From assembly GCA_021781535.1 (NCBI GenBank), contig JAJXWO010000019.1, positions 1 to 64,000 on the forward strand: 64,000 nt of DNA. Direction: 5' to 3'. Within the stretch, counting starts at the first letter, position 1, and the number at the start of each line of letters is the position of its first letter. Below are positions 1 through 64,000 of the stretch, in pieces. The stretch is from Deltaproteobacteria bacterium (GTDB taxonomy: Bacteria > Desulfobacterota > Desulfuromonadia > Geobacterales > Pseudopelobacteraceae). A program made the position numbers and the translations under genes. The notes under the pieces are model-generated. The model saw only the letters and a list, made by a program, of their open reading frames with translations. It was not told where the DNA came from and made no database searches.

Positions 1-299
1 CGAAAGGTGATGCGCAGTACAAGCTGCTGAAAGGGTACGACCAGGCGTATAAAAAAGCATATGGGACAGAAGCATCAACTTTTGGCGGGTATGCGTATGA
101 CGCGTTCCTGCTTGCTACAAGCGCCATCAAAAAGTCCGGTTCAACACCCGAAAAGATTCGAGCCGGAATCGAGCAGACCAAAAAACTGGTGAGCATTTCC
201 GGCGTGTTTACGATGACTCCGAAAGATCATAATGGCCTTGATCTTACGGCTTTTGAGATGGTCAAGATTGTCAAAGGCGACTGGTCGCTGCTTAAATAA
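1..299 (+). CDS. ABC transporter substrate-binding protein, C-terminal part (LivK-like)
   Basis: The window opens inside this gene; the reading frame starts at base 3 and ends in TAA at 297-299. About 98 residues remain, including the typical end of periplasmic branched-chain amino-acid binding proteins (FGGYAYDAFLL, a helical stretch with IRAGIEQTKK, then SGVFTMTPKDHNGLD and a final FEMVKIVKGDW). It is followed 26 bases later by a second binding protein of the same family and then by permease and ATPase genes, so it is probably the first gene of the operon or an alternative receptor for the same importer. Ligand cannot be told from the sequence. Confidence 0.85.
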   Translation, partial: KGDAQYKLLKGYDQAYKKAYGTEASTFGGYAYDAFLLATSAIKKSGSTPEKIRAGIEQTKKLVSISGVFTMTPKDHNGLDLTAFEMVKIVKGDWSLLK

Positions 300-325
300 C
301 TCAAAAGGTTCCAGGGAGATTTATC

Positions 326-1465
326 ATGAACATTAAAGTTGTGAACTTTGTAATTGCTGCAATTACCTTATTGTTCTCTGCCAACGTGTTTGCCGCCGCA
401 CCGATCAAGATCGGTGCCCTGTTTGCCGTTACCGGCCCGGCAGCATTTCTTGGTGAGCCGGAACGCAACAGCGCTAAAATGGTGGTTGATGAGATTAATA
501 AATCTGGCGGCGTCAAGGGGCACATGCTTGAACTGGTGGTATACGATACTTCCGGTGATGCGACGAAAGCCGTCCAACTGGCAACAAAACTAATCAAGGA
601 CGACAAGGTGGTTGCCATCATTGGACCGAGCACAACCGGCGAGACCATGGCGGTGATCCCGGTAGCGGAAAGGAGCATGATTCCCCTGATTTCCTGCTCC
701 GCCGGCAGTAAAATTACTGATCCGGTTAAAAAATTGGTTTTCAAAACCGCTCAGAATGATTCGTTAGCGGTCGGCAAAATATATGAATATCTGCAGAAAA
801 GGAAACTGACCAAAGTATCGCTGCTGACTGTTTCTGACGGTTTTGGCGCGTCAGGTCGCGAACAATTGAAGATTCAGGCTCCCAGATACGGGATCACTGT
901 TGTTTCTGATGATACCTATGGGCCAAAAGATACTGACATGACCGCACAACTGACGAAAATCCGGGGTTCCCATGCCCAGGCTATCATCTGCTGGGGCACC
1001 AATCCCGGACCGGCCCTTGTGGCAAAAAATGTCCGCCAGCTTGGCATTAAAACACCCCTGTTTATGAGCCACGGAGTATCGTCAAAGAAATTTATTGAAT
1101 TGGCTGGAACTGCTGCTGAAGGTATAAAACTTCCGTCAGGCAAAGTTATTGTTGCTGATATGTTGCCGGCTTCTGATAAACAGAAAAAATCCCTGATGGC
1201 CTTCGTTAAAGATTATCAGCGGCATTACAATGCTGAAGGAGATCATTTTGGCGGGCACGCCTGGGATGCCGTCATGTTGATCAGGAATGCGATCGATAAC
1301 GGCGCTGTTACAGCGGCAGCAATTCGCGATCGCATTGAGAATACCAGAGGTTTTGCCGGTATCGGGGGCACCTTCAATTTTTCGGCTCATGATCATGCCG
1401 GTTTGGGTAAGGATGCGTTCGTGCTGGTAGAGGTCAAGAATAAAGACTGGAAGATAGTAAAATAG
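326..1465 (+). CDS. ABC transporter substrate-binding protein, LivK family
   Basis: A 379-residue periplasmic binding protein of the type I Leu/Ile/Val fold. Residues 1-23 form a signal peptide (MNIKVVNF, a hydrophobic core, cut after VFA). The mature start APIKIGALFAVTGPAAFLGE and the later VAIIGPSTTGETMAVIPVAE match the ligand pocket region of the family. The ATG has CAGGGAG upstream. The gene stands between a second binding protein and livHMGF, which suggests two receptors feeding one permease. The 64-base gap to livH contains a strong hairpin. Ligand may be a branched-chain amino acid, another amino acid, or an aromatic acid; the family is used for all of these. Confidence 0.92.
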   Translation: MNIKVVNFVIAAITLLFSANVFAAAPIKIGALFAVTGPAAFLGEPERNSAKMVVDEINKSGGVKGHMLELVVYDTSGDATKAVQLATKLIKDDKVVAIIGPSTTGETMAVIPVAERSMIPLISCSAGSKITDPVKKLVFKTAQNDSLAVGKIYEYLQKRKLTKVSLLTVSDGFGASGREQLKIQAPRYGITVVSDDTYGPKDTDMTAQLTKIRGSHAQAIICWGTNPGPALVAKNVRQLGIKTPLFMSHGVSSKKFIELAGTAAEGIKLPSGKVIVADMLPASDKQKKSLMAFVKDYQRHYNAEGDHFGGHAWDAVMLIRNAIDNGAVTAAAIRDRIENTRGFAGIGGTFNFSAHDHAGLGKDAFVLVEVKNKDWKIVK

Positions 1466-1487
1466 TATATTTTGAAATGATTTTTCC

Positions 1488-1515
1488 GTAGGGGCGAATG
1501 TCCGTTCGCCCCTAC
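1488..1515. repeat. Perfect intergenic hairpin between binding protein and livH
   Basis: GTAGGGGCGAA (1488-1498) and TTCGCCCCTAC (1505-1515) are exact reverse complements around a 6-base loop. No T-run follows, so it is not a standard terminator. GTAGGGGCGA-type palindromes of this form recur between genes in many bacterial genomes. Here it could act as an RNA stabiliser or a partial stop, setting more binding protein than permease. Confidence 0.6.
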
Positions 1516-1529
1516 ATTTATGAGGTATA

Positions 1530-2411
1530 ATGCAGTTCGATCAGATTCTACAATATACCCTGTCCGGTTTATCGACCGGTGCTATCTATGCTTTGATCGG
1601 CATCGGTTTTTCGATCATTTACAACGCGACCGGTATCATCAATTTTGCTCAGGGTGAATTTGTCATGCTGGGCGGCCTGTTTACGCTGTCATGCCTGGAG
1701 TTTCTCAAACTGCCCCTCTGGGCGGCAATCCCCTGTGCCATTGCTGCTTCCACGCTGGTTGGCATGCTCTTCGAGCGCCTGGCTATCCGCCCGCTCCGGC
1801 AGCCGACCCCAATTAACCTGGTGATTATTACCATCGGCGGAAGTATTTTGATCCGCGGCCTTGCGATGCTCGTGTGGGGCAAGGACACCCATGCGGTTCC
1901 TTCCTTCTCGGGTGACACCCCGATTGCCATCGGCGGGGCCACCATTTTGCCGCAGCATCTCTGGATATTTGCCATAACCCTGATAATTATCGCCGTCAAC
2001 AAGGTTTACTTTTATCATACCATCAGCGGCAAGGCCATGAGGGCCTGTTCCTATAATCGGCGGGCAGCAGGGTTGGTAGGGATCGACGTGCGCCGTATGG
2101 TAATGTTCTCGTTTATCATCAGCTCGGCAATGGGTGCCGTTGCCGGCATCATCATTGCGCCGTTGACAATGACCGCCTACGATGTCGGCGTCATGCTCGG
2201 TTTAAAAGGGTTTTGTGCCGCCATTATCGGCGGCATGAGCAGTGGCCTTTCTACGGTTATCGGCGGCTTGTTACTGGGTGTGCTTGAGTCGCTCGGAGCC
2301 GGTCTCATCTCTTCGGGCTACAAGGATGCAATTGCCTTCATAATCCTGCTGTTGATACTGTTTTTCAGACCGCAGGGACTTTTTGGCAAAGCCGATTCGG
2401 AGCGGGTCTGA
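1530..2411 (+). CDS. livH: Branched-chain amino-acid ABC transporter permease LivH
   Basis: A 293-residue inner-membrane permease with about eight hydrophobic segments. It shows the LivH signature INFAQGEFVMLGG near residue 40 and, toward the C-terminus, the cytoplasmic-loop region AAIIGGMSSGLSTVIGGLLLG that contacts the ATPases. Length fits the family (about 290). It lies in the same direction as the upstream binding protein and is followed within 4 bases by livM, so they are co-transcribed. It pairs with LivM to form the membrane channel for the LivG/LivF ATPases. Confidence 0.93.
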   Translation: MQFDQILQYTLSGLSTGAIYALIGIGFSIIYNATGIINFAQGEFVMLGGLFTLSCLEFLKLPLWAAIPCAIAASTLVGMLFERLAIRPLRQPTPINLVIITIGGSILIRGLAMLVWGKDTHAVPSFSGDTPIAIGGATILPQHLWIFAITLIIIAVNKVYFYHTISGKAMRACSYNRRAAGLVGIDVRRMVMFSFIISSAMGAVAGIIIAPLTMTAYDVGVMLGLKGFCAAIIGGMSSGLSTVIGGLLLGVLESLGAGLISSGYKDAIAFIILLLILFFRPQGLFGKADSERV

Positions 2412-2415
2412 CCTC

Positions 2416-3375
2416 ATGAAACGAAACCTCCTGCTATTCACCGGTTTTTCGCTGCTGGTCATGCTGGCTCCACAGTTCTTCAGAGGTGGCTATCTGATGA
2501 ACGTGCTGGTGTTTGTCGGCATCAACACCATGCTGGCGATAGCACTCAATCTGCTCCTCGGCTATGCCGGACAGATATCTCTCGGCCATGCCGGCTTCTT
2601 CGGTCTTGGCGCGTACCTGTCCGGCATCATGACGACCACCTTCAGCATGAACCCGTGGGAAGCCATGCCGGTTGCCGCCCTCGTGGTCGGTTGTCTGGCC
2701 TACCTGATCGGTTTTCCCGTTCTGAAACTCAAAGGTCATTACCTGGCCATGGCAACGCTTGGCCTCGGTATTATATTTTTCATCATCTTTAATGAGACGT
2801 ATGAATGGACCGGTGGTCCTTCCGGATTGTCAGGAATTCCAAATCTGCAGCTCGGCAGCATCGTTTTTGATACTGACGTCAAAAACTACTATCTGATCTG
2901 GGGCGTGACTCTGGCGGTCATGCTGTTTTCGATGAATCTGGCTCAGTCGAGGGTCGGACGCGCCTTGCGTGCGGTGCATGATTCCGAAATCGCCGCGCAG
3001 GTTCTGGGGGTCAATGCCCGTCACCTGAAGGTACAGATATTTGCCCTTTCCGCGATCATCTGTTCTCTGGCTGGAAGCCTTTATGCACACACCATGACGT
3101 TTATTTCCCCCACATCATTCGGATTCAACTTTTCGATCGAGTTGCTGACAATGGTGGTAATAGGCGGACTTGGAAGTATTTACGGTTCATTCCTCGGTGC
3201 CGCTTTGCTCACCCTGCTGCCTGAATTTCTTCGTGGCGCCAATGATTACGACATAATTGTGTACGGCGGTCTGCTGGTGATTATGGTGATGTATATGCCG
3301 GGGGGACTTGTGCGCGGTATTCCCGCTCTCTTCAGGAAGATCATAAATCGGGAAGCGGAGAGTGGTAATGCTTGA
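2416..3375 (+). CDS. livM: Branched-chain amino-acid ABC transporter permease LivM
   Basis: A 319-residue multi-span permease. The family motif GYAGQISLGHAGFFGLGAY lies near residues 50-68, and the coupling loop VVIGGLGSIYGSFLGA near residue 255. I chose ATG 2416, just after the livH stop at 2411, over the upstream in-frame ATG at 2383, because the extra 11 residues are polar and overlap livH. The gene overlaps livG by 8 bases, showing translational coupling. Confidence 0.92.
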   Translation: MKRNLLLFTGFSLLVMLAPQFFRGGYLMNVLVFVGINTMLAIALNLLLGYAGQISLGHAGFFGLGAYLSGIMTTTFSMNPWEAMPVAALVVGCLAYLIGFPVLKLKGHYLAMATLGLGIIFFIIFNETYEWTGGPSGLSGIPNLQLGSIVFDTDVKNYYLIWGVTLAVMLFSMNLAQSRVGRALRAVHDSEIAAQVLGVNARHLKVQIFALSAIICSLAGSLYAHTMTFISPTSFGFNFSIELLTMVVIGGLGSIYGSFLGAALLTLLPEFLRGANDYDIIVYGGLLVIMVMYMPGGLVRGIPALFRKIINREAESGNA

Positions 3376-4123
3376 GATTTCCGGGATCACACAAATTTTT
3401 GGTGGCGTGACGGCACTCGATGCGGTATCGTTTTCAATTGCAAAGGGTGATATTACCGGGGTTATTGGTCCGAACGGAGCGGGCAAGACGACACTTTTTA
3501 ACATCATCAGCGGCATCTATAAGCAGACCGCCGGCACCGTGCTACTGGAGGGGAAAGACATATCCGGTTTTTCGCCGGAGAGACTGGCCCGGCGTGCCAT
3601 GGTCCGGACATTTCAAAATATCGAATTGTTTGGAGGCATGACGGTGCTAGAAAATGTCATGGTCGGCATGCACACCAAGAGTTCCAGCGGTCTGCTGGCT
3701 TGTGCGCTCAGAATGCCCTGGAGTAGTGCCGAAGAGCGCCGCATCCGTGAAGGTGCCGTAAAATGGCTTGAATTTACCGGTATTCTTGATCTGGCTGATC
3801 ATGCCGCCGGCAGTCTCCCGTTCGGGAAAGGTCGCCTTCTGGAAATAGCCCGGGCACTGGCCGCTCTGCCGCGCATCATCTTGATGGATGAACCGGCGGC
3901 CGGACTAAACAGCCAGGAAACCCTTGCGCTGGCCCAGCTGATCAAACGGATCCGGGATCTTGGCATTACCGTCGTCCTGGTTGAACACGATATGGAGCTG
4001 GTCATGGATATTTGTGACCGGATCGTTGTTCTCAATCTCGGCAGGAAACTGGCTGAAGGCACACCTCGTGAAATACAGGAATGCCCTGAAGTAATTGCTG
4101 CGTATCTCGGGGATGACGACTGA
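3368..4123 (+). CDS. livG: Branched-chain amino-acid ABC transporter ATPase LivG
   Basis: A 251-residue ABC ATPase. The Walker A motif GPNGAGKTT lies near residues 35-43, the Walker B and D-loop region LMDEPAAGLNSQET near residue 174, and an H-switch follows in VEHDMELVMDICDR. The signature helix reads LPFGKGRLLEIARAL, close to the LivG form LPYGKQR but with G in place of the usual Q. ATG 3368 is preferred to GTG 3362 because GGAG lies 7 bases upstream. It overlaps livM at its start and livF at its end by a single base. Confidence 0.92.
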   Translation: MLEISGITQIFGGVTALDAVSFSIAKGDITGVIGPNGAGKTTLFNIISGIYKQTAGTVLLEGKDISGFSPERLARRAMVRTFQNIELFGGMTVLENVMVGMHTKSSSGLLACALRMPWSSAEERRIREGAVKWLEFTGILDLADHAAGSLPFGKGRLLEIARALAALPRIILMDEPAAGLNSQETLALAQLIKRIRDLGITVVLVEHDMELVMDICDRIVVLNLGRKLAEGTPREIQECPEVIAAYLGDDD

Positions 4124-4866
4124 TGCTGCGTATAAAAAATATCAACACCTTCTACGGTAAAGTTCACGCACTCAAAAATGTCTCCCTGCATCTGGGCGAG
4201 GGCGAGATTGTAACGCTGATCGGTGCTAATGGCGCCGGCAAAACGACCATCCTGAACAGCATATCGGCGATTATACCAGCTTCTTCCGGAGAGATATTGT
4301 TTCGCAAGGATATCATTACGGCGCTTTCGCCGGATAAGGTTGTGCAGCATGGCATATCCCAGGTGCCGGAAGGGAGACAGGTGTTCAAGCCTCTCTCGGT
4401 GGAGGATAATCTTGAATTGGGAGCGTATCTGCGCTATAGGAGCAGGGAAGGGAAGGCTGCCATCCACACGGATATGGAACTGGTGTTCGATCTTTTCCCC
4501 CGTCTCAAAGAGCGTCGCAAGCAGCTGTCAGGCACGATGTCCGGAGGAGAGCAGCAGATGCTCGCAATCGGGAGGGCATTAATGGCGAAACCCAAGCTGT
4601 TGCTTCTTGACGAGCCTTCAATGGGGCTTGCGCCGTTAGTTGTGCAGGAAATATTTCACGTGCTGGAACGGCTCCGCCGGGAAAACGGCACCACCATTTT
4701 GCTCGTGGAACAAAATGCCAAGGCGGCCCTCAAACTGGCAGATCGCGGCTATGTTTTGGAAACCGGCAAGGTGATTCTGGAAGGTCCGGCTGATGAACTG
4801 CTGGAGAATGCCGAGGTCAAGCGTGCCTATCTCGGCAAGGACAAAAAGGAAATTTGGGAGCGATAA
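4123..4866 (+). CDS. livF: Branched-chain amino-acid ABC transporter ATPase LivF
   Basis: A 247-residue ABC ATPase, second of the pair. Walker A GANGAGKTT lies near residue 34, the ABC signature MSGGEQQMLAIGRAL near residue 140, and Walker B LLLLDEPSMGLAP follows. The short PEGRQVFKPLSVEDNL segment is typical of LivF. Its ATG uses the last base of the livG stop codon (TGATG). It ends the importer operon; hpnH follows after 74 bases. Confidence 0.93.
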   Translation: MLRIKNINTFYGKVHALKNVSLHLGEGEIVTLIGANGAGKTTILNSISAIIPASSGEILFRKDIITALSPDKVVQHGISQVPEGRQVFKPLSVEDNLELGAYLRYRSREGKAAIHTDMELVFDLFPRLKERRKQLSGTMSGGEQQMLAIGRALMAKPKLLLLDEPSMGLAPLVVQEIFHVLERLRRENGTTILLVEQNAKAALKLADRGYVLETGKVILEGPADELLENAEVKRAYLGKDKKEIWER

Positions 4867-4940
4867 TAGCTTCAATCGCCCCTTTTCATATTACACTGTA
4901 GCTCATTACCGGTGAGCACATACACAAAGGAATGTAATCA

Positions 4941-5939
4941 ATGCGTTTTCCACTCCGTCTCAACTACGATCTCACGAAATACATTATCAGCAACAAGCTC
5001 AATAAAATTGAAAAGTATCCGCTGGTATTGATGCTGGAGCCGACCCACCTCTGCAATCTTGCCTGTTCCGGTTGCGGCAGGATCCGCGAATACGCGGACA
5101 CTATCCAGGAGATGATGACCCTGGAAGAATGTTTGCAATCGGTGGACGAATGTCCGGCACCGGTCGTCACCATCACCGGCGGCGAGCCGTTCCTGTATCC
5201 GCATATTCATGAACTGATTACCGCAGTACTGCAGAGGGGCAAGCACATCTACCTCTGTACGAACGGCATCCTGCTTGAAAAAGCGCTGGACTCCATGAAA
5301 CCCCACCCTAATTTTACGCTTAATATTCACGTTGATGGCCTGGAAGAAACCCACGACCGTATTCTGGAGCGCAAGGGTGCGTTCAAAACCGCGATGGCGG
5401 CTATCAAGAAAGCCAAGGAGTTGGGGTTTAGGGTGTGTACGAACACAACGATTTTCAATGAAACCGACCTGGTTGAAATCGAGATGCTCTTTAGCCGCCT
5501 GGAAGAGATTGGTGTTGACGGCCTGCTTGTAGCTCCCGGTTTCGGGTATGAAGCGGTTGGAGAAAAGCTGTTTCTTGAGCGCCGCGACATCGAGAAAAAG
5601 TTTGCCCAAGTTTACGAAATGAGCAAAAAGCATCGCTTCTTTTCAACCCCGATGTACCTGCGTTTTCTCAAAGGCGAAAAGAAGCTTGAATGTACTCCCT
5701 GGGGTAACCCGACCCGCAATCCTCGTGGCTGGAAGGCGCCCTGCTATCTGATTACGGACGCCCATTATCCAACCTTTGCGGAGATGATGGCAAAGACCGA
5801 GTGGGAAAAGTACGGGGTAGGAAAAGATATCCGCTGCGCCCAGTGCATGATGCACTGCGGTTTTGAACCGACTGTCGTCAACGAGATCGGCAAAAGCTGG
5901 AAAGATATACTTGAGATGATGATCTGGAACTTGACCTAG
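4941..5939 (+). CDS. hpnH: HpnH-like radical SAM enzyme (adenosyl-hopene synthase family)
   Basis: A 332-residue radical SAM protein. Cys38, Cys42 and Cys45 form the CxxxCxxC [4Fe-4S]/SAM site within EPTHLCNLACSGCG. ITGGEPFLYP near residue 77 is the GGE motif that holds the SAM amino group, and CTPWGNPTRN followed by GWKAPCYL is characteristic of the C-terminal DUF3463 part of HpnH. CAQCMMHCG near the end may bind a second cluster. HpnH adds 5-deoxyadenosine to diploptene in bacteriohopanepolyol synthesis. No other hopanoid gene is in the window, so the exact substrate is inferred from family only. A terminator follows at 6022. Confidence 0.8.
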   Translation: MRFPLRLNYDLTKYIISNKLNKIEKYPLVLMLEPTHLCNLACSGCGRIREYADTIQEMMTLEECLQSVDECPAPVVTITGGEPFLYPHIHELITAVLQRGKHIYLCTNGILLEKALDSMKPHPNFTLNIHVDGLEETHDRILERKGAFKTAMAAIKKAKELGFRVCTNTTIFNETDLVEIEMLFSRLEEIGVDGLLVAPGFGYEAVGEKLFLERRDIEKKFAQVYEMSKKHRFFSTPMYLRFLKGEKKLECTPWGNPTRNPRGWKAPCYLITDAHYPTFAEMMAKTEWEKYGVGKDIRCAQCMMHCGFEPTVVNEIGKSWKDILEMMIWNLT

Positions 5940-6325
5940 CAATTTAAGGTTTTTGAATGCTTGTTATGTGGTAACAAGTACCTATTAAATCAAATAGTTG
6001 ACTTTACCTGCGTACCTTTTACCCGCTAATCTTTAAGACAGATTTAGCGGGTTTTTTTTTATTGTGTCCGTACCTGTACCGTCCATTATCGTACCTATCT
6101 TTTCGGTTTTCTGAAGTTCAGTATTATACTATCGAAATGCCGTTGAGCGACCGCAACATTCCTCTCCTGCGGCGGGTTATATTGCAGGCGTGCGACTGAG
6201 GGATGACTTCGATAAATGGGCATGCGCGCTTGGCGGCAGCGGGATCGGTTATCGTTCTCGTATCAAAATAGGTTGGGTTTCCCCACCTGACGCCGGACCA
6301 GCTTCAGGTGGGGAAATGCCCTTAA
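5940..6325. other. Intergenic region after hpnH
   Basis: This stretch holds the hpnH terminator near its left end and then about 260 bases with no supportable gene. A short open frame at 6190-6429 on the plus strand runs into the DUF4382 gene on the other strand and has no ribosome binding site, so I do not call it. Confidence 0.5.
6022..6060 (+). terminator. Rho-independent terminator after hpnH
   Basis: CCCGCTAATCT (6022-6032) pairs with AGATTTAGCGGG (6040-6051) with one bulged base, and nine T follow at 6052-6060. It closes the hpnH transcript, possibly the whole liv-hpnH unit. Confidence 0.88.
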
Positions 6326-7258
6326 TCAGGGAGCTTTCACCAGAGGGATTGTCCCCAGGTCGGTTGTCTGGCCTTGTACAACGCTTACCGCTGAAGACGA
6401 GTAGAGGCGGAAACCGTTCGCCGAAATGAATGTCTTGTACGAGACCGTTGGATTACTGGGCGGAACGAATGTGGTAAAAGGTGACTGCCATGCGCCGCTG
6501 GTGTAATTACTGAATATTTTGCCTGCCGCGATCGGATCAGCGTCATTGATGTCCCCGCGGCGTTTGACCGAAACGGTCGCGCTCGACCAGTCCTTGAATG
6601 TTGAAGAGACCGTTCCAGAGATGGAGCCGAACTGGGTAAGCATGTCAGACATCCGCACGAGCCGTATCCCGGTCGGTTTAAAATTATAAGCACCGTTTCC
6701 CCGGGCAACGATAGCGGTATTTGGATCGAAGTCGATCATGAGCGCGTTAATCGTATCCGGTTTGATCTCAAACGGACCAAGGATTTTCAAGCCGGTCTGC
6801 TGGGCGCTGGGAGTGGTGAGCGGTATTTTGTTGGTGGGATCTGAAGTAAGCACGAGGTAGTTTGCCGGTTGCTGCTGTCCATTGGGGTTCGGTTCGAGTA
6901 TCAGACGGATCTGGCTGTAGGTGCCTGCAGGAAGGACAACATCGCCAAGTGCCTGCTGCACGAACTGCAGCTGCATGACATCAATGACCTTGGGCGTTGC
7001 AAAGCTCACCACAACGGGAAGTGCGGGATCATTATCCGGGGCGTTTTCCTTGCCGGCAGGCACGACCCGTATTTCGCGGATGCTGATGACTACATTTTGA
7101 AAATCAGTACTCGCCTTGTCGGTGATTGCGAGCTTCAGCGTCCCTGTTGAAGCACTGCTGCCGCCACCTCCACTGCACCCCTGTACTTGAAGCAGTGCCA
7201 TTGTTGTAGCCGCAAGAACCGTTGATACTTTCAGAACTGATAGAGTCTTTTGAAACAT
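6326..7258 (-). CDS. DUF4382 domain lipoprotein
   Basis: A 310-residue exported lipoprotein. Residues 1-27 are a lipoprotein signal ending in the lipobox VQGC with Cys28 as lipid site, followed by a glycine/serine linker. From about residue 38, GTLKLAITDKASTDFQNVVISIREIRV matches the start of DUF4382, a beta-rich domain of unknown function. GGGGG lies just upstream of the ATG. The gene has its own sigma70 promoter and a cyclic-dinucleotide riboswitch with terminator, so expression depends on a nucleotide second messenger. Comparable Geobacter riboswitches sit in front of surface and electron-transfer genes, which suggests an envelope or extracellular role; that is inference. Confidence 0.82.
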   Translation of the reverse strand: MFQKTLSVLKVSTVLAATTMALLQVQGCSGGGGSSASTGTLKLAITDKASTDFQNVVISIREIRVVPAGKENAPDNDPALPVVVSFATPKVIDVMQLQFVQQALGDVVLPAGTYSQIRLILEPNPNGQQQPANYLVLTSDPTNKIPLTTPSAQQTGLKILGPFEIKPDTINALMIDFDPNTAIVARGNGAYNFKPTGIRLVRMSDMLTQFGSISGTVSSTFKDWSSATVSVKRRGDINDADPIAAGKIFSNYTSGAWQSPFTTFVPPSNPTVSYKTFISANGFRLYSSSAVSVVQGQTTDLGTIPLVKAP

Positions 7259-7283
7259 GTTGCCCCCTTTTCCCGGGAATTAT

Positions 7284-7330
7284 AAAAAAAGCCGGGTTGC
7301 AGAAATATAGTGATATTTCGGCAACCCGGC
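7284..7330 (-). terminator. Riboswitch expression-platform terminator
   Basis: On the minus strand the 3' end of the aptamer, GCCGGGTTGC (7330-7321), pairs with GCAACCCGGC (7300-7291), with an inner stem built from ATATTT/AAATAT, followed by a run of seven U (7290-7284). The same GCCGGGTTGC bases belong to the aptamer, so ligand binding and termination compete for them: an ON switch arrangement. Confidence 0.85.
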
Positions 7331-7395
7331 TGTCTTAGTAAGACCCTGTGGGCTTTCCGCCCCACCCTCGCGGGTGGTTTAGTATTATCGTGTAC
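7318..7395 (-). promoter_or_regulatory. GEMM-I cyclic-dinucleotide riboswitch, A20 (cGAMP-type)
   Basis: Read on the minus strand, the aptamer shows CACG, then TAAACC, a stem ACCC/GGGT closed by a GCGA tetraloop, GGGGCGGAAAGCC, then CAGGGTC and CTAAGACAGCCGGGTTGCCG. These are the conserved blocks of the GEMM-I (c-di-GMP-I) class. Hand alignment to the Vibrio Vc2 aptamer over the 17 bases ending in AAACC puts A, not G, at position 20. Known biochemistry links A20 to 3',3'-cGAMP recognition, as in Geobacter. A promoter lies upstream and a terminator sharing its 3' strand lies downstream. Confidence 0.85.
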
Positions 7396-7414
7396 CATCT
7401 ATTTGGTAAACGCT

Positions 7415-7442
7415 ACTATACCTCATGCACTTGTAATGTCAA
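7415..7442 (-). promoter_or_regulatory. Sigma70 promoter of the riboswitch leader
   Basis: On the minus strand TTGACA (7442-7437) and TATAGT (7420-7415) are 16 bases apart, close to ideal. Transcription would start about 10 bases before the aptamer and run through it into the DUF4382 gene. Confidence 0.75.
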
Positions 7443-7909
7443 CGGTGCAATGTTTTGGTGTACATCGACGTCCGCATTCCCCATTGCCGTAAATAAACAA
7501 AAAACTACCTGCACGCTTATTAGAATCCCTCTTCTTCTATGTAAAAAAATAACACTGGTAAAATAACACTCTCACTTAATCCAACTGTAATAATAGGCAG
7601 TTACATCTTACCTATCTCATATGCCACCAACCAACTTACAAAAGCGCACCGTATCCATAAACCCGCTTAAGCAAAATATATCTGTAATATCGGTATGATA
7701 TAACATCAACGTCTTTGGCATACATGATGTAATAAGAAATTTATCTAATAAAAGCTCTATGAGACTCAATCTTTACCCATTATCAATTGACGCATTGCCA
7801 TCTTTGGCAAAATACAGGCACAAGGAGGGAGGGGGCCATGTTTGATGATTCATAATAATTATAAATTAATTAAACAGGTTCACAACTCTGTCCATAAGGA
7901 GGGTACGTC
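7443..7909. other. Intergenic region between riboswitch leader and flp genes
   Basis: About 470 bases, AT-rich, between divergent units. I find no gene. It contains a palindrome TTGCCA-TCTT-TGGCAA at 7795-7810 and a possible sigma54 element overlapping it, both suited to control of the pilin genes to the right. Confidence 0.5.
7805..7820 (+). promoter_or_regulatory. Possible sigma54 promoter for flp pilins
   Basis: TGGCAAAATACAGGCA has GG and GC exactly 10 bases apart, as sigma54 requires, but lacks the T residues expected next to the -12 GC. It overlaps the TTGCCA/TGGCAA palindrome and leaves a leader of roughly 75 bases before the first pilin. Weak evidence. Confidence 0.3.
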
Positions 7910-8092
7910 ATGAGACATCCCCTTGCATTTCATATCAGGCTTCAGACAATGTTGAAGGATGAAATGGGGGCAACAATGGTTGAATACTCCCTTATGGTCG
8001 CCTTCATCGCGATGGTGGCGGTTGCTGCCAATGCAACTTTGGGGACGAATCTCAATGCAAAATTCGAATCATTTGCGGGGCTATTCCCGTAA
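7910..8092 (+). CDS. flp: Flp/Fap-type pilin 1
   Basis: A 60-residue Flp pilin. The prepilin cut falls between Gly20 and Ala21 (KDEMG, then ATMVEYSLMV); Glu5 and Tyr6 of the mature chain (EY) are the Flp hallmark, followed by the hydrophobic polymerisation helix. AAGGAGGG lies 6 bases before the ATG. Mature pilin would be about 40 residues. It is the first of two pilins heading the Tad locus; the enzyme that cuts it (TadV/CpaA or PilD) is not in the window. Confidence 0.93.
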   Translation: MRHPLAFHIRLQTMLKDEMGATMVEYSLMVAFIAMVAVAANATLGTNLNAKFESFAGLFP

Positions 8093-8118
8093 TTAAAAAT
8101 CAAAGTGGAGGTAACGCC

Positions 8119-8325
8119 ATGAAAAAACTTATCCCGATGTATGTAAAGATGCAGTCAATGTTGAAAGATGAAAAAGGCGCAACGATGGTCGAGTACGCCC
8201 TGATGGTCGCCTTAATCGCGGTAGTATGCATCGGAGCCGTAACTCTGATCGGCACGAGCGCTGAAACTAAGTTTAACGAAGTTCAGAGCGCTATAACCGG
8301 TGCCGCACCCGCACCCGCACCATGA
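8119..8325 (+). CDS. flp: Flp/Fap-type pilin 2
   Basis: A 68-residue paralogue of the preceding pilin, starting 26 bases after it, with a GGAGG site. Cut expected after Gly20 (KDEKG, then ATMVEYALMV). It differs by an Ala-Pro rich tail (APAPAP) not found in pilin 1. Shared residues around the cleavage site point to a tandem duplication. Either could be the major subunit. A strong terminator follows, so the pilins can be expressed well above the assembly genes. Confidence 0.93.
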   Translation: MKKLIPMYVKMQSMLKDEKGATMVEYALMVALIAVVCIGAVTLIGTSAETKFNEVQSAITGAAPAPAP

Positions 8326-8348
8326 CCGCAATTGCATAATGTCTTGCT

Positions 8349-8383
8349 TTGAAGGAAGGGCAATCGCCCTTCCTTCAATTTTT
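8349..8383 (+). terminator. Terminator after the flp pilins
   Basis: TTGAAGGAAGGGC (8349-8361) pairs with GCCCTTCCTTCAA (8366-8378) around a 4-base loop and is followed by TTTTT. It separates the short pilin transcript from the assembly genes. Confidence 0.88.
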
Positions 8384-8685
8384 ATCTTATACCTAATTAA
8401 CGAAATCTATTCTAAAAAAACCCTGATAAAACATAAAAACCATTCTTGCTCCAAAAATAACATTCCACCATTCTCGCCCAAAAAATAACATCCATTTTTT
8501 TTTTACAATTCCTTCAACCCAGTTTAATTACGTTATTGAAGTTTTTTATTTCCCGAGTATACAAATTTTTATTAACAATAGACTCGATACTACTCCATTG
8601 TAACCTATTGTAATAGCGACATCCCTCTTGGCATAGAAAGTGGAATGTTGAGCACGACATTGAATAACACCACAAAGGAAAAACC
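8384..8685. other. Intergenic region before tadE
   Basis: About 300 AT-rich bases including a T-run near 8492-8503. No gene is visible. It must hold the promoter of the tadE-tadC unit, but I see no convincing -35/-10 pair. Confidence 0.4.
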
Positions 8686-9060
8686 ATGAACCTGAACAAT
8701 CAAAAAGGGGCGGCTCTGGTAGAAATGGCGATAATCCTCCCGATCCTCTTTCTCATAGTTTTTGGCATCTTCGAGTTCGGCAGGGCCATGTACATCACCA
8801 ACACCTTTAACAATGCAGCGCGCGAAGGGGCCAGGTTGGCCGCAGTCATGCCTGTTCCCATTAGTATTGATGCTCACGTAAGAAATTGCATTCCGTTCGA
8901 CCAGGCGGGACTCACGATAACGACAAGCACCCCTACGCCGGCATCCGGTGACCCTGTAACGGTTACAGTCACTCAACCCTTCCATACCATTACAGGTTTG
9001 ATCCCTATGCTTGACGGTAAAATTCTTAAGGGTGAAGCCACCATAAGATATGAATTATAA
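8686..9060 (+). CDS. tadE: TadE-like minor pilin
   Basis: A 124-residue TadE family pseudopilin. A short basic leader ends at Gly8, followed by AALVEMAIILPILFLIVFGIFEFGRAMY, the prepilin-like helix with the conserved Glu. The remainder is a small periplasmic domain. TadE proteins are cut by the prepilin peptidase and help initiate Flp pilus assembly. AAGGAA lies before the ATG, and cpaB follows after 33 bases. Confidence 0.9.
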   Translation: MNLNNQKGAALVEMAIILPILFLIVFGIFEFGRAMYITNTFNNAAREGARLAAVMPVPISIDAHVRNCIPFDQAGLTITTSTPTPASGDPVTVTVTQPFHTITGLIPMLDGKILKGEATIRYEL

Positions 9061-9093
9061 ACCACTAATGTATATCTGACTATTGGAGGAATC

Positions 9094-9969
9094 ATGACAC
9101 GACCGAGTGCGGTAACCATTGTATCAGTTTTGGCGTTTCTGATCGCAGGCAGTGCTTCCTTGATGGCCTACAATTACCTCAAAAAACAATCAGTCACACA
9201 GAGCCAGGGAGTTGCTATCGTCGCAGCGGCGACAGACATACCCATTGGCACCAAACTTGATGCCAGCAATGTCAAACTGGCTACCTGGCCGAAGGAAGCT
9301 CTGGCTGCAGGGTATCTTACTGATGCCAGGCTTATTTCCGGACGGGTTGCTGTCCGCCCAATGAGCGCGGGAGACATAATCACCGAGGCCAAGCTCATGC
9401 CGCAAAACAGGGCGGCAACCAGCGGCGTCATGACCTACATCGTACCTCAGGGCCACCGGGCAGTAACCGTTGCGGTTAACGAGGTGGCGGGTGTAGCAGG
9501 CTTCATCACCCCCAACAGCAGGGTGGATGTTGTACTGACAACGCCGCGCCCCGGTGCAGCCAATAAAGAAGACAATATCAGCAAGATCATCCTGCAGAAT
9601 GTCCCGGTCCTGGCGAGCGGTCAGGCCACCGAACAAAAGGAGGGTAAGCCGGTGATCGTTCCCACGGTTACTCTCGATTTGCTTCCTGATGATGCTGAAA
9701 AATTGATTGTCGGCGCAAAAAAAGGCGCACTTCAACTGTTGCTGAGAAACGTTGTTGATGTCGCGGACGTCGATACCAAAGGCGCAACCATATCCAAAGC
9801 ACTGTACGGAGCTGAATCTCCCATTATTAAAATGGTCACCCGCAAATCGGCACCGACCAGAAAAGTAGCCCGCCTGACCCCGGCAAAACAACCGATTCAG
9901 GAAAAATTCAGCGTAGAAGTCCTCAAAGGTTCAGTAAAGACAACCAGGGATTTCCCTGTTGAAAATTAA
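9094..9969 (+). CDS. cpaB: Flp pilus assembly protein CpaB/RcpC
   Basis: A 291-residue CpaB family protein. One N-terminal membrane helix (residues about 6-26) is followed by a SAF domain (VAAATDIPIGTKLDASNVK, then RVAVRPMSAGDIITEAKL) and the RcpC C-terminal region with VAVNEVAGVAGFITPNSRVDV. CpaB is periplasmic and stabilises the CpaC secretin. The last 40 residues are basic. GGAGG precedes the ATG. It lies directly upstream of cpaC, the usual Tad order. Confidence 0.93.
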   Translation: MTRPSAVTIVSVLAFLIAGSASLMAYNYLKKQSVTQSQGVAIVAAATDIPIGTKLDASNVKLATWPKEALAAGYLTDARLISGRVAVRPMSAGDIITEAKLMPQNRAATSGVMTYIVPQGHRAVTVAVNEVAGVAGFITPNSRVDVVLTTPRPGAANKEDNISKIILQNVPVLASGQATEQKEGKPVIVPTVTLDLLPDDAEKLIVGAKKGALQLLLRNVVDVADVDTKGATISKALYGAESPIIKMVTRKSAPTRKVARLTPAKQPIQEKFSVEVLKGSVKTTRDFPVEN

Positions 9970-9990
9970 TCATCAAGGCGAGGTGACAGG

Positions 9991-11406
9991 ATGCATATTC
10001 CCACAAGCGGCATTAAAATCTCCGTACTTCTCACACTGCTCGCGAGCCTCCTGATTCCAGGAACTGCCGGTGCTGGAGTTGCAACCGAGGTAACCGTCAA
10101 CAAGAGCGTGTTGCTGAATCTGCAGAAACCATCGGAAAGGGTTTCCATAGCAACTCCCTCGATTGCGGAACTGGTTGTTATCTCTCCGACCCAACTGCAG
10201 ATCAATGGCACGAAAATAGGAACTACCTCTCTCATTGTCTGGGAAAAGGGTGGCAAAACATCATTTTTCGACATCAGGGTCAAAGGAGACAGCAGCCTGC
10301 TGGAAAAGCAGATTCGGGAAATCGCCCCCAACGACAGCATAACGGTTGAGTATGCCAATGACACAATCGTTCTTTCGGGTAAGGCTGCCAACGACCAGAC
10401 TATTGCAAAGGTAGTCCAGATTGCCCAGGCGTATGCGGCAAAGGGGAACGGAAGCTCCGACCAGGATAGCGGACCGTCCGGTTATCCACAATCAGGTGAA
10501 GAGACATACAGAAAACCTGGTAATGATTCCAAGGTAAAAATTCTCAATCACATCGTGGTCGACGCCCCCCAGCAGGTGCTTCTGGAGGTAAAAGTTGCCC
10601 AAGTGGACAAAAATGCCTTAAAAACCATGGGTATCAGTGTGTTGGTTAAAGGAGCAAGTGGTGAGGGTTTTTCCAACCTGGTGGGAGCACCTGACGCTAC
10701 TAGTCAAGGAACAGGTACTCCAGGAATTGCCGGCAACATTCCGTCGATTGGGACCATTGGCCCGCTTGCAACCTATCAACTTGGAGGCTCGTTATATAAA
10801 GCGGGACTTGGCGGCGTGCTCAGGGCGCTGGCAACAAAGAACCTTGCCAAGGTGCTGGCTGAACCCAATCTGCTGGTCAAAAGTGGCCAGGAAGGCAGGT
10901 TTCTGGCAGGCAGCAAGATCCCGATCCAGGTAGTTACAGGAGTTGGAGCCATCTCAGGAACGACAATCCAGTTCATTGATGTAGGAGTAAAGCTCAACTT
11001 CAAACCTGTAGTGTTGGAAAATGGTTTGATCTCCCTGAAGATCGACCCGGCAGAAGTTAGCAGCATATCCGGAACACTGGCCGTCAATGGCTATCCCATA
11101 ATAGACACACGCGAGATCAGAACCGACGTGCAGTTGAAAGATGGCGAGAGCCTGATTCTGGCTGGACTCCTGCAAGAAGAGACGATCAAGACAATGTCTA
11201 AAATCCCCTTGTTGGGAGACATTCCGATTCTGGGTGCTCTGTTTCGATCGACCCAGGATGACCTGAAAGAAAAAGAGCTGGTCTTCTTCATTACCCCGAA
11301 GATCGTCATACCCAATGCCCCCGGCAACGAACCGGAGTTGCCGACCGACAAACCGCTTACACCCGAACAGGAGAAGGAGTTGAGATGGATTCCACTCGGC
11401 GACTAG
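9991..11406 (+). CDS. cpaC: Tad secretin CpaC/RcpA
   Basis: A 471-residue outer-membrane secretin. A signal peptide covers residues 1 to about 28 (cut near TAGAG). The N-terminal pilus-type domain (VTVNKSVLLNLQKPSERVSIATPSIAELVV) is followed by a BON-like segment near residue 110 and the secretin core from about residue 180 (VLLEVKVAQVDKNALKTMG, then LAEPNLLVKSGQEGRFLAGSKIPI and DGESLILAGLLQEE). The end is a proline-rich tail. tadG starts 22 bases before its stop. This is the only secretin in the window. Confidence 0.94.
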   Translation: MHIPTSGIKISVLLTLLASLLIPGTAGAGVATEVTVNKSVLLNLQKPSERVSIATPSIAELVVISPTQLQINGTKIGTTSLIVWEKGGKTSFFDIRVKGDSSLLEKQIREIAPNDSITVEYANDTIVLSGKAANDQTIAKVVQIAQAYAAKGNGSSDQDSGPSGYPQSGEETYRKPGNDSKVKILNHIVVDAPQQVLLEVKVAQVDKNALKTMGISVLVKGASGEGFSNLVGAPDATSQGTGTPGIAGNIPSIGTIGPLATYQLGGSLYKAGLGGVLRALATKNLAKVLAEPNLLVKSGQEGRFLAGSKIPIQVVTGVGAISGTTIQFIDVGVKLNFKPVVLENGLISLKIDPAEVSSISGTLAVNGYPIIDTREIRTDVQLKDGESLILAGLLQEETIKTMSKIPLLGDIPILGALFRSTQDDLKEKELVFFITPKIVIPNAPGNEPELPTDKPLTPEQEKELRWIPLGD

Positions 11407-12464
11407 CACTACTCAGAAATAAAAGAGGGTTGGCGCTCGTCTACATCGCGCTTCTCATGGTTGCTTTCTGTGCCTTTCTCGGGCTGGCCGTGGATATAGG
11501 CTACATGTACGTCGCAAAGGGACAGTTGCAAAATGCTGCTGATTCAGCTGCACTGGCGGGTGCATCCGGACTTCCGAATCAGACAGATGCCAAGGACAGA
11601 GCCAAGACCTTTGCTGAGATAAACCCTGTTGTTCCCGGTCCAGATACCAAGGTTGCTGTTTCACTCGGAGATATCACTCTCGGAAACTGGAATCCGACAA
11701 GATCCAGGACACCCACCGACCTGCGCTTCCAACCGGATACTCCGCCAATTAATGCCGTTAAGGTAGAAGCCAAAAGAACGGATGGATCAATCGGCGGTCC
11801 GATTGACCTTTTTTTTAGCGGTGTTATCGATGACCGCTGGTCCCAAATGGTGACATCTGCAACGGCGATTGCACAAAAAGCCGCACGGGCGGGTGGCTAT
11901 TTCCTGGTCAGTGCAAATGTATGCACCAATCCGCTGCCGGCAACTTTGAGCGCAGCTGCCAACAATATGGCCTGGACATCGTTATTATCCGTACCGACCG
12001 GACCGGGCATAAACGTCAATGATCTCATCTGTGGCAACGTGGTACCTGATGTGGATGTCTGTTCTAACGATATTTACACTACTAACGGTACAACAACCGT
12101 TTTCAAGGACATGGAAGCCGATTTTTATGACCCGGATTATGATGCGGTAAACAAGACGTACGGCGTGGACAGCAAGGGAAACAGGGTCGTGTCCACCTGG
12201 ACAATTATTGTACCTGTTGCGCAAGAGGGTCTTGACCCGACGGCACAACCAAAACCAATTCAATCATGGGGATATGCAAAAATCAGGATAACCAGAGCCT
12301 GTGGTGCAGGCGGTGGCAACCCCTGTAGCGGCGACAGAAAATTCTTTGCCCCGCCGGGAGTTTGTGACGGTAGTGAAAAAGATATCGTTATTGATCAGAT
12401 CACCTGTGTTGACTGTGCTCACAGTAGCGATTTGTTGGGCGTCAGGCCCAGTCTAGTCCAATAA
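11385..12464 (+). CDS. tadG: TadG-like pilus-associated protein
   Basis: A 359-residue protein with the TadG/TadE-like N-terminus: NKRGLALVYIALLMVAFCAFLGLAVDIGYMYVAKGQLQNAADSAALAGA, one helix followed by the conserved LQNAADSAALAGA turn. The remainder is a cysteine-containing periplasmic region (Cys pairs near residues 184, 214, 226 and a C-rich end CVDC). No clear von Willebrand domain is visible, so it may be the short pilus-assembly class. The ATG lies inside the cpaC end, implying coupled translation. Confidence 0.85.
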   Translation: MDSTRRLALLRNKRGLALVYIALLMVAFCAFLGLAVDIGYMYVAKGQLQNAADSAALAGASGLPNQTDAKDRAKTFAEINPVVPGPDTKVAVSLGDITLGNWNPTRSRTPTDLRFQPDTPPINAVKVEAKRTDGSIGGPIDLFFSGVIDDRWSQMVTSATAIAQKAARAGGYFLVSANVCTNPLPATLSAAANNMAWTSLLSVPTGPGINVNDLICGNVVPDVDVCSNDIYTTNGTTTVFKDMEADFYDPDYDAVNKTYGVDSKGNRVVSTWTIIVPVAQEGLDPTAQPKPIQSWGYAKIRITRACGAGGGNPCSGDRKFFAPPGVCDGSEKDIVIDQITCVDCAHSSDLLGVRPSLVQ

Positions 12465-12540
12465 ACCATGTAAATATGTTTGACCACCTGAATTCTGCCG
12501 CTTTTTGAATCGCCATAATCAGTAAAAGGACCATGCCATT

Positions 12541-13674
12541 ATGCAACCAGCCCTATCATTTGTCATAATTGACAGCGACAAACAATCGAGAACTGCCATC
12601 GAAGAAGTCCTTAAGACTTTTAGTAATGTCAGGGTGCATGATTCAGTCACTGTTTTTCAGGACGGATTAAAACTTATCCAAAAATCGCCCCCTGACATTG
12701 TAATCCTGGAGATTAAAGATATTGAAAGGGCACTGGAAGAGGTTAAATACCTTATAGCCAAATTGCCGGGTACTACAGTTTTCATCACCGCGGCCGACAA
12801 AAACCCGGACTGGATATTACGGCTGATCCGGGCCGGAGCCAGCGAATACCTGACCAAGCCGATAATTGCCGCAGAACTGATTGATGCCGTCAATAAAGTC
12901 ACCAGATTCCACAACCAGAGAAGCGGACATATCAGTAAAAAGGGGACCGCCATATCTGTCTACAATCCATCCGGAGGCATGGGAACAACGACAATAGCCG
13001 TCAACCTGGCCGCAACACTGGCAGCAAAAGGGGAAAATGTGGCCCTGCTGGATCTGAACCTCTTCAGCGGCGATGTTGCAGCGTTTCTGGACCTTGCACC
13101 CCGCTATACACTGGCAAACGTCACAGCCAAAACGGGGCAGATTGATGCCAGTTTTTTAAGGAGTGTGATGGTCCCACATTCTTCGGGGGTACATATCCTG
13201 AACGGACCGGTGGATCTCGGCGATGCGGACAGGATACTGCCGGAGCAGCTTCAGGACGTCATTGCCATACTCCAGACCATCTTTGACTACACCATAATCG
13301 ACACCGGCGGGCCGCTTTTCGGCTGCAATCTGGCAACATTCAACTGTTCGGATCGCATCCTGTTCACCACTGTCCTCAATCTGCCTGCCCTCAAAAACGC
13401 CAAGCGCTACCTTGCCGCCATGGATAACGAGGGTTTTGGTGCCGACAAGGTCAAGCTTGTCGTAAACAGACATATTCCCAAAGACGACATCAGGCTTGCC
13501 GACGCTGAAAAGGTCCTCAATACCAAAACATTTCAGTCCGTGCCGAACGCGTATGCGGATGCCAGGACCTCAATAAACAAGGGGAAGCCATTGGTTAACT
13601 GCTATCCCCAGTCGCCGGTTACAAAAGCGATGGATGAGCTGGCCCGGCAGATGATGCAGGAAACAAGAGTCTAA
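12541..13674 (+). CDS. tadZ: TadZ/CpaE localisation ATPase
   Basis: A 377-residue protein with an N-terminal receiver-like domain (residues 1-120, without a clear full set of phosphorylation residues) and a MinD/ParA-like ATPase domain from about residue 135. The P-loop reads SGGMGTTT near residues 144-151: the signature Lys of MinD is missing, as is common in TadZ/CpaE. NLAATLAAKGENVALLDLNLFSGDVAAFLDL follows. TadZ proteins mark the polar site where the pilus machine assembles. Confidence 0.9.
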   Translation: MQPALSFVIIDSDKQSRTAIEEVLKTFSNVRVHDSVTVFQDGLKLIQKSPPDIVILEIKDIERALEEVKYLIAKLPGTTVFITAADKNPDWILRLIRAGASEYLTKPIIAAELIDAVNKVTRFHNQRSGHISKKGTAISVYNPSGGMGTTTIAVNLAATLAAKGENVALLDLNLFSGDVAAFLDLAPRYTLANVTAKTGQIDASFLRSVMVPHSSGVHILNGPVDLGDADRILPEQLQDVIAILQTIFDYTIIDTGGPLFGCNLATFNCSDRILFTTVLNLPALKNAKRYLAAMDNEGFGADKVKLVVNRHIPKDDIRLADAEKVLNTKTFQSVPNAYADARTSINKGKPLVNCYPQSPVTKAMDELARQMMQETRV

Positions 13675-13742
13675 GCAATACGGTACGTTAATGATTTCGA
13701 TAATGCATGTATCCGGTTTATCTTCACAGGGAGGTATCTGAC

Positions 13743-15059
13743 ATGGGATTTTCACAGCTTGCAACGAGAGACTATCGGTCGATCGATAAAAGCATCTTAT
13801 CTTTTCAGGATCTGAAAAGCCGCATCCACCGCCTGCTGATCGAGCGAATTGACCTTTCCAAGCTGGATCTGCTCCGCAACGGCGAGCTGGCAAACGAAAT
13901 CGGTTTCGTGATCGAAACGCTTATCGGTGAAGAGGGCGTTCCATTAAGCAGGCAGGAAAAAGAACGCCTGGTTATTGAAGTGCAGCATGAAACCTTTGGC
14001 CTTGGCCCGATCGAACCGCTTCTTACCTCCCCGGACATCTCCGACATCCTTGTCAACAATTACAACAGCACCTACGTGGAACGGAACGGTAAACTGGAAA
14101 AAACCAATGTCGTGTTCCGCGATAATAATCATTTAATGCAGATCATCGAACGGATAGTCACCAGGGTAGGACGCAGGATCGATGAATCCTCGCCTTATGT
14201 GGACGCCCGCCTTCCCGATGGTTCCCGTGTTAATGCCATTATCCCGCCGCTAGCCATAGACGGACCGGTGCTTTCGATCCGCCGCTTCGGTCTGGAGGCG
14301 CTCAAGATGAATGACATGCTTGTGCTTGGGTCATTAGATGAGCGCATTGCCACAGTCATCGAAGGGGCGGTAAAGACCCGGCTCAATATCCTCGTCTGCG
14401 GTGGAACCGGGACGGGCAAAACAACCCTGCTAAATGTTATCTCCGAGTTCATCCCCGATGATGAACGAATCATCACCATTGAGGATTCGGCCGAACTGCA
14501 ATTGAAACAGGACCATGTCGTGCGATTGGAAACGCGTCCGGCAAATATTGAAGGGAGCGGTGAAGTGACCCAGCGGGACCTGGTACGGAACGCCCTGCGC
14601 ATGCGCCCCAACCGGATTATCCTGGGCGAGGTGCGCGGCGGTGAAGCCCTGGACATGCTGCAGGCCATGAATACCGGCCACGACGGTTCCATTTCCACGA
14701 TCCATGCCAACACGGTCCGGGACGCGATGTCACGTCTGGCAACCATGGTCATGATGACCGGGATGGATCTCCCTGACCGTGCCATCAGAGAGCAGATTTC
14801 CTCCGCCATCAACATAATCATTAACCTGGTCAGGTTTGCGGATGGGACGCGAAAAATAGTTAAAATTGCGGAGATAACCGGCATGGAAGGAAACACCATC
14901 GTCATGCAGGATATCTTCTGTTTCGAGCAGAGGGGAATCGACCAGGAGGGAAGAATACTGGGGGAATTCAAAGCGACCGGCGTCAGGCCCCATTTTGCCG
15001 AGCGCTTCAAAATGTACGGGTATGACCTGCCACCAGGCATTTTTGAGAGAGGAGCCTAA
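13743..15059 (+). CDS. tadA: Tad pilus assembly ATPase TadA/CpaF
   Basis: A 438-residue type IV secretion-like ATPase. ATG 13743 is chosen for its GGGAGG site 9 bases upstream; an in-frame ATG at 13707 has none. [23 protein letters not shown] is the CpaF N-terminal hallmark, Walker [11 protein letters not shown] lies near residue 218, [11 protein letters not shown] is the Asp box, Walker [22 protein letters not shown] near residue 285, and [12 protein letters not shown] is the His box. It powers Flp assembly with TadB and TadC, which follow. Confidence 0.95.
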
Positions 15060-15060
15060 C

Positions 15061-16020
15061 ATGATCGCAGCGGTAGTACTGATATTTGCAGCAGTGTTCC
15101 TGATCGTTATTGCCCTGTTCTTCGCCATCAGAGAGGCCCGGCACTCACCGGCCGCCGAATTGAAACGAAGATTGCGACGCATGGAAAAAAGCGGCAGTGA
15201 GCGATCTTCCGAAGGGCTCAGCGGAGAACTGCTCCGGGAGACAACTCCGTCCGAACAGTTCATTTTCCAGCTACCGGTTTTGAAACTGGTAAAAAAGCTG
15301 GTTGAACATTCCGGCGTTACGGTAAATCCATCCATCTTTGTTCTCCTGACCGGCATCGCATCCGCGGTTTCCTTTGTTGCCCTGTATGCCCTAAAAAGGA
15401 ATATGCCTGTTGCACTCCTGGCAGCGGTAGTGATCGCGTATATCCCGTTTGCATACCTTGTCTACCGCAAGCAGCAGCGGCAAACCCGCTTTGCCGAACA
15501 GCTGCCGGATGCGCTCACCATGATAGCCCGTTCTCTCCGGGCCGGGCATTCCCTGACACTTGCCGTTGAACTCGTCAGCCAGGAGCTGCCGGAACCAACA
15601 GGCGGACTTTTCAAAATTGCGTATGAACAACAGCAGCTCGGCATGAGAATCGCCGAATCCTTAGGGACATTGCTGGAAAAGATCGACAGTATAGATCTGC
15701 ACTTTTTTGTGACGATCATCAGGATAAACAGCGAAACCGGCGGCAACCTGGCAGAAATCCTTGAAAAACTTGCCGAGACCATCAGATCGCGCCTTCAGGT
15801 TCGGCGGCAGGTGCAGACCTATACTGCAGAGGGGCGCATGTCGGCGTATGTGCTGGTGCTCTTGCCCGTAGTAGTTTTCATCGCATTTTATCTCAAAAAT
15901 CCCGGTTATATGAGTGTGTTTTTTACTGAACAGGTATGCCAACTCTTTCTTGTCGCAGCCGTCATTGGACAGATAATCGGTTTTTTCATTATGAAAAGAA
16001 TCATCGCTATACGGATTTAG
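15061..16020 (+). CDS. tadB: Tad inner-membrane platform protein TadB
   Basis: A 319-residue protein of the T2SS F-domain superfamily. The start ATG lies one base past the tadA stop. An N-terminal helix (MIAAVVLIFAAVFLIVIALFF) is followed by a cytoplasmic part and two central helices. The T2SSF core reads FAEQLPDALTMIARSLRAGHSLTLAVELVSQELPEP, then the EMxRINxETGGNLAEILEKLAETIR-like region, and two C-terminal helices. It pairs with TadC as the pilus platform. Confidence 0.93.
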   Translation: MIAAVVLIFAAVFLIVIALFFAIREARHSPAAELKRRLRRMEKSGSERSSEGLSGELLRETTPSEQFIFQLPVLKLVKKLVEHSGVTVNPSIFVLLTGIASAVSFVALYALKRNMPVALLAAVVIAYIPFAYLVYRKQQRQTRFAEQLPDALTMIARSLRAGHSLTLAVELVSQELPEPTGGLFKIAYEQQQLGMRIAESLGTLLEKIDSIDLHFFVTIIRINSETGGNLAEILEKLAETIRSRLQVRRQVQTYTAEGRMSAYVLVLLPVVVFIAFYLKNPGYMSVFFTEQVCQLFLVAAVIGQIIGFFIMKRIIAIRI

Positions 16021-16106
16021 TGCGTTCCACATTATTTACTGCACGTTCCAGGAAGAAAAAGTTTTGGCTAACGCACTATCCTGTTTATCAGGATCAGGGG
16101 GTACAC

Positions 16107-17021
16107 GTGCTCACGTTAATCACGATATCAATATTCGCCAGTGTTGCACTGCTCACCGGTGCGCTGCTCTATCCTATGATGAGCCGCCGGGATGCTGTCA
16201 GGGAAAGAGTGGCAAAACTCATGCCTCAGCAAGCCGAACAACCGGTGCTTGTACCTGTCCGGAACAAATGGCAGATTCTTCTTGCCGAAATGGGAGGCAA
16301 GTTGCGGATGAAGCCGGCAGAATTGCGTACCTACCGGGAAATGATAACCTCATCAGGTTTCAGAACAGAAAGTGTTTATATTTTTCTGGGAAGCAAACTG
16401 CTCCTGGCTGCAGCCCTGCCGTCAATCTACCTGATTTTGTACGCGCTACCTTACGGAAAGCTGACCAGCAGCACCTCAATGCTGGTTGCGATTGCATTGG
16501 CAATCAGCGGCTACCTGTTGCCGACATTCTGGCTGAGCCGGCGGGCAGAAAATCGCAAAACCGAAATTTTTCACGCGCTTCCGGATGTTCTCGACCTGCT
16601 GACCGTGTGCGTAGAAGCAGGTCTCAGCCTGGATGCCGCTTTGATAAAAACGGCAGAAAACTTTCAGCATAAAAAAAATCCGCTTATCAAGGAAATCAAT
16701 ACGGTGACCCTTGAGATTCGAGCCGGCAAAGCCCGTTCTGAAGCATTGAAAGGGCTTGCCGAAAGGACCATGGTCGACGATATCAAGTCCTTTACCTCCA
16801 TGCTGGTACAGACGGAAAAGTTTGGCACAAGTCTTGGTAAAACCTTACGCAGTTATTCCGATTCACTGCGGATGAAAAGGAAGCAACTTGCAGAAGAGCG
16901 GGCGGCCAAAACGGCGGTCAAGATGCTTTTCCCCCTTACCTTCTGCGTGTTTCCAGCATTACTGGTGGTTATGTTGGTGCCGGCATTCTTCAAGATATAT
17001 GCAATGTTTGCTAAACATTGA
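16107..17021 (+). CDS. tadC: Tad inner-membrane platform protein TadC
   Basis: A 304-residue T2SS F-domain protein. I place the start at GTG 16107, after CAGGGGG, because the protein then begins with the expected membrane helix (LTLITISIFASVALLTGALLYPMM); upstream in-frame codons overlap tadB and encode polar residues. HALPDVLDLLTVCVEAGLSLDAALIKTAE and the later FTSMLVQTEKFGTSLGKTLRSYSDSLR are TadC hallmarks. Two helices close the chain. It ends the recognisable Tad set. Confidence 0.92.
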   Translation: MLTLITISIFASVALLTGALLYPMMSRRDAVRERVAKLMPQQAEQPVLVPVRNKWQILLAEMGGKLRMKPAELRTYREMITSSGFRTESVYIFLGSKLLLAAALPSIYLILYALPYGKLTSSTSMLVAIALAISGYLLPTFWLSRRAENRKTEIFHALPDVLDLLTVCVEAGLSLDAALIKTAENFQHKKNPLIKEINTVTLEIRAGKARSEALKGLAERTMVDDIKSFTSMLVQTEKFGTSLGKTLRSYSDSLRMKRKQLAEERAAKTAVKMLFPLTFCVFPALLVVMLVPAFFKIYAMFAKH

Positions 17022-17131
17022 AACCCGTTTTTCCGGGACGACTGGCATGAATTTCGTATTAATGCCGAACATTCCCTGAGCATGCTGATGTAGTAACATA
17101 ATAACCCGTGAAATCCAGCCGGGGTGGGCAG

Positions 17132-18832
17132 ATGGGGTTTAAATATGAATATGAGAAAAAAGTCCCGACCAACACACGCATAGATCCGCTCCCCTGTGTG
17201 TCGACGGTGAAAACACCAGAGATCCCACACCGGATAACTCTAACTGAATGTTCCTGGCCTTTTCTGTGTTCAATTGCCCTGCATGCCGTTTTATTCGAGA
17301 TTTTATTCTTTCCGGCGCTGAAGACGCCAATCGTGGCGACTTCCCAAGACCCAACAATTTTATGGTTTACCCCCTTTGTTGTGCCGGGCAACAGCGGTCA
17401 CATGACTGAAATTCAGAACCAGCCTGTTGCTGCGTTTACTCAGGAAACTAATGTCACAGGATCTGACAACGCAACAGAGCCTCTACCGAACGTGAGTTCC
17501 GAAGTAGTGACTGTTGCAGGCGACCGTCCGAGCCCACTCCCCACTCCAGTAGCGTCCACCGATGCTAAAATAGACAATGACCCCGCAACCGCTGATGCTA
17601 TTGTTATCCAGGCTCCGAAGAAAGTACGGTTCGCAGCTGACCGTCACCTGCTCGACCCAACTCCGGCTCCACGCCAAGCAATAACTCTATCCGCGCCACT
17701 CGTGAGTCGGAATACAGTACCACCCTCTACGCCGGAGTCACTCCGGAAGGAACAACAGGCTCTTTCGTCTCAGCAAGCGGGCATTTACCGGGTTGAACAG
17801 CAACAATTTAAAAAGGTACTGGTTGAGCGTCAGGATAAGGAAGCCCGCCTGGCGCGGGAATTGGTTGCACAGGAGCAAGTGCGTGCGGAACGTGCGCTCC
17901 GGGAGCAACTTACCCGTGAGCAGGCCCGGCAGGCGCTCCGCGAACAGGCCGAACGCGAGCGCGCTGCCGCTGAAAAAACCCAACAGGAGCAAGAGGGGGA
18001 AAAACTGCAACAGGAACGAATGGTTCAGGAAGAACAGGAGAGATTGGCTGCTGAACAAACACTCCAGTCACAAAGGGCCCGGGAACAGGCTCAGCAGGCG
18101 CAGGCCATTCGCGAACAGTCCGAACGCGAGCGCGCTGCCGCTGAAAAAATTCGCCATGAGCAAGAGGTGTTGAAAAAACTGCGACAGGAACGCAAGCTTC
18201 AGGAAGATCAGGTGAACAGGAAGAAGATGGAACAGCCTCTTGAACTGACGAGACGTAGACAATTGGCAGTGGCTGTAAAACATCAAGAGCCTTTGGCATC
18301 CGCAATTACAGAAAATCATGCTGGAAAGCCCGCTTTACAACAGCCTCAAAAGGGTTTGGTCCTCCCATTTCTCAAGGGCGATCTGAAACTGGTCGTTACA
18401 GGGACTGCACTGCCTAAGGAAACCATCACTTTCAAGGAGTTTGCACTGTCCAGACGAAGCAGGCCCTTCAGCCGTGTCGAGGCTCGGCACGAGATAACAA
18501 TCATTCCACTCACGGCAAACACACAAGAGAATACCCACGAAATCGTCATTGGAAAAGTTAATCCCGGTGTGTACTCCATCACAATCGAACCTGTTGACGG
18601 GCCAACTGATGTCATTTTTTCCCTTAAGCTATATGAAGGCACCTCGCGAATGATTGTCAAGAATCTCGGCAGACGCACTCTGACCCGGAAGTTTGTCTTA
18701 CTAAAGGTATTGATGCCTGAGGGTATTCTGTGGGATGACAACGCGGCCTTCACCGGCAACATGGAAGATTCTGATGGTGTAACGAAGTTTAATAGCGGGA
18801 CAGGTTTGATGTGGAAGGAATACGCGGATTAG
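17132..18832 (+). CDS. TonB/TolA-like coiled-coil envelope protein
   Basis: A 566-residue protein of no recognised family. Near residues 42-58 one membrane helix (CSIALHAVLFEILFFPA) resembles the TonB/TolA anchor. A proline/threonine-rich stretch follows, then a Gln/Glu/Arg/Ala-rich coiled coil from about residue 200 to 375 with an internal duplication, and a compact C-terminal domain of about 150 residues (beta-rich, ending GLMWKEYAD). ATG 17132 has GGGGTGGG 4 bases upstream; GTG 17108 is an alternative. It lies 110 bases after tadC in the same direction, so it may span the periplasm and support the pilus, but that is inference. Confidence 0.72.
   Translation: MGFKYEYEKKVPTNTRIDPLPCVSTVKTPEIPHRITLTECSWPFLCSIALHAVLFEILFFPALKTPIVATSQDPTILWFTPFVVPGNSGHMTEIQNQPVAAFTQETNVTGSDNATEPLPNVSSEVVTVAGDRPSPLPTPVASTDAKIDNDPATADAIVIQAPKKVRFAADRHLLDPTPAPRQAITLSAPLVSRNTVPPSTPESLRKEQQALSSQQAGIYRVEQQQFKKVLVERQDKEARLARELVAQEQVRAERALREQLTREQARQALREQAERERAAAEKTQQEQEGEKLQQERMVQEEQERLAAEQTLQSQRAREQAQQAQAIREQSERERAAAEKIRHEQEVLKKLRQERKLQEDQVNRKKMEQPLELTRRRQLAVAVKHQEPLASAITENHAGKPALQQPQKGLVLPFLKGDLKLVVTGTALPKETITFKEFALSRRSRPFSRVEARHEITIIPLTANTQENTHEIVIGKVNPGVYSITIEPVDGPTDVIFSLKLYEGTSRMIVKNLGRRTLTRKFVLLKVLMPEGILWDDNAAFTGNMEDSDGVTKFNSGTGLMWKEYAD
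17939..18191 (+). repeat. Internal duplication in the coiled-coil gene
   Basis: DNA at 17939 to about 18020 recurs at 18110 to about 18191, offset 171 bases (57 codons). Both copies encode REQxERERAAAEK followed by a charged linker and KLxQER. The offset is a multiple of three, so the frame is kept and rod length could change by unequal recombination. Confidence 0.75.
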
Positions 18833-19330
18833 CTTGCTTTACCGTTGTTCATCTCAGGTCTAAATAAAATTTATAATACTGAATTAATAATTCATTGGGC
18901 GTTTATATATTACTGGGCTTGTTACCTCCTCGACTTTTTTTAGATGGTTGGGCTCGGCTGCATGGGATTGAAAGCATTTCCGAGATAAATAAGAATGTGT
19001 TGTGTGTTGTATATGACCTGGCTATTTACCTCTTGCGTTGATTTTCGCTATATTGTGACAATTTGTGCCGCACATCGAAGCTTAAAAAAGTTCACATAGT
19101 TTCTGTCAGATATAACAGAAACGTAATAAATTGATGGTATTCTCGTTACAAAATTCCCTTCCGCCGTGTAAATGTCCCGAATTAAACCATTAAATAATCT
19201 GGCTCTTGAGCCCCCATCCCCATCAACATCTGTACCTGGCATGTTAGTTGCTAAATATCCCATCAAGCTATGAAAATAACGGTAAGTAACGAACCAACTA
19301 GAATGCTGGATCCAGCCGGGAGGCACCGAC
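18833..19330. other. Intergenic region after the Tad locus
   Basis: About 500 AT-rich bases. I find no gene with a start site. A minus-strand open frame at 19048-19332 has protein-like composition but no ribosome binding site and is discussed as rejected. Confidence 0.4.
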
Positions 19331-19495
19331 ATGTCCTTTATAATTTATCTCATCGGATTTGCTTTTATTATCGGCGGTGTTGCGTGGGCTCTTGTCGTCG
19401 CAAAGGTAAGCACCCTCTATGTGATGATAATAGTTGTCATATTTATCGGCGTCGCAATTCTGACCGGGGTAACCCGTACCCGCACGAGAGACTGA
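19331..19495 (+). CDS. Small two-helix membrane protein
   Basis: A 54-residue protein, MSFIIYLIGFAFIIGGVAWALVV followed by a short loop, a second helix VMIIVVIFIGVAILTGV and a basic tail RTRTRD. GGGAGG lies 8 bases before the ATG, and almost the entire chain is membrane-spanning, which random frames rarely give. Positive C-terminus suggests both ends face the cytoplasm. Short proteins of this shape are frequent in Geobacter-type genomes; the role is unknown. Confidence 0.75.
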   Translation: MSFIIYLIGFAFIIGGVAWALVVAKVSTLYVMIIVVIFIGVAILTGVTRTRTRD

Positions 19496-19561
19496 TTTCT
19501 TCAGAATGATGATATAATAAAATTGCCGGAATTCCGTTAAGAGGGAAGGGAGGTGTGGCAC

Positions 19562-19735
19562 ATGAAAAGATCAATATTTATTAGTATGACACTTCTGTTT
19601 TTGGCAATCTCGACGTTGTCGGGCTGTCTCTTGGTACCGGTAGACGAGGGCAATTATCGTGGAAGTAGAGGCCATGGCGACTATCACGGAGATCGTTATG
19701 AGGATCGTCACGACAATCGTGGTGACCGTTACTAA
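19562..19735 (+). CDS. Small Gly/His/Asp-rich lipoprotein
   Basis: A 57-residue predicted lipoprotein: MKRSIFISMTLLFLAISTLSGC, lipobox LSGC with Cys22, then a short very polar tail rich in Gly, His, Asp, Arg and Tyr (repeats of HGD, RYED, HDNRGDRY). GGGAGG lies upstream of ATG 19562. The tail could bind metal or stay disordered at the cell surface. It begins 66 bases after the small membrane protein, so the two may be co-transcribed. Confidence 0.72.
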   Translation: MKRSIFISMTLLFLAISTLSGCLLVPVDEGNYRGSRGHGDYHGDRYEDRHDNRGDRY

Positions 19736-19863
19736 CAATCTGTTCCGCCTGGTCCAAGGATCGACAGATCAGAGGTGAATGAAAAAATCGGGTAGAAAGT
19801 GGCTCTGTACTGTACCCCCTGATCCGTGGTGGAAGCAAATATTCTGAATGAGAAGAGCGCGTT

Positions 19864-21483
19864 ATGGCGGAGATTACCGGAGAAAAATCCAGGGTTAAAA
19901 GAGTGCTCGGTTCCAAAACGCTTCGCTGGGGTTTTGGCATCCTGGCAGCCATTGCCGTTGTTCTCTTTCTGGCATCATTTCTTCTTGATGAACCTCTGCG
20001 CAGAATCACTGAGACAAAATTGAACCGTGACCTGAAAGGGTATACGGTCCGGCTGCCGGCGTTGCATTTCCAGTTGCTGAACCTATCCCTCTCCTTGAAA
20101 AAAATGACCGTTATTCAGCAGGCCCATCCAGACCATCCAGTCGCCTCTTTTCCTCTTCTCAAAGCCAGTGTCCACTGGAGCGGGCTCCTCGCGGGCAAAC
20201 TCGTCGCCGAATTCAGGCTGACCGAGCCGAAAATCAACATCAACCTGCTGCAGTTGCGCAGTGAAGTGGACAGCACTGTCCCGCTCAAGGAACGCGGCTG
20301 GCAACAGGCGGTGGAGGATATTTATCCGCTCAAAATTAACTCTCTGAAAATCGACAACGCTGACATCACCTATATCGGCACTGACCAGAAAAGACCGCTC
20401 ATTCTGAGCCATTTTAACCTTCAGGCTAAAAATATCCGCAACATCTATCTGCCTGACAAGGTCTATCCTTCCTCATTCCATCTTGATACGGCAATCTTCG
20501 GCACCGGGCAGGGGAGTATAGACGGTGCTGGAAATTTCCTCGCCAAGCCATATCCCGGCATAAAGGGGCACATCAAGCTGCATACGGTGCCGGTTGATTA
20601 TTTCAATACGGTTATCACGGACTCGAATTTCTCCATTCATGGCGGTCAGCTCACTGCATCCGGCGACGCCGAGATTGCGCCAACGGTAAAAATCGCCCAC
20701 CTGAAAAGCCTGGAGATCCAGGGGATGACCATCGACTACATCCATTCACAGTTGACAGCCGCTGTTGAAAAAAAACGCGCGCTCATGGCGGAAAAAAAAG
20801 CAAAAGAGTTGGTCAACAAGCCCGGTATTTTGTTAACCGCTGATCAGGTGCATCTGACCGGATGCACCATAGGGATAATGAACAAGGCGGCACGCAAGCC
20901 ATACCGTATTTTCTTCTCCGATGCCGACCTGCTCGCGCAGAATTTTTCCAATCAATCCTCCCATGGTACTGCGCAGGTGAAACTGAAAGCAAAATTCATG
21001 GGAAGCGGGATAACGACGGCATCTGCTGCTTTCAGGCCGGAGAAGGCGGGAGTGAATCTCGACCTTTACGTCAAAATCAAGGATAGCCAAATGACGGCGA
21101 TGAACGACGTGCTGCTTTCCTACGGTGATTTCGATGTATCTGCCGGAGTATTCTCTCTCATCACGGAGTTGCATGTCAAGAACGGGACTATTTCCGGTTA
21201 TATCAAGCCGTTCATCAAGGATATGGATGTGTATGACTCACGAAAAGACAAGGGGAGGGGAGTTCCCCATCAACTGTACGAGATGATGGTCGGTGGAGTC
21301 TCCAAAATTCTTGAAAACAGGTCGCATCAGGAGGTCGCCACCAGGGTAGATATCAAGGGGCCGGTGGGAAATCCGCACACAAGTACCCTGCAGATGGTAG
21401 TGGAACTTATCAAGAACGCATTTTTCAAGGCGATTATACCCAACTTTGAGAAGGGGATACCCGGTACCGGCAAGCACCGGTAA
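19864..21483 (+). CDS. DUF748 (AsmA-like) envelope protein
   Basis: A 539-residue protein with one N-terminal membrane helix (about residues 20-42) and a long periplasmic body matching DUF748, of the AsmA-like superfamily. Recognisable parts are LDEPLRRITETKLNRDLKGYTVRLPALHFQ after the helix, EDIYPLKINSLKIDNADITYI near residue 150 and DGAGNFLAKPYPGIKGHIKL. AsmA-like proteins form lipid-conducting grooves between membranes, so a role in outer-membrane lipid homeostasis is plausible. Length is on the short side for DUF748 proteins. Confidence 0.82.
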   Translation: MAEITGEKSRVKRVLGSKTLRWGFGILAAIAVVLFLASFLLDEPLRRITETKLNRDLKGYTVRLPALHFQLLNLSLSLKKMTVIQQAHPDHPVASFPLLKASVHWSGLLAGKLVAEFRLTEPKININLLQLRSEVDSTVPLKERGWQQAVEDIYPLKINSLKIDNADITYIGTDQKRPLILSHFNLQAKNIRNIYLPDKVYPSSFHLDTAIFGTGQGSIDGAGNFLAKPYPGIKGHIKLHTVPVDYFNTVITDSNFSIHGGQLTASGDAEIAPTVKIAHLKSLEIQGMTIDYIHSQLTAAVEKKRALMAEKKAKELVNKPGILLTADQVHLTGCTIGIMNKAARKPYRIFFSDADLLAQNFSNQSSHGTAQVKLKAKFMGSGITTASAAFRPEKAGVNLDLYVKIKDSQMTAMNDVLLSYGDFDVSAGVFSLITELHVKNGTISGYIKPFIKDMDVYDSRKDKGRGVPHQLYEMMVGGVSKILENRSHQEVATRVDIKGPVGNPHTSTLQMVVELIKNAFFKAIIPNFEKGIPGTGKHR

Positions 21484-21865
21484 GGCATGGAAACCACATC
21501 AAAGCAGTGAAAAAAAGAATCCGCCAGATATGGCGGAAATGCTAAATCCGACAGATTGCGTTGGCATTTTATTTCTTCTCCTCGCACGAAACTTTAAAAT
21601 TCCCTCTATTATCAGACTGTTGCACTCCCAAAATACCTGCGGTTTTTTTGGCTCATTAGTTGCTGTTAGTGAAGGTTGTGTAGCACATCTCAACCTCACC
21701 TCAGATTTGCATTATATGACGGATCTCAACATCGGTTATGCCCTCGCTTAATCCTCACTACTTTATTACTTTTCCTCTTACGATCAAATAGGTGCAATCG
21801 AAGTTCTGTTACTATCCATTGGCGTGTTAATAGCTCTACCTTCCTTTTATGACAGATTTAAGCCA
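21484..21865. other. Intergenic region after the DUF748 gene
   Basis: About 380 bases without a supportable gene. TCCGCC-AGATAT-GGCGGA (21520-21537) is a small hairpin; a T-run lies beside it only on the minus strand, where no gene ends, so I do not call a terminator. Confidence 0.4.
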
Positions 21866-21930
21866 AACGGATAGACTCGAAGCAGTGACATGATACAATT
21901 TAATCAGGAAATTCACCATGTAGAGCAAAT
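21866..21930 (+). repeat. 65-bp direct repeat, left copy (upstream of mscS)
   Basis: The block starting AACGGATAGACTCGAAGC and ending AAATTCACCATGTAGAG recurs at 23164-23228 with few differences (one substitution near the start, a short divergent patch in the middle). It contains TAGACT and TACAAT 16 bases apart, a possible promoter, so the duplication may have copied a regulatory region. Confidence 0.8.
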
Positions 21931-21959
21931 TTGTTAATCATTCAACAAGGGGGAACACC

Positions 21960-22043
21960 ATGCCGATTACTATCAACACCGATCGAAACAGAGATGGGCG
22001 CGAGGCGCTGTTGGACGGACAGTTTTTACAAATCCCAAGGTGA
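21960..22043 (+). CDS. Possible 27-residue leader peptide before mscS
   Basis: ATG 21960 follows AAGGGGG and opens a 27-codon frame ending TGA at 22041-22043, eight bases before the mscS start. The peptide (MPITINTDRNRDGREALLDG and a short tail) is polar and matches nothing I know. It might couple translation to mscS or be a remnant of a gene start left by rearrangement beside the 65-bp repeat. Confidence 0.35.
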   Translation: MPITINTDRNRDGREALLDGQFLQIPR

Positions 22044-22051
22044 GGCGATAG

Positions 22052-23143
22052 ATGGAACTGTTTCAATACGGAGGCACTCTCGGTGAATGGTCGGCAGCGG
22101 CTGTTTCAGCAATGACTCTGGCGTTAGCGCTCCTGCTCGGCCTGCTCGTGTACGTAATCCTGTTCAAGGTGCTGCTACGATTCGCAGTCCGGCCCGACAC
22201 GGCGCTTCACCTGACTCTGGTGCAGCGCTGGCGGCATCCCGCCAAACTGCTGCTGCCACTTCTTGCGGCACTCCTGACCTTGCCCACGCTGCAGTTTCCG
22301 GGAGAGCTGACCGCTCTGTTACAGCATCTGGACAGCCTGGCACTTATCGGTGCTATCGCCTGGCTGCTGTCCGCTACAATCCTGGGTTTGCAGGAGATGG
22401 TTCTGCTGCGCTACGACGTTACCGCCAGTGACAACCTCAAGGCGCGCGAGGTTTTCACCCAGGTCAGCGTACTGGTCAAGATCATTAAGGTGCTGATTCT
22501 CTTCGTCGCGGCGGCGACCATGCTGATGACCTTTGATAAGGTGCGGCAGGTGGGTGTGAGTCTGCTGGCCTCGGCAGGAATTGCCGGGGTCATTATCGGT
22601 TTCGCCGCCCAGCGCAGCCTTGCTACCCTCATCGCCGGTATCCAGATCGCCTTAACGCAACCGATACGGCTAGACGACGTGGTGATCGTCGAGGGGGAAT
22701 GGGGTCGAATCGAGGAGATCACCCTTACGTATGTGGTCGTATGCATCTGGGATTTACGACGTCTAGTGCTGCCTATCACCTACTTCCTGGAAAAACCCTT
22801 TCAGAACTGGACTAGGGCATCAGTCGACCTTCTTGGCACGGTGACCCTGCACTGCGACTACCGGGTGCCGGTGGCGGCGGTTCGAGCTGAACTGGATCTT
22901 ATTCTTGCGGGCACCGATCTCTGGGATGGCAAGGCATCCGGTCTGGTCGTCCTCGATGCTACTGAAAAAACCGTCGTCCTGCGGGCGCTGGTCAGCGCAA
23001 AAAACTCGGGGGCGGTATGGGATCTGCGCTGCTATGTGCGTGAAATGCTCATCGAATTCCTGCAGCGCGAACATCCTGACTGTCTGCCGCGACTACGGGC
23101 TGAGATGGAAGGGCAGTCAAACGGAATTTTCTCAGCTGGGTGA
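22052..23143 (+). CDS. mscS: MscS family mechanosensitive channel
   Basis: A 363-residue small-conductance mechanosensitive channel family protein. Four or five hydrophobic helices are followed by the pore-lining segment VGVSLLASAGIAGVIIGFAAQRSLATLIAGIQIALTQPIRLDDVVIVEG and the soluble beta domain with WGRIEEITLTYVVVCIWDLRRLVLPITYF. It opens under membrane tension to release solutes. Its DNA is visibly richer in G and C than its flanks, and it is bracketed by 65-bp direct repeats, so it may have arrived as a unit. Confidence 0.9.
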   Translation: MELFQYGGTLGEWSAAAVSAMTLALALLLGLLVYVILFKVLLRFAVRPDTALHLTLVQRWRHPAKLLLPLLAALLTLPTLQFPGELTALLQHLDSLALIGAIAWLLSATILGLQEMVLLRYDVTASDNLKAREVFTQVSVLVKIIKVLILFVAAATMLMTFDKVRQVGVSLLASAGIAGVIIGFAAQRSLATLIAGIQIALTQPIRLDDVVIVEGEWGRIEEITLTYVVVCIWDLRRLVLPITYFLEKPFQNWTRASVDLLGTVTLHCDYRVPVAAVRAELDLILAGTDLWDGKASGLVVLDATEKTVVLRALVSAKNSGAVWDLRCYVREMLIEFLQREHPDCLPRLRAEMEGQSNGIFSAG

Positions 23144-23163
23144 ACGCTGCTTTTTGAACGATG

Positions 23164-23228
23164 AACGGATAGACTCGAAGCGGTGACATGATACAATTTA
23201 TAAAGAAATTCACCATGTAGAGGAAAAT
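23164..23228 (+). repeat. 65-bp direct repeat, right copy (upstream of the cls fragment)
   Basis: Second copy of the repeat at 21866-21930, same orientation, 1.3 kb away. It lies about 40 bases before the truncated cardiolipin synthase start. Recombination between the copies would delete mscS and join the left promoter to the fragment. Confidence 0.8.
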
Positions 23229-23266
23229 CGAGCAGGTGTAAGCGAGAGGTGTTACAGGTACGAGCC

Positions 23267-23539
23267 ATGCCCAACGGGAAACGGTTTCGACAAAAATTGC
23301 ACCGAGTTGTCTTTCCCGCGAGATTATCGAACCCATTCGACTTTTTACCGGGCAACAAGGTGATCTTGTTACAGAACGGAGAAGCCTATTTCCCCGCCAT
23401 CGAAGCGGCGTTCGACCGGGCACGGCATGAAATTTATTTTGAAACGTTTATTTACGAAAATGACGCCACCGGTCGATACATCAATGGCCTGCAGAGCAGG
23501 CCATTGATGTATGATGAATTAGTAGATCATTCTATTTGA
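23267..23539 (+). pseudogene. Truncated cardiolipin synthase (phospholipase D family)
   Basis: Only the first ~75 residues of a cardiolipin synthase-like protein remain: LPGNKVILLQNGEAYFPAIEAAFDRARHEIYFETFIYENDATGRYINGL is the typical N-terminal region before the first HKD motif. The family is normally 380-480 residues with two HxKxxxxD motifs; both are absent. Coding similarity stops at a perfect palindrome (23476-23512), after which about 15 unrelated residues lead to a stop. ATG 23267 is the likely start; GTG 23249 is possible. Not functional as an enzyme. Confidence 0.75.
23476..23512. repeat. Perfect 17-bp palindrome at the cls breakpoint
   Basis: ATACATCAATGGCCTGC (23476-23492) is followed by AGA and then its exact reverse complement (23496-23512). 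The left arm is ordinary cls coding sequence, so the right arm is an inverted copy of it, as made by fold-back template switching at a deletion end. It may also serve the convergent CHRD gene as a 3' hairpin, although no T-run follows. Confidence 0.85.
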
Positions 23540-24002
23540 CTTGTCCCCGTATTTCACCATTTGGGTTGGCATCGGTATGAACATTAACGTAAATATCACC
23601 TGATTTGATTAGGTGAACCAGATCAGCCATCGTTTTTCCCATAAGTTCGCCCGACAGGTCATTAGCCGTAATCGTTCCCTTGGCCAGCTCCCCGCTGAAA
23701 ATATTTTCCTTTTTCGGACCGGTAAAGAGATTTGCCACCGGAGGACCGCTCTTCCCCTTCACGCCAATGTGAATGTGGGCAGCGTTGGCATTCTTGATGT
23801 TCTTCACGTCCAGAACGTAGCTCAACTCCTTCCCATCGTTGCTAAGTTTGAACTTGACTTCACCTTTGGCAATTGTCTTGACACTCGGCACCTCGTTTTT
23901 ACCTGTGAGTTTGGTTTTGAAACTCTTTTCAGCCGCGAATCCGACCGAGACTGTCAAAATGGTAGCCAGAATAACGAACAGCAACAATTTTACCTTTTTC
24001 AT
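23532..24002 (-). CDS. Secreted CHRD domain protein
   Basis: A 156-residue exported protein: signal peptide residues 1-23 (MKKVKLLLFVILATILTVSVGFA), then one CHRD domain covering the rest (TKLTGKNEVPSVKT, NAAHIHIGVKGKSGPPVANLF, then GDIYVNVHTDANPNGEIRGQV). The H-I-H and NVHT...NPxGEIRGQ elements are diagnostic. CHRD domains are of unknown molecular function, sometimes tied to metal or superoxide chemistry. GGAGAAG precedes the ATG. An FNR-type palindrome lies about 130 bases upstream, which hints at control by oxygen. Confidence 0.88.
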   Translation of the reverse strand: MKKVKLLLFVILATILTVSVGFAAEKSFKTKLTGKNEVPSVKTIAKGEVKFKLSNDGKELSYVLDVKNIKNANAAHIHIGVKGKSGPPVANLFTGPKKENIFSGELAKGTITANDLSGELMGKTMADLVHLIKSGDIYVNVHTDANPNGEIRGQVK

Positions 24003-24129
24003 GTGTACTTCTCCTTTTCCATAAGTTAGTTGGTTTCCTGATACTAACCAGATAAATTACTACCTGGTTCTCCGTTAATTTGCTTGACCTTGCCCTTTCA
24101 CTTCGTGAAATATTCCTTACGCCTTGTCC

Positions 24130-24143
24130 TTGATATGCATCAA
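24130..24143 (-). promoter_or_regulatory. FNR/CRP-type operator upstream of the CHRD gene
   Basis: TTGATATGCATCAA is an exact TTGAT-N4-ATCAA palindrome, the FNR consensus. It is 128 bases before the CHRD start on the minus strand; the plus-strand transglycosylase gene is 580 bases away, so the CHRD gene is the likelier target. Which FNR/CRP-family regulator binds cannot be told. Confidence 0.5.
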
Positions 24144-24722
24144 CATCACGACTACAAACACGTATCAGAGTTCACGTCTTCTATTAAGGAATTAGCACTT
24201 AGCGTGCCAGAGAGTCCTTGAGGATAATGTGAAGAGCAACATTCTGATTGTATGAAGGAAAATGAAACATCGCGAGCAGGATGGCGAGGAAGACCAATAG
24301 ATAAATCTGTCATATTTAAAATAACTGCCATATATGACGCATATGTTTGAGGCAAACAGGGGCAGGATTTACAGCTTTTGATGAATCTTGTTATTGCCAG
24401 ACGAGCCAACGATGCTTCATCAGTTCATCCAGCGAATCGACAGTGTATACACCAACGCATAATCATTGAAACTGCCACCCTTATTCGTTAGGTTGGACTT
24501 GCACCTGACTTCATTACTATTGTCTTCTATCTCCTGGTCAAAAGAACTGAGTTGATTGACATAAAAATGCTGCCAACACAAGTGCTCCCTTAAAGCAGAT
24601 TCTGCGACTCATTGAATCTCTCGATAATTTTGTATTCCAACCCGTTGCTTCCCGCCATTTTGATACTACACTTAAGTAATAGTGCAGGGCAGTTCGTCCG
24701 CAATAAAAAATCAGAACAGCGC
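24144..24722. other. Intergenic region before the GT51 gene
   Basis: About 580 bases with no gene I can support. An 85-codon minus-strand frame at 24152-24409 lacks a ribosome binding site and any recognisable domain. Confidence 0.4.
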
Positions 24723-26618
24723 ATGAGCTCAAAAATGAATTTCCGCAACTCTCTTCAATGGGTTCTGATACTTCTTGCAACGACAGTGCTTTCAGGTGCT
24801 CTGGCCGCGTATTTTGTTTTTAGGGAGATTGGAGACAGGGTAACAATCCTTGTCGAATCCATAACCGGTATGAAGTGCCTCATAGCAGCAGTTCATCCGT
24901 GCTTCCCCTGCGGCATTAAAGCATCCGATGTCACAATTTACTCACTGTCAGGGCAACCCCTTCTCCAGGCAAAGGAGATAAGCTCACAGGTCGATCTGCT
25001 GCGCTTTCTGTTGAAAAGCAGAAAACAAAGCGAGCTTTTCGACTCCCTGAAAGGTGATCAGATAAAGCTGACCCTTACCCGGAATGAAAACGGAGAGTGG
25101 GATATCCCCCGATTTTTTACTTCGCAGAGAAGCCTCAGCTCCGCAGAAGAGGGGAAAGCTTCCCGGCGCCATATTTCACTCACAAACCTTACTATCTCGA
25201 TAAAAACCGGAAAAGGAGAGTCAACGCATTTCTATAAAGGCATGGAAGCGGATTTCAATAGTGAAAGGGATTCTGTAATCTGTAAGCTGTCAGGCACCAA
25301 TGAATCAGCTCAGATGTCTTTCAAAAACGGAGCCGATAAACAATATAAAATGTACGCGGAAAACTTCTCAATGGCACTTTTTGCGCCAGCATCTGCATCT
25401 CTTCTCCCTCTCAACAACCTGATCTTGAACGGAAAGATAAAGGTGACCTCGGATGATAATAAAAAGTTTGTCATCGAAGGAAGCGGCAGGGTATTAATCT
25501 CAAAGTTCCACAACGCAATACTTTCTTCAAAAACAATAGACAGCATACTCCTGCCATTTGACTTGCACGCCAATCTTGATAGCTCCGGGATTGAAAATCT
25601 GAGTGGAAAAATTGGCATCTCAGGCGAAACTGTAATTATCAAGGGGAATATAGAGGGATGGGAAAAACCGGTAATAGACATGACGATCAATTTCTTTGAT
25701 TTTTCATATGACAGGGCGATCTCTGCATTACCTACCTCGCTTCATCCAAGCCTGCCCGATATCAGGCTGTCAGGCAGTATGACAGGGATGTTCAGTATGC
25801 ATCTGGATACAGGCGACCCGGACAGCCTGGATTACAGATTCTCCGGCCATATCGACCCGTTGAAGATTCTGAACCTGGGACAGGAGATTAACATTGATGA
25901 CCTCAAGTACCCTTTTCGCCACAATGTGAGGACGGAAGCAGGAAAAGGCATCTCAATAATGCTCAGCCCGGACAATCCGGATTTTATACCTTACAGACAC
26001 ATCCCCAGATCTCTTGTCAATGCAGTAATGTCGACAGAGGATGAGAGTTTTTTTTCACACAGAGGGTTCAGCGAGAAACATATCAAGGGCTCGCTGATAG
26101 AAAACATGAAGGCCGGTAAGGTGGTACGCGGGGCCAGCACCATCTCGATGCAACTGGCAAAGAATCTTTACCTGTCGGCTGAAAGGACCTTAAGCCGGAA
26201 ACTGGAGGAGGCGCTTATCACCGTAGCACTCGAGCAGCATCTTAACAAGAAACGGATAATGGAAATATACCTGAACATTATTGAATGGGGGGACGGCATC
26301 TACGGCATAGGCCCTGCGGTGCAATACTACTTTGGCAAGAGGCCGGAAGAACTGAAACCGGTGGAATCAGCGTTCCTCGCATCCATAATAGCCCGTCCCA
26401 GAAACTGGCGCCCTGACCCTCTTTCAAAGATAGGGCAGGGTTGGTGGGAATACCTGCAGGTCATTCTTTGCAAGATGTATGAAAGGGGTGCGGCTGAAGT
26501 TGAAGACCTGCTTGAGGCGGGTGTCTCTGAATCGAGGATTGGCACACTAAGGCAGAAAAGGCACCGCGTAAGAGTCCACGAAGAGTCTGCCGGGACAGAT
26601 CTTAAAAATAAAATTTAA
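24723..26618 (+). CDS. GT51 transglycosylase with large N-terminal extension
   Basis: A 631-residue membrane protein. Residues about 13-35 form a membrane anchor. About 380 residues of beta-rich, AsmA/DUF748-like sequence follow, then a peptidoglycan glycosyltransferase domain: STEDESFFSHRGFSEKHIKGSLIENM (catalytic Glu near residue 439), RGASTISMQLAKNLYL, KKRIMEIYLNIIEWGDGIYGIGPAVQYYFGK and ESAFLASIIARPRNWRP. No transpeptidase domain follows, so it polymerises but does not cross-link glycan strands. ATG 24723 is chosen because upstream codons give a non-helical leader; ATG 24735 is also possible. Confidence 0.85.
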   Translation: MSSKMNFRNSLQWVLILLATTVLSGALAAYFVFREIGDRVTILVESITGMKCLIAAVHPCFPCGIKASDVTIYSLSGQPLLQAKEISSQVDLLRFLLKSRKQSELFDSLKGDQIKLTLTRNENGEWDIPRFFTSQRSLSSAEEGKASRRHISLTNLTISIKTGKGESTHFYKGMEADFNSERDSVICKLSGTNESAQMSFKNGADKQYKMYAENFSMALFAPASASLLPLNNLILNGKIKVTSDDNKKFVIEGSGRVLISKFHNAILSSKTIDSILLPFDLHANLDSSGIENLSGKIGISGETVIIKGNIEGWEKPVIDMTINFFDFSYDRAISALPTSLHPSLPDIRLSGSMTGMFSMHLDTGDPDSLDYRFSGHIDPLKILNLGQEINIDDLKYPFRHNVRTEAGKGISIMLSPDNPDFIPYRHIPRSLVNAVMSTEDESFFSHRGFSEKHIKGSLIENMKAGKVVRGASTISMQLAKNLYLSAERTLSRKLEEALITVALEQHLNKKRIMEIYLNIIEWGDGIYGIGPAVQYYFGKRPEELKPVESAFLASIIARPRNWRPDPLSKIGQGWWEYLQVILCKMYERGAAEVEDLLEAGVSESRIGTLRQKRHRVRVHEESAGTDLKNKI

Positions 26619-26751
26619 GGAGAAAAGTACTTTTGCAAGACGTGATAATCATCTAAAAGACCCACCCTGAATACCCGGCTATAAGTGTGGATCCGAGGCG
26701 AGGGCATGGAGATGTGCCCTCGCATACTGTTCCGGCCGACGATAAACTTTA

Positions 26752-27675
26752 TTATTCACTGCCCGGATGTAAAAACAGATTGGGACCACTTCGGGACTTG
26801 CCATCCTTATCCATCAGCATGTCCAGTGTCAGGGTGGCCAGATCGTCAGCCATTGCCTCCATCTGACAATCTTTTTCCAGGTACATCAGCTTAAGGTAGC
26901 TGTTGCAGTCATCGCAGCTTTCAGCCTTAACCGCGCCGTTCGAGCCTTCCAGAATAAAGTGGTCGATGCCGTGGGTGGATTCGCACCTGCTGCACTTGAT
27001 CCGCACCATGTGCCATTGTGTGGCGCAGAGGGAGCAGCAGAGGTAACGCAGTCCCATCTCGGTTCCGCTACTGTGCACGATACCGGCAACCGGCTGTGAA
27101 CCGCACACCGGGCATAAACCACCATGTTCCAGACGCCCGAATGGCTGTTCTGTCAACGCTGACGCCATCTGTACCCAATAAACCTGCAAGGCTGCAGCGA
27201 TGAACGGCAGTTCCTGTGGGGATATAGTACCCAGAGATCCTGCCAGAATACTGTCTGCACTCTTTTCCAATCCAATTTCACTCGCCTGCAACAAATTATC
27301 AATAGTTGCATATGCAGGTGGCGGAAGAACGGTATCTCCCATCTGCTGCAGAATCATTGTCAGTCCTTCACGCCACATGGGATCTCGGGTCCATGACCGG
27401 GCAGCCAGTAGCGGCATGCTATGTTCTCGGCACAGAGCCTGTTCTTTAGAATCAGGCAATGGCGGCGTGGGGAATGCATTTAAAGCCTTTTGCTGGGCTT
27501 TGGCAAGCAGCGCCAGAAAGGCCAGATACTCTCCCAAGTGATGGCCAGGGAAAAGGTGCCGGAACCGTTCAGCGCGACGGCTAAACAGATCCCGGTCGGG
27601 GAGGAACAGAAAACGGATCTCCCCAACCGGGTCTTCAATCTGCCCCGGTTCCAGGATGCGGGTTTCGGTATTCAT
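26752..27675 (-). CDS. fdhE: Formate dehydrogenase accessory protein FdhE
   Basis: A 307-residue rubredoxin-like cytoplasmic protein needed for maturation of respiratory formate dehydrogenase. Four CxxC pairs lie in the C-terminal half (CPVCGSQP, CCSLCATQW, CSRCES, CDDCNS), the FdhE hallmark for iron or zinc. The start overlaps the fdnI stop by 4 bases, placing it as the last gene of the fdnGHI operon. The N-terminal half (LFSRRAERFRHLFPGHHLGEYLAFL) is the typical helical part. Confidence 0.93.
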   Translation of the reverse strand: MNTETRILEPGQIEDPVGEIRFLFLPDRDLFSRRAERFRHLFPGHHLGEYLAFLALLAKAQQKALNAFPTPPLPDSKEQALCREHSMPLLAARSWTRDPMWREGLTMILQQMGDTVLPPPAYATIDNLLQASEIGLEKSADSILAGSLGTISPQELPFIAAALQVYWVQMASALTEQPFGRLEHGGLCPVCGSQPVAGIVHSSGTEMGLRYLCCSLCATQWHMVRIKCSRCESTHGIDHFILEGSNGAVKAESCDDCNSYLKLMYLEKDCQMEAMADDLATLTLDMLMDKDGKSRSGPNLFLHPGSE

Positions 27676-28304
27676 TTGTCTCCTCCGGTCATCTCCCGGT
27701 ACCAGGCCGGGTGATGTTGCTTTGCCCAGGCTCGCCTTACCCGGCCATACAGCATGGCGCCGATACTCTCCTTGGTCCAGATGGCTATGTAAATATGCCC
27801 CATGATCAGGGCGATCATTATTACTCCTGCTACCGAGTGCACGACAGCGGCTAAGCGGACCACGACAACCGGAAACATGAACGAAAAATAGGCACGCCAG
27901 ATAACGATACCGGACAAAATGAGCAGCACCATGCAGGTCACCAGCGACCAGAACATCAGTTTCTGGCCGCCGTTCAGTTTGCCTGCTTCCGGCAAATTAC
28001 GTTCGTCGCCGTTCACTATCTCGCGGGCGTGACGCAGCCATTCCCTGTCAGCCGGCGTCATGACGCTCAGCTTACGGAAGCGGAAAAACATGCCGCCGAA
28101 CAGAAAGATCATCACCACCCCGAAAAAGGGATGGAGGATGCGTGCCCACACGCCGCCGCCGAACAAATAGCTCAGAGGGTAGTAAAGGGGCTGAAAATAC
28201 ACCAACCCTGACAGGACGAGTAGAAAAAAGGTGAGGGCAACCAGCCAGTGGTTGACCCGTTCTGGAGCGGTAAACCGGGGCAATGTACTGGAGTCATTTT
28301 TCAT
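27672..28304 (-). CDS. fdnI: Formate dehydrogenase N-type gamma subunit, cytochrome b
   Basis: A 210-residue inner-membrane cytochrome b with four helices. Histidines suited to heme ligation lie in [32 protein letters not shown] and MGHIYIAIW. FdnI takes electrons from FdnH and passes them to quinone. The start overlaps fdnH by 11 bases and the end overlaps fdhE by 4. Length matches E. coli FdnI (217). Confidence 0.93.
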
Positions 28305-29175
28305 CTTTAAACTCCTTCTCGATCTCTTCCGAGACCTCGTTGGGACCCTTGGTTACGTAGTGAATAAAGGCGCCGACGCCGACTGCGGCCAGGGCAAGGG
28401 ATGCCACCGGTTTGGCCGCACCTTTCCAGAGTTCGACCAGCGGCCCGATGGAAGGATCCTTGGGGAGACCGGAGTACAGTTCAGGTTTGTCGGCATGTTG
28501 AAGCACATAGATCACATGCGTGCCGCCGACACCGCGCGGGTCATAAATTCCCGCCTTGGCAAACCCTCGGCTCTTCAGGTCGGCAACCCGTCCCTCGGCG
28601 TGATGAAGCATATCTGCCTTGGTGCCGAACACGATGGCACCGGTGGGGCAGGTCTTGGCACAGGCCGGCTCCAGTCCAACGGCGACCCGATCGGAACAGA
28701 GGGTGCATTTGTAGACCTTGCTGTCTTTTTTCGACAAGCGGGGAATATTGAACGGACAGCCGGTGATGCAGTAGCCGCAGCCGATGCAGTTCTCCTCGTG
28801 AAAATCCACGATGCCGTTAGAGTACTGCACAACGGCTCCCGGCGCCGGGCAGGCTTTGAGACAGCCCGGCTCGGTGCAGTGCATGCAGCCGTCCTTGCGG
28901 ATCAGCCATTCCAGACCCCGGTCTGTTTCCACTTCGGAATAGCGCATCACCGTCCAGGAGTTTTCAGTCAGGTCCATCGGGTTGTCGAGAACACCGTGGT
29001 TGATACCGATGACGTCACGGGTGTCATTCCATTCCATACACGCCGCCTGACACGCCTTGCAACCGATGCATTTGGAGATGTCGATCAGCTTGGCCACCTC
29101 CGGGGTTTGGCGCTGGCTCGGCAAGGGTGTAGTGGTGGCGGAACGGCGGGTGATGTCGAGGGATTGCAGTGCCAT
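28294..29175 (-). CDS. fdnH: Formate dehydrogenase N-type beta subunit, four [4Fe-4S]
   Basis: A 293-residue iron-sulfur protein. Four Cys clusters are visible: [35 protein letters not shown] and CTLCSDR with CAKTC. A single C-terminal membrane helix ([16 protein letters not shown]) anchors it and bridges to FdnI, as in E. coli FdnH. AGGAGG lies before the ATG, 10 bases after the fdnG stop. It wires electrons from the selenomolybdo- or selenotungsto-catalytic subunit to the membrane. Confidence 0.95.
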
Positions 29176-29185
29176 GATCCACCTC

Positions 29186-32100
29186 CTATGCTTTCTCGAT
29201 GTTGACGAGGAACGACTTGAACTCCGGTGTCTGGGTGTTCGCGTCTCCCACGAAGGGGGTCAGAATATTGGCCAGGTAGCCGCTTCTGGCAACGCCTTTG
29301 AAGCCCCAGTGAATCGGGATGCCAACGTGGTGGACGGTCCTGCCGTTGACCTGGAGCGGCTTGATGCGTTTGGTCACTACCGCCACCGCCTTGATGAAGC
29401 CCCGACTGGACCAGACCTTGACTCGGTCGCCGACCTTGATCCCCTTTTCTCTGGCCAGTTCCTCGCTGATTTCCACGAACTGCTCCGGCTGCAGGATGGA
29501 CGATATCATGGTGTGCTTGGTCCAGAAGTGAAAGTGTTCGGTGAGGCGGTAGGTAGTGGCAGCGTACGGGTACTTCTTGCTCGTACCGAAGGACTCCAGG
29601 TCGTCTTTGAATACTCGCGCCGCCGGATTACTGATGACTTTCGGGTGCAGCGGGTTGGTGTCAATGGGGGTCTCAAACGGCTCATAGTGCTCGGGAAATG
29701 GCCCTTCCGCCATCTTGTCCAGGGCGAACAGCCGTCCCACCCCTTCCGGCAGCATGATAAAGGGATTCATGCCGTCGCCGGGGGCGGAATCCGGCTTGAA
29801 GTCGGGGATGTCGGCGCCGCTCCACTTACTGCCGTCCCAGCCAATCAGTGTGCGCTTCGGGTCCCACGGTTTGCCTGCCGGGTCGCAGGAGGCGCGGTTG
29901 TACAGGATGCGCCGGTTAGCCGGCCAGGCAAAGGCCCAGTTGAGGGTGTTGCCCAGGCCCGAAGGATCGGAGTTGTCACGCCTGGCCATCATGTTCCCCT
30001 TCTCCGTCCAAGCCCCCGAATAGAGCCAGCAGCCGCATGCGGTGGAACCGTCGTCCCTGAGCTGGGCGAAACTGTCCAGTTGCTGCCCTTTCTTCAACAC
30101 GACCTTGGTTGGGTCCTTCGGATCGGTGAGATCAGTCTGGGCCGTGCCGTTGTACTCCATCGCCAGCTCTTCAGGAGAGGGCGAGTCGGTGATCCTGTAG
30201 CCCCAGGTAAGGTTGAGGATCGGATCGGGGAACGCGCCCCCTTCCTTCTGATACATGTCCCGTAACGCAAGAAAAATACCAGCCATGATGTCGGCGTCGG
30301 GCTTGGCGTCTCCCGGCGGTGGGGCGCCCTTGTAGTGCCATTGCAGCCAGCGCCCGGAGTTGGTGAGCGAGCCGTTTTCCTCGGCGAAGCAGGTGGAGGG
30401 GAGCCGGATGACTTCGGTCTGGATTTTGGCCGGGTCCACGTCGTTGTATTCACCGTGGTTCTCCCAGAAGCAGGAAGTTTCCGTGGCCAGGGGATCAATC
30501 ACCACCATGTACTTCAGCGTGGACATGGCTCCGATCAGCTTGGCCTTGTTGGGGATCGAAGCCAGGGGGTTAAAGCCCTGACAGAAGTAGCCGTTCAATT
30601 TGCCTTGGTGCATCAGTTCGAATACCTGGAGCACATCGTAGACCTTGTCCATCTTGGGCAGCCAGTCGAAACACCAGTTGTTGTCCCCGGTGGCAACGGC
30701 GCCGAACCAGCTTTTCATCAGACTGACGTGAAATTTACCGTAATTTTGCCAATAGGACATCTGGCCGGGGCGTAACGGCTTGAGGGACCGCTTGGCGATA
30801 TAGGCCCGATAGTCGGTTTCCTTTTCGCCCGGCAGGGTAAGGTAGCCCGGCAGGAGATCGGACAAGAGGCCCAGGTCGGTGAGACCCTGGATGTTGGAGT
30901 GTCCCCGCAAGGCGTTCACCCCGCCTCCCGCCATGCCCACGTTGCCCAGCAGGAGCTGCACCATGGCAGCGGTACGAATCATCTGCGATCCAACGGAGTG
31001 TTGGGTCCACCCCAGGGCGTACAAGAAAGTCAGGGTACGATTGGGCACCGAGGTGGTGGCAATGATCTCGCACACCTTGAGGAAGGCATCTTTGGGCGTG
31101 CCGCAGATAGTGCTCACCATGTCCGGCGTGTAGCGGGAATAGTGCTGTTTGAGCAGTTGCAGGACGCAGCGGGGGTGCTGCAGGGTTTCGTCCACCATGG
31201 CAAAACCGTCCGGCCCAATCTCATAGGCCCACGTGCTTTTGTCATACTTGTGCGCCGCTTCATCGTAGCCCGAGAACAAGCCGTCATCAAATGTGTAACC
31301 TTCGGCTACAATGAAGGAAGCGTTCGTGTAAGCCTTGACGTATTCGTGCTGGATCTTGTCGTGTGAGAGCAGGTAGTTGATAACTCCGCCCAGAAAGGCG
31401 ATATCCGTGCCGGTGCGCAGGGGCGTATAGAAGTCCGCCACTGCTGCTGAGCGGGTGAAGCGTGGGTCTATGACAATAAGCTTGGCGTTGTTGTGGGCCT
31501 TGGCCTCGGTTACCCATTTAAAGCCGCAGGGATGGGCCTCGGCGGCGTTGCCGCCCATGACAATGATAACGTTGGCATTCTTGATGTCCACCCAGTGGTT
31601 GGTCATCGCGCCGCGTCCGAATGTGGGGGCCAAACTGGCCACCGTTGGTCCGTGTCAAACACGCGCCTGATTGTCAAACGCGAGGATACCCAAGTTGCGG
31701 ATGATTTTCTGGGTGATATATCCGGATTCGTTGCTGGAGGCGGAGGCCGCCAGGAAACCGGTGGTCAGCCAGCGGTTGACCGTTACCCCGGTTTCATTTG
31801 TGGCAACGAAGTTCTTGTCCCGGTCGTCTTTCATCAGTCGGGCCACCCGCGTGAATGCCTCATCCCAGGAGATGCGTTTCCATTCGCTGGAGCCTGGAGC
31901 TCGGTATTCCGGGTACTTGAGGCGGTTTGGACTATGGATGAAGTCCACCAACCCTGCGCCTTTCGGGCAGAGGGTGCCGCGGTTAACCGGATGGTCCGGG
32001 TCCCCCTCAATGTGAAAGATCGAGGACACGGCATTTTTAGCCGTGTCCCCCAGGCTGTGCATAATCAGGCCGCAACTCACCGAGCAGTACGGGCAGGTAT

Positions 32101-32242
32101 TGCGAGTCTCGCTGCTGCGGGTTAACTTGAATTCACGCACCTCAGCCAGCGCATCGCCAGGTGAAAAACCCAGCATGGCAACACTGGAACTCCCCAGTCC
32201 ACCTGCACAAACCTTGAAGAACTGTCTTCGTGTAACGCGCAT
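29186..32242 (-). CDS. fdnG: Selenocysteine formate dehydrogenase alpha subunit FdnG
   Basis: A 1018-residue molybdo/tungstopterin catalytic subunit, read through an in-frame UGA (31657-31655) as selenocysteine 196, the same residue number as E. coli FdnG. The context [21 protein letters not shown] matches that enzyme. Residues 4-11 TRRQFFKV form a Tat twin-arginine signal, cut after DALA, so the subunit is periplasmic. [12 protein letters not shown] starts the [4Fe-4S] site near residue 50. Without recoding the frame would split into 195 and 818 residues, both fully FdnG-like. A hairpin follows the UGA. The gene heads fdnGHI-fdhE and has a sigma54-type promoter. Confidence 0.95.
31606..31657 (-). 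promoter_or_regulatory. Selenocysteine UGA codon and bacterial SECIS hairpin
   Basis: The recoded UGA is at 31657-31655. Bases 31642-31623 on the minus strand fold as GTG-GCCA, loop GTT, TGGC-CCC-CAC, a stem with a bulge starting 12 bases after the UGA. Position and a GU in the apical loop fit a SelB-binding SECIS element. The fold was drawn by eye. Confidence 0.7.
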
Positions 32243-32276
32243 TTTGCTGCCTCCTTGGGTGGGATTAATTTATATT

Positions 32277-32292
32277 AGCAGAATGCATGCCA
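32277..32292 (-). promoter_or_regulatory. Sigma54 promoter of the fdnGHI-fdhE operon
   Basis: Read on the minus strand TGGCATGCATTCTGCT matches TGGCACG-N4-TTGCW except at two bases, with GG and GC exactly 10 apart. It lies 35-50 bases before the fdnG ATG, leaving a short leader with AAGGAGG. No activator site is identified. Confidence 0.6.
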
Positions 32293-32679
32293 TCCGACTT
32301 ATATAGCCGCATCTTTGGCATATTCAATGCGTTATGCCACTGATATCCGGTTGCTAAACAGGTGAAGAAAGAAATAATTGTTGCAGGGAGAGGTGGTCGT
32401 TCAGTCATGAACTATATGTTTTGTACGTGAAATGGGTTTTCTGCAACGTGGATTGCACGCTGCAACAAATATTGCAGCTCCGGTTCTACTGCCTTTGACG
32501 AAACGATTGGTCGAGCAGCTCATCGCACGTATCGAATAGCAGAGCACGCCAATTAACGGGGCAGGAATGAAGGGGCTGGCAGAAAATCTACCACGTCATT
32601 GTTGTAATTCGGCTGTATTTTGTCGCGAAAAAATAACTGACCGTGATTAAATCGGATAGGAAGGTACGTTTGATTCCGG
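32293..32679. other. Intergenic region between fdnG and purN
   Basis: About 390 bases upstream of fdnG and downstream of purN. No gene is visible. It should carry the binding site of a sigma54 activator, but I recognise none; several short ATGCC/GGCAT inverted pairs occur near 32286-32332. Confidence 0.4.
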
Positions 32680-33300
32680 TTATGCTGAAATTCTGACTTT
32701 ACGGCCGACTACGTGGATTTTTCCTTCTACAAACAGTTTGATTGCTGCCGCAAATGTTTGATGCTCAGCCTTTTGAATACGGGCCGAGAGGGTTTCTTCT
32801 GTATCATCCTGATCAACAGGGACGACCGATTGCAGAATTATTGGTCCGGTGTCCGTGCCGCAGTCGACAAAGTGTACGGTGCAGCCAGAGTAGCGAACCC
32901 CGTAGTCAAGAGCCTGCTGCTGGGCATGGAGACCCTGGAAGGATGGAAGCAGGGCAGGGTGGATGTTCATGATTGCATGCGGAAAAGCGCTGATCATAAC
33001 CTCTGTCAGGATTCTCATAAAACCGGCCAGAATTACCAAGTTTACCTCGTAACCGCGCAGAATCTGAACAGTGGCAGTATCATACGCTTGTCGCTCGGGG
33101 AAAGCGGTATTTTCATGGACCACAACCGGTATCCCATGTTTTGAAGCACGGGTAAGAGCATAGGCATCTGCTTTATTGCTTATGACGCAGACGATCCTGG
33201 CGTTGAGCTCTCCCGACTCTATCCGGTCAATAATGGCCTGAAGATTAGTGCCGCTCCCTGAAACCAGGACAGCTAATCGGCAGGGCGCATTTTCAGTCAT
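32680..33300 (-). CDS. purN: Phosphoribosylglycinamide formyltransferase PurN
   Basis: A 206-residue 10-formyl-THF dependent GAR transformylase of purine synthesis. LAVLVSGSGTNLQAIID is the N-terminal phosphate loop, IMNIHPALLPSFQGLHAQ holds the catalytic Asn and His, and SGCTVHFVDCGTDTGPII holds the catalytic Asp. Length fits the family. It begins 2 bases after the purM stop, so purM and purN share a transcript, the order used in many bacteria. Confidence 0.96.
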   Translation of the reverse strand: MTENAPCRLAVLVSGSGTNLQAIIDRIESGELNARIVCVISNKADAYALTRASKHGIPVVVHENTAFPERQAYDTATVQILRGYEVNLVILAGFMRILTEVMISAFPHAIMNIHPALLPSFQGLHAQQQALDYGVRYSGCTVHFVDCGTDTGPIILQSVVPVDQDDTEETLSARIQKAEHQTFAAAIKLFVEGKIHVVGRKVRISA

Positions 33301-33302
33301 CG

Positions 33303-34355
33303 TTACTCTCCCACCAGTTCGACTCGTTCATCACCGGTGCCACAAGCAGCAATGTCACCAATTATCCACGCCGATTCCCCCAGACCCTTTAAGCGATCAA
33401 TAATCTCTTCAGCCTGGAATTCCGCCACCGCAAGCACCATTCCGATTCCCATGTTAAAGGTGCGGTACATTTCATCACGTGCAACGTTGCCTGCTTTCTG
33501 TAACGCAGTAAACAGGTTTGACCGCTCCCACCTGTTTGTATAAATGTGGGCCTGACACCCTTTCGGGAGTACCCGGGGAACATTCTCAAGCAGTCCACCG
33601 CCGGTGATATGTGCGATACCATTAATGGAAAAGTCTTTCAGCAGGTTTAAAATTGAGCGGACATAGATCCTGGTGGGCGCTAACAGTTCATCGGCCACAG
33701 AGGAGTCAGAACCGGGAAATTTGTCATGTATGGAAAGACCCAATCGATCAAATATCAGTGTTCGTGCCAGAGAGAAGCCGTTACTGTGTAATCCGCTGGA
33801 TGCAATTCCTATCAGGACGTTGCCGACAGATATGCTCGCTCCATCGATAATATTTTCACGGTCAACAACCCCAACGGTGAAACCAGCAACATCGTATTCG
33901 CCATCAGCATAAAAACCGGGCATTTCAGCAGTTTCCCCACCTATGAGCGCACAGCCGGCCTGTTTGCAGCCTTCGGCAATCCCTTTTACAATCTCTGCGC
34001 CCTTTTCCGGCAGCAACTTTCCGGTAGCAAGGTAGTCGAGAAAAAAGAGCGGTTCGGCCCCCTGGACAATTATATCGTTTACGCACATTGCGACCAGATC
34101 TATACCAACCGTGTCGTGGCGGTCTGCCAGAAAAGCAATCTTGAGTTTCGTGCCGACACCGTCAGTTCCGGAAACCAGGACCGGATTTTTGTATTTTGAC
34201 GTGTTCAAAGCAAACAAACCACCAAACCCACCAATATCTGCCAGTACTTCCGGTCGTGATGTCGCTTTTACTAATGGTTTGATCAGGTTGACAAAATGGT
34301 TTCCGGCCGCAATATCAACCCCGGAATCTTTATAGGTTGCAGGTTTTTCATTCAT
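33303..34355 (-). CDS. purM: Phosphoribosylformylglycinamidine cyclo-ligase PurM
   Basis: A 350-residue AIR synthetase, fifth step of purine synthesis, ATP-dependent. Recognisable are YKDSGVDIAAGNHFV at the start, VSGTDGVGTKLKIAFL, CVNDIIVQGAEPLFFLDY, ALIGGETAEMPGFY and ITGGGLLENVPRVLP. AGGAGAGA lies upstream of the ATG. First gene of purMN, divergent from the lytic transglycosylase gene. Confidence 0.96.
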   Translation of the reverse strand: MNEKPATYKDSGVDIAAGNHFVNLIKPLVKATSRPEVLADIGGFGGLFALNTSKYKNPVLVSGTDGVGTKLKIAFLADRHDTVGIDLVAMCVNDIIVQGAEPLFFLDYLATGKLLPEKGAEIVKGIAEGCKQAGCALIGGETAEMPGFYADGEYDVAGFTVGVVDRENIIDGASISVGNVLIGIASSGLHSNGFSLARTLIFDRLGLSIHDKFPGSDSSVADELLAPTRIYVRSILNLLKDFSINGIAHITGGGLLENVPRVLPKGCQAHIYTNRWERSNLFTALQKAGNVARDEMYRTFNMGIGMVLAVAEFQAEEIIDRLKGLGESAWIIGDIAACGTGDERVELVGE

Positions 34356-34487
34356 AGTAATATCTCTCCTTGGACAAAGAATCTTTGTAGATCATGGTCT
34401 CTGAAAAGTCAATTTCAAACTGATATCAAATATACATTAAGCAGAATATCACTTGACAAATTCGCAGCTTCTGGGATTATGGGTGCG

Positions 34488-35120
34488 ATGTTATCGAGAC
34501 CGAAGTCATATGTTAGCTGTACGATTCTTTGCCTTAGTGCGGCTCTCGTCTTTACGCTACTAACGTTGCGCTATGCTAACGCTGATATCTACCGGTATGT
34601 TGATGAGAATGATATCGTCCATTTCACTGATGCGCCAACTGATAAACGCTTCAAAGTATTCTTGCGTGACCTCAAAAAAGATAGACAGTTGCGAACAAAA
34701 CTTAAATATGCTGCTTCGGTCAATCCTGCTGAATTTGAACAACTTATAAATACCTGTTCGGCTAAATACGGTGTTAATCCGTGTTTGGTAAAGGCCGTGA
34801 TTCATGCCGAATCCGGCTACAATCCGAATGCCGTTTCCAGTAAAGGTGCAAGCGGTCTGATGCAGTTAATGCCAGCCACGGCCAGATCGCTGAAAGTCGC
34901 TGATCGTTTCAATCCAAAAGATAATGTCGAAGGCGGGGTGAAATACCTCCGTTTTCTCCTGGATACTTTTCGGGGTGATGTGTCGCTGGCTGTGGCAGCT
35001 TACAATGCCGGGCTCAATAAAGTTGCTAAATATGGCGGGATTCCCCCCTACAATGAAACACGAACCTATGTCGATCGGGTTCTTTCCTACATGAAGTCCT
35101 ATCAGGAAAGTGGTACATGA
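34488..35120 (+). CDS. Lytic transglycosylase with DUF4124 and SLT domains
   Basis: A 210-residue exported muramidase-like enzyme. A signal peptide (about residues 1-37) is followed by a DUF4124 segment (ADIYRYVDENDIVHFTDAPTDKR) and a C-terminal SLT domain: VIHAESGYNPNAVSSKGASGLMQLMPATARSL carries the catalytic Glu, AYNAGLNKV the second family motif. Start is uncertain: ATG 34479 is also in frame, and neither has a good ribosome site. TTGACA at 34453 could be part of its promoter. It overlaps pgsA by 4 bases (ATGA). Confidence 0.88.
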   Translation: MLSRPKSYVSCTILCLSAALVFTLLTLRYANADIYRYVDENDIVHFTDAPTDKRFKVFLRDLKKDRQLRTKLKYAASVNPAEFEQLINTCSAKYGVNPCLVKAVIHAESGYNPNAVSSKGASGLMQLMPATARSLKVADRFNPKDNVEGGVKYLRFLLDTFRGDVSLAVAAYNAGLNKVAKYGGIPPYNETRTYVDRVLSYMKSYQESGT

Positions 35121-35716
35121 CAATGTCTCTCCGTCAGCCGAATCAGGTTATGAACCTGCCCAATATTCTTACCATGATGCGCATTGCAGCGATTCCGCTT
35201 CTAGTAGTGCTTTTGATGTCACCGTCGCGTTCTGCAGGTTTTTGGGCAGCAGCACTCTTTGCCGTGGCATCCATTACGGACTGGTTAGATGGTTATCTGG
35301 CTCGCAAAATGGGAATTGTTACCATATTTGGAAAATTTCTGGACCCGATAGCCGATAAACTTATTGTCATGACGGTACTGATTATGATTCTGCCTTTTGA
35401 TCGGGTCCCGGCGTGGATGGTGCTTATAATTCTGGGCCGTGAGATCATAATAACCGGCCTGCGGGGGATTGCTTCAACTGAGGGAATTGTCATTCAGGCG
35501 AGTGAGCTTGGAAAGTTCAAAACTATTTTTCAGATTGTTGCCATTCTTGGACTCACTCTTCATTATAATTATAACTGGTTCTTTGGGATTGCATATCCAC
35601 TTTTAACCGTCAATATGCACAATATCGGAATGTTTTTTCTCTGGATAGCCACGGTACTGACTATCTGGTCCGGACTTGACTATCTGATCCGGTTTATCAA
35701 GGTAATTGTCCACTAA
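35117..35716 (+). CDS. pgsA: CDP-diacylglycerol--glycerol-3-phosphate phosphatidyltransferase
   Basis: A 199-residue inner-membrane enzyme that makes phosphatidylglycerol phosphate. The CDP-alcohol phosphotransferase motif D-G-x2-A-R-x8-G-x3-D-x3-D is complete (from DGYLARK to DPIAD, near residues 57-80). LPNILTMMRIAAIPLLV is the usual N-terminal region. About five helices. The ATG overlaps the stop of the transglycosylase gene, so the two are coupled. Confidence 0.95.
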   Translation: MTMSLRQPNQVMNLPNILTMMRIAAIPLLVVLLMSPSRSAGFWAAALFAVASITDWLDGYLARKMGIVTIFGKFLDPIADKLIVMTVLIMILPFDRVPAWMVLIILGREIIITGLRGIASTEGIVIQASELGKFKTIFQIVAILGLTLHYNYNWFFGIAYPLLTVNMHNIGMFFLWIATVLTIWSGLDYLIRFIKVIVH

Positions 35717-35728
35717 ATTCTGCTTTTA

Positions 35729-36412
35729 TCAATTTGATTGCCCCAACCGGATTTCAAACTTTTTCCCATCATGCTGAAACAGCACCCGATCGTTCCGGAC
35801 TTCCTCTACAGTGACGCCTTCGATTATCGATCCGCATGAAACGGGCTTTCCATTGACGAGTGCCATACTGTCAGCACTGCTGTTTTGGAATGCAATGCCG
35901 TTGACTTTGAGAGTCGGGATAGTGGCATCGACAGGGAGCTCTGTTTTTGTCGGTTGAGGAATCATTTTCGGCTTTTCGAATGTTCGCGAAATTTCATTCT
36001 TGACCGATTTCTTTTCCATCGTAACAGCTGCTGGAGCTGCTGCCGTTCTTTGTCTATTCATGCTTGAAGCTTCGTTAGACGGTTTTGTGCGTGCCGGAGC
36101 TATTACTATTTCAGCAGGCAGTGTTTCAGTGTGAATGGCGGGCGGAGGGAGTTGGGGTGAAATACTTTTCGGTGTGGGTACCGGTAGTGATTTGCTGATT
36201 GCCAGAGGTCCCCGTGCGTCTTGCAAGAGAAAAAAGGCTACCGTTACTCCTGCTCCAAAAACTATCAGAAACAATAATGTTAACGTTAATGGAGAAGATC
36301 TTCTTTGATAATCAGACGGTTCAAGGATGTCTACATCAATATTTGCCGGGTCAGTAAAATGCCCCGATTTTTCATGTTCCAGTTTTTTTAGTGCCTTAAG
36401 AATTGAACTCAT
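35729..36412 (-). CDS. GspB/ExeB-like protein
   Basis: A 227-residue protein starting MSSILKALKKLEHEKSG, the hallmark of GspB/ExeB. A single membrane helix (about residues 42-63) is followed by a proline/alanine-rich periplasmic linker and a C-terminal domain with LKVNGIAFQNSSADSMALVNGKPVSCGSIIEGVTVEEV, the type II secretion B-domain. With its partner ATPase upstream (4-base overlap) it helps insert the type II secretin through the peptidoglycan. No gspC-O genes are nearby. Confidence 0.88.
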   Translation of the reverse strand: MSSILKALKKLEHEKSGHFTDPANIDVDILEPSDYQRRSSPLTLTLLFLIVFGAGVTVAFFLLQDARGPLAISKSLPVPTPKSISPQLPPPAIHTETLPAEIVIAPARTKPSNEASSMNRQRTAAAPAAVTMEKKSVKNEISRTFEKPKMIPQPTKTELPVDATIPTLKVNGIAFQNSSADSMALVNGKPVSCGSIIEGVTVEEVRNDRVLFQHDGKKFEIRLGQSN

Positions 36413-37365
36413 TTGATGTTCCTTGATGATTTGTTGATCTGTGTGCCTGATATCATGCTTCCAAACCAATCGGAACCGGCATAATTTGATGTCAGAATAA
36501 GGGCAACGCAGATTAAAATCAGCGTAATGGTGCCCGCAAGTAGTATATAGTACCGTTTCCATTTACCTGTGCTCAATATTTCACTGATGGCCCGTATGAC
36601 AATGCTGAATGAAATATATCGTTGCCCGTCACCATAGCCAATCAACAGGACCCGGTCGCAAAGATTATTAATTAATCGTGGCAACCCTCGAGAATACAGG
36701 TGTATTAATGTGAGTGCTGTGCGACTGAACATTACTCCACCAGTCTCCCCGGCAATGACCATCCGGTGACGAATATAGGAACGAGTCTCATCCATGCTCA
36801 TGGATTGAAGCCGGTAACGCACTGAGATGCGTTGTTTCAGCTGTCTCAATTCCGGTAGATCCAAAAGCGCGGACAATTCAGGTTGACCTGCCAGGACAAT
36901 CTGTATCAGTTTGTCATTTTCAGTTTCCAGGTTGGAAATAAGCCGTAACTGCTCAAGAATCTCAGGCGACAAGTTTTGAGCTTCGTCGATGACCAGAACG
37001 ACGGTAATACCTCGTTCATTTTCTTGCAGCAGAAAACTGTTGAGTTCGTCAAGCAGATCATTGGTGTATTTGCTTTCGGAATTGAGGCCAAATTCAGTAT
37101 TAATACTGCGAAGCAGCTCAATTTGGGTCAGAAAAGGATTGAAAATCAAGGCAGAGCGGTAATTGTGTTGGCTGAGAATTGTACGCAGTACGGTCGTTTT
37201 ACCGGTTCCTACTTCACCGGTTAGTTCTATAAACCCGTAATGGTTGTTTATGCCATACAACAGGTGTGCTATTGCCTCCTTATGATTATTGCTGAGGTAG
37301 ATGAAGCGAGGATTGGGGGTCAGCGTGAAGGGCTTTTCGTTGAAACCATAGTATTTTGTGTACAT
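36409..37365 (-). CDS. GspA/ExeA-like AAA ATPase
   Basis: A 318-residue ATPase. MYTKYYGFNEKPFTLTPNPRFIYLSNNHKEAIAHLLYGI is the ExeA N-terminus; Walker A TGEVGTGKTT lies near residue 49 and Walker B VVLVIDEAQNLSPEILEQLRLISNLE near residue 130. A C-terminal membrane helix (about 279-299) anchors it. It lacks the peptidoglycan-binding domain present in longer ExeA proteins. Pair with the GspB-like gene downstream. Confidence 0.9.
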   Translation of the reverse strand: MYTKYYGFNEKPFTLTPNPRFIYLSNNHKEAIAHLLYGINNHYGFIELTGEVGTGKTTVLRTILSQHNYRSALIFNPFLTQIELLRSINTEFGLNSESKYTNDLLDELNSFLLQENERGITVVLVIDEAQNLSPEILEQLRLISNLETENDKLIQIVLAGQPELSALLDLPELRQLKQRISVRYRLQSMSMDETRSYIRHRMVIAGETGGVMFSRTALTLIHLYSRGLPRLINNLCDRVLLIGYGDGQRYISFSIVIRAISEILSTGKWKRYYILLAGTITLILICVALILTSNYAGSDWFGSMISGTQINKSSRNIK

Positions 37366-37507
37366 GGCAGGTAATCCGATAATAGGCTGGTTTACGTAGA
37401 TAATTTCATAGTTGTAAGCATGTTACTGTTCAATACTTGTTGTGTATTCCATAAAAGCTGACTATTTTCAAGATAATTCATTATTTTTACCGACTGGGCT
37501 ATTATTA

Positions 37508-38545
37508 ATGCAATACATTACATATAACAACACAAATATCTATAATAAAACACTAACTGATGAGCAAGCGCACAATGCGAGTCTTGTTTCAGCACGGTAT
37601 CCTGTCCGCTTGACTGACTATTATGCCGGCCTTATCAGACACCAAGATGACGCCATCTGGAAACAGTGCATGCCGGATGCACGTGAATTAGAGGATTACT
37701 CCCAATGCGCGGATCCTTTGAACGAGAGTCATTTGAGCCCTGTTCCGGGCCTTATTCACCGCTATCCAGACCGAGTCGTGCTGCTTGTTTCCAATCGCTG
37801 TCCAATGTACTGCCGCTTTTGTATGCGGAAACGGCTAGTTGGGGGTGGTGATGCACCCATGGGGGAAAGCGAACTTTGTGCCGCACTTGACTATATTGCG
37901 GCACACCCTGCAATCCATGATGTTATTTTGTCAGGTGGGGACCCGCTGATGCTCGACGATCAGTCGTTATCAACAATTCTGACCGGACTTCGGGCTATTC
38001 CTCATATAGCAATTATCCGCATCGGAACCCGCATACCGGTGACGCTTCCCGGGCGGATAACCCCGGGGCTGTGTAATCTGCTTCGTACGTTTCATCCGCT
38101 GTTCATCAATACCCATTTTAACCATCCAGATGAAATAACTGCCGCTTCCGCTCATGCCTGCTCTTTACTGGCTGATGCTGGCATTCCATTGGGAAATCAG
38201 ACGGTGCTGTTGAAAGGGGTTAACGATTCGATTGAAACCATGAGGGCTCTGATGACCGGACTGCTTACACTGCGTGTCAGGCCGTACTACCTGCATCAGA
38301 TGGACCTTGTTCAGGGGACTGCTCACTTCAGGACGTCGGTTCGTAGCGGGCTGGAAATTATCCGGGGACTCCGTGGCCACATATCCGGCCTTGGGGTACC
38401 GCACTATGTTATTGATCTGCCGGGAGGGAAGGGCAAGGTCGCCGTTCTACCTGATGATGTAACGATTCGAGGCAATATGCTGCAGCTTCGTACCTACACT
38501 GGCGAACAGGTGTTCTATGAAGATATCACAACTGTTCGGGAGTAA
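37508..38545 (+). CDS. epmB: EF-P lysine 2,3-aminomutase-type radical SAM enzyme EpmB
   Basis: A 345-residue KamA-family radical SAM/PLP enzyme. SNRCPMYCRFCMRKRLVGG has the CxxxCxxC cluster site, VILSGGDPLMLDD the GGD region, and DLPGGKGKVAV holds the PLP Lys. In EF-P modification EpmB turns alpha-lysine into beta-lysine. Adjacent epmA and efp on the opposite strand support this. Start: ATG 37508 is preferred; GTG 37442 would add 22 residues. It converges on epmA and the 3' ends overlap by 20 bases. Confidence 0.87.
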   Translation: MQYITYNNTNIYNKTLTDEQAHNASLVSARYPVRLTDYYAGLIRHQDDAIWKQCMPDARELEDYSQCADPLNESHLSPVPGLIHRYPDRVVLLVSNRCPMYCRFCMRKRLVGGGDAPMGESELCAALDYIAAHPAIHDVILSGGDPLMLDDQSLSTILTGLRAIPHIAIIRIGTRIPVTLPGRITPGLCNLLRTFHPLFINTHFNHPDEITAASAHACSLLADAGIPLGNQTVLLKGVNDSIETMRALMTGLLTLRVRPYYLHQMDLVQGTAHFRTSVRSGLEIIRGLRGHISGLGVPHYVIDLPGGKGKVAVLPDDVTIRGNMLQLRTYTGEQVFYEDITTVRE

Positions 38546-39437
38546 ATGCCACGACCTCATCAATAGTATCGACTCCGGCGGTAAGCATCACCAGTCGATC
38601 CAATCCCAAGGCAATTCCGGCCGATTCCGGCATCAGTGCAAGCGTATTGAGAAACGGCTCCGGCAGTGGTAATACATCTTGTCCGGCATTACAGCGGGAA
38701 CAATTAGCCTCTTCAAAACGGCGGCGTTGTTCTGTTGGATCATTAAGTTCACTGAAACCGTTGGCCAGCTCCAATCCTCCAACATATAATTCAAACCGCT
38801 CTGCGAGCCCGCTATCTGTTGGTTTTGTCCGTGCCAGGGCAGCTAGCTCAGCGGGATAGTCCATGAGGATAACTGGCGAGCCAAAACCGGCAAGTGCTGG
38901 CTCAATAACTGCCGTCAGAATTTCCTCGTAAAGCCCTTTATTGAGACAATCCCATACATCCACCTGCCCAAAACGCTTAAACGCCTCCTGGACGCTGATG
39001 CGTTGCCAGGGAGCAAATGGATCGATTTTTGCCGAGTTACGCACAAAGAAGCACTTGTCAGGCTGGCAAATTGCAGCTACATATTGCAGCAATCCTTCGC
39101 AATCTGACATAAGGGTTTGATAATTACAATCGGACCGATACCATTCAAGCATGGTAAATTCTGAAAGATGACGGGATCCTCGTTCATCTGAACGCCAGCA
39201 GCGTGATATCTGGAACAATTTTTTATGGCCGCTGCAGAGAAGGCGTTTCATGCAGATTTCCGGGGAAGTCTGAAGCTGCCAAGAGGGAAGGGTGGTACGA
39301 ATCGGGTTGATATGTTCTTCTGGGGCGTTGGCGGGAATAAGAAGGGGGGTTTCAACTTCAAGAAACCCCCGCTCCCAAAAATAATCACGTACTGTTTTGA
39401 TGACATTCGCCCGTAACCACAAGGCGTCAACCTTCAT
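38526..39437 (-). CDS. epmA: Elongation factor P lysine ligase EpmA (GenX/PoxA)
   Basis: A 303-residue class II lysyl-tRNA synthetase-like protein without the anticodon-binding domain, so it charges EF-P rather than tRNA. Motif 2 reads LFQISRCWRSDERGSRHLSEFTMLEW, motif 3 GIALGLDRLVML near the end. It attaches (R)-beta-lysine to the EF-P loop Lys. It begins 3 bases after efp, in one operon infA-efp-epmA or efp-epmA. Confidence 0.95.
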   Translation of the reverse strand: MKVDALWLRANVIKTVRDYFWERGFLEVETPLLIPANAPEEHINPIRTTLPSWQLQTSPEICMKRLLCSGHKKLFQISRCWRSDERGSRHLSEFTMLEWYRSDCNYQTLMSDCEGLLQYVAAICQPDKCFFVRNSAKIDPFAPWQRISVQEAFKRFGQVDVWDCLNKGLYEEILTAVIEPALAGFGSPVILMDYPAELAALARTKPTDSGLAERFELYVGGLELANGFSELNDPTEQRRRFEEANCSRCNAGQDVLPLPEPFLNTLALMPESAGIALGLDRLVMLTAGVDTIDEVVAFTPEQL

Positions 39438-39440
39438 TGC

Positions 39441-40004
39441 TTATCCTTTGACGCGAGTTGAGTACTCGCCAGTTCGTGTATCGATGACAATCAGTTCCCC
39501 TTCTTCAATAAAAGGAGGGACTCGCAGGACATAGCCTGTTTCAACAGTTGCCGGCTTGGAATCATTGCCGCTGGTGTCACCTTTCGCCCACTGTTCTGTT
39601 GCTGTTACACGTAAATTTACAAAGTTCGGTAGAGAAATACCGATGGCCTTGTCACCGAACAGCATAACTTCGACTTTCAAATTTTCAAGCAGGTAATTTT
39701 TAGCATCACCCAGCGTTTCTTCTTCCATTACAACCTGTTCATACGTCTGCTGATCCATAAAGGTGTAATGATCGCCTTCCTTATAGAGATACTCCATTGT
39801 GCGCTCTTCGAGGCTCGCAGGTTCAAAGGATTCTCCGGAACGATAGGTTCTGTCTAGAAGCGATCCATTGATCATATTACGCATCTTGGTCCGGTACAAA
39901 GCCTGGCCTTTGCCCGGCTTCACAAAGTCGAAGGCAACGACCAGATACGGATCACCATCAAGTATTATCTTCAACCCTTTTTTCAAATCAGCAACGGTAT
40001 ACAT
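39441..40004 (-). CDS. efp: Elongation factor P
   Basis: A 187-residue translation factor that rescues ribosomes stalled on polyproline. The modified lysine is Lys32 in VKPGKGQALYRTK, matching the Lys34 site of E. coli EF-P that accepts beta-lysine. C-terminal OB domains end in GEYSTRVKG. Length is usual (185-190). Its modifying enzymes are next to it. Confidence 0.96.
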   Translation of the reverse strand: MYTVADLKKGLKIILDGDPYLVVAFDFVKPGKGQALYRTKMRNMINGSLLDRTYRSGESFEPASLEERTMEYLYKEGDHYTFMDQQTYEQVVMEEETLGDAKNYLLENLKVEVMLFGDKAIGISLPNFVNLRVTATEQWAKGDTSGNDSKPATVETGYVLRVPPFIEEGELIVIDTRTGEYSTRVKG

Positions 40005-40090
40005 ACGTTCCTCGCACAGTGTGTATTTTGAAACAACACAAGCCCTCCAGAATGGACGGGCCTGTTTAGATCAATAAAAAAGAAAACAGT

Positions 40091-40306
40091 TTATTTGGCG
40101 CGATAGGTAATACGACCTCTTGTAAGATCGTAGGGAGAAAGCTCAACGGTCACCTTGTCGCCAGGTAAAATCTTGATAAAGTATTTACGCATCTTGCCGG
40201 AAATATGAGCCAGCACGACATGTTCATTTTCAAGTTTAACACGAAACATTGCATTGGGTAACGGTTCGATTACGGTGCCTTCAACTTCAATTGCTTCTTC
40301 TTTCAT
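40091..40306 (-). CDS. infA: Translation initiation factor IF-1
   Basis: A 71-residue single OB-fold protein: [67 protein letters not shown] is canonical IF-1. AGGAG lies upstream. It binds the 30S A site during initiation. It is 86 bases upstream of efp on the same strand and the last chromosomal gene before the prophage. Confidence 0.96.
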
Positions 40307-40415
40307 ACCTTGTCCAGCTCCTCATAATGCGTTTGATGCGAACTCTGATACATTACTGATAGTGCCTTGAAAATGCAAGCTATTTGTAAACAAGTTCATA
40401 GCCCGGTTTTTATAT

Positions 40416-40443
40416 ATGTCCCATAAGATATATTATGTCAAGT
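40416..40443. other. Left attachment site, dif-like
   Basis: A 28-bp dif-like site: an 11-base arm ending CATAA, spacer GATATA (40427-40432), and arm TTATGTCAAGT. By hand, 19 of 28 bases agree with E. coli dif. The 12 bases GATATATTATGT recur exactly at the right end of the prophage (48092-48103). Confidence 0.7.
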
Positions 40444-40459
40444 TCGGCAAGTGTGCTTT

Positions 40460-40696
40460 ATGGATACGAATATTAGTGAATCAACGTCTGTTTTAAAAAA
40501 GCCTGTCTCTGTCGCCTCTGCTCTTCTTTTTTCTCTTCGGTGTGACTTCTGCTCTAACGGCTATGCAAAGCGTTTTAAGTCTTGTCCTCTTTGTGGGTTT
40601 CCGCATCGTCAATCTTCTGCTCTTGCTGTCGGCTTTGGCATGATGGCTCTTTTGCAGGGCTTTCGTAAATCGTGGCGTTCTGGCGGTGATCTATGA
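40460..40696 (+). CDS. Small phage protein with CxxC pairs
   Basis: A 78-residue protein of unknown family. RCDFC and SCPLC give two CxxC pairs 14-15 residues apart, compatible with a small zinc ribbon; a short hydrophobic segment (ALAVGFGMMALLQGF) follows. ATG 40460 (GTG 40451 is an alternative). Its stop overlaps the next start (ATGA). It begins just 21 bases inside the attachment core, so on the circular phage it would follow the gene at 47734-48084 after a 40-base gap. Confidence 0.6.
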   Translation: MDTNISESTSVLKKPVSVASALLFSLRCDFCSNGYAKRFKSCPLCGFPHRQSSALAVGFGMMALLQGFRKSWRSGGDL

Positions 40697-40950
40697 ACCT
40701 CCCTAGGCGCAAATCTACTGTAGTAAAAGGCGTAGACCTTACTGGTTCTATTGGTCGCCCTCGTCTGTCTGATCCTTATATTACACATCCTGTTTGCCTT
40801 ACTCGTGCTCAATGGGATTTTGTTATGTTGTGGTTCCCTACTGGCAACCCTTCTCAGGCTCTCCGTTTCCTCCTTGATCGTGCAATGAAATTCTGGCCTG
40901 CTGGCCCTTTCGCTTTCGGTCATGCTCGGAAGTCTGGCGGTACTGTATGA
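40693..40950 (+). CDS. Small phage protein, possible DNA-binding
   Basis: An 85-residue basic protein. RPRLSDPYITHPVCLTRAQWDFVMLW followed by NPSQALRFLLDRAMKF resembles the strand-helix-helix layout of ribbon-helix-helix proteins, without a confident match. Both ends overlap neighbours by 4 bases (ATGA), placing it in a tight operon with the replication initiator. Possible role in copy control. Confidence 0.6.
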   Translation: MNLPRRKSTVVKGVDLTGSIGRPRLSDPYITHPVCLTRAQWDFVMLWFPTGNPSQALRFLLDRAMKFWPAGPFAFGHARKSGGTV

Positions 40951-42146
40951 TTGATACCACCTTACAGCCAAACGGATGCCACAAGCGCCTTTCTCCCCTC
41001 TCCTCAGGGGCAGGTCAAGGGTTTTTGCCTTTGGGCTTGTTACCTGTCCCCAATGTCGGACAAGGGGAAAGGTCAGTTTTAAGCCTTCCGGTTTTAAGGT
41101 CTGAAAAATCGTGGTTTAGTCCTTCGTTTTTGACTTCCGAAATGCCGTTGTTTTTTTCTCGGCAAGCTGCCGCCTATGCCGAGCGAATGGAGAAGAGAGA
41201 AAAAGCTGTTATCACCGTTCCTGAAATTGCAAAGCGTTCCGGATTCGCCTTGCATCGGTATCGTTCCGGTGAACTGACAGGTGCAAGATTCACAACGGGT
41301 TTGACGTCTGCCGTTTCTTTGAATCCTCGCTCCGGTGCTCTTGTCACCCAATCTCTGACACAAAAAGCACGTACTAAAATACGTCGCGCGATTCAAAACG
41401 CTGAACTTGATTTCAAATGTTTCATGACGGTAACATTCGCCCCTTGTAAGTTCCACGAATATCATTCTGATTTCGTTGGCCCCATTGATTATTTAGCTAA
41501 GACTTGCAAACCGTGGGAGCATAACGCTGATGGTTCTGTGCGTCATGATTTCGCCAAATATAAATTCAAAAAATTCTTGAACACTATCAAACATGCTTAT
41601 GATCGTAAGGCGAAAAAATCCGGTCGTGATACTGATCGTATCGCGTATGTATGGGTTGCTGAAGTACAGTTGAAAACTACTAATAATATCCATTTCCACG
41701 CGCTTTTAAGCCAGCGTATGCCTATCAAATGGCTTACCCAAATTTGGAATCAATCATCTAATAGTATCGACGTTCGTTCAATTAATAATCTCAATCACGC
41801 TTCCTGTTACATCCGGAAATATATGGAAAAAGACCGTAGCTTCATTCAGGGCAATCGTTATGCAATCACCCAGGACTTGCGTAAATCGATGGAACCGGAA
41901 AAAACGGTCTTAGATGGTCAACATCTGCAACGGTGCGTTTTTGGCTATATTCTCGATATGGCTGATACTATTGAGCTTAACGGCGGGAAAGTTCTTGACC
42001 ACGGCTTTTATATCCCTACTCCATGCCGGTCTGTTGTATTCCGTGGCAATGACGGCACTACGAAAAAGACTGTTGCTGTCAATGCTGGTCTTTCCAATTA
42101 TCTACTGGATAAAGTTCACGTACTTTTGACTGACTTTCCTTTTTAA
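40947..42146 (+). CDS. HUH rolling-circle replication initiator (inovirus Rep/pII-like)
   Basis: A 399-residue replication protein. The HUH metal motif is in NNIHFHALLSQR (HFH near residue 248), and the catalytic Tyr motif is CYIRKYMEKD near residue 286 (Y-x2-K-Y). An upstream core element FMTVTFAP near residue 153 is the first Rep motif. These match REP_ORF2/G2P-type initiators of filamentous phages, which nick the plus-strand origin and rejoin it after one round. The first ~100 residues are not recognisable. Confidence 0.87.
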   Translation: MIDTTLQPNGCHKRLSPLSSGAGQGFLPLGLLPVPNVGQGERSVLSLPVLRSEKSWFSPSFLTSEMPLFFSRQAAAYAERMEKREKAVITVPEIAKRSGFALHRYRSGELTGARFTTGLTSAVSLNPRSGALVTQSLTQKARTKIRRAIQNAELDFKCFMTVTFAPCKFHEYHSDFVGPIDYLAKTCKPWEHNADGSVRHDFAKYKFKKFLNTIKHAYDRKAKKSGRDTDRIAYVWVAEVQLKTTNNIHFHALLSQRMPIKWLTQIWNQSSNSIDVRSINNLNHASCYIRKYMEKDRSFIQGNRYAITQDLRKSMEPEKTVLDGQHLQRCVFGYILDMADTIELNGGKVLDHGFYIPTPCRSVVFRGNDGTTKKTVAVNAGLSNYLLDKVHVLLTDFPF

Positions 42147-42290
42147 TAAACATAAATCACAATAAATTCAGTAATTTACAGATTATATATATTAAATTCA
42201 TATAACTTATATATGCGAATTCTTTTTACAAGCTGCAATATTTCCTTTATTTCTTCATCAGGTTCTAAATTCAATTGAGGAGATTTAATC
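42147..42290 (+). other. AT-rich gap after the replication gene
   Basis: About 140 very AT-rich bases with TATATA runs between rep and the next gene. It contains GAGGAG before ATG 42291 and might hold a promoter for the structural genes, but no clear -35/-10 pair stands out. Confidence 0.4.
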
Positions 42291-42545
42291 ATGATAGCTG
42301 TAATCGAAAACGCTGTTGCACTGGACGTTACAACAAATAAAAAGGGTTATACCGCTTTGAATGTTTATGAGATGGGAAAAGGTGGTTTCGGTTTTCGGTC
42401 TATTAACATTAAGCCTGAACAGCTTGACGTTGTTACTCCCCTTCTTGGCAAGCGTAACAATATTCATATTTCAATTTTTGAAGGTACTGGTGAAAACGGA
42501 AAGTATACGTCTTATAATTTTGTCGGTGCTTCTGCTGCAAAATGA
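42291..42545 (+). CDS. Candidate phage ssDNA-binding protein (pV-like)
   Basis: An 84-residue protein with alternating beta pattern (MIAVIENAVALDVTT, YTALNVYEMGKGGFGFRSINI, IHISIFEGTGENGKYTSYNFVGA) consistent with a small OB fold. Size and place, just after the replication initiator and before the coat genes, match gene V of filamentous phages, which coats the new viral strand and blocks conversion to double strand. No direct family match is visible. GAGGAG precedes the ATG. Confidence 0.62.
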   Translation: MIAVIENAVALDVTTNKKGYTALNVYEMGKGGFGFRSINIKPEQLDVVTPLLGKRNNIHISIFEGTGENGKYTSYNFVGASAAK

Positions 42546-42664
42546 CCTTTGCTCCTTTCGTTATAACCGGCAATCCGGCTTTTGATTATTTCTTTTCCGT
42601 GGGGTTTTTCTTCGTCATGACGTCAATTCCTACTTCACTTGTTTTTAAGGCTCTCAAATGGTAG
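42542..42664 (+). CDS. Tiny hydrophobic phage protein
   Basis: A 40-residue frame starting in ATGA overlap with the previous gene and ending in TAG that overlaps the next ATG. It has a hydrophobic middle (DYFFSVGFFFVMTSIPTSLVF). The chained overlaps argue for real translation. In Ff phages tiny pVII/pIX proteins occupy the same slot between genes V and VIII. Confidence 0.6.
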   Translation: MTFAPFVITGNPAFDYFFSVGFFFVMTSIPTSLVFKALKW

Positions 42665-42783
42665 CGACTCCTGAATTACTTGCGCAATTAGGCTTAACGT
42701 TGGAACAGTTTAATTATCTTTCGGGTCTGGCCGGTCTGCTCTGCGCTTTGTCAATTGGTATGATCTGGTCTAGGGGGCTTTAA
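42658..42783 (+). CDS. Tiny phage membrane protein (pVII/pIX-like position)
   Basis: A 41-residue frame, overlapping neighbours on both sides. An N-terminal amphipathic part (MVATPELLAQLGLTLEQF) is followed by a membrane helix (LSGLAGLLCALSIGMIW) and a short basic tail (SRGL). This is the build of minor filamentous coat proteins. No signal peptide. Confidence 0.62.
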   Translation: MVATPELLAQLGLTLEQFNYLSGLAGLLCALSIGMIWSRGL

Positions 42784-42959
42784 TGGATTCTCCAACAATT
42801 ACAGCTATTACAACTGGTATTTATGATGCTCAATCCATTTTTTATGAAATTGGCGGGAGTATATTGGTTACTCTTGCCGCAATATGGGCGTTTCACAAAG
42901 TATCAACATTGTTAGGCTTTAATTCTGTTAAGGATAATGATCCTGAGTATAAACCATGA
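42783..42959 (+). CDS. Coat-like protein without signal peptide
   Basis: A 58-residue protein related in layout to the major coat protein at 43120: TTGIYDAQSIFYEIGGSILVTLAAIWAFHKVSTLLG against TTGISDSLTLFYTIGGTILVVLAGIWGFRKITGLLG. Unlike that gene it lacks a signal peptide and has a 10-residue acidic tail. It starts inside the TAA of the previous gene and overlaps the next start. It may be a minor coat paralogue. Confidence 0.68.
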   Translation: MDSPTITAITTGIYDAQSIFYEIGGSILVTLAAIWAFHKVSTLLGFNSVKDNDPEYKP

Positions 42960-43066
42960 TAACGATCGACTTACAACTCTATTACGTTTGTTCAGGTGCC
43001 GTCCTTGTGTTCTTGGCCGCAACATGGGGACTCCGCAGGGCAAAAAGCGCGTTTTTTTCTCGGTAG
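42956..43066 (+). CDS. Tiny coat-like phage protein
   Basis: A 36-residue frame overlapping the previous stop (ATGA). YYVCSGAVLVFLAATWGLRRAKSAF repeats the small-hydrophobic-helix plus basic tail pattern of the coat proteins. A minor virion cap protein is the likeliest role. Confidence 0.6.
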   Translation: MITIDLQLYYVCSGAVLVFLAATWGLRRAKSAFFSR

Positions 43067-43119
43067 CGGATTGCTACTCTACTTAAATTTGACGGATAAA
43101 AACCGTCCGGAGGTTTCAA

Positions 43120-43335
43120 ATGTTTAAACGTCTACAAGCAATGGCTCTGGTCGTAATGGTTGTCTGTTTGTCTGCTGTAAGTTCTTTCGCTGCAATGGCT
43201 CCTGCTGATGTTACCGCTACCACTACTGGTATTAGCGATTCTCTGACCCTGTTCTATACGATCGGCGGCACTATTCTTGTTGTCCTCGCCGGTATCTGGG
43301 GTTTCCGCAAAATTACCGGCCTGTTGGGTAAGTAG
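43120..43335 (+). CDS. Major coat protein (pVIII-like)
   Basis: A 71-residue preprotein. Residues 1-24 are a signal peptide (MFKRLQAMALVVMVVCLSAVSSFA), leaving about 47 residues: an acidic/polar start (PADVTATTTGISDS), a membrane helix (LFYTIGGTILVVLAGIWGF) and a basic end (RKITGLLGK), the classic layout of filamentous phage major coat. CCGGAGG precedes the ATG. A terminator follows, as after gene VIII in Ff phages, for high expression. Confidence 0.88.
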   Translation: MFKRLQAMALVVMVVCLSAVSSFAAMAPADVTATTTGISDSLTLFYTIGGTILVVLAGIWGFRKITGLLGK

Positions 43336-43413
43336 TTTTGGTTGCCTGAGTAGCCAAAAGTTGCCGCTGTAAGCCAAAAGCCAAACGGGACTAAGTAGCA
43401 AAAAGGTATAATT

Positions 43414-43442
43414 AGGGAGGGGTTTCGGCTCCTCCCTTTTTT
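43414..43442 (+). terminator. Terminator after the major coat gene
   Basis: AGGGAGG (43414-43420) pairs with CCTCCCT (43431-43437) around a 10-base loop, followed by TTTTT. It separates coat genes from the adsorption and assembly genes. Confidence 0.85.
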
Positions 43443-43456
43443 ATGGGGGGTTTTGA

Positions 43457-44791
43457 ATGAAAAAGATTATCATTGCAGTTTTATTAATGTTTACATTGTC
43501 TACTAATGCTTTTGCAATCTTGCCGTTTATTTACGTAATACCTCCTTTGCTCATCCTCGGTGCTGCTGGTACTGCTGGCTTATATTATTATCTTAAACCC
43601 GATGCCCCTGCAAAAGTATCTACTACAGGTGATATTACTCATCCGTCTCAGTCTCAATGGGTTGATCTTACTGCGCCGACTCCTGTGATTGATTTTAAAG
43701 ATATTACTGCTCATATGCCTCTCGATAAACTTCGTGCACTTGCTGATGATAAAACTAAATTCCCTGCTCTGAACGGTGCTTTTAATGGATCATCTGCATT
43801 GACTCCTGCAGTCGGCCTGCCCATTGGTGCCATTGTATCAACTCCAAATGGTGCTCAAGCAATCACACGTATTGATTCTAGCACTTGTCATTTTATTCCT
43901 GCTAGTAATCCTTTATCTGTAGTTGTTAATGCATCATTGACTACTGTTACTGTTTATTCTAATTATGATTCTAACGGGTATGCAAATAGTTATTATAAAA
44001 TGATTTTCGATTTACCTCCTGTTAATCCTCCTATTGTTCCTTATTCAGATAACAAATCAAAACGCGCTTTGGCCGGTTTGCCTCTTAGTAATGACCCTTT
44101 ACCTACTGATTCAATTGTAAAATCTGATTTACAGTCTGAACTTGATAAGGCTTTTCAAGACCCGTCTTATATTCCTGTCTTTACAGATGATACAACCGGA
44201 TTACCTGATATTCCGCCTGACCCTACACACGTTGCTACGCCTGCTCAGATTGATGACTATAATAAGCGTCTTTTAGCATCTAATCCTACTGTTACAACTA
44301 CACAAGGCGCTCCTGTTACCACTAACAATCCCGACGGTACATCTACAACTGTTCGTACTACTACTACAACAACCAATGGCGGCGCTGGTGGAACAACTGT
44401 AAAAACTGAAACCACGACTACCGGCGGCCCTGACGGTACTGGCCCTGTAATAAAAAATGATACTACCGAAGATACTACAGGTGTTCCTGTTCCTCCCGCT
44501 TTGCCTTCTGATAACACGTATGACGGTTTGGGTGATTCTGATAAGCCTTTGTCAAAAAGCATTACTGATCTACTTGGTTCTTTTACTGCTGGCTCTCCAC
44601 TTGTTTCTATGGTTAGAAGTTTTTCTATCACTACTTCTAATGCTTCAGGCGTTGTATCGATTGGTCGCGTCTACGGTCAAGACCTGTCTTTTGACTTTAC
44701 ACATTGGGAGTCGATACTTCGGGCGTGTGGCGGGGTGCTTATTATCATCATGCATGGTTATTGTATTTTGATCGTCGTTAGGGGGTGGTAG
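43457..44791 (+). CDS. pIII-like adsorption protein
   Basis: A 444-residue exported phage protein. Signal peptide 1-19 (cut after NAFA), a hydrophobic segment near 21-45, an unrecognised N-terminal domain to about residue 270, then a long Thr/Gly/Pro-rich linker (residues about 270-345 with repeated TTTT and GG) and a C-terminal helix (ILRACGGVLIIIMHGYCILIVV) that anchors it before virion release. This domain-linker-anchor build is that of pIII, which binds the host receptor. Sequence of the N-terminal domain is expected to vary with host. Confidence 0.78.
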   Translation: MKKIIIAVLLMFTLSTNAFAILPFIYVIPPLLILGAAGTAGLYYYLKPDAPAKVSTTGDITHPSQSQWVDLTAPTPVIDFKDITAHMPLDKLRALADDKTKFPALNGAFNGSSALTPAVGLPIGAIVSTPNGAQAITRIDSSTCHFIPASNPLSVVVNASLTTVTVYSNYDSNGYANSYYKMIFDLPPVNPPIVPYSDNKSKRALAGLPLSNDPLPTDSIVKSDLQSELDKAFQDPSYIPVFTDDTTGLPDIPPDPTHVATPAQIDDYNKRLLASNPTVTTTQGAPVTTNNPDGTSTTVRTTTTTTNGGAGGTTVKTETTTTGGPDGTGPVIKNDTTEDTTGVPVPPALPSDNTYDGLGDSDKPLSKSITDLLGSFTAGSPLVSMVRSFSITTSNASGVVSIGRVYGQDLSFDFTHWESILRACGGVLIIIMHGYCILIVVRGW

Positions 44792-44792
44792 T

Positions 44793-45134
44793 GTGGCTGC
44801 AATACTTACTTTTATAGGTTCTTTTGCTGGCAAAATCTTTGCTGATAAAGTAGTTGGCTGGATTGCTCTCAAAGCTCTATTGGTCTTTCTTTTCATCACT
44901 GTTGTTCCTCTTGTTCTTAATAACTTTCTCTACGACATCATTAAAATAATGATGGATTTTGCCAGTGGTCAAGCTGCCGGTGCTACTGCTTTAAACGGAA
45001 ATATGTCCTTTACTGGCTTTGCTGCATGGCTTATTGAGTGTTTCCGTTTGCCTGAGGCATTTTCTTTGCTGATCTCTGCACTTGTTTTGCGTCTTGTCTT
45101 GTCAATGATTCCATTTGTGAGGTTGGTCGGATGA
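44793..45134 (+). CDS. pVI-like minor coat protein (DUF2523 type)
   Basis: A 113-residue membrane protein starting GTG at 44793, one base past the pIII-like stop. Three helices (about residues 28-45, 72-82 and 90-108) and the place between pIII and Zot genes match pVI/DUF2523 proteins that cap the virion with pIII. It overlaps the following lipoprotein gene by 4 bases. Confidence 0.78.
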   Translation: MAAILTFIGSFAGKIFADKVVGWIALKALLVFLFITVVPLVLNNFLYDIIKIMMDFASGQAAGATALNGNMSFTGFAAWLIECFRLPEAFSLLISALVLRLVLSMIPFVRLVG

Positions 45135-45295
45135 AAAGACAAATTATTAATCTATTGGCCTTTTGCTTTGGGTTCGTGGGGATCGCCGTTGTTATGCTTG
45201 TTTTTTCCGGTTGTGCTTCTGACTCTGCTTATGTTCCCCGTTGCGGTGATACTCGGTCGAGCTTTGTCCAGTGGTCGCAATCTTCCCCATTTTAG
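45131..45295 (+). CDS. Small phage lipoprotein
   Basis: A 54-residue frame, ATGA overlap with the previous gene. A signal-type helix ends in the lipobox FSGC (Cys28), then a short polar tail (ASDSAYVPRCGDTRSSFVQW). Small lipoproteins are not a standard inovirus part; it could act in superinfection exclusion or export. The following gene starts 9 bases later. Confidence 0.62.
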   Translation: MKRQIINLLAFCFGFVGIAVVMLVFSGCASDSAYVPRCGDTRSSFVQWSQSSPF

Positions 45296-45304
45296 GAGGT
45301 TTTT

Positions 45305-46348
45305 ATGCAGGGTATGTGCGTAGGTGTTCCAGGTACTGGCAAATCATTTTTCATGGTCGCTTTTATGAAAAAGTATTTTACTTATGATTCTTTTTTCAGG
45401 ATGTACGAGATTAAGAAAGATGTCCTGATCTTGACTAATATCGCTGGCCTCAAGTTTTTTGGTGCTGATTGCTGGAATGTCGAAAGTCCTGAATTGCTCG
45501 GCTGTGCGAAAGAAGGTATTCCGGGCAAAGTGACGAGGGAGGAGTTTTTCACCGTTCCGAATATGCAGAAGATCATGGATGAAAAAGGGTACAAGAATAT
45601 TATTCTTGTTCTCGATGAGATTCAAAACGATCAATATTTTCCTGCTGGTTATAAAAATTCAGATGTTCTGTATCTATTCCAGTATCATCGGCATATTGGT
45701 ATGCATATTATACTTGGTACTCAGGATCATACACTTATATCAAGGGGTGTTCTTGCGCAATGCGAATGGTTAGCACATGGCAAACTTCGTAGTAAGAAAA
45801 TCATGGGCGGTATGTCATATCGTTTCACCGATAAAAATGGTAATTATCTTTACGACAAAACCTTAAAAGCTGATCAGGATGTATTTCGCGCTTATGACTC
45901 CATGACAACCGAGGAAATAGAAAAGCCCAAAAATGCCGTCTTGCATTGGGCCGTTGTCGTTGTTGTATTTCTTTGCATCGCCGGTGGCCTATTTAAATCA
46001 GCTTTGGCAATCGTTGCAAATAAAGCAAAACCCCAAAACGCTCATACCCAAGTTTCTCCTTCTGCTGCTCAATATGCTGCTACACATCCAATTTTGCCGG
46101 TTGCTACTGTCGCTCCTGTTCCCTCTGTGACTGCTGCTGCAATACAAAAGCCTGTTTCATCCGTTACCGTCCCCGTCGTCCCTTCTGTCGCTAATTCTGT
46201 GCTATCTGGCAATGATCCTGATAAACTTCCTCGCGTTATTGGTCTGGTTGGCGACGCAAATGGTAAGCATACCAAATATCTGCTCTCTACGGGTCAGATA
46301 ACAACGTGTAATCGTTCTCTATCCATTGGTGATGTGTATATCAGGTAA
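45305..46348 (+). CDS. zot: Zot-like (pI) phage assembly ATPase
   Basis: A 347-residue inner-membrane ATPase of the zonular occludens toxin family. Walker A GVPGTGKS lies at residues 7-14, Walker B NIILVLDEIQ near residue 100, and one membrane helix at about 212-232 places the C-terminal Ala/Pro/Val-rich segment in the periplasm. The pI proteins drive phage extrusion and contact the secretin. TTAGGAGGT precedes the ATG. As no phage secretin follows, it must dock to a host secretin. Confidence 0.9.
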   Translation: MQGMCVGVPGTGKSFFMVAFMKKYFTYDSFFRMYEIKKDVLILTNIAGLKFFGADCWNVESPELLGCAKEGIPGKVTREEFFTVPNMQKIMDEKGYKNIILVLDEIQNDQYFPAGYKNSDVLYLFQYHRHIGMHIILGTQDHTLISRGVLAQCEWLAHGKLRSKKIMGGMSYRFTDKNGNYLYDKTLKADQDVFRAYDSMTTEEIEKPKNAVLHWAVVVVVFLCIAGGLFKSALAIVANKAKPQNAHTQVSPSAAQYAATHPILPVATVAPVPSVTAAAIQKPVSSVTVPVVPSVANSVLSGNDPDKLPRVIGLVGDANGKHTKYLLSTGQITTCNRSLSIGDVYIR

Positions 46349-46353
46349 AAAGA

Positions 46354-46405
46354 ACAGCCCACGTCAGGCGGCGCTATGAGCCGCAAAACGTGGGCTGTTT
46401 TTTTT
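46354..46405 (+). terminator. Terminator after zot
   Basis: ACAGCCCACGT (46354-46364) pairs with ACGTGGGCTGT (46388-46398); between them GCGGC/GCCGC forms an inner hairpin; a run of T to 46405 follows. It ends the structural operon. Confidence 0.9.
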
Positions 46406-46634
46406 GAAGTAATATTTCATCGATAGTTTTTTCTGTTGCTGGCGGTCGTCCCGCCCTCTGACCGCCTTCGGCTAATTTGACGTGATGATCCGCGCTGGTC
46501 TGCTGTCCTGTATTCACTGTCCTCCCGATCGTGTCCTAAACAACCTGTTTTTGTCTTTCGTTGCCGTTCCGACAGATACCATAAACCGTCTGACGCCGAA
46601 TGGCGGCGTTTTAGAGGTTTCGTTAGTTATTCAT
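46406..46634 (+). other. Phage non-coding region, candidate origin/packaging signal
   Basis: About 230 bases between the zot terminator and the convergent retropepsin gene. It contains GGCGGTC...GACCGCC (46441-46466) and ACGCCG-AATGG-CGGCGT, two GC hairpins in otherwise T-rich sequence. Inoviruses keep the plus-strand origin and packaging hairpin in such a gap, so this is the best candidate here. Confidence 0.5.
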
Positions 46635-47264
46635 TTACATCCATTTGATTGTTTGTGTTTTTAGATTAATCATGTGAGGGAAATCACCGAGGAAGCTCAT
46701 TCCTAGTAAACCTGTTTCTTCAAATCCAGCACCTATTATGTGTATTTCTGTTGGTTTCTTCGTTTTTGGCCCGACTGCAACAAAATCAACTGTTGCAGTG
46801 TTTGTCCCTACTTTACTCCCGTCTGCTAGTTGCGATAAACCTTGCTTCGTATCTTCTGGCTTTATTCCTAATCGTATTGCTAATGCTGGAGATATTGTTA
46901 CTCCTGTTGCTCCAGTGTCTATTAGTAGTGGAACGGTTACCATTCTCCCTCTATATCCTATCGTTACAGGTACAAACATTTGATTTCCGCTTAAAGTTAT
47001 TGCTGTTTCTTTTTCGTTGTTTATTGGCTGCTGCATTTCTTGTGCTTTTTCAGCTATTGGCTTTTTTACTATTTCCAGTATTTCTGCCACTTGGTCTGCT
47101 GACATAGCGTGTGTGATCTCTGGCCCTTTCAATTCTTCCACTGTCTTTTTAAATAGTAATTTCGTTAGATCAGTTCTGAAAACGAAAACGGCAATAATCC
47201 CTATCATAGCCGTATATCTTATTAAATTTCCTACTGGTGTTGTTTTGAATCTTAATTTTATCAT
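46635..47264 (-). CDS. Membrane-anchored retropepsin-like aspartic protease
   Basis: A 209-residue protein. A basic N-terminus and one helix (about residues 18-29, AMIGIIAVFVF) suggest the C-terminal part faces the periplasm. The retropepsin domain spans about 95-205: LLIDTGATGVTIS with catalytic Asp116-Thr117-Gly118, and the hydrophobic-hydrophobic-Gly element LLGMSFLGDF near 186-195. A single DTG means it must dimerise. Its ATG overlaps the XRE repressor stop by 4 bases, so both are made from one leftward transcript. Such proteases are not standard inovirus genes; target unknown. Confidence 0.82.
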   Translation of the reverse strand: MIKLRFKTTPVGNLIRYTAMIGIIAVFVFRTDLTKLLFKKTVEELKGPEITHAMSADQVAEILEIVKKPIAEKAQEMQQPINNEKETAITLSGNQMFVPVTIGYRGRMVTVPLLIDTGATGVTISPALAIRLGIKPEDTKQGLSQLADGSKVGTNTATVDFVAVGPKTKKPTEIHIIGAGFEETGLLGMSFLGDFPHMINLKTQTIKWM

Positions 47265-47470
47265 TTATTTCCCTTTATTTTTTCTTCCTCAATATCTTCA
47301 ATTATCCATTTAATCTTTTTTCCCACTGCTTTTGCGATCTTCTCCAATATTTCCGGTTTTGGAAATCGTCCGGCTTCGTATCTTGATATTGCGTCTTGAG
47401 CTATTCCACTCAGTTCTGCAAGTTCTTTCTGCGTTAGCTTCCCTCTTAGTTTTTTAACTATATTTTCCAT
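47261..47470 (-). CDS. XRE-family phage repressor
   Basis: A 69-residue helix-turn-helix protein: LRGKLTQKELAELSGIAQDAISRYEAGRFPKPEILEKIAKAVGKKI is a full HTH_3 domain. ATG 47470 is chosen because GGAGGG sits just upstream; ATG 47512 lacks this. It is divergent from the rightward gene at 47567, the arrangement of a lysogeny repressor over its operator. Too short to carry its own cleavage or dimerisation domain. Confidence 0.85.
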   Translation of the reverse strand: MENIVKKLRGKLTQKELAELSGIAQDAISRYEAGRFPKPEILEKIAKAVGKKIKWIIEDIEEEKIKGNK

Positions 47471-47505
47471 GCTCCCTCCATTATTGGTTTTTGCCATATT
47501 GCATA

Positions 47506-47534
47506 TTGACATATTTCAGAATAACATATATACG
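47506..47534 (+). promoter_or_regulatory. Rightward phage promoter beside the repressor
   Basis: TTGACA (47506-47511) and TATACG (47529-47534) are 17 bases apart and precede the gene at 47567. TTGCATAT occurs on both sides (near 47499 and 47535), a likely repressor operator repeat in the divergent region. Confidence 0.6.
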
Positions 47535-47566
47535 TTGCATATCTTAAATTAAACGGAGGTCACAAA

Positions 47567-47734
47567 ATGAAGCGCAATCGAAAGATACTCGTCTGTATGA
47601 ATGATGCTGAATTCGCTGCACTTGAATCGTTGGAGAAGATTTATTCCTTGGATGGTGCTCGCGCAACTAAAAGTTTTCTTGTCCGTTATGCCCTTAAGCG
47701 CCTCCCACATCAGTCTATCATCTTACCAGCCTAA
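47567..47734 (+). CDS. Small phage protein, possible ribbon-helix-helix
   Basis: A 55-residue basic protein: RKILVCMNDAEFAALESLEKIYSL then ATKSFLVRYALKRLP, a pattern of strand and two helices like Arc/CopG regulators. CGGAGGT precedes the ATG. First gene of the rightward operon from the divergent promoter; its stop overlaps the next start (TAATG). Confidence 0.65.
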   Translation: MKRNRKILVCMNDAEFAALESLEKIYSLDGARATKSFLVRYALKRLPHQSIILPA

Positions 47735-48084
47735 TGAAATACACAATTGAAAATAAAGGCACTGGCGTTGTCCTGATTCGCGCCTTTGTCCCTGAACACA
47801 TGGCCGCTTCTTTCCTCGCGTTCATTGAATCAAAAAGCCGTGAAAATCCTCCGATTGTAAGAAAGTCCTCACATGAGAAAAATGAGGAATATTTTAAAGA
47901 GTTGAAAGCTGCCGCCCTCGCCTCTTTCAACGCCTGTCAAGCTGCTGGATTAGCCGCAAATGCTTCTATTTCGGAAGTAAATAAAAAATTAAAGGTGCTC
48001 GGCTTTTTTAATACATCGTATGATTCTGTACGCTCTCTTTTGACTCAACAAGGTTGTTTCCGGTCAAAAAGTCCGTTCAAATAG
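47734..48084 (+). CDS. Phage protein of unknown function
   Basis: A 116-residue protein with no recognised domain. Charged middle (ESKSRENPPIVRKSSHEKNEEYFKELK) and a C-terminal part (ISEVNKKLKVLGFFNTSYDSVRSLLTQQGCF) that could form a helix-turn-helix. Its ATG overlaps the previous stop. It ends 7 bases before the right attachment core, so in the circular phage it would be followed after 40 bases by the gene at 40460 and then by rep. Confidence 0.6.
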   Translation: MKYTIENKGTGVVLIRAFVPEHMAASFLAFIESKSRENPPIVRKSSHEKNEEYFKELKAAALASFNACQAAGLAANASISEVNKKLKVLGFFNTSYDSVRSLLTQQGCFRSKSPFK

Positions 48085-48108
48085 TTCATTCGATATATTA
48101 TGTAAAGT
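48081..48108. other. Right attachment site, dif-like
   Basis: GATATA spacer (48092-48097) and arm TTATGTAAAGT (48098-48108), close to the XerD arm of dif. The left arm (ending CATTC) is less like dif than at the left site, so it probably came from the phage. The exact shared core with 40427-40438 is 12 bases. Confidence 0.65.
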
Positions 48109-48193
48109 TTAATTACAAGAGTTGATTGTTTTAATCAAACTTGATGATCAGTTGTTGCCAAGGCAATCCCATCGCTTTTTCAATATACGATTA

Positions 48194-50557
48194 TCAATCA
48201 TCATTCGATTGGTGATAATTCTCTGCATATAACTTCATAATGCCCTCACGTAGCACTGACAACTTATATGGCTTCTGAATAAATCCGGCCAAGCCTTTAC
48301 CGACAAACTTCTGCGTCACTTCCAGTTCACTGAACCCACTACTCATTATCACTTTTACATTGGAATTCAATATCCGCAACTCGCGGAAGCACTGCTCACC
48401 ATCCATGTGCGGCATTGTAAGGTCAAGAATGACAAAACTTATATTTTTTGAGGTATTATATGCTTCCAAAGCCTCGCGCCCGTCATTGGCAGTTACAACG
48501 TTGAATCCCAGTTCTTTGAGCATTTCGGCTCCAATTCCTCGAACAGTTTCTTCGTCATCAACGAGGAGTACAGTACCACTCCCCTTCCATTTGTCATTAC
48601 GGGTGTCGTGATTGAAAATTTCAGCAGGTTTACCGCTTGCCGGAAGGAGAATCTTGAAGGTACTTCCTTTACCCGGTTCGCTGTAAACCTTGATAGCACC
48701 CTTATGACCACGAACTATTCCAAGGACAGCAGCCATTCCAAGGCCTCTTCCGGTAAACTTTGTTGTAAAGAATGGGTCAAACAATTTTGCCAGTATTTCT
48801 TTGTCCATGCCACATCCGGTATCAGCAATTTCAATAAATACATAAAGTCCATCGCTAATATTCTCGTCCAGCCAGACATCTTTAAGATAATTATGGTTAC
48901 AGTCCATACAGCCGGTAGTAATGGCGATGATGCCGCTTTTATCTCCGATGGCTTCAGATGCGTTTATGACAAGATTCATTATTATTTGGCGAATCTGGGT
49001 AGCATCAGCTTCAACCGGTGGCAGCGGTCGGGTTAGGTTGAGACGCAAGACAGCTTTTTTGGAGATTGAGACCTGAAGTATATGGAGCATCTCCTCCAGC
49101 AAACTATTAATGTCGTGGTTTTTAATGACAAACTTACCTTTTCCCGAATAGGCAAGCATTTGTTTAGCAAGATCAGCTGCACGGGAAGCAGCTTTTTCTA
49201 TACTATGCAGGTTGTCAACGGCTGGAGATTCCGGATTAATTCGCATAAGGGCCAAATCCGCATTCCCGATAATTGCCGTGAGAATATTATTGAAGTCATG
49301 GGCTATCCCGCCGGCAAGAACTCCAAGGCTTTCGAGCTTCTGGGCGTGAAGGAGCTGGCGCTCAAATGATAATCGTTCATCCTCCGCTTTTTTTTGATCA
49401 GTAATATCATGACCGATACCGATGTATTTAACGTTGCCGTCTGCATCCATATACGTTGTTCCATTCGCCAGAAACATGCGCCATGAGCCGTCGGCACATT
49501 TTACGCGGTACGGAGGACTTGTTTTCGCTTCTCCGGTAGACATAACGTTCATCAGGTACTCAAGACAAGGCACGATGTCATCAGGATGCACAAATGGTCC
49601 GAATTCGTGCCCGATAACATCGCGTGCTGGAAACCCGAAGTGTGTTTCCCATGAAGGAGATACAAACTGGAATACGCCTATGGTATCAAGGACAAAAATG
49701 ACGTCAAAGGAGCGTTCTACAAAAGTTCTGAATTTTGCTTCACTTGCCCTCAAGGATTCATCGGCTTCCTTGCTTTCTACAAGTTTGAGTTCCAGTTCGG
49801 CGTTGGCAGCTTCAAGATCACGAGTCTTTTGTTTCACCTGCTGTGACATTTGATTCACAGAGTCGGCAAGTATGCCAACTTCATCATGTGAAGTAATCTC
49901 CAGTTTTTCGTCATAATCTCCCTCGGCAATTTTTTTCGCATGCTCCGATATTTTGATCACTGGACGCGACACAAAACGGGAGATGAAATAGTTGATCAGA
50001 ATTGCTATACATAAAAATGAAAGCGCGAAGTTAATGATAATGTGCAGGAGCGCAATCATAACCTTATTGTTAACGACGCTCACGGGGAAACCAAGACGAA
50101 TCTGGCCGAGATGCTTATTGGTGGAGTCGAATATCGGGATAGTTACATCATAGTAATCAAGGCCGTCAAATCGGCGGTAAAGTTGCATAATCGGTTTGGT
50201 AGATGCGATACTGTTCTTCATGACGTTGTCGGTAAAGACTTTGCCGTCTAATCCAGGAATACTGCTATACAAGACCTTCCCGGTACTGTCTGTTATCCCA
50301 GCATAGGTAATCTGCGGATTGTGCTCTATCAGTTGCTTGCATTTTTTATCCATGCCGGTAAAAGAATCAAGAGGCAACCCAAGACTTAGCAGTTCCACAA
50401 CGACCGAATGCAGGCTGTAGCCGAGACCATAGGTCCCGGTGACAAGAGCTTCGGTATAGTATTTTTTAAAGTTGGTAACAAGAAAAACAGAGCTGATAAA
50501 AAGAGATATGAATAACACACTGATTATAATAAGAAGTATCTTCTTGCCGATTTTCAT
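48194..50557 (-). CDS. Hybrid sensor histidine kinase (HAMP-PAS-HisKA-HATPase-REC)
   Basis: A 787-residue membrane kinase. Two helices (about 7-27 and 172-195) bracket a periplasmic sensor domain. HAMP follows, then a PAS domain (about 270-390, with FVERSFDVIFVLD and the PAC end IGIGHDITDQKKAEDE), HisKA with the phospho-acceptor His in LGVLAGGIAHDFNNILTAI, HATPase (NLVINASEAIG, DTGCGM, FTTKFTGRGLGMAAVLGIV) and a C-terminal receiver with Asp in FVILDLTMPHMDG. It probably senses through the binding protein encoded just upstream. No separate output regulator is next to it. Confidence 0.93.
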   Translation of the reverse strand: MKIGKKILLIIISVLFISLFISSVFLVTNFKKYYTEALVTGTYGLGYSLHSVVVELLSLGLPLDSFTGMDKKCKQLIEHNPQITYAGITDSTGKVLYSSIPGLDGKVFTDNVMKNSIASTKPIMQLYRRFDGLDYYDVTIPIFDSTNKHLGQIRLGFPVSVVNNKVMIALLHIIINFALSFLCIAILINYFISRFVSRPVIKISEHAKKIAEGDYDEKLEITSHDEVGILADSVNQMSQQVKQKTRDLEAANAELELKLVESKEADESLRASEAKFRTFVERSFDVIFVLDTIGVFQFVSPSWETHFGFPARDVIGHEFGPFVHPDDIVPCLEYLMNVMSTGEAKTSPPYRVKCADGSWRMFLANGTTYMDADGNVKYIGIGHDITDQKKAEDERLSFERQLLHAQKLESLGVLAGGIAHDFNNILTAIIGNADLALMRINPESPAVDNLHSIEKAASRAADLAKQMLAYSGKGKFVIKNHDINSLLEEMLHILQVSISKKAVLRLNLTRPLPPVEADATQIRQIIMNLVINASEAIGDKSGIIAITTGCMDCNHNYLKDVWLDENISDGLYVFIEIADTGCGMDKEILAKLFDPFFTTKFTGRGLGMAAVLGIVRGHKGAIKVYSEPGKGSTFKILLPASGKPAEIFNHDTRNDKWKGSGTVLLVDDEETVRGIGAEMLKELGFNVVTANDGREALEAYNTSKNISFVILDLTMPHMDGEQCFRELRILNSNVKVIMSSGFSELEVTQKFVGKGLAGFIQKPYKLSVLREGIMKLYAENYHQSNDD

Positions 50558-50616
50558 GTGTACTTCCCCTTAACGATCTTTACCAAACCCTTAACAACAA
50601 ATATAGTACATCGGCA

Positions 50617-51675
50617 CTAATGGATAATGTTTTCACCAGCCATCTGGAGCAGCTCGACCGGGACATCAATACCGAATTTTTTTGCCTTATTCAGGTCAAG
50701 AGCAACTCCATATCTATGTGGCCATTCCGGCAAAATATCACTGATTTTTTTACCTTCAAAAAGTTCCTTTATCATTCCTGCTGCCTGAAAGCCGATGCTT
50801 GCGTGAGACGGATAAATTGTGGCAACGGCCCCCCATTTTTTCATGACATCGTCCTTCACAAGGCCTATAAGTGGCTTGTGGGAGGTGCTGTAAACCATCT
50901 TTGAAAAATCTTTCCGAGTACCCATTTGGTCGCATGGTGTGATATAGGCATCAACTTTGGAATCAAGCTCCTGTATATATTTTTTAGCGTTTACGGCCAT
51001 AATCTTGCCACCATGTTCACCCGTTACCAAAGGAACAGACCTGAAGATAATCTTGATGTCCTTAAATTCCGGGTCGGTTCTCAACAGTTTTTCAATCCAC
51101 TTGTTATAGCTGTGAGATTGAGGCATGTCCGCATAAATCAGCCCGAAGGTTCTTGCAGTGGGCATAAGACGTCTGATGAATTTAAGACGTGACTTCACCG
51201 GGACGGGATAGCAAACGCCTGTGAAGTTCGCCACCGGTTTTGAGTTAAAATCCTGAATAACACCAATTCCGACTGGATCTGTCGGGGAAGCGAAAATGAC
51301 GGGTTGTGTTTTCCCGTACAGGGCATTTTTGGCAGACAGGGTTGCTGCTGTCCCACCGACAAAAATGACATCATAGGAGTTTTTTAACTCATCATTTAAG
51401 ATGCGTTCTCCCTCTCTAACGTTATTACCGGAAAACATAATGGTCGTCTTGAGGTTTTTGCCTTCCAAATACCCGTAGTTTGCAAGCGCTTTCAACAGCG
51501 AGGCACGGACTTCGTTGTACGGGTGGCCTTTTTGTGAATCGAGAATGAGAAGTTTAAATATTTTGTGGATATGTGACGTGCTGGTGCTTGCCGATAACGC
51601 AGGTGAGCATATCGTAAATAGTATTGCAAAGCTCAGTGTAAAAGCACAGAAAATTCCAGATCTATTCAGGCGCAT
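50617..51675 (-). CDS. Periplasmic ABC-type substrate-binding protein (PF04392 type)
   Basis: A 352-residue exported binding protein. ATG 51675 follows GGAGGGTA; the signal peptide covers residues 1-28 (cut near ALSA). KLLILDSQKGHPYNEVRASLLKALANYGYLEGKNL and the later VIFVGGTAATLSAKNALYGKTQPVIFASPTDPVGIGVI match the TrpX/YufN-like binding-protein family. No permease or ATPase is adjacent. It is 59 bases upstream of the hybrid kinase on the same strand, so it may be its sensory partner. Confidence 0.87.
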   Translation of the reverse strand: MRLNRSGIFCAFTLSFAILFTICSPALSASTSTSHIHKIFKLLILDSQKGHPYNEVRASLLKALANYGYLEGKNLKTTIMFSGNNVREGERILNDELKNSYDVIFVGGTAATLSAKNALYGKTQPVIFASPTDPVGIGVIQDFNSKPVANFTGVCYPVPVKSRLKFIRRLMPTARTFGLIYADMPQSHSYNKWIEKLLRTDPEFKDIKIIFRSVPLVTGEHGGKIMAVNAKKYIQELDSKVDAYITPCDQMGTRKDFSKMVYSTSHKPLIGLVKDDVMKKWGAVATIYPSHASIGFQAAGMIKELFEGKKISDILPEWPHRYGVALDLNKAKKFGIDVPVELLQMAGENIIH

Positions 51676-51809
51676 CTCGGTACCCTCCGATGTGCAATAA
51701 CAATTCAAACGCGGTTTTTCTGCAATAAAAATAATTCCAATCAAGCAAAATTACAATGTTATTCTTAACTTAACCTGCAGAAAACACCGGTTGATCAGGA
51801 AAACCGGTC

Positions 51810-51839
51810 TTGCAAGATAACAGGTAATTGTACTATAGT
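51810..51839 (+). promoter_or_regulatory. Sigma70 promoter of aguAB
   Basis: TTGCAA (51810-51815) and TATAGT (51834-51839) are 18 bases apart, about 60 bases before the aguA start. An inverted pair ACCGGTT/AACCGGT lies just upstream (51786-51807) and could be an operator. Confidence 0.5.
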
Positions 51840-51900
51840 CATTGGCCGAATATGCCGAGATACTGACACCGCAATCATTTTACATATTGGAGATACTGCC

Positions 51901-52926
51901 GTGAATCCACGATTACCTGCCGAATGGGAAATTCAAGATGGCGTGCTGATGGCTTGGCCGCATGAAGGAACAGACTGGGCTTATATGCTTGATGATGTCC
52001 GTCCCGTTTTTGTTGAAATAATCCGCAATATTATCCGCTTTGAACGGGTGATTCTGACTGCACCGAACGCCGTATCTGCTCGAGATTTTCTTGGTGAAGC
52101 CGGCTTGGATCTGACCAGGGTTAAAATCTGCGAAATTCCGAATAATGATACCTGGGCGCGTGATTTTGGCCCGATCACCGTTATTTATAATAATAAGCCG
52201 GTCCTGATGGATTTCGGTTTCAACGGCTGGGGGCTCAAGTTTCCCGCAAACTTTGATAACCTGATTTCAAAACGCCTCAAACAGCTTGGTGAGTTACTCC
52301 CCAATCTGAATACGATCGGTTTGATTATGGAGGGGGGAAGTATTGAAAGTGATGGTCTTGGTACAATCCTTACCACGGCAGAATGCCTCCTTTCGCCAAA
52401 TCGTAACCCTCAACTGGACAAGAGTGAAATTGAGCAGGCACTCGCCTCCGTTGTCGGAGCAAAACGAGTCCTTTGGCTTAATAACGGTTTTTTAGCCGGA
52501 GATGATACCGACTCTCATATTGATACCCTGGCCCGAATCTGCCCCAACAACGTGATTATTTACCAGGCGTGCGAGAACCCGCTTGATGAACATTATGAGT
52601 CGTTGAAACTGATGGAGAATGAACTTAAAACTTTTACCGCTCCTGACGGATCACCCTATCGCCTAACCCCCCTCCCCTTGCCTAAGCCCTGCTTTGATGA
52701 AAATGCCCACCGGCTTCCGGCAACCTATGCGAATTTTCTGATTATCAACGGTGCGGTACTGGTGCCCACCTATCGTGATCCCGAGAATGACCGTGCTGCA
52801 CTTGAGCGGATCGCTCTGGCTTTCCCGGAACGTGAAACTATCGGTATTGACTGTCTGCCTCTGCTTGAACAGCACGGCTCTCTGCACTGTGTAACCATGC
52901 AGCTTCCTCAGGGAGTACTGGCATGA
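51901..52926 (+). CDS. aguA: Agmatine deiminase
   Basis: A 341-residue enzyme that converts agmatine to N-carbamoylputrescine and ammonia. LPAEWEIQDGVLMAWPHEGTDW at the start, NNDTWARDFGPI near residue 80, the GGSIESDGLGT region, and HGSLHCVTMQLPQG with the catalytic Cys330 are all family hallmarks. The start is GTG at 51901. It overlaps aguB by 4 bases. Together they make putrescine from arginine-derived agmatine. Confidence 0.95.
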   Translation: MNPRLPAEWEIQDGVLMAWPHEGTDWAYMLDDVRPVFVEIIRNIIRFERVILTAPNAVSARDFLGEAGLDLTRVKICEIPNNDTWARDFGPITVIYNNKPVLMDFGFNGWGLKFPANFDNLISKRLKQLGELLPNLNTIGLIMEGGSIESDGLGTILTTAECLLSPNRNPQLDKSEIEQALASVVGAKRVLWLNNGFLAGDDTDSHIDTLARICPNNVIIYQACENPLDEHYESLKLMENELKTFTAPDGSPYRLTPLPLPKPCFDENAHRLPATYANFLIINGAVLVPTYRDPENDRAALERIALAFPERETIGIDCLPLLEQHGSLHCVTMQLPQGVLA

Positions 52927-53807
52927 CAACGCTCAAGGCCGCCCTCATTCAACATAACTGTTCAAACAGCCGGGATGACAACCTTACTAAAACTATTCGG
53001 ATGGTTCGACAGGCAACAACTTCTGGAGCAGAACTTGTCGTGCTCCAGGAGCTGCATGTTTCCACTTATTTTTGTCAGGTTGAGTCTCCTGCCCTGTTTG
53101 ATCTGGCTGAACCGATCCCGGGACCTTCAACGGAAATATTGGGGAAACTGGCCGGAGAGTTGGGGGTAGTAATTGTAGCATCGCTGTTCGAACGCCGAGC
53201 GGCCGGGTTGTATCATAATACCGCCGTCGTATTTGAAAAAGACGGTTCCATAGCTGGAATTTATCGTAAGATGCACATCCCTGATGACCCCGGGTTTTAT
53301 GAAAAGTTTTATTTCACCCCCGGCGACCTTGGATTCAATCCGATCAAAACATCTGTTGGGTCACTGGGGGTGCTGGTATGTTGGGACCAATGGTACCCCG
53401 AAGCCGCCCGGTTGATGGCCCTGGCGGGAGCAGATCTGCTGATCTACCCGACTGCGATCGGCTGGGATCCTGATGATACAGTGGAAGAACAGCACCGACA
53501 ATATGATGCGTGGGTTACAGTACAGCGGGGTCACGCGGTTGCCAACGGCCTGCCGCTCCTTGCGGTCAACCGGGTTGGCTTTGAAAGCTCATCTCAGCAA
53601 CCGGATATTGGCATCAGATTCTGGGGGGGAAGTTTTGCTGCAGGCCCTCAAGGAGAAATTCTGGCAGAAGCGTCACACGAGAATGAAGAAATTATAGCGG
53701 TGGAGATAGACTGCGAAAGAAGTGAAAAAGTGCGTCGTATCTGGCCGTTCCTGCGGGATAGAAGGATTGACACGTACGACGATTTGCTGAAACGGTTCAG
53801 AGACTGA
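52923..53807 (+). CDS. aguB: N-carbamoylputrescine amidohydrolase
   Basis: A 294-residue nitrilase-family hydrolase. The catalytic triad is visible: Glu43 (VLQELHVS), Lys116 (YRKMHIPDDPGFYEK) and Cys153 (VLVCWDQWYPEAARL). It cleaves N-carbamoylputrescine to putrescine, carbon dioxide and ammonia. Overlap with aguA confirms the pathway. Length fits AguB (about 290-295). Confidence 0.95.
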   Translation: MTTLKAALIQHNCSNSRDDNLTKTIRMVRQATTSGAELVVLQELHVSTYFCQVESPALFDLAEPIPGPSTEILGKLAGELGVVIVASLFERRAAGLYHNTAVVFEKDGSIAGIYRKMHIPDDPGFYEKFYFTPGDLGFNPIKTSVGSLGVLVCWDQWYPEAARLMALAGADLLIYPTAIGWDPDDTVEEQHRQYDAWVTVQRGHAVANGLPLLAVNRVGFESSSQQPDIGIRFWGGSFAAGPQGEILAEASHENEEIIAVEIDCERSEKVRRIWPFLRDRRIDTYDDLLKRFRD

Positions 53808-53861
53808 GGTGTGCCGGAATTAAAAAAGCGAAGCGAGTTCAATTCTCAGAGACTGTGTTTT

Positions 53862-54701
53862 TCAAAGTTTGACAACTGAAGTTATTTTACGCTCGTGAAG
53901 ATAACGCTCAAGCAGGTAAAGCGGTATCCCCACGAGAGCACTCATGAAGAGAATATTGAGTATTTCAATCATATAGCCGCGTATCGTGTGGGGAATCGGC
54001 GCCAATATCCAATTGACAAGGCTGATGAGATACGACAGCGGCACAAGAATAATAGTTGCCCATAATAGGCCGCTCATTGCTTTCAGCGCACGTTTCAGCC
54101 GCTTCATGAACAGTATAGAAACCGTCAGCGCGGCCAGCCCGTACATAAGTGTAAGCCAATGGAGCAGGCCATAATGCAGAAAAACGTAGAAACCTGAAAC
54201 TTGTTCGTCCCTCTCTTCCATCAACAAAGCTTGAATTCTGGCGCTGTCATATCCTATAATTCCCCATAAACCAACGATAAGAAATAGTAGTGCAACTGCA
54301 GCGACACCCCAACCGATGAGATTGGCAGGATGAAGCTGGTCGATAAAATCTGCTACAGAAGTTGTGGAATCCTCGGATGGAGGTTGAGTTGTATCAAGAT
54401 TATTCAGCTTTTTACCGAGCAATTCCTGATTATGTTTTAACCGCTGTTCTTCCCGTTGCCGTTCGACAAACATCTTGATTACAATTCCGCATTTGGGGCA
54501 GGTGCCAAATGTTTCGTCGCCGAATGTACTGAAACTGCACGAAGGACAGGTATCGACCAGATAGGCATTATTTCCGGGACGGGGCTTGGAAATAGTAAAC
54601 CCTTCATTGCACCGTGGACACGTTATAAAACGGCCGGATTCAGGCACCTCATGATCTGGTATGCTTCCACTGGCGTTGCATTTGGGGCAAGATATTTTCA
54701 T
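53862..54701 (-). CDS. Zinc-ribbon membrane protein
   Basis: A 279-residue protein. The N-terminus carries CPKCNASGSIPDHEVPESGRFITCPRC, a zinc_ribbon/MJ0042-type motif, and a second ribbon CPSC..CPKC. A charged linker follows, then four membrane helices (from about residue 130). ATG 54701 begins the first Cys motif. Function unknown; the fusion of two ribbons to a membrane bundle recurs in deltaproteobacteria. Confidence 0.8.
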   Translation of the reverse strand: MKISCPKCNASGSIPDHEVPESGRFITCPRCNEGFTISKPRPGNNAYLVDTCPSCSFSTFGDETFGTCPKCGIVIKMFVERQREEQRLKHNQELLGKKLNNLDTTQPPSEDSTTSVADFIDQLHPANLIGWGVAAVALLFLIVGLWGIIGYDSARIQALLMEERDEQVSGFYVFLHYGLLHWLTLMYGLAALTVSILFMKRLKRALKAMSGLLWATIILVPLSYLISLVNWILAPIPHTIRGYMIEILNILFMSALVGIPLYLLERYLHERKITSVVKL

Positions 54702-54850
54702 CTTCAAGAAGCTCCGGATACGATGATTTCAACGACGTCAAACTGAACGGCAAGCGGGACGCAACCTGTGCTGTAATTATTCATGTTGTTTAAGCAAACA
54801 GCATCTTGAGTGGTATGATCACTCAGAATATGCCAAATATTTTTCAAGCA

Positions 54851-55279
54851 TTACTCCACCTTCCCCAGTGCAAAAGACAACAGCAGCAGACACAGCACGA
54901 CCGTGGTAATGAGCGTATAAACCCGGTCGCCTTGATACACAAAACCGAAGATGGATACCGCTACACGCATCACTGGTGTGGCGATCAGAAGCAGCAATCC
55001 TATGATGACGATGGATTGCCCGCTCAGGGCATACAGTCCCAGCGTAACGTCATGCCAGGTATGGGGGAAGGCAGCCCCCGGCCTGGTAAGCCTCAGCAAT
55101 GCATCGGAGGATGACAGGTAGTCGGGGTGATGCAGAAAAGTCATAAACGTGCCGACCGCGATGAGCGCCAGACTGGCTGCAATGCCCAGACGAAGTAGTT
55201 GACTGATCAGTAATTCCACGCGCCGGACGCGCTCTTCGTCCATCAAAGCTTTTTCTTTTATTGATTTAGGGCTTGTCAT
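54851..55279 (-). CDS. DUF1634 membrane protein
   Basis: A 142-residue protein with three helices: LGIAASLALIAVGTFMTF, then SIVIIGLLLLIATPVMRVAVSIFGFV and YTLITTVVLCLLLLSFALG. This is the DUF1634 pattern; these proteins are routinely encoded beside TauE/SafE exporters, as here (4-base overlap). Probably a partner or regulator of that exporter. Confidence 0.88.
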   Translation of the reverse strand: MTSPKSIKEKALMDEERVRRVELLISQLLRLGIAASLALIAVGTFMTFLHHPDYLSSSDALLRLTRPGAAFPHTWHDVTLGLYALSGQSIVIIGLLLLIATPVMRVAVSIFGFVYQGDRVYTLITTVVLCLLLLSFALGKVE

Positions 55280-56115
55280 CCACGGATTCCTTTTAGAAGC
55301 ATCTGCACCGAGATAATGAGCAGTACCGACACAAAGATCTTTCGCAGGGTTGTGCTCGGCAGGTGCCCCATCAGATGCGGCCCCAGAGCAGCCCCTATCA
55401 GCACCCCGGTTGCGACCGGAGCTGCTATGTAGGGGTCGATGTCACCACGCATGAAATACACGCCGGCACTGGCTGCTGCGGTAACTCCGATCATAAAATT
55501 GCTGGTAGCCGTCGAGACCTTGATAGGTAAGCGCATGGCCAGATCCATAGCCGGCACCTTGAGCGCCCCCGAGCCGATTCCCAGCAGTCCGCTGACAACA
55601 CCAGCGATGTACATAAGTCCCAAGCCGATGCGGGTACTCACCACTCGATAGCTTACCTCCTGGCCCGTGGCCCTGTCGAAATAGCTGCTGTGAAGCCGGA
55701 GATAATCAGACCAAGGCGCCGATTTACCAATAAGCGTCGCTGTTTCATGACGCTTACGGAACATCATCAGCGAAGAATACCCCATCATGACCCCAAAGAT
55801 AATATAAAGCCACCGCACGCTGAGGTGGCCGGCCAGATAAGCCCCCGTCAACGCACCGGAAGTCGTGGCTACCTCCAGCACCATGGCTACCCGCAGGTTG
55901 GTCATCCGCTCCCGCACGTAGGTCGCTGCTGCACTGCTTGAAGTTGCAATAACAGAGACGACGGAAGCACCGATAGCGTATCTTATGTCGATATTGAACA
56001 GCAGGGTCAAAGCGGGGATTACAATGATACCGCCACCCAGACCGAGTATTGAGCCGAAAAGTCCGGCGATTACGGAGACAAACAGAATCAGCAGGTCAAA
56101 TTGAAGGAGGGTCAT
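55276..56115 (-). CDS. TauE/SafE family anion exporter
   Basis: A 279-residue multi-span protein. SVIAGLFGSILGLGGGIIVIPALTLLFNIDIRYAIGASVVSVIATSSSAA is the first TauE repeat with its GxGGG loop, and VSGLLGIGSGALKVPAMDLAMRLPIKVSTATSNFMIGVTA is the second. Such proteins export sulfite, sulfoacetate or related organic anions. Start: ATG 56115 or GTG 56127. Paired with DUF1634 downstream. Confidence 0.9.
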   Translation of the reverse strand: MTLLQFDLLILFVSVIAGLFGSILGLGGGIIVIPALTLLFNIDIRYAIGASVVSVIATSSSAAATYVRERMTNLRVAMVLEVATTSGALTGAYLAGHLSVRWLYIIFGVMMGYSSLMMFRKRHETATLIGKSAPWSDYLRLHSSYFDRATGQEVSYRVVSTRIGLGLMYIAGVVSGLLGIGSGALKVPAMDLAMRLPIKVSTATSNFMIGVTAAASAGVYFMRGDIDPYIAAPVATGVLIGAALGPHLMGHLPSTTLRKIFVSVLLIISVQMLLKGIRG

Positions 56116-56141
56116 GTATGCCGTCACAAGGTTTGATAACA

Positions 56142-56175
56142 GCGAGGCGGTGCCGGTTCACGGTACCGCCTCGCC
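56142..56175. repeat. GC-rich inverted repeat upstream of the TauE gene
   Basis: GCGAGGCGGT (56142-56151) and ACCGCCTCGC (56166-56175) are exact complements, with GCCG/CGGT extending the stem. A short CTTTTC follows on the plus strand, where no gene ends. It may be a bidirectional stop for minus-strand readthrough from the TPR gene. Confidence 0.5.
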
Positions 56176-56296
56176 TTTTCGGTGTAAACTATTTTCCACA
56201 TCAGTATCACATGAGTCGCGCGATTTCTAGCAATTCTTCCAAACGGGCTCACATCCGGCAAAGTCGGGGGGGGGCTTGATCGGTATGTGCGTCAGC

Positions 56297-58234
56297 TCAC
56301 TTTTTTTTTGTTTTGCTCTTGCGTACGATGTGCTTTTTGCCAGCATGTTTATTATTTTTGCGAACGGAATGTTTTTTACCGGCATGAGAAGTTTTCTTAT
56401 GCACTGTGCGCTTGTTCTTGGCGGCGCGTGAAGTTTTTGTATGTACGCTCTCTTTCAGGCTCTGCGGACGGTACGTAATACTGCTGAGAAGCAGTTGCGG
56501 TCCGGCAAATGTCGGATCTGCCTTTTTTGCTGCTTCCAGCATCTCGCGCGATTCCGACAACCGCCCGCTTTTCATATACGTCCGCCCCAGGGCAAACAGC
56601 ATTCTGGCATTGTCAGGTTGCAATTCAAGTGATTTTTTGTATTCGGCTACTGCCAGGTCATATTCTTTTTTGATCTCATACACGATACCCAAACGGTAAT
56701 GACGTTGGGGGTCGTTGGGCGCCTTGTCCAGCCACTCTTTAATAAATGTTGTAAGGTCATCGTAGCGTTTCTGTTTAACATACAGAGTTATCAGGGCATT
56801 ACGGGCCGTTTCATCCTCGCTGTCCAGCCTGATGACTTCGTTGTACTGGTGTTCGGCCTTTGCAAACTGTCCCTCATGCATAAACAGTCGTGCCAGTTCC
56901 CGGTGCCCCTCAAGATTATTCGGGTCAAGCCGTACTGCAGTTTGATATTCACTCACAGCATTTTTATGATCCTTCATTCGATCATATACCTGGCCCAAAT
57001 CCAGATGATACAGAGGGTTATCCTCCCTGAGACGGAGCAGCTCCCGGTACTGATCTGCCGCTTCCGAGAAACCGCCTCGTGAGGTAAATATCTCTGCCAG
57101 TCGGCGGTGAGCATTGACATTATCCGGATCATGAATGACAGACAAACGGAAAGCGGATATGGCCTCATCGAGTTGACCGCTTCGTTCGTGAAGCAATCCC
57201 AGATCAAAGAAAACATCGCCATCCTTAAAGCCTGCCTTGATGAGCGACGTGAGCGTTGCCATAGCATCGTCATCACGACCGGCTGCCATTTGGGCTTTCC
57301 CCAGTTTATACTGTACATCCAGCCACGCCGGACGACCTTTGAGCGCAGTCTGGTAGGCGCTGATGGCGTGGCCAAACTCGTGGACCTTCATGAATCCATC
57401 GCCTTTGCGGGCAAAATCTTCAGGATTGATAGTGACATCAACTCCCGCCAGCAGGTATTCCTTGCGTGCGGCGTCCCGCTCGCCTTTCTCCATCAACACC
57501 TCTGCCAGCAGACGGTGCCCCTCCTTGTCTGATGAATTGTCGCGAAGGCTTGCCTGCAACTCTGTAATTGCCAAATCAAGTCGGCCGGACTTTCTGTAAA
57601 CATCTGCAAGTCCAAGCTGATACTTTACTTCCTTGGGCTTCAGCCCCTTAAGGCGGACAAATTCTTTCTCCGCGTTGTCATATTGTCCCAGCTCAACATA
57701 CGCCGCTGCAAGGCCGGCATGAATTTCCACATTATCGGGGTATGCCTTTAGCGCTTCGCCATAGTGAAAGAGAACCAGTGAGGGAAGTGTGCCGTTATTC
57801 ATGATCTGAGCAAGGGCGAGGTGATAGCGGGGATCGGATCGTCCCATGAGTCCTCTGGTCAGTTCGACCGAGGCTTCATCTTTAAGACCACGTTTACTTA
57901 ACAGTAATCCGAGATTGCCGTGGGCTTCGGCTATCGTCGTATCTTTTGCAAGCGCCTCACGGTAAAGAGTTATTGCACAATCAGGCTTTGATTCTTTCTC
58001 TGCGCGCTGGCCCTTTATAAACAACGCGGCGGCGCCATTTGGGCATGCCTTGATAATGGCTTCTTCCGCTTTTTCCCGTTTGGCGGAATCAGAAATCGTT
58101 GCGAGAGTACCAAGTGTCGTGCGAGCTTCCATACAGGGGTCTGACTTCCCCAAGCTCCAGCTGAAGCCGCAGCAGAAAATAATCACCGCACACAGTGCGG
58201 CGATACGGGAGGTCGATATGTGATAATAGATCAT
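56297..58234 (-). CDS. Large TPR protein with lysine/histidine tail
   Basis: A 645-residue exported protein. A signal-like helix (TSRIAALCAVIIFCCGFSWSLG) is followed by at least twelve TPR units of 34 residues (for example PDCAITLYREALAKDTTIAEAHGNLGLLL and later AVSEYQTAVRLDPNNLEGHRELARLF) and a strongly basic tail of about 55 residues with repeats of KKTSHAGKKHSVRK type. ATG 58234 chosen; 58249 and 58273 are also in frame. TPR arrays scaffold protein complexes. It follows pal by 75 bases on the same strand, the usual place of an envelope TPR partner. Confidence 0.85.
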   Translation of the reverse strand: MIYYHISTSRIAALCAVIIFCCGFSWSLGKSDPCMEARTTLGTLATISDSAKREKAEEAIIKACPNGAAALFIKGQRAEKESKPDCAITLYREALAKDTTIAEAHGNLGLLLSKRGLKDEASVELTRGLMGRSDPRYHLALAQIMNNGTLPSLVLFHYGEALKAYPDNVEIHAGLAAAYVELGQYDNAEKEFVRLKGLKPKEVKYQLGLADVYRKSGRLDLAITELQASLRDNSSDKEGHRLLAEVLMEKGERDAARKEYLLAGVDVTINPEDFARKGDGFMKVHEFGHAISAYQTALKGRPAWLDVQYKLGKAQMAAGRDDDAMATLTSLIKAGFKDGDVFFDLGLLHERSGQLDEAISAFRLSVIHDPDNVNAHRRLAEIFTSRGGFSEAADQYRELLRLREDNPLYHLDLGQVYDRMKDHKNAVSEYQTAVRLDPNNLEGHRELARLFMHEGQFAKAEHQYNEVIRLDSEDETARNALITLYVKQKRYDDLTTFIKEWLDKAPNDPQRHYRLGIVYEIKKEYDLAVAEYKKSLELQPDNARMLFALGRTYMKSGRLSESREMLEAAKKADPTFAGPQLLLSSITYRPQSLKESVHTKTSRAAKNKRTVHKKTSHAGKKHSVRKNNKHAGKKHIVRKSKTKKK

Positions 58235-58309
58235 AGGTATTTTTCCCATACCAAAAGGTAGTAATAATTTCAAACAGTTCCCCCGGCGTATGCCGGGGGA
58301 ACCATGTCA

Positions 58310-58897
58310 TCACGGTGTTACAACAACAAACTCATCACGACGGTTTTTTGCCCACACAGCCTCATTGTTTCCTTGAATGGCAGGCTTTTCTTTGCCGTAG
58401 CTGATGGTGGAAATACGGTCAGGTGTGACCCCCAGGGTGACCAGGTAGCGTTGAGCAGCTTTAGCACGACGCTCGCCAAGAGCCAGGTTATACTCTGCTG
58501 AACCTCGCTCGTCACAGTTACCCTCAATACGGATTTTGGCTGTGGGTTCTTTCGTCAGTGGGCCGGCATTTTTAGTTAACGTGCTGCGTGCGGATTCAGA
58601 CAGGATGGAGGAATCAAAATCGAAATAGATTTTATTCAAAGCAGACTGCAGCTGGACAATGGCTGAGGCTTTCTCCGCTTGCTGAGCAGCTGACGGAGCG
58701 GCAGCCAGTGTGGCCGGAGTTGTAGCGGCCTGTTTTGGTGGTGTTACGGCGGACGTTAGCGGTTCAGTCTGCCGGGCAACGGTCGCAGGGACAATTCCCT
58801 CGTCCTTCTTGACAACGTTTTGCTTTGCACATCCGGCAGTCATGAACAGGGCAACGAGACATATGAAAACTATATAAAACGAGGTGCGCTTTAACAT
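58310..58897 (-). CDS. pal: Peptidoglycan-associated lipoprotein Pal
   Basis: A 195-residue outer-membrane lipoprotein. Lipobox TAGC with Cys23, an Ala/Pro/Thr-rich linker, and an OmpA-type peptidoglycan-binding domain from about residue 90: IYFDFDSSILSESARSTLTKNA, then IEGNCDERGSAEYNLALGERRAKAAQRYLVTLGV. The Asp and Arg that hold diaminopimelate are in this domain (CDERG, ERRAKA). ATG 58897 has AGGAG upstream. No tolB or tolQRA is in the window. Confidence 0.93.
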   Translation of the reverse strand: MLKRTSFYIVFICLVALFMTAGCAKQNVVKKDEGIVPATVARQTEPLTSAVTPPKQAATTPATLAAAPSAAQQAEKASAIVQLQSALNKIYFDFDSSILSESARSTLTKNAGPLTKEPTAKIRIEGNCDERGSAEYNLALGERRAKAAQRYLVTLGVTPDRISTISYGKEKPAIQGNNEAVWAKNRRDEFVVVTP

Positions 58898-58995
58898 GGG
58901 AGATACTCCTAAAATAGGTAATAGTAGAATACCGCTGCGCTTCAGCGCCATATTCCAGGTCAGAGAAACTTCAGAATTGAGAGTGTATTTAAAAC

Positions 58996-59334
58996 TTATG
59001 CGGGAGGATTTGAAACAGGTGGTGCTCGCGGAGGGAAAGGGCTCGGTGACAAAAGAGTTACTGACGCATGAGCGTGGTACATTTCAGGGAAAGGCTCTTC
59101 CGAGACAAGGAAAGCCAGGGAGGGCACAGTGACTATACAGGGGTCCACATCTATTTTTACGGCAGCCTGCAGAACGGTCTGGACCGAAGTTTTATCCAGA
59201 ACCGCACCCCGCATCGGTTTGGGACTGTGCGGATGTGAAAAATCGGGCACTCTCATCCCTGCAAAAACCAGAAACAGCGGAATCATGAGGGCTATGAAGA
59301 GGATGCAACGACTATGTTTCACACACATACTCAT
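58996..59334 (-). CDS. Possible small secreted proline-rich protein
   Basis: A frame of about 112 residues from ATG 59334: a signal-like helix (RCILFIALMIPLFLVFAG) and a tail ending SPSPFPPRAPPVSNPPA. The helix followed by a PRAPP-type end resembles small secreted proteins seen near metal-resistance genes, but there is no clear ribosome site and no domain. Could be real or chance. Confidence 0.35.
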   Translation of the reverse strand: MSMCVKHSRCILFIALMIPLFLVFAGMRVPDFSHPHSPKPMRGAVLDKTSVQTVLQAAVKIDVDPCIVTVPSLAFLVSEEPFPEMYHAHASVTLLSPSPFPPRAPPVSNPPA

Positions 59335-59513
59335 ATGCCATAGGTAACAGATTCTTTGACTCAATACAAGCTGGTTGAATTGATGATATCCATGCAGACA
59401 CACAATATATTATAGCGGTTTCACCGTGGGGGCTGCAACAATCTGCACCATAATAAAATAAATTGCGCTATAGTGCCAGCTGTTTTAGATTTAATGAGGA
59501 AGGAGGGCTCTGC

Positions 59514-61268
59514 ATGTCATTCAATGGTGACCTCGAACATTTTCCGCTGGTAGATGTTATTCAATTATTACATATGACCAGCAAGACAGGTATCTTATAT
59601 TTAAAATGCCTGAAAGGCGAGAGTCAGCTTGTTTTTCACGAAGGTTTCTTTGTCAGCGCCAATCATCTGAATAGCAGCGTCCGCATAGGCACCGTACTGG
59701 TTGATCTGAAGGCTATTACGACGGAACAGCTTGACCAGGCATTGATAGAGCAAAAAAATGCCGGAGTGGACCGTAAGCCACTGCTTGCTACCTTGATTGA
59801 ACGTGGCACGATTGACAAGGACACTGCCTTTAAGGGGCTCGAAAAGCTGATCGAGATGACCATTGTGGAGGTTTTGACCTGGGCAAGCGGCACGTTTTCT
59901 CTGGATGTTTCAAAAGAATATATTTCAGATGAATATCGCTATTTCCCGGAAAAACTCCATCAGGAAATCCTGCTGAATGTACAGGGGATTCTCATGGAAT
60001 CTTTGCGCATTTATGACGAGAAGATGCGGGATGGAACACTTAGCAAGATTTTTTTTACCGAACAAAGCTGTAACGCCTCAGCGCTCCCTGAAACTGATTC
60101 CGACACTACTGAAATAACTGCCGACCTGCTTGGTCTCGATGCGCTCGACACAATTTCACGTAAGATTCCGGATGTTTTTATAGGCCTTAAGGACTTTGAT
60201 CCGGTCGATGAACACCGTCGGGCGGTAATCCGAGCCCTTCCGGAAACGACTGTCGATTTGCAGGAGCAGCTGGTCTCTTTTCTGGTAAACACTTCCGCTC
60301 CGATAGTTTCAAATGTAACATCACCCGTTACAGCAATAGTCCTTCTGACCCAGGATGAACTACTTTCCCATACATTGACTGCAGTTTGTAAACACGAGAA
60401 CATGTTTATATTTGCTTCGGACGAAGAATTTGGATTGGATGCCGTTATCGAACAGTCACTAGGCAGAGATCTTCATCCGGTACTTATAATAGATTTCCCT
60501 CACGACAACGATGGCACACGACTTTTGGCGCTCATGCGCCAAAAAGTTTCTGCCTATCCGCAGATTTCAATTCTGATTACAGCATGCTGCCATACCTGGT
60601 GTGACATCAGTATGGATGCTCTGGGGGCAGGAACACGAGCGATCATTCCTCGACCGTGCAGCCTCTGTCATGAAAATTCATACGTTTCGCAGATGATTGC
60701 ATTTCTTTCCGGAGTCGGTTCATTCCTTACATCAATTCAACCTGTGCCACATGTTGAAGTAGGTCACTTTTTCATTATAGCATTCAACCAGCTGAAATTG
60801 CTTTCCGAACCGCCGGAAATTGCGCTGGTACTGCTCCAGTTTGCAGCACTGCAATTTGAGCGGGCTTTGACCTTTGTTGTTGCAAAGTCAGAAATAATTG
60901 CTGAAAAATCAATTGGTATTATTGAGGCAAAATCTAACGGGCCAACAGCACCACTCATGTTCAGAATACCGCTTGACGGGCACTCAGTTCTTCAGGAGGT
61001 TGTTGAAAAAGGGCGCCTTTATTACGGGCAGCGAAGTGATGCTGTATTCACAAACGTACTGTTCAAGGAAATCGGGGCGCCGCGCAGCCCGAAAGTTCTG
61101 GTCGTTCCGTTAATAAGCCGTGGCAAGGTGATCGCTGTAACCTATGCGGACTTCGGCTCCAAGCCGGTTTCTCCGCCGCAAATCAATCTGCTTGATGCCC
61201 TTGCTCAACACGCCGGGTCGATCCTGGACAACGCCCTGTACCGGAAGAGTATTGAAAAGTCGGCCTGA
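59514..61268 (+). CDS. DUF4388-receiver-like-GAF signalling protein
   Basis: A 584-residue cytoplasmic protein. The N-terminus (MSFNGDLEHFPLVDVIQLLHMTSKTGILYLK) is a DUF4388/PATAN domain. A middle region (about 265-385) resembles a receiver fold without a clear phosphorylation Asp set, and the C-terminal third is GAF-like (LVVPLISRGKVIAVTYADFGSKPVSPPQINLLDALAQHAGSILDNAL). GGAAGGAGGG precedes ATG 59514. It lies 47 bases before a PilT-type ATPase gene, suggesting control of twitching or pilus retraction. Confidence 0.82.
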   Translation: MSFNGDLEHFPLVDVIQLLHMTSKTGILYLKCLKGESQLVFHEGFFVSANHLNSSVRIGTVLVDLKAITTEQLDQALIEQKNAGVDRKPLLATLIERGTIDKDTAFKGLEKLIEMTIVEVLTWASGTFSLDVSKEYISDEYRYFPEKLHQEILLNVQGILMESLRIYDEKMRDGTLSKIFFTEQSCNASALPETDSDTTEITADLLGLDALDTISRKIPDVFIGLKDFDPVDEHRRAVIRALPETTVDLQEQLVSFLVNTSAPIVSNVTSPVTAIVLLTQDELLSHTLTAVCKHENMFIFASDEEFGLDAVIEQSLGRDLHPVLIIDFPHDNDGTRLLALMRQKVSAYPQISILITACCHTWCDISMDALGAGTRAIIPRPCSLCHENSYVSQMIAFLSGVGSFLTSIQPVPHVEVGHFFIIAFNQLKLLSEPPEIALVLLQFAALQFERALTFVVAKSEIIAEKSIGIIEAKSNGPTAPLMFRIPLDGHSVLQEVVEKGRLYYGQRSDAVFTNVLFKEIGAPRSPKVLVVPLISRGKVIAVTYADFGSKPVSPPQINLLDALAQHAGSILDNALYRKSIEKSA

Positions 61269-61315
61269 TATGAGTATACCTTTTTCACAATTTACAACGT
61301 ACAGCGGAGGAGATG

Positions 61316-62386
61316 ATGGACACCAAGGTTCTGCATCAGATTCTTGAAATTGCATTTCAGAAAAAAGTTTCCGATCTCCATTTTGAAGTAGATAATCCAC
61401 CTTTTTTCAGGGGCCGCGGCCAACTGGTCCGTGCCAAGATGCCCAATCTGACCCCGGACGACACACAATTTATCGCTGAAACCGTTCTGGCTCACAATGG
61501 CCGTCAGATAACCAACGATCTCAAAGAGTGTGATGCTTCCTATTCACTCCCTTCCGGAGGCCGTTTCAGAGTCAGTATTTTTCGCCAAAAAGGGAGCTTT
61601 GGTGTAGTGATGCGGGTGATTCCACCGGTCATTGGGACGTTCGAAGATTTGAATCTACCCCAGGTACTTGGAGAAATTGCCCAGGTTCCCAATGGTCTGA
61701 TTCTGGTGACCGGTCCGACCGGCAACGGCAAGTCAACCACCCTCGCCTCTATGCTGAGATATTTAAATGAAAACTTCAGCTATAATATTATAACCATTGA
61801 AGATCCAATCGAGTTTCTCTTCTCTTCTCTTAAGAGCTGTATTATCCAGCGTGAAATCGGCATTGACACAGACAGCTTCAGCTCGGCTCTGAAAGCTGCT
61901 CTCAGGATGGATCCGGATGTTATCATGGTTGGCGAAATGCGTGATAAAGAAACAATCGATTCTTGCATAAAAGCTGCCGAAACCGGGCATCTGGTGCTTT
62001 CCACCCTGCACACCCAGGGTGCCGTTTCTACTATCAACAGGATAATCGGGCATTTTCCTCCGGATGCCCAGGAAATTATGCGTCAGCGCCTGGCAGATAT
62101 TCTCGTCGCCACGATTTCTATTCGCCTGATCAAAGATAAATCGGGTGATACCGTTCTGCCGGTTGTGGAGATCATGCGAACGACGACGACTATTCAGGCC
62201 TGCATTCGTGAAGGGCGTCTTGATGAAATTGAAAAACATATTGAAAACGGCGCTTCCCAATATCATATGCAAACACTTGATATGCACCTCCTGCAGCTTT
62301 ATCGACAGGATTTGATTACCTTGCAGGATGCCCAGCGCCTGACACATTCAATGGATTTTGAACGTAAGCTGATGTTTGACAACTAA
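61316..62386 (+). CDS. PilT/PilU-type pilus retraction ATPase
   Basis: A 356-residue hexameric ATPase of the PilT family. Walker A GPTGNGKSTT lies near residue 132, Asp box IITIEDPIEFLF follows, Walker B MRDKETIDSCIKAAETGHLVLSTLHTQGA carries the His box. The usual PilT C-terminal AIRNLIRE motif is replaced by TTTIQACIREGRLDEI, closer to PilU-like paralogues. ATG 61316 (or 61313) after GGAGGAG. It retracts type IV pili with a platform encoded elsewhere. Confidence 0.92.
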   Translation: MDTKVLHQILEIAFQKKVSDLHFEVDNPPFFRGRGQLVRAKMPNLTPDDTQFIAETVLAHNGRQITNDLKECDASYSLPSGGRFRVSIFRQKGSFGVVMRVIPPVIGTFEDLNLPQVLGEIAQVPNGLILVTGPTGNGKSTTLASMLRYLNENFSYNIITIEDPIEFLFSSLKSCIIQREIGIDTDSFSSALKAALRMDPDVIMVGEMRDKETIDSCIKAAETGHLVLSTLHTQGAVSTINRIIGHFPPDAQEIMRQRLADILVATISIRLIKDKSGDTVLPVVEIMRTTTTIQACIREGRLDEIEKHIENGASQYHMQTLDMHLLQLYRQDLITLQDAQRLTHSMDFERKLMFDN

Positions 62387-62500
62387 AAAACAGGTCGCTT
62401 CCTACCCTGAAGCCTTTAACCGGGAAGATGTTTCCCAAGTTTAGTATGTAAGCTTATTCCGCTACATTCGGCAGACTACCTGATCCAGGAAATCTTAAAA

Positions 62501-63331
62501 ATGACTGAAAAACACGCAATTAAACCCGGGCAATCAATTGAGCTGCTGAAAGAGCTGCATATCCTTACCCGCGACGGGAAACTTAATCAGGACAGCAGGC
62601 GTAAACTAAAGCAGGTTAACCACCTGTTTCAGTTTATCGAACCGCTATTGAAAGAGATTCAGATGGATCATGCCGGTATTACTCTGGTTGATCATGGTGC
62701 GGGAAAATCATATCTCGGGTTTATTTTGTACGATCTTTTTTTCAAACATCAGAGCGACAGTTCCCATATTTTCGGTATTGAGACGCGTGATGAATTAGTT
62801 GCAAAATCTCGGGAGCTTGCAGAGCGACTTAATTTTTCCGGCATGTCATTTTTAAATGCAACCGTTGCCGAATCGGTGTATTCAGAAGCGCTTCCCGCAA
62901 CGGTAGACATTGTTACTGCACTGCACGCCTGCAATACCGCTACCGACGACGCCATCCATTTTGCCTTGCAGAAAAAAGCCAGCTTTATTGTGCTGGTGCC
63001 CTGTTGCCAAGCTGAAGTTGCCGCCGTTCTACGTAAAAATAAAGCTGCATCACTTGGTTCCAACAACCTCTCGCAGTTATGGCGGCACCCGCTGCACACG
63101 CGCGAGCTTGGCAGTTTGATCACCAATGTTCTGCGATGCCTGCAGCTGGAGGCGCACGGCTATCAGGTTACCGTTACCGAATTGGTCGGTTGGGAACATT
63201 CCATGAAAAATGAGCTGATAATTGCCAGCTATAAAGACCTTCCCCGCCGCAAACCGTCAGAACAACTGAATGAATTGCTGAGAACATTAGGTCTGGAAGA
63301 AATGAGTACGCGATTTTACATATCGCCATAA
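62501..63331 (+). CDS. SAM-dependent methyltransferase (Methyltransf_32 type)
   Basis: A 276-residue protein. LVDHGAGKSYLGFILYDLFF near residue 67 is motif I for SAM binding, FGIETRDELVAKSRELAERL follows as motif II, and VTALHACNTATDDAIHFALQKKASFIVLVPCCQAEV holds the ALHACDTATD/PCCH-like signature of PF13679. It ends EEMSTRFYISP. Substrate unknown. Confidence 0.85.
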   Translation: MTEKHAIKPGQSIELLKELHILTRDGKLNQDSRRKLKQVNHLFQFIEPLLKEIQMDHAGITLVDHGAGKSYLGFILYDLFFKHQSDSSHIFGIETRDELVAKSRELAERLNFSGMSFLNATVAESVYSEALPATVDIVTALHACNTATDDAIHFALQKKASFIVLVPCCQAEVAAVLRKNKAASLGSNNLSQLWRHPLHTRELGSLITNVLRCLQLEAHGYQVTVTELVGWEHSMKNELIIASYKDLPRRKPSEQLNELLRTLGLEEMSTRFYISP

Positions 63332-63586
63332 CCCCGTTATTCAATTCAACTCATGCCGTTACCATCCTCTTTGGATCACCCGCACCGGCTGTTTTTAGCC
63401 ACAGGCAGTGGCTGATTTTAGCCTCGCCCCTACCCCGCTTTTGCCATAGCAAAGACAAATATTTTATATGTGATATACTTAAAAGCAGCATAAATGTGAC
63501 ACTTGATTTGTAGTAAAACATCATGTTATAAATATGCAGAAACACCTGCGTCAGGAGGCAACATACCAAACCAAAGGAGGTTAGCT

Positions 63587-64000
63587 ATGTACAGAAAAAT
63601 TGCAGTGGCGGCGCTGATTCTCGGATTTGCCCTTCCGGGAGTATCCCAGGCAGCAAAGGTAAAAATCGGTTTTATAAATACCATTACCGGCGCCGAGGCG
63701 CCTATCGGGGAAAACCTGACCAATGGCGTGACATTGGCCCTGGAAGACCTCAAGAAAAAAGGCATCGACGTTGACCTGATCAAGGAAGACGATACCGGCA
63801 AACCGGAAAAAGCCCTTTCCGCCTTTGAAAAACTTGCGACTCGAGACAACGTGGCCGGCGTGGTCGGCCCTTATACGTCTGCTTGTGCAAATGCAGTTGC
63901 CAGCCAAGCCGACAGGTACAAGCTTGCCCAATTAATCCCTGCGGCAGCAAAAGAGGATATCACCCGCAAGGGGCATAAATATGTCTTCCGTCTCAACGCA
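63587..64000 (+). CDS. ABC transporter substrate-binding protein, N-terminal part (LivK-like)
   Basis: Runs off the window at the right; 138 residues are visible. Signal peptide 1-22 (MYRKIAVAALILGFALPGVSQA), then KVKIGFINTITGAEAPIGENLTNGVTLALEDL and GVVGPYTSACANAVASQADRYKLAQLIPAAAKEDI, the LivK type I fold. AAAGGAGG precedes the ATG. Third binding protein of this family in the window, presumably heading another importer operon to the right. Confidence 0.9.
   Translation, partial: MYRKIAVAALILGFALPGVSQAAKVKIGFINTITGAEAPIGENLTNGVTLALEDLKKKGIDVDLIKEDDTGKPEKALSAFEKLATRDNVAGVVGPYTSACANAVASQADRYKLAQLIPAAAKEDITRKGHKYVFRLNA

Follow-up and report, generated by a model that had tools for sequence, protein, structure and literature searches.

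The 64,000-nucleotide stretch of DNA analysed here (the window) harbours the prophage of a filamentous phage whose repressor operon encodes a membrane-anchored, retropepsin-like aspartic protease of 209 aa (46635..47264, − strand). Comparison with related prophages indicates that the protease gene is one of several interchangeable cargos of this operon. We tentatively favour an accessory envelope protease providing superinfection exclusion or phage defence, a reading that we rate slightly short of an even chance; it ranks ahead of conversion of the host, followed by control of the prophage and finally maturation of the virion. The pair of genes that an earlier sequence-only reading had pointed out is real: a 69-aa XRE/HTH_3 repressor (47261..47470, − strand; HTH_3 49.9 bits; weak similarity to RstR with 35.3 bits at a cut-off of 80) overlaps the protease gene by 4 bp on the same strand, in agreement with the proposed co-transcription.

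The prophage (~7.67 kb) is bounded by two dif-like repeats of 23 bp (40422..40444 and 48087..48109, both + strand; 87 % identity, spacing 7665) and is flanked by efp with an adjacent small infA-like gene on one side and by a hybrid histidine kinase gene on the other. In the sister genome G012, one unoccupied copy of the repeat is located beside the same infA/efp genes (L020:10241), marking the window locus as a real integration site. Paired repeats are also present at L028, L018, L157, L161 and L172, and a single one at the contig end of L029; none were seen at L158 and L019. By comparison with the dif sequence, we take the site to be dif, with Xer enzymes presumably acting on it. Xer recombinases integrate Vibrio phages, and by analogy may also integrate phages of the window type. 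The source genome was binned from a metagenome (completeness 95 %, contamination 8.9 %); despite this contamination the contig probably belongs to its bin, since both flanks of the prophage are 86–97 % like those in the related genome G026 (BLASTN). The host is a sediment bacterium and the element a dif-integrating phage of Desulfuromonadaceae/Geobacteraceae.

The assignment to filamentous phages (inoviruses), already made from the letters of the DNA, is borne out by a Zot/pI ATPase, Rep as well as coat and pVI-like proteins encoded in one block on the + strand: (i) a rolling-circle replication protein of the G2P type (Rep, 40947..42146; PF23343, 37.4 bits at a cut-off of 27.8), (ii) the probable major coat protein (43120..43335; PHROG major head protein, 3.5e-5), (iii) a large secreted protein (43457..44791) in the position of the adsorption protein (pIII), judged from this position and an N-terminal signal-like stretch recognized by eye, with nothing above cut-off in Pfam and PHROG, (iv) a pVI-like minor coat protein (44793..45134; phrog_974, 9e-6; DUF2523 below cut-off), and (v) the Zot/pI assembly ATPase (45305..46348; PF05707, 38.7 bits at a cut-off of 20.3). 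Between zot and the protease gene, a long hairpin followed by a T-tract (46349..46405) probably serves as terminator. The fold of 46349-46634 has a z-score of −3.85 (none of 200 shuffles equally stable); a simple terminator scan placed a single site in 46349..46405, on the − strand, against 1.6 in shuffled sequence and hence without excess. The non-coding, hairpin-rich stretch 46401-46631 is 81 % conserved with G026 and might represent a packaging signal or a replication origin.

Divergent from the repressor operon, two further phage genes on the + strand complete the prophage, namely a small conserved one (47567..47734; ribbon-helix-helix-like by eye, no Pfam match; 65 % identity to G030, 44 % to G026) and the last gene of the prophage (47734..48084; 95 % identity to G026, 43 % to G030). 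A distant homologue of the latter is found just left of the dif-like repeat at L018:1852-2375, which suggests a tandem arrangement with a second filamentous prophage. The gap between the divergent units (47471..47566) is a putative operator/promoter region, in which a repeat scan run without shuffle control gave imperfect repeats of 12-13 bp and exact ones of 7-8 bp. Compared with the corresponding gap in G026 (BLASTN), it is similar at its ends only, 24 bp at 47546-47569 being identical. A simple promoter scan gave one weak site, which is located within the protease gene and scores below the shuffle mean.

The protease matches PF13975/PF13650 above cut-off, and its predicted structure (single chain) displays the retropepsin fold including the core that the sequence-only reading had assumed; no PHROG family was matched. 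The retropepsin domain comprises residues 85-209 (46638..47012, − strand) with the catalytic DTG motif at residues 116-118 (46911..46919, − strand). Neither the active-site motif DTG(A/S) nor the second, Gly-bearing motif LLG varies among the 48 aligned rows, which were picked after a motif filter. By these motifs the active site is intact; its formation would require a homodimer, so that dimerization and proteolytic activity are presumed features. The single N-terminal membrane helix noted before was recovered by structure model and hydropathy (residues 10-30; 47175..47237, − strand).

The earlier placement of the active site in the periplasm, based on a positive-inside N-terminus, is still favoured, yet the charge argument has become less sure: among ten membrane-type proteins, the K/R counts around the helix speak clearly for N-inside in only three (L029, L019, L176), whereas they are nearly balanced in the window protein, L157, L177 and L036 and point the other way in L018, L158 and L173. 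Zinc ribbons, normally cytoplasmic domains, precede the helix in L029, L019 and L173 (all below cut-off), and the N-termini of the non-phage homologues L020, L022 and L024 resemble signal peptides. Taken together with the K/R counts, the zinc ribbons and the starts of L020 and L022 favour a protease domain in the periplasm and an N-terminus in the cytoplasm, least firmly for the window protein, which has only nine residues ahead of its helix. With respect to a cleaved N-terminal signal peptide, a mark of RloA of Pseudomonas, the structure model keeps this stretch of the window protein as a 21-residue helix, inside which a weak AXA-like triplet is located.

The closest relative of the window phage, integrated at the same site in G026 (L028), is informative on the relation between repressor and protease. 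Its Rep (79 % identity), major coat protein (90 %), pVI-like protein (74 %), XRE repressor (73 %) and last gene product (95 %) correspond to those of the window, and the protease gene alone is replaced by a gene for a 67-aa zinc-ribbon protein (PF01396, 32.8 bits at a cut-off of 32), overlapping the XRE gene as ATGA. At the DNA level, similarity is 81 % up to 46631, vanishes over 46632-47273 and resumes with the XRE gene (BLASTN). Since the repressor is kept in G026 without the protease, it apparently does not need the latter; the claim of a repressor-protease regulatory pair as such is therefore not supported, and an obligate pair was dropped in view of this gene swap. One may still imagine that the membrane protein reports the envelope state to the co-transcribed repressor via its cytoplasmic N-terminus or, in the case of a reversed orientation, acts directly on the repressor. 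Such prophage control agrees with overlapping or adjoining HTH and protease genes in all five phages with this pair, with the zinc ribbon ahead of the helix in L029, and with a charge distribution that does not settle the orientation of the window protein. We nevertheless consider it improbable, given the persistence of XRE in G026, the different types of the five HTH genes, and the nine residues preceding the helix in the window protein.

The same comparison bears on processing of virion proteins, which had been proposed as another role. A protease trimming coat or adsorption proteins at assembly would be suitably placed in the envelope, its likely location and the site of coat insertion and assembly. 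However, coat and pVI-like proteins of G026 are little changed although the protease gene is missing, the protease is encoded on the transcript opposite to that of the structural genes, and retropepsins are absent from 15 of 19 Zot places (see below). Coat maturation is thus disfavoured, in particular as an essential function, and virion maturation in general appears very improbable.

The HTH-protease operon recurs in five phages, i.e., in the window, G030 (L018), G138 (L157), G124 (L158) and the IMG/VR locus L029, in line with the conservation in other prophages expected if the pair is meaningful. The two genes overlap by 4 bp in the window, L158 and L029 and by 8 bp in L018, and directly adjoin in L157. 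The HTH proteins belong to HTH_3 in three phages and to Phage_CI_repr in L158, while that of L029 has no Pfam match (61 % identity to the HTH_3 protein of L157). In four of the five phages, the protease and zot genes are adjacent and convergent; in L158, the pair is located at the far end from zot, which is adjoined by tRNA-Arg. Should this tRNA gene serve as attachment site, protease and zot genes would again converge in the circular form of the phage.

Among 141 genomes of the order, Zot was found at 19 places in 18 genomes and the retropepsin profile in 117 genomes, its weakest rows covering a DUF4124-like part only; by hand count, 90 places among the matches listed have E < 1e-20, followed by a gap to the weak rows. 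A membrane retropepsin behind an HTH gene in the same element occurs at four of the 19 Zot places (window, L018, L157 and L158), compared to ~0.05 coincidences expected by chance (90 strong places, 8 kb either side of 19 Zot genes, ~540 Mb); the fetched loci of the other 15 places contained no match to the profile. In the search for Zot outside the order, 24 of 395 genomes matched, four of them again belonging to the order (G000, G109, G124, G138). None of nine places taken from the stronger ones outside the order had a retropepsin, with several of these loci ending near zot and the slot partly out of view; one of the outside places (L215) may not represent a true Zot. Scans of viral contigs with the window protease, Rep, the product of orf47734 and the L158 protease retrieved no relative, the L029 protease retrieved only L029 itself, and the A1 profile three loci, one of which has zot. 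A genome-contig scan gave 77 loci, with zot detected by our HMMs only in L034. Phage records searched with the window and L029 proteases, and plasmids searched with the L018 protease, gave no match.

The slot occupied by the protease gene is variable. Where Pfam supports an HTH gene in the slot (11 Zot places), the latter contains a retropepsin (four), PLDc_N (two), PLDc_N plus zinc ribbon, a zinc ribbon alone, DUF2726, AAA_21 with DUF4276 and a zinc-ribbon Mrr protein, or no cargo (one each). The other eight places have a zinc ribbon beside zot in four cases (G119, G133:C266, G134 and G122; the G119 copy on the zot strand), DUF4160 and DUF2442 with a weak HTH in G107, a small unmatched ORF in G109, and nothing or a contig end in G017 and G133:C250. 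Zinc ribbons exceed the Pfam cut-off only in L028, L163 and L164; those of L159, L161, L165, L168 and L029 score below it (18-29 bits) and were recognized by an own small profile or visible cysteines. Topoisomerase-type zinc-ribbon ORFs, alone or fused, recur beside zot (L028:10945-11148, L163:8827-9033, L164:5851-6045, L165:7083-7355 and L168:9291-9545). In two filamentous phages elsewhere in the phylum (L211:10370-11628 and L216:3270-4818), a gene resembling DUF2726 comes after an HTH-like one (by eye), suggesting a general slot.

The XRE, AAA_21, DUF4276 and Mrr nuclease genes in G116 (L161:6317-9251; Mrr with a weak zinc ribbon) form an apparent multi-gene defence cluster within an inovirus; the AAA_21 protein matches AbiLi (1.3e-18) and AriA models, the Mrr protein PDC-S02 and type IV restriction models. 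Exchange is further suggested by L157 and L029, whose HTH-retropepsin cassettes share DNA pieces of 78-81 % identity on backbones with Zot proteins of only 28 % identity. For their proteases, dN is 0.217 and dS 1.30 (dN/dS 0.17); the other protease pairs were saturated (dS 2.1 to 4.4) or gave no usable value. The cassette thus appears to be traded between phage backbones and kept functional.

Membrane-anchored relatives also occur outside recognizable phages. One (L019, G026) shares its contig with genes resembling those of recombinases and integrases (by eye). At L177:2983-4678 (G137), a membrane Mrr-type nuclease with zinc ribbon is encoded directly upstream of a membrane retropepsin and adjoining SbcCD-like genes (by eye), a candidate defence operon; L176:4743-7822 (G113) comprises an XRE-like tail upstream (by eye), an ORC-CDC6-like ATPase and a membrane retropepsin, with an integrase-like gene nearby. 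Those of L173 (G107) and L036 have ordinary-looking chromosomal surroundings without evident mobile genes. In the tree, the phage proteases split between two clades interspersed with non-phage rows, so that several transfers, in either direction, are likely; a single capture event was rejected, as the phage copies do not form one clade. The phage label requires four changes, three of them forced by starred branches, and 75 of 500 shuffles were as low, i.e., clustering is not significant.

Homologues outside phages are of relevance for lysogenic conversion, by which a captured host-type periplasmic retropepsin would alter envelope, biofilm or stress traits and thereby pay for the prophage, with exclusion only as by-product. 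The mixed clades, the wide occurrence of the profile in the order and the signal-peptide-like starts of L020, L022 and L024 are compatible with such an origin. One of these genes (L020:11073-11642, G012) is located 0.8 kb from the single, empty dif-like site and is possibly the donor of the phage gene or a remnant of one. Moreover, an influence on osmotic tolerance and biofilm is described for RloA proteases (PMC12239564). On the other hand, one relative has nuclease/ATPase genes in the same slot and others have zinc ribbons, and the phage copies retain the membrane helix in the model rather than a plain secreted form. Host conversion is therefore possible, though we consider it unlikely.

Superinfection exclusion or phage defence is favoured because the protease is dispensable for repressor and structural genes in the nearest relative and because defence-type genes occupy one sister slot; this also supports the earlier preference for exclusion over cleavage of the repressor. 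The recurrence of the operon, the traded cassette, the intact active site and the neighbours of the membrane-anchored relatives L177 and L176 outside zot loci likewise speak for this reading. Co-transcription with the repressor suggests expression in the lysogen, where the product of this exchangeable accessory gene would be translated alongside the repressor for as long as the prophage stays silent. Presumably anchored in the inner membrane through its single helix, with few residues on the cytoplasmic side and a dimerizing aspartic protease domain in the periplasm, it would most likely cleave a periplasmic or membrane-exposed protein needed by an incoming phage. Candidate substrates are entry factors of the host, e.g., Tol or pilus components, and the adsorption protein of the invader. 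The lysogen would thereby gain superinfection exclusion or phage defence. The mixed topology counts, the relatives in ordinary chromosomal settings (L173, L036), the Zot places without retropepsin (15 within the order, nine outside) and the lack of significant clustering of the phage label count against this reading.

A specific link to the PADLOC system PDC-M08 was dropped: the window protease matches PDC-M08B with 27 bits, less than the 39.6 bits reached by a host homologue, and PDC-M08A is not among the 17 matches of the window XRE. As for precedents, two of ten tested inovirus proteins caused exclusion (Roux et al. 2019, PMC6813254), and the main text of this survey contains neither "protease" nor "peptidase"; likewise, the word "protease" is absent from a review on superinfection exclusion (PMC11436027). 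KKP of Pf prophages is described as a filamentous-prophage module joining lysogeny control and defence (PMC11341870). The characterised bacterial retropepsins, e.g., RloA, act in envelope physiology (PMC12239564), which counts against exclusion. Our literature search found no anti-phage retropepsin; no paper in the searched collection mentions retropepsins together with inoviruses, or treats them as aspartic proteases together with phages and prophages.

One may speculate, with considerable doubt, that membrane-tethered retropepsins represent a new class of phage-exclusion effectors. They would form a mobile inner-membrane family whose members differ in their cytoplasmic portion and carry an HIV-protease-like domain on the periplasmic side. 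Filamentous phages would exchange them as one cassette together with the repressor, which would equip every lysogen with an immunity and an envelope protease of its own. Where the cytoplasmic portion is a topoisomerase-type zinc ribbon, it could serve to bind phage DNA at the membrane. If exclusion is true, filamentous phages, among the smallest viruses, turn a periplasmic HIV-protease-like enzyme against competitors. Even without it, the repressor operon constitutes a defined variable slot, the cargo of which can be mined for exclusion genes.

ImmR/ImmA is a repressor-metalloprotease pair, with the gene of a small HTH repressor beside that of a zinc protease. The window pair shares this arrangement, but its protease is aspartic rather than zinc-dependent by family and fold, its active site is probably outside the cytoplasm, and its repressor is conserved without the protease. 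In CTX-type filamentous prophages, the RstR repressor region is a region of accessory genes; Pf/CTX-type prophages resemble the window prophage in having a repressor with neighbouring accessory genes and dif-type integration. An N-terminal membrane helix is usual in TIGR02281 (clan_AA_DTGA), the best NCBIfam match of the window protease, yet below the curated cut-off (42.5 vs 57.95 bits). The cargo of the window prophage is a membrane protease, in contrast to the kinases and phosphatase of KKP in Pf (PMC11341870). With the retropepsin-like bacterial proteases of clan AA (APRc of Rickettsia conorii, RloA of Pseudomonas), the window protease has the DTG(A/S) and LLG motifs and the predicted fold in common; it contains no cysteines, whereas periplasmic RloA orthologues conserve two (PMC12239564), and it differs from these proteases in being phage-encoded within a repressor operon.
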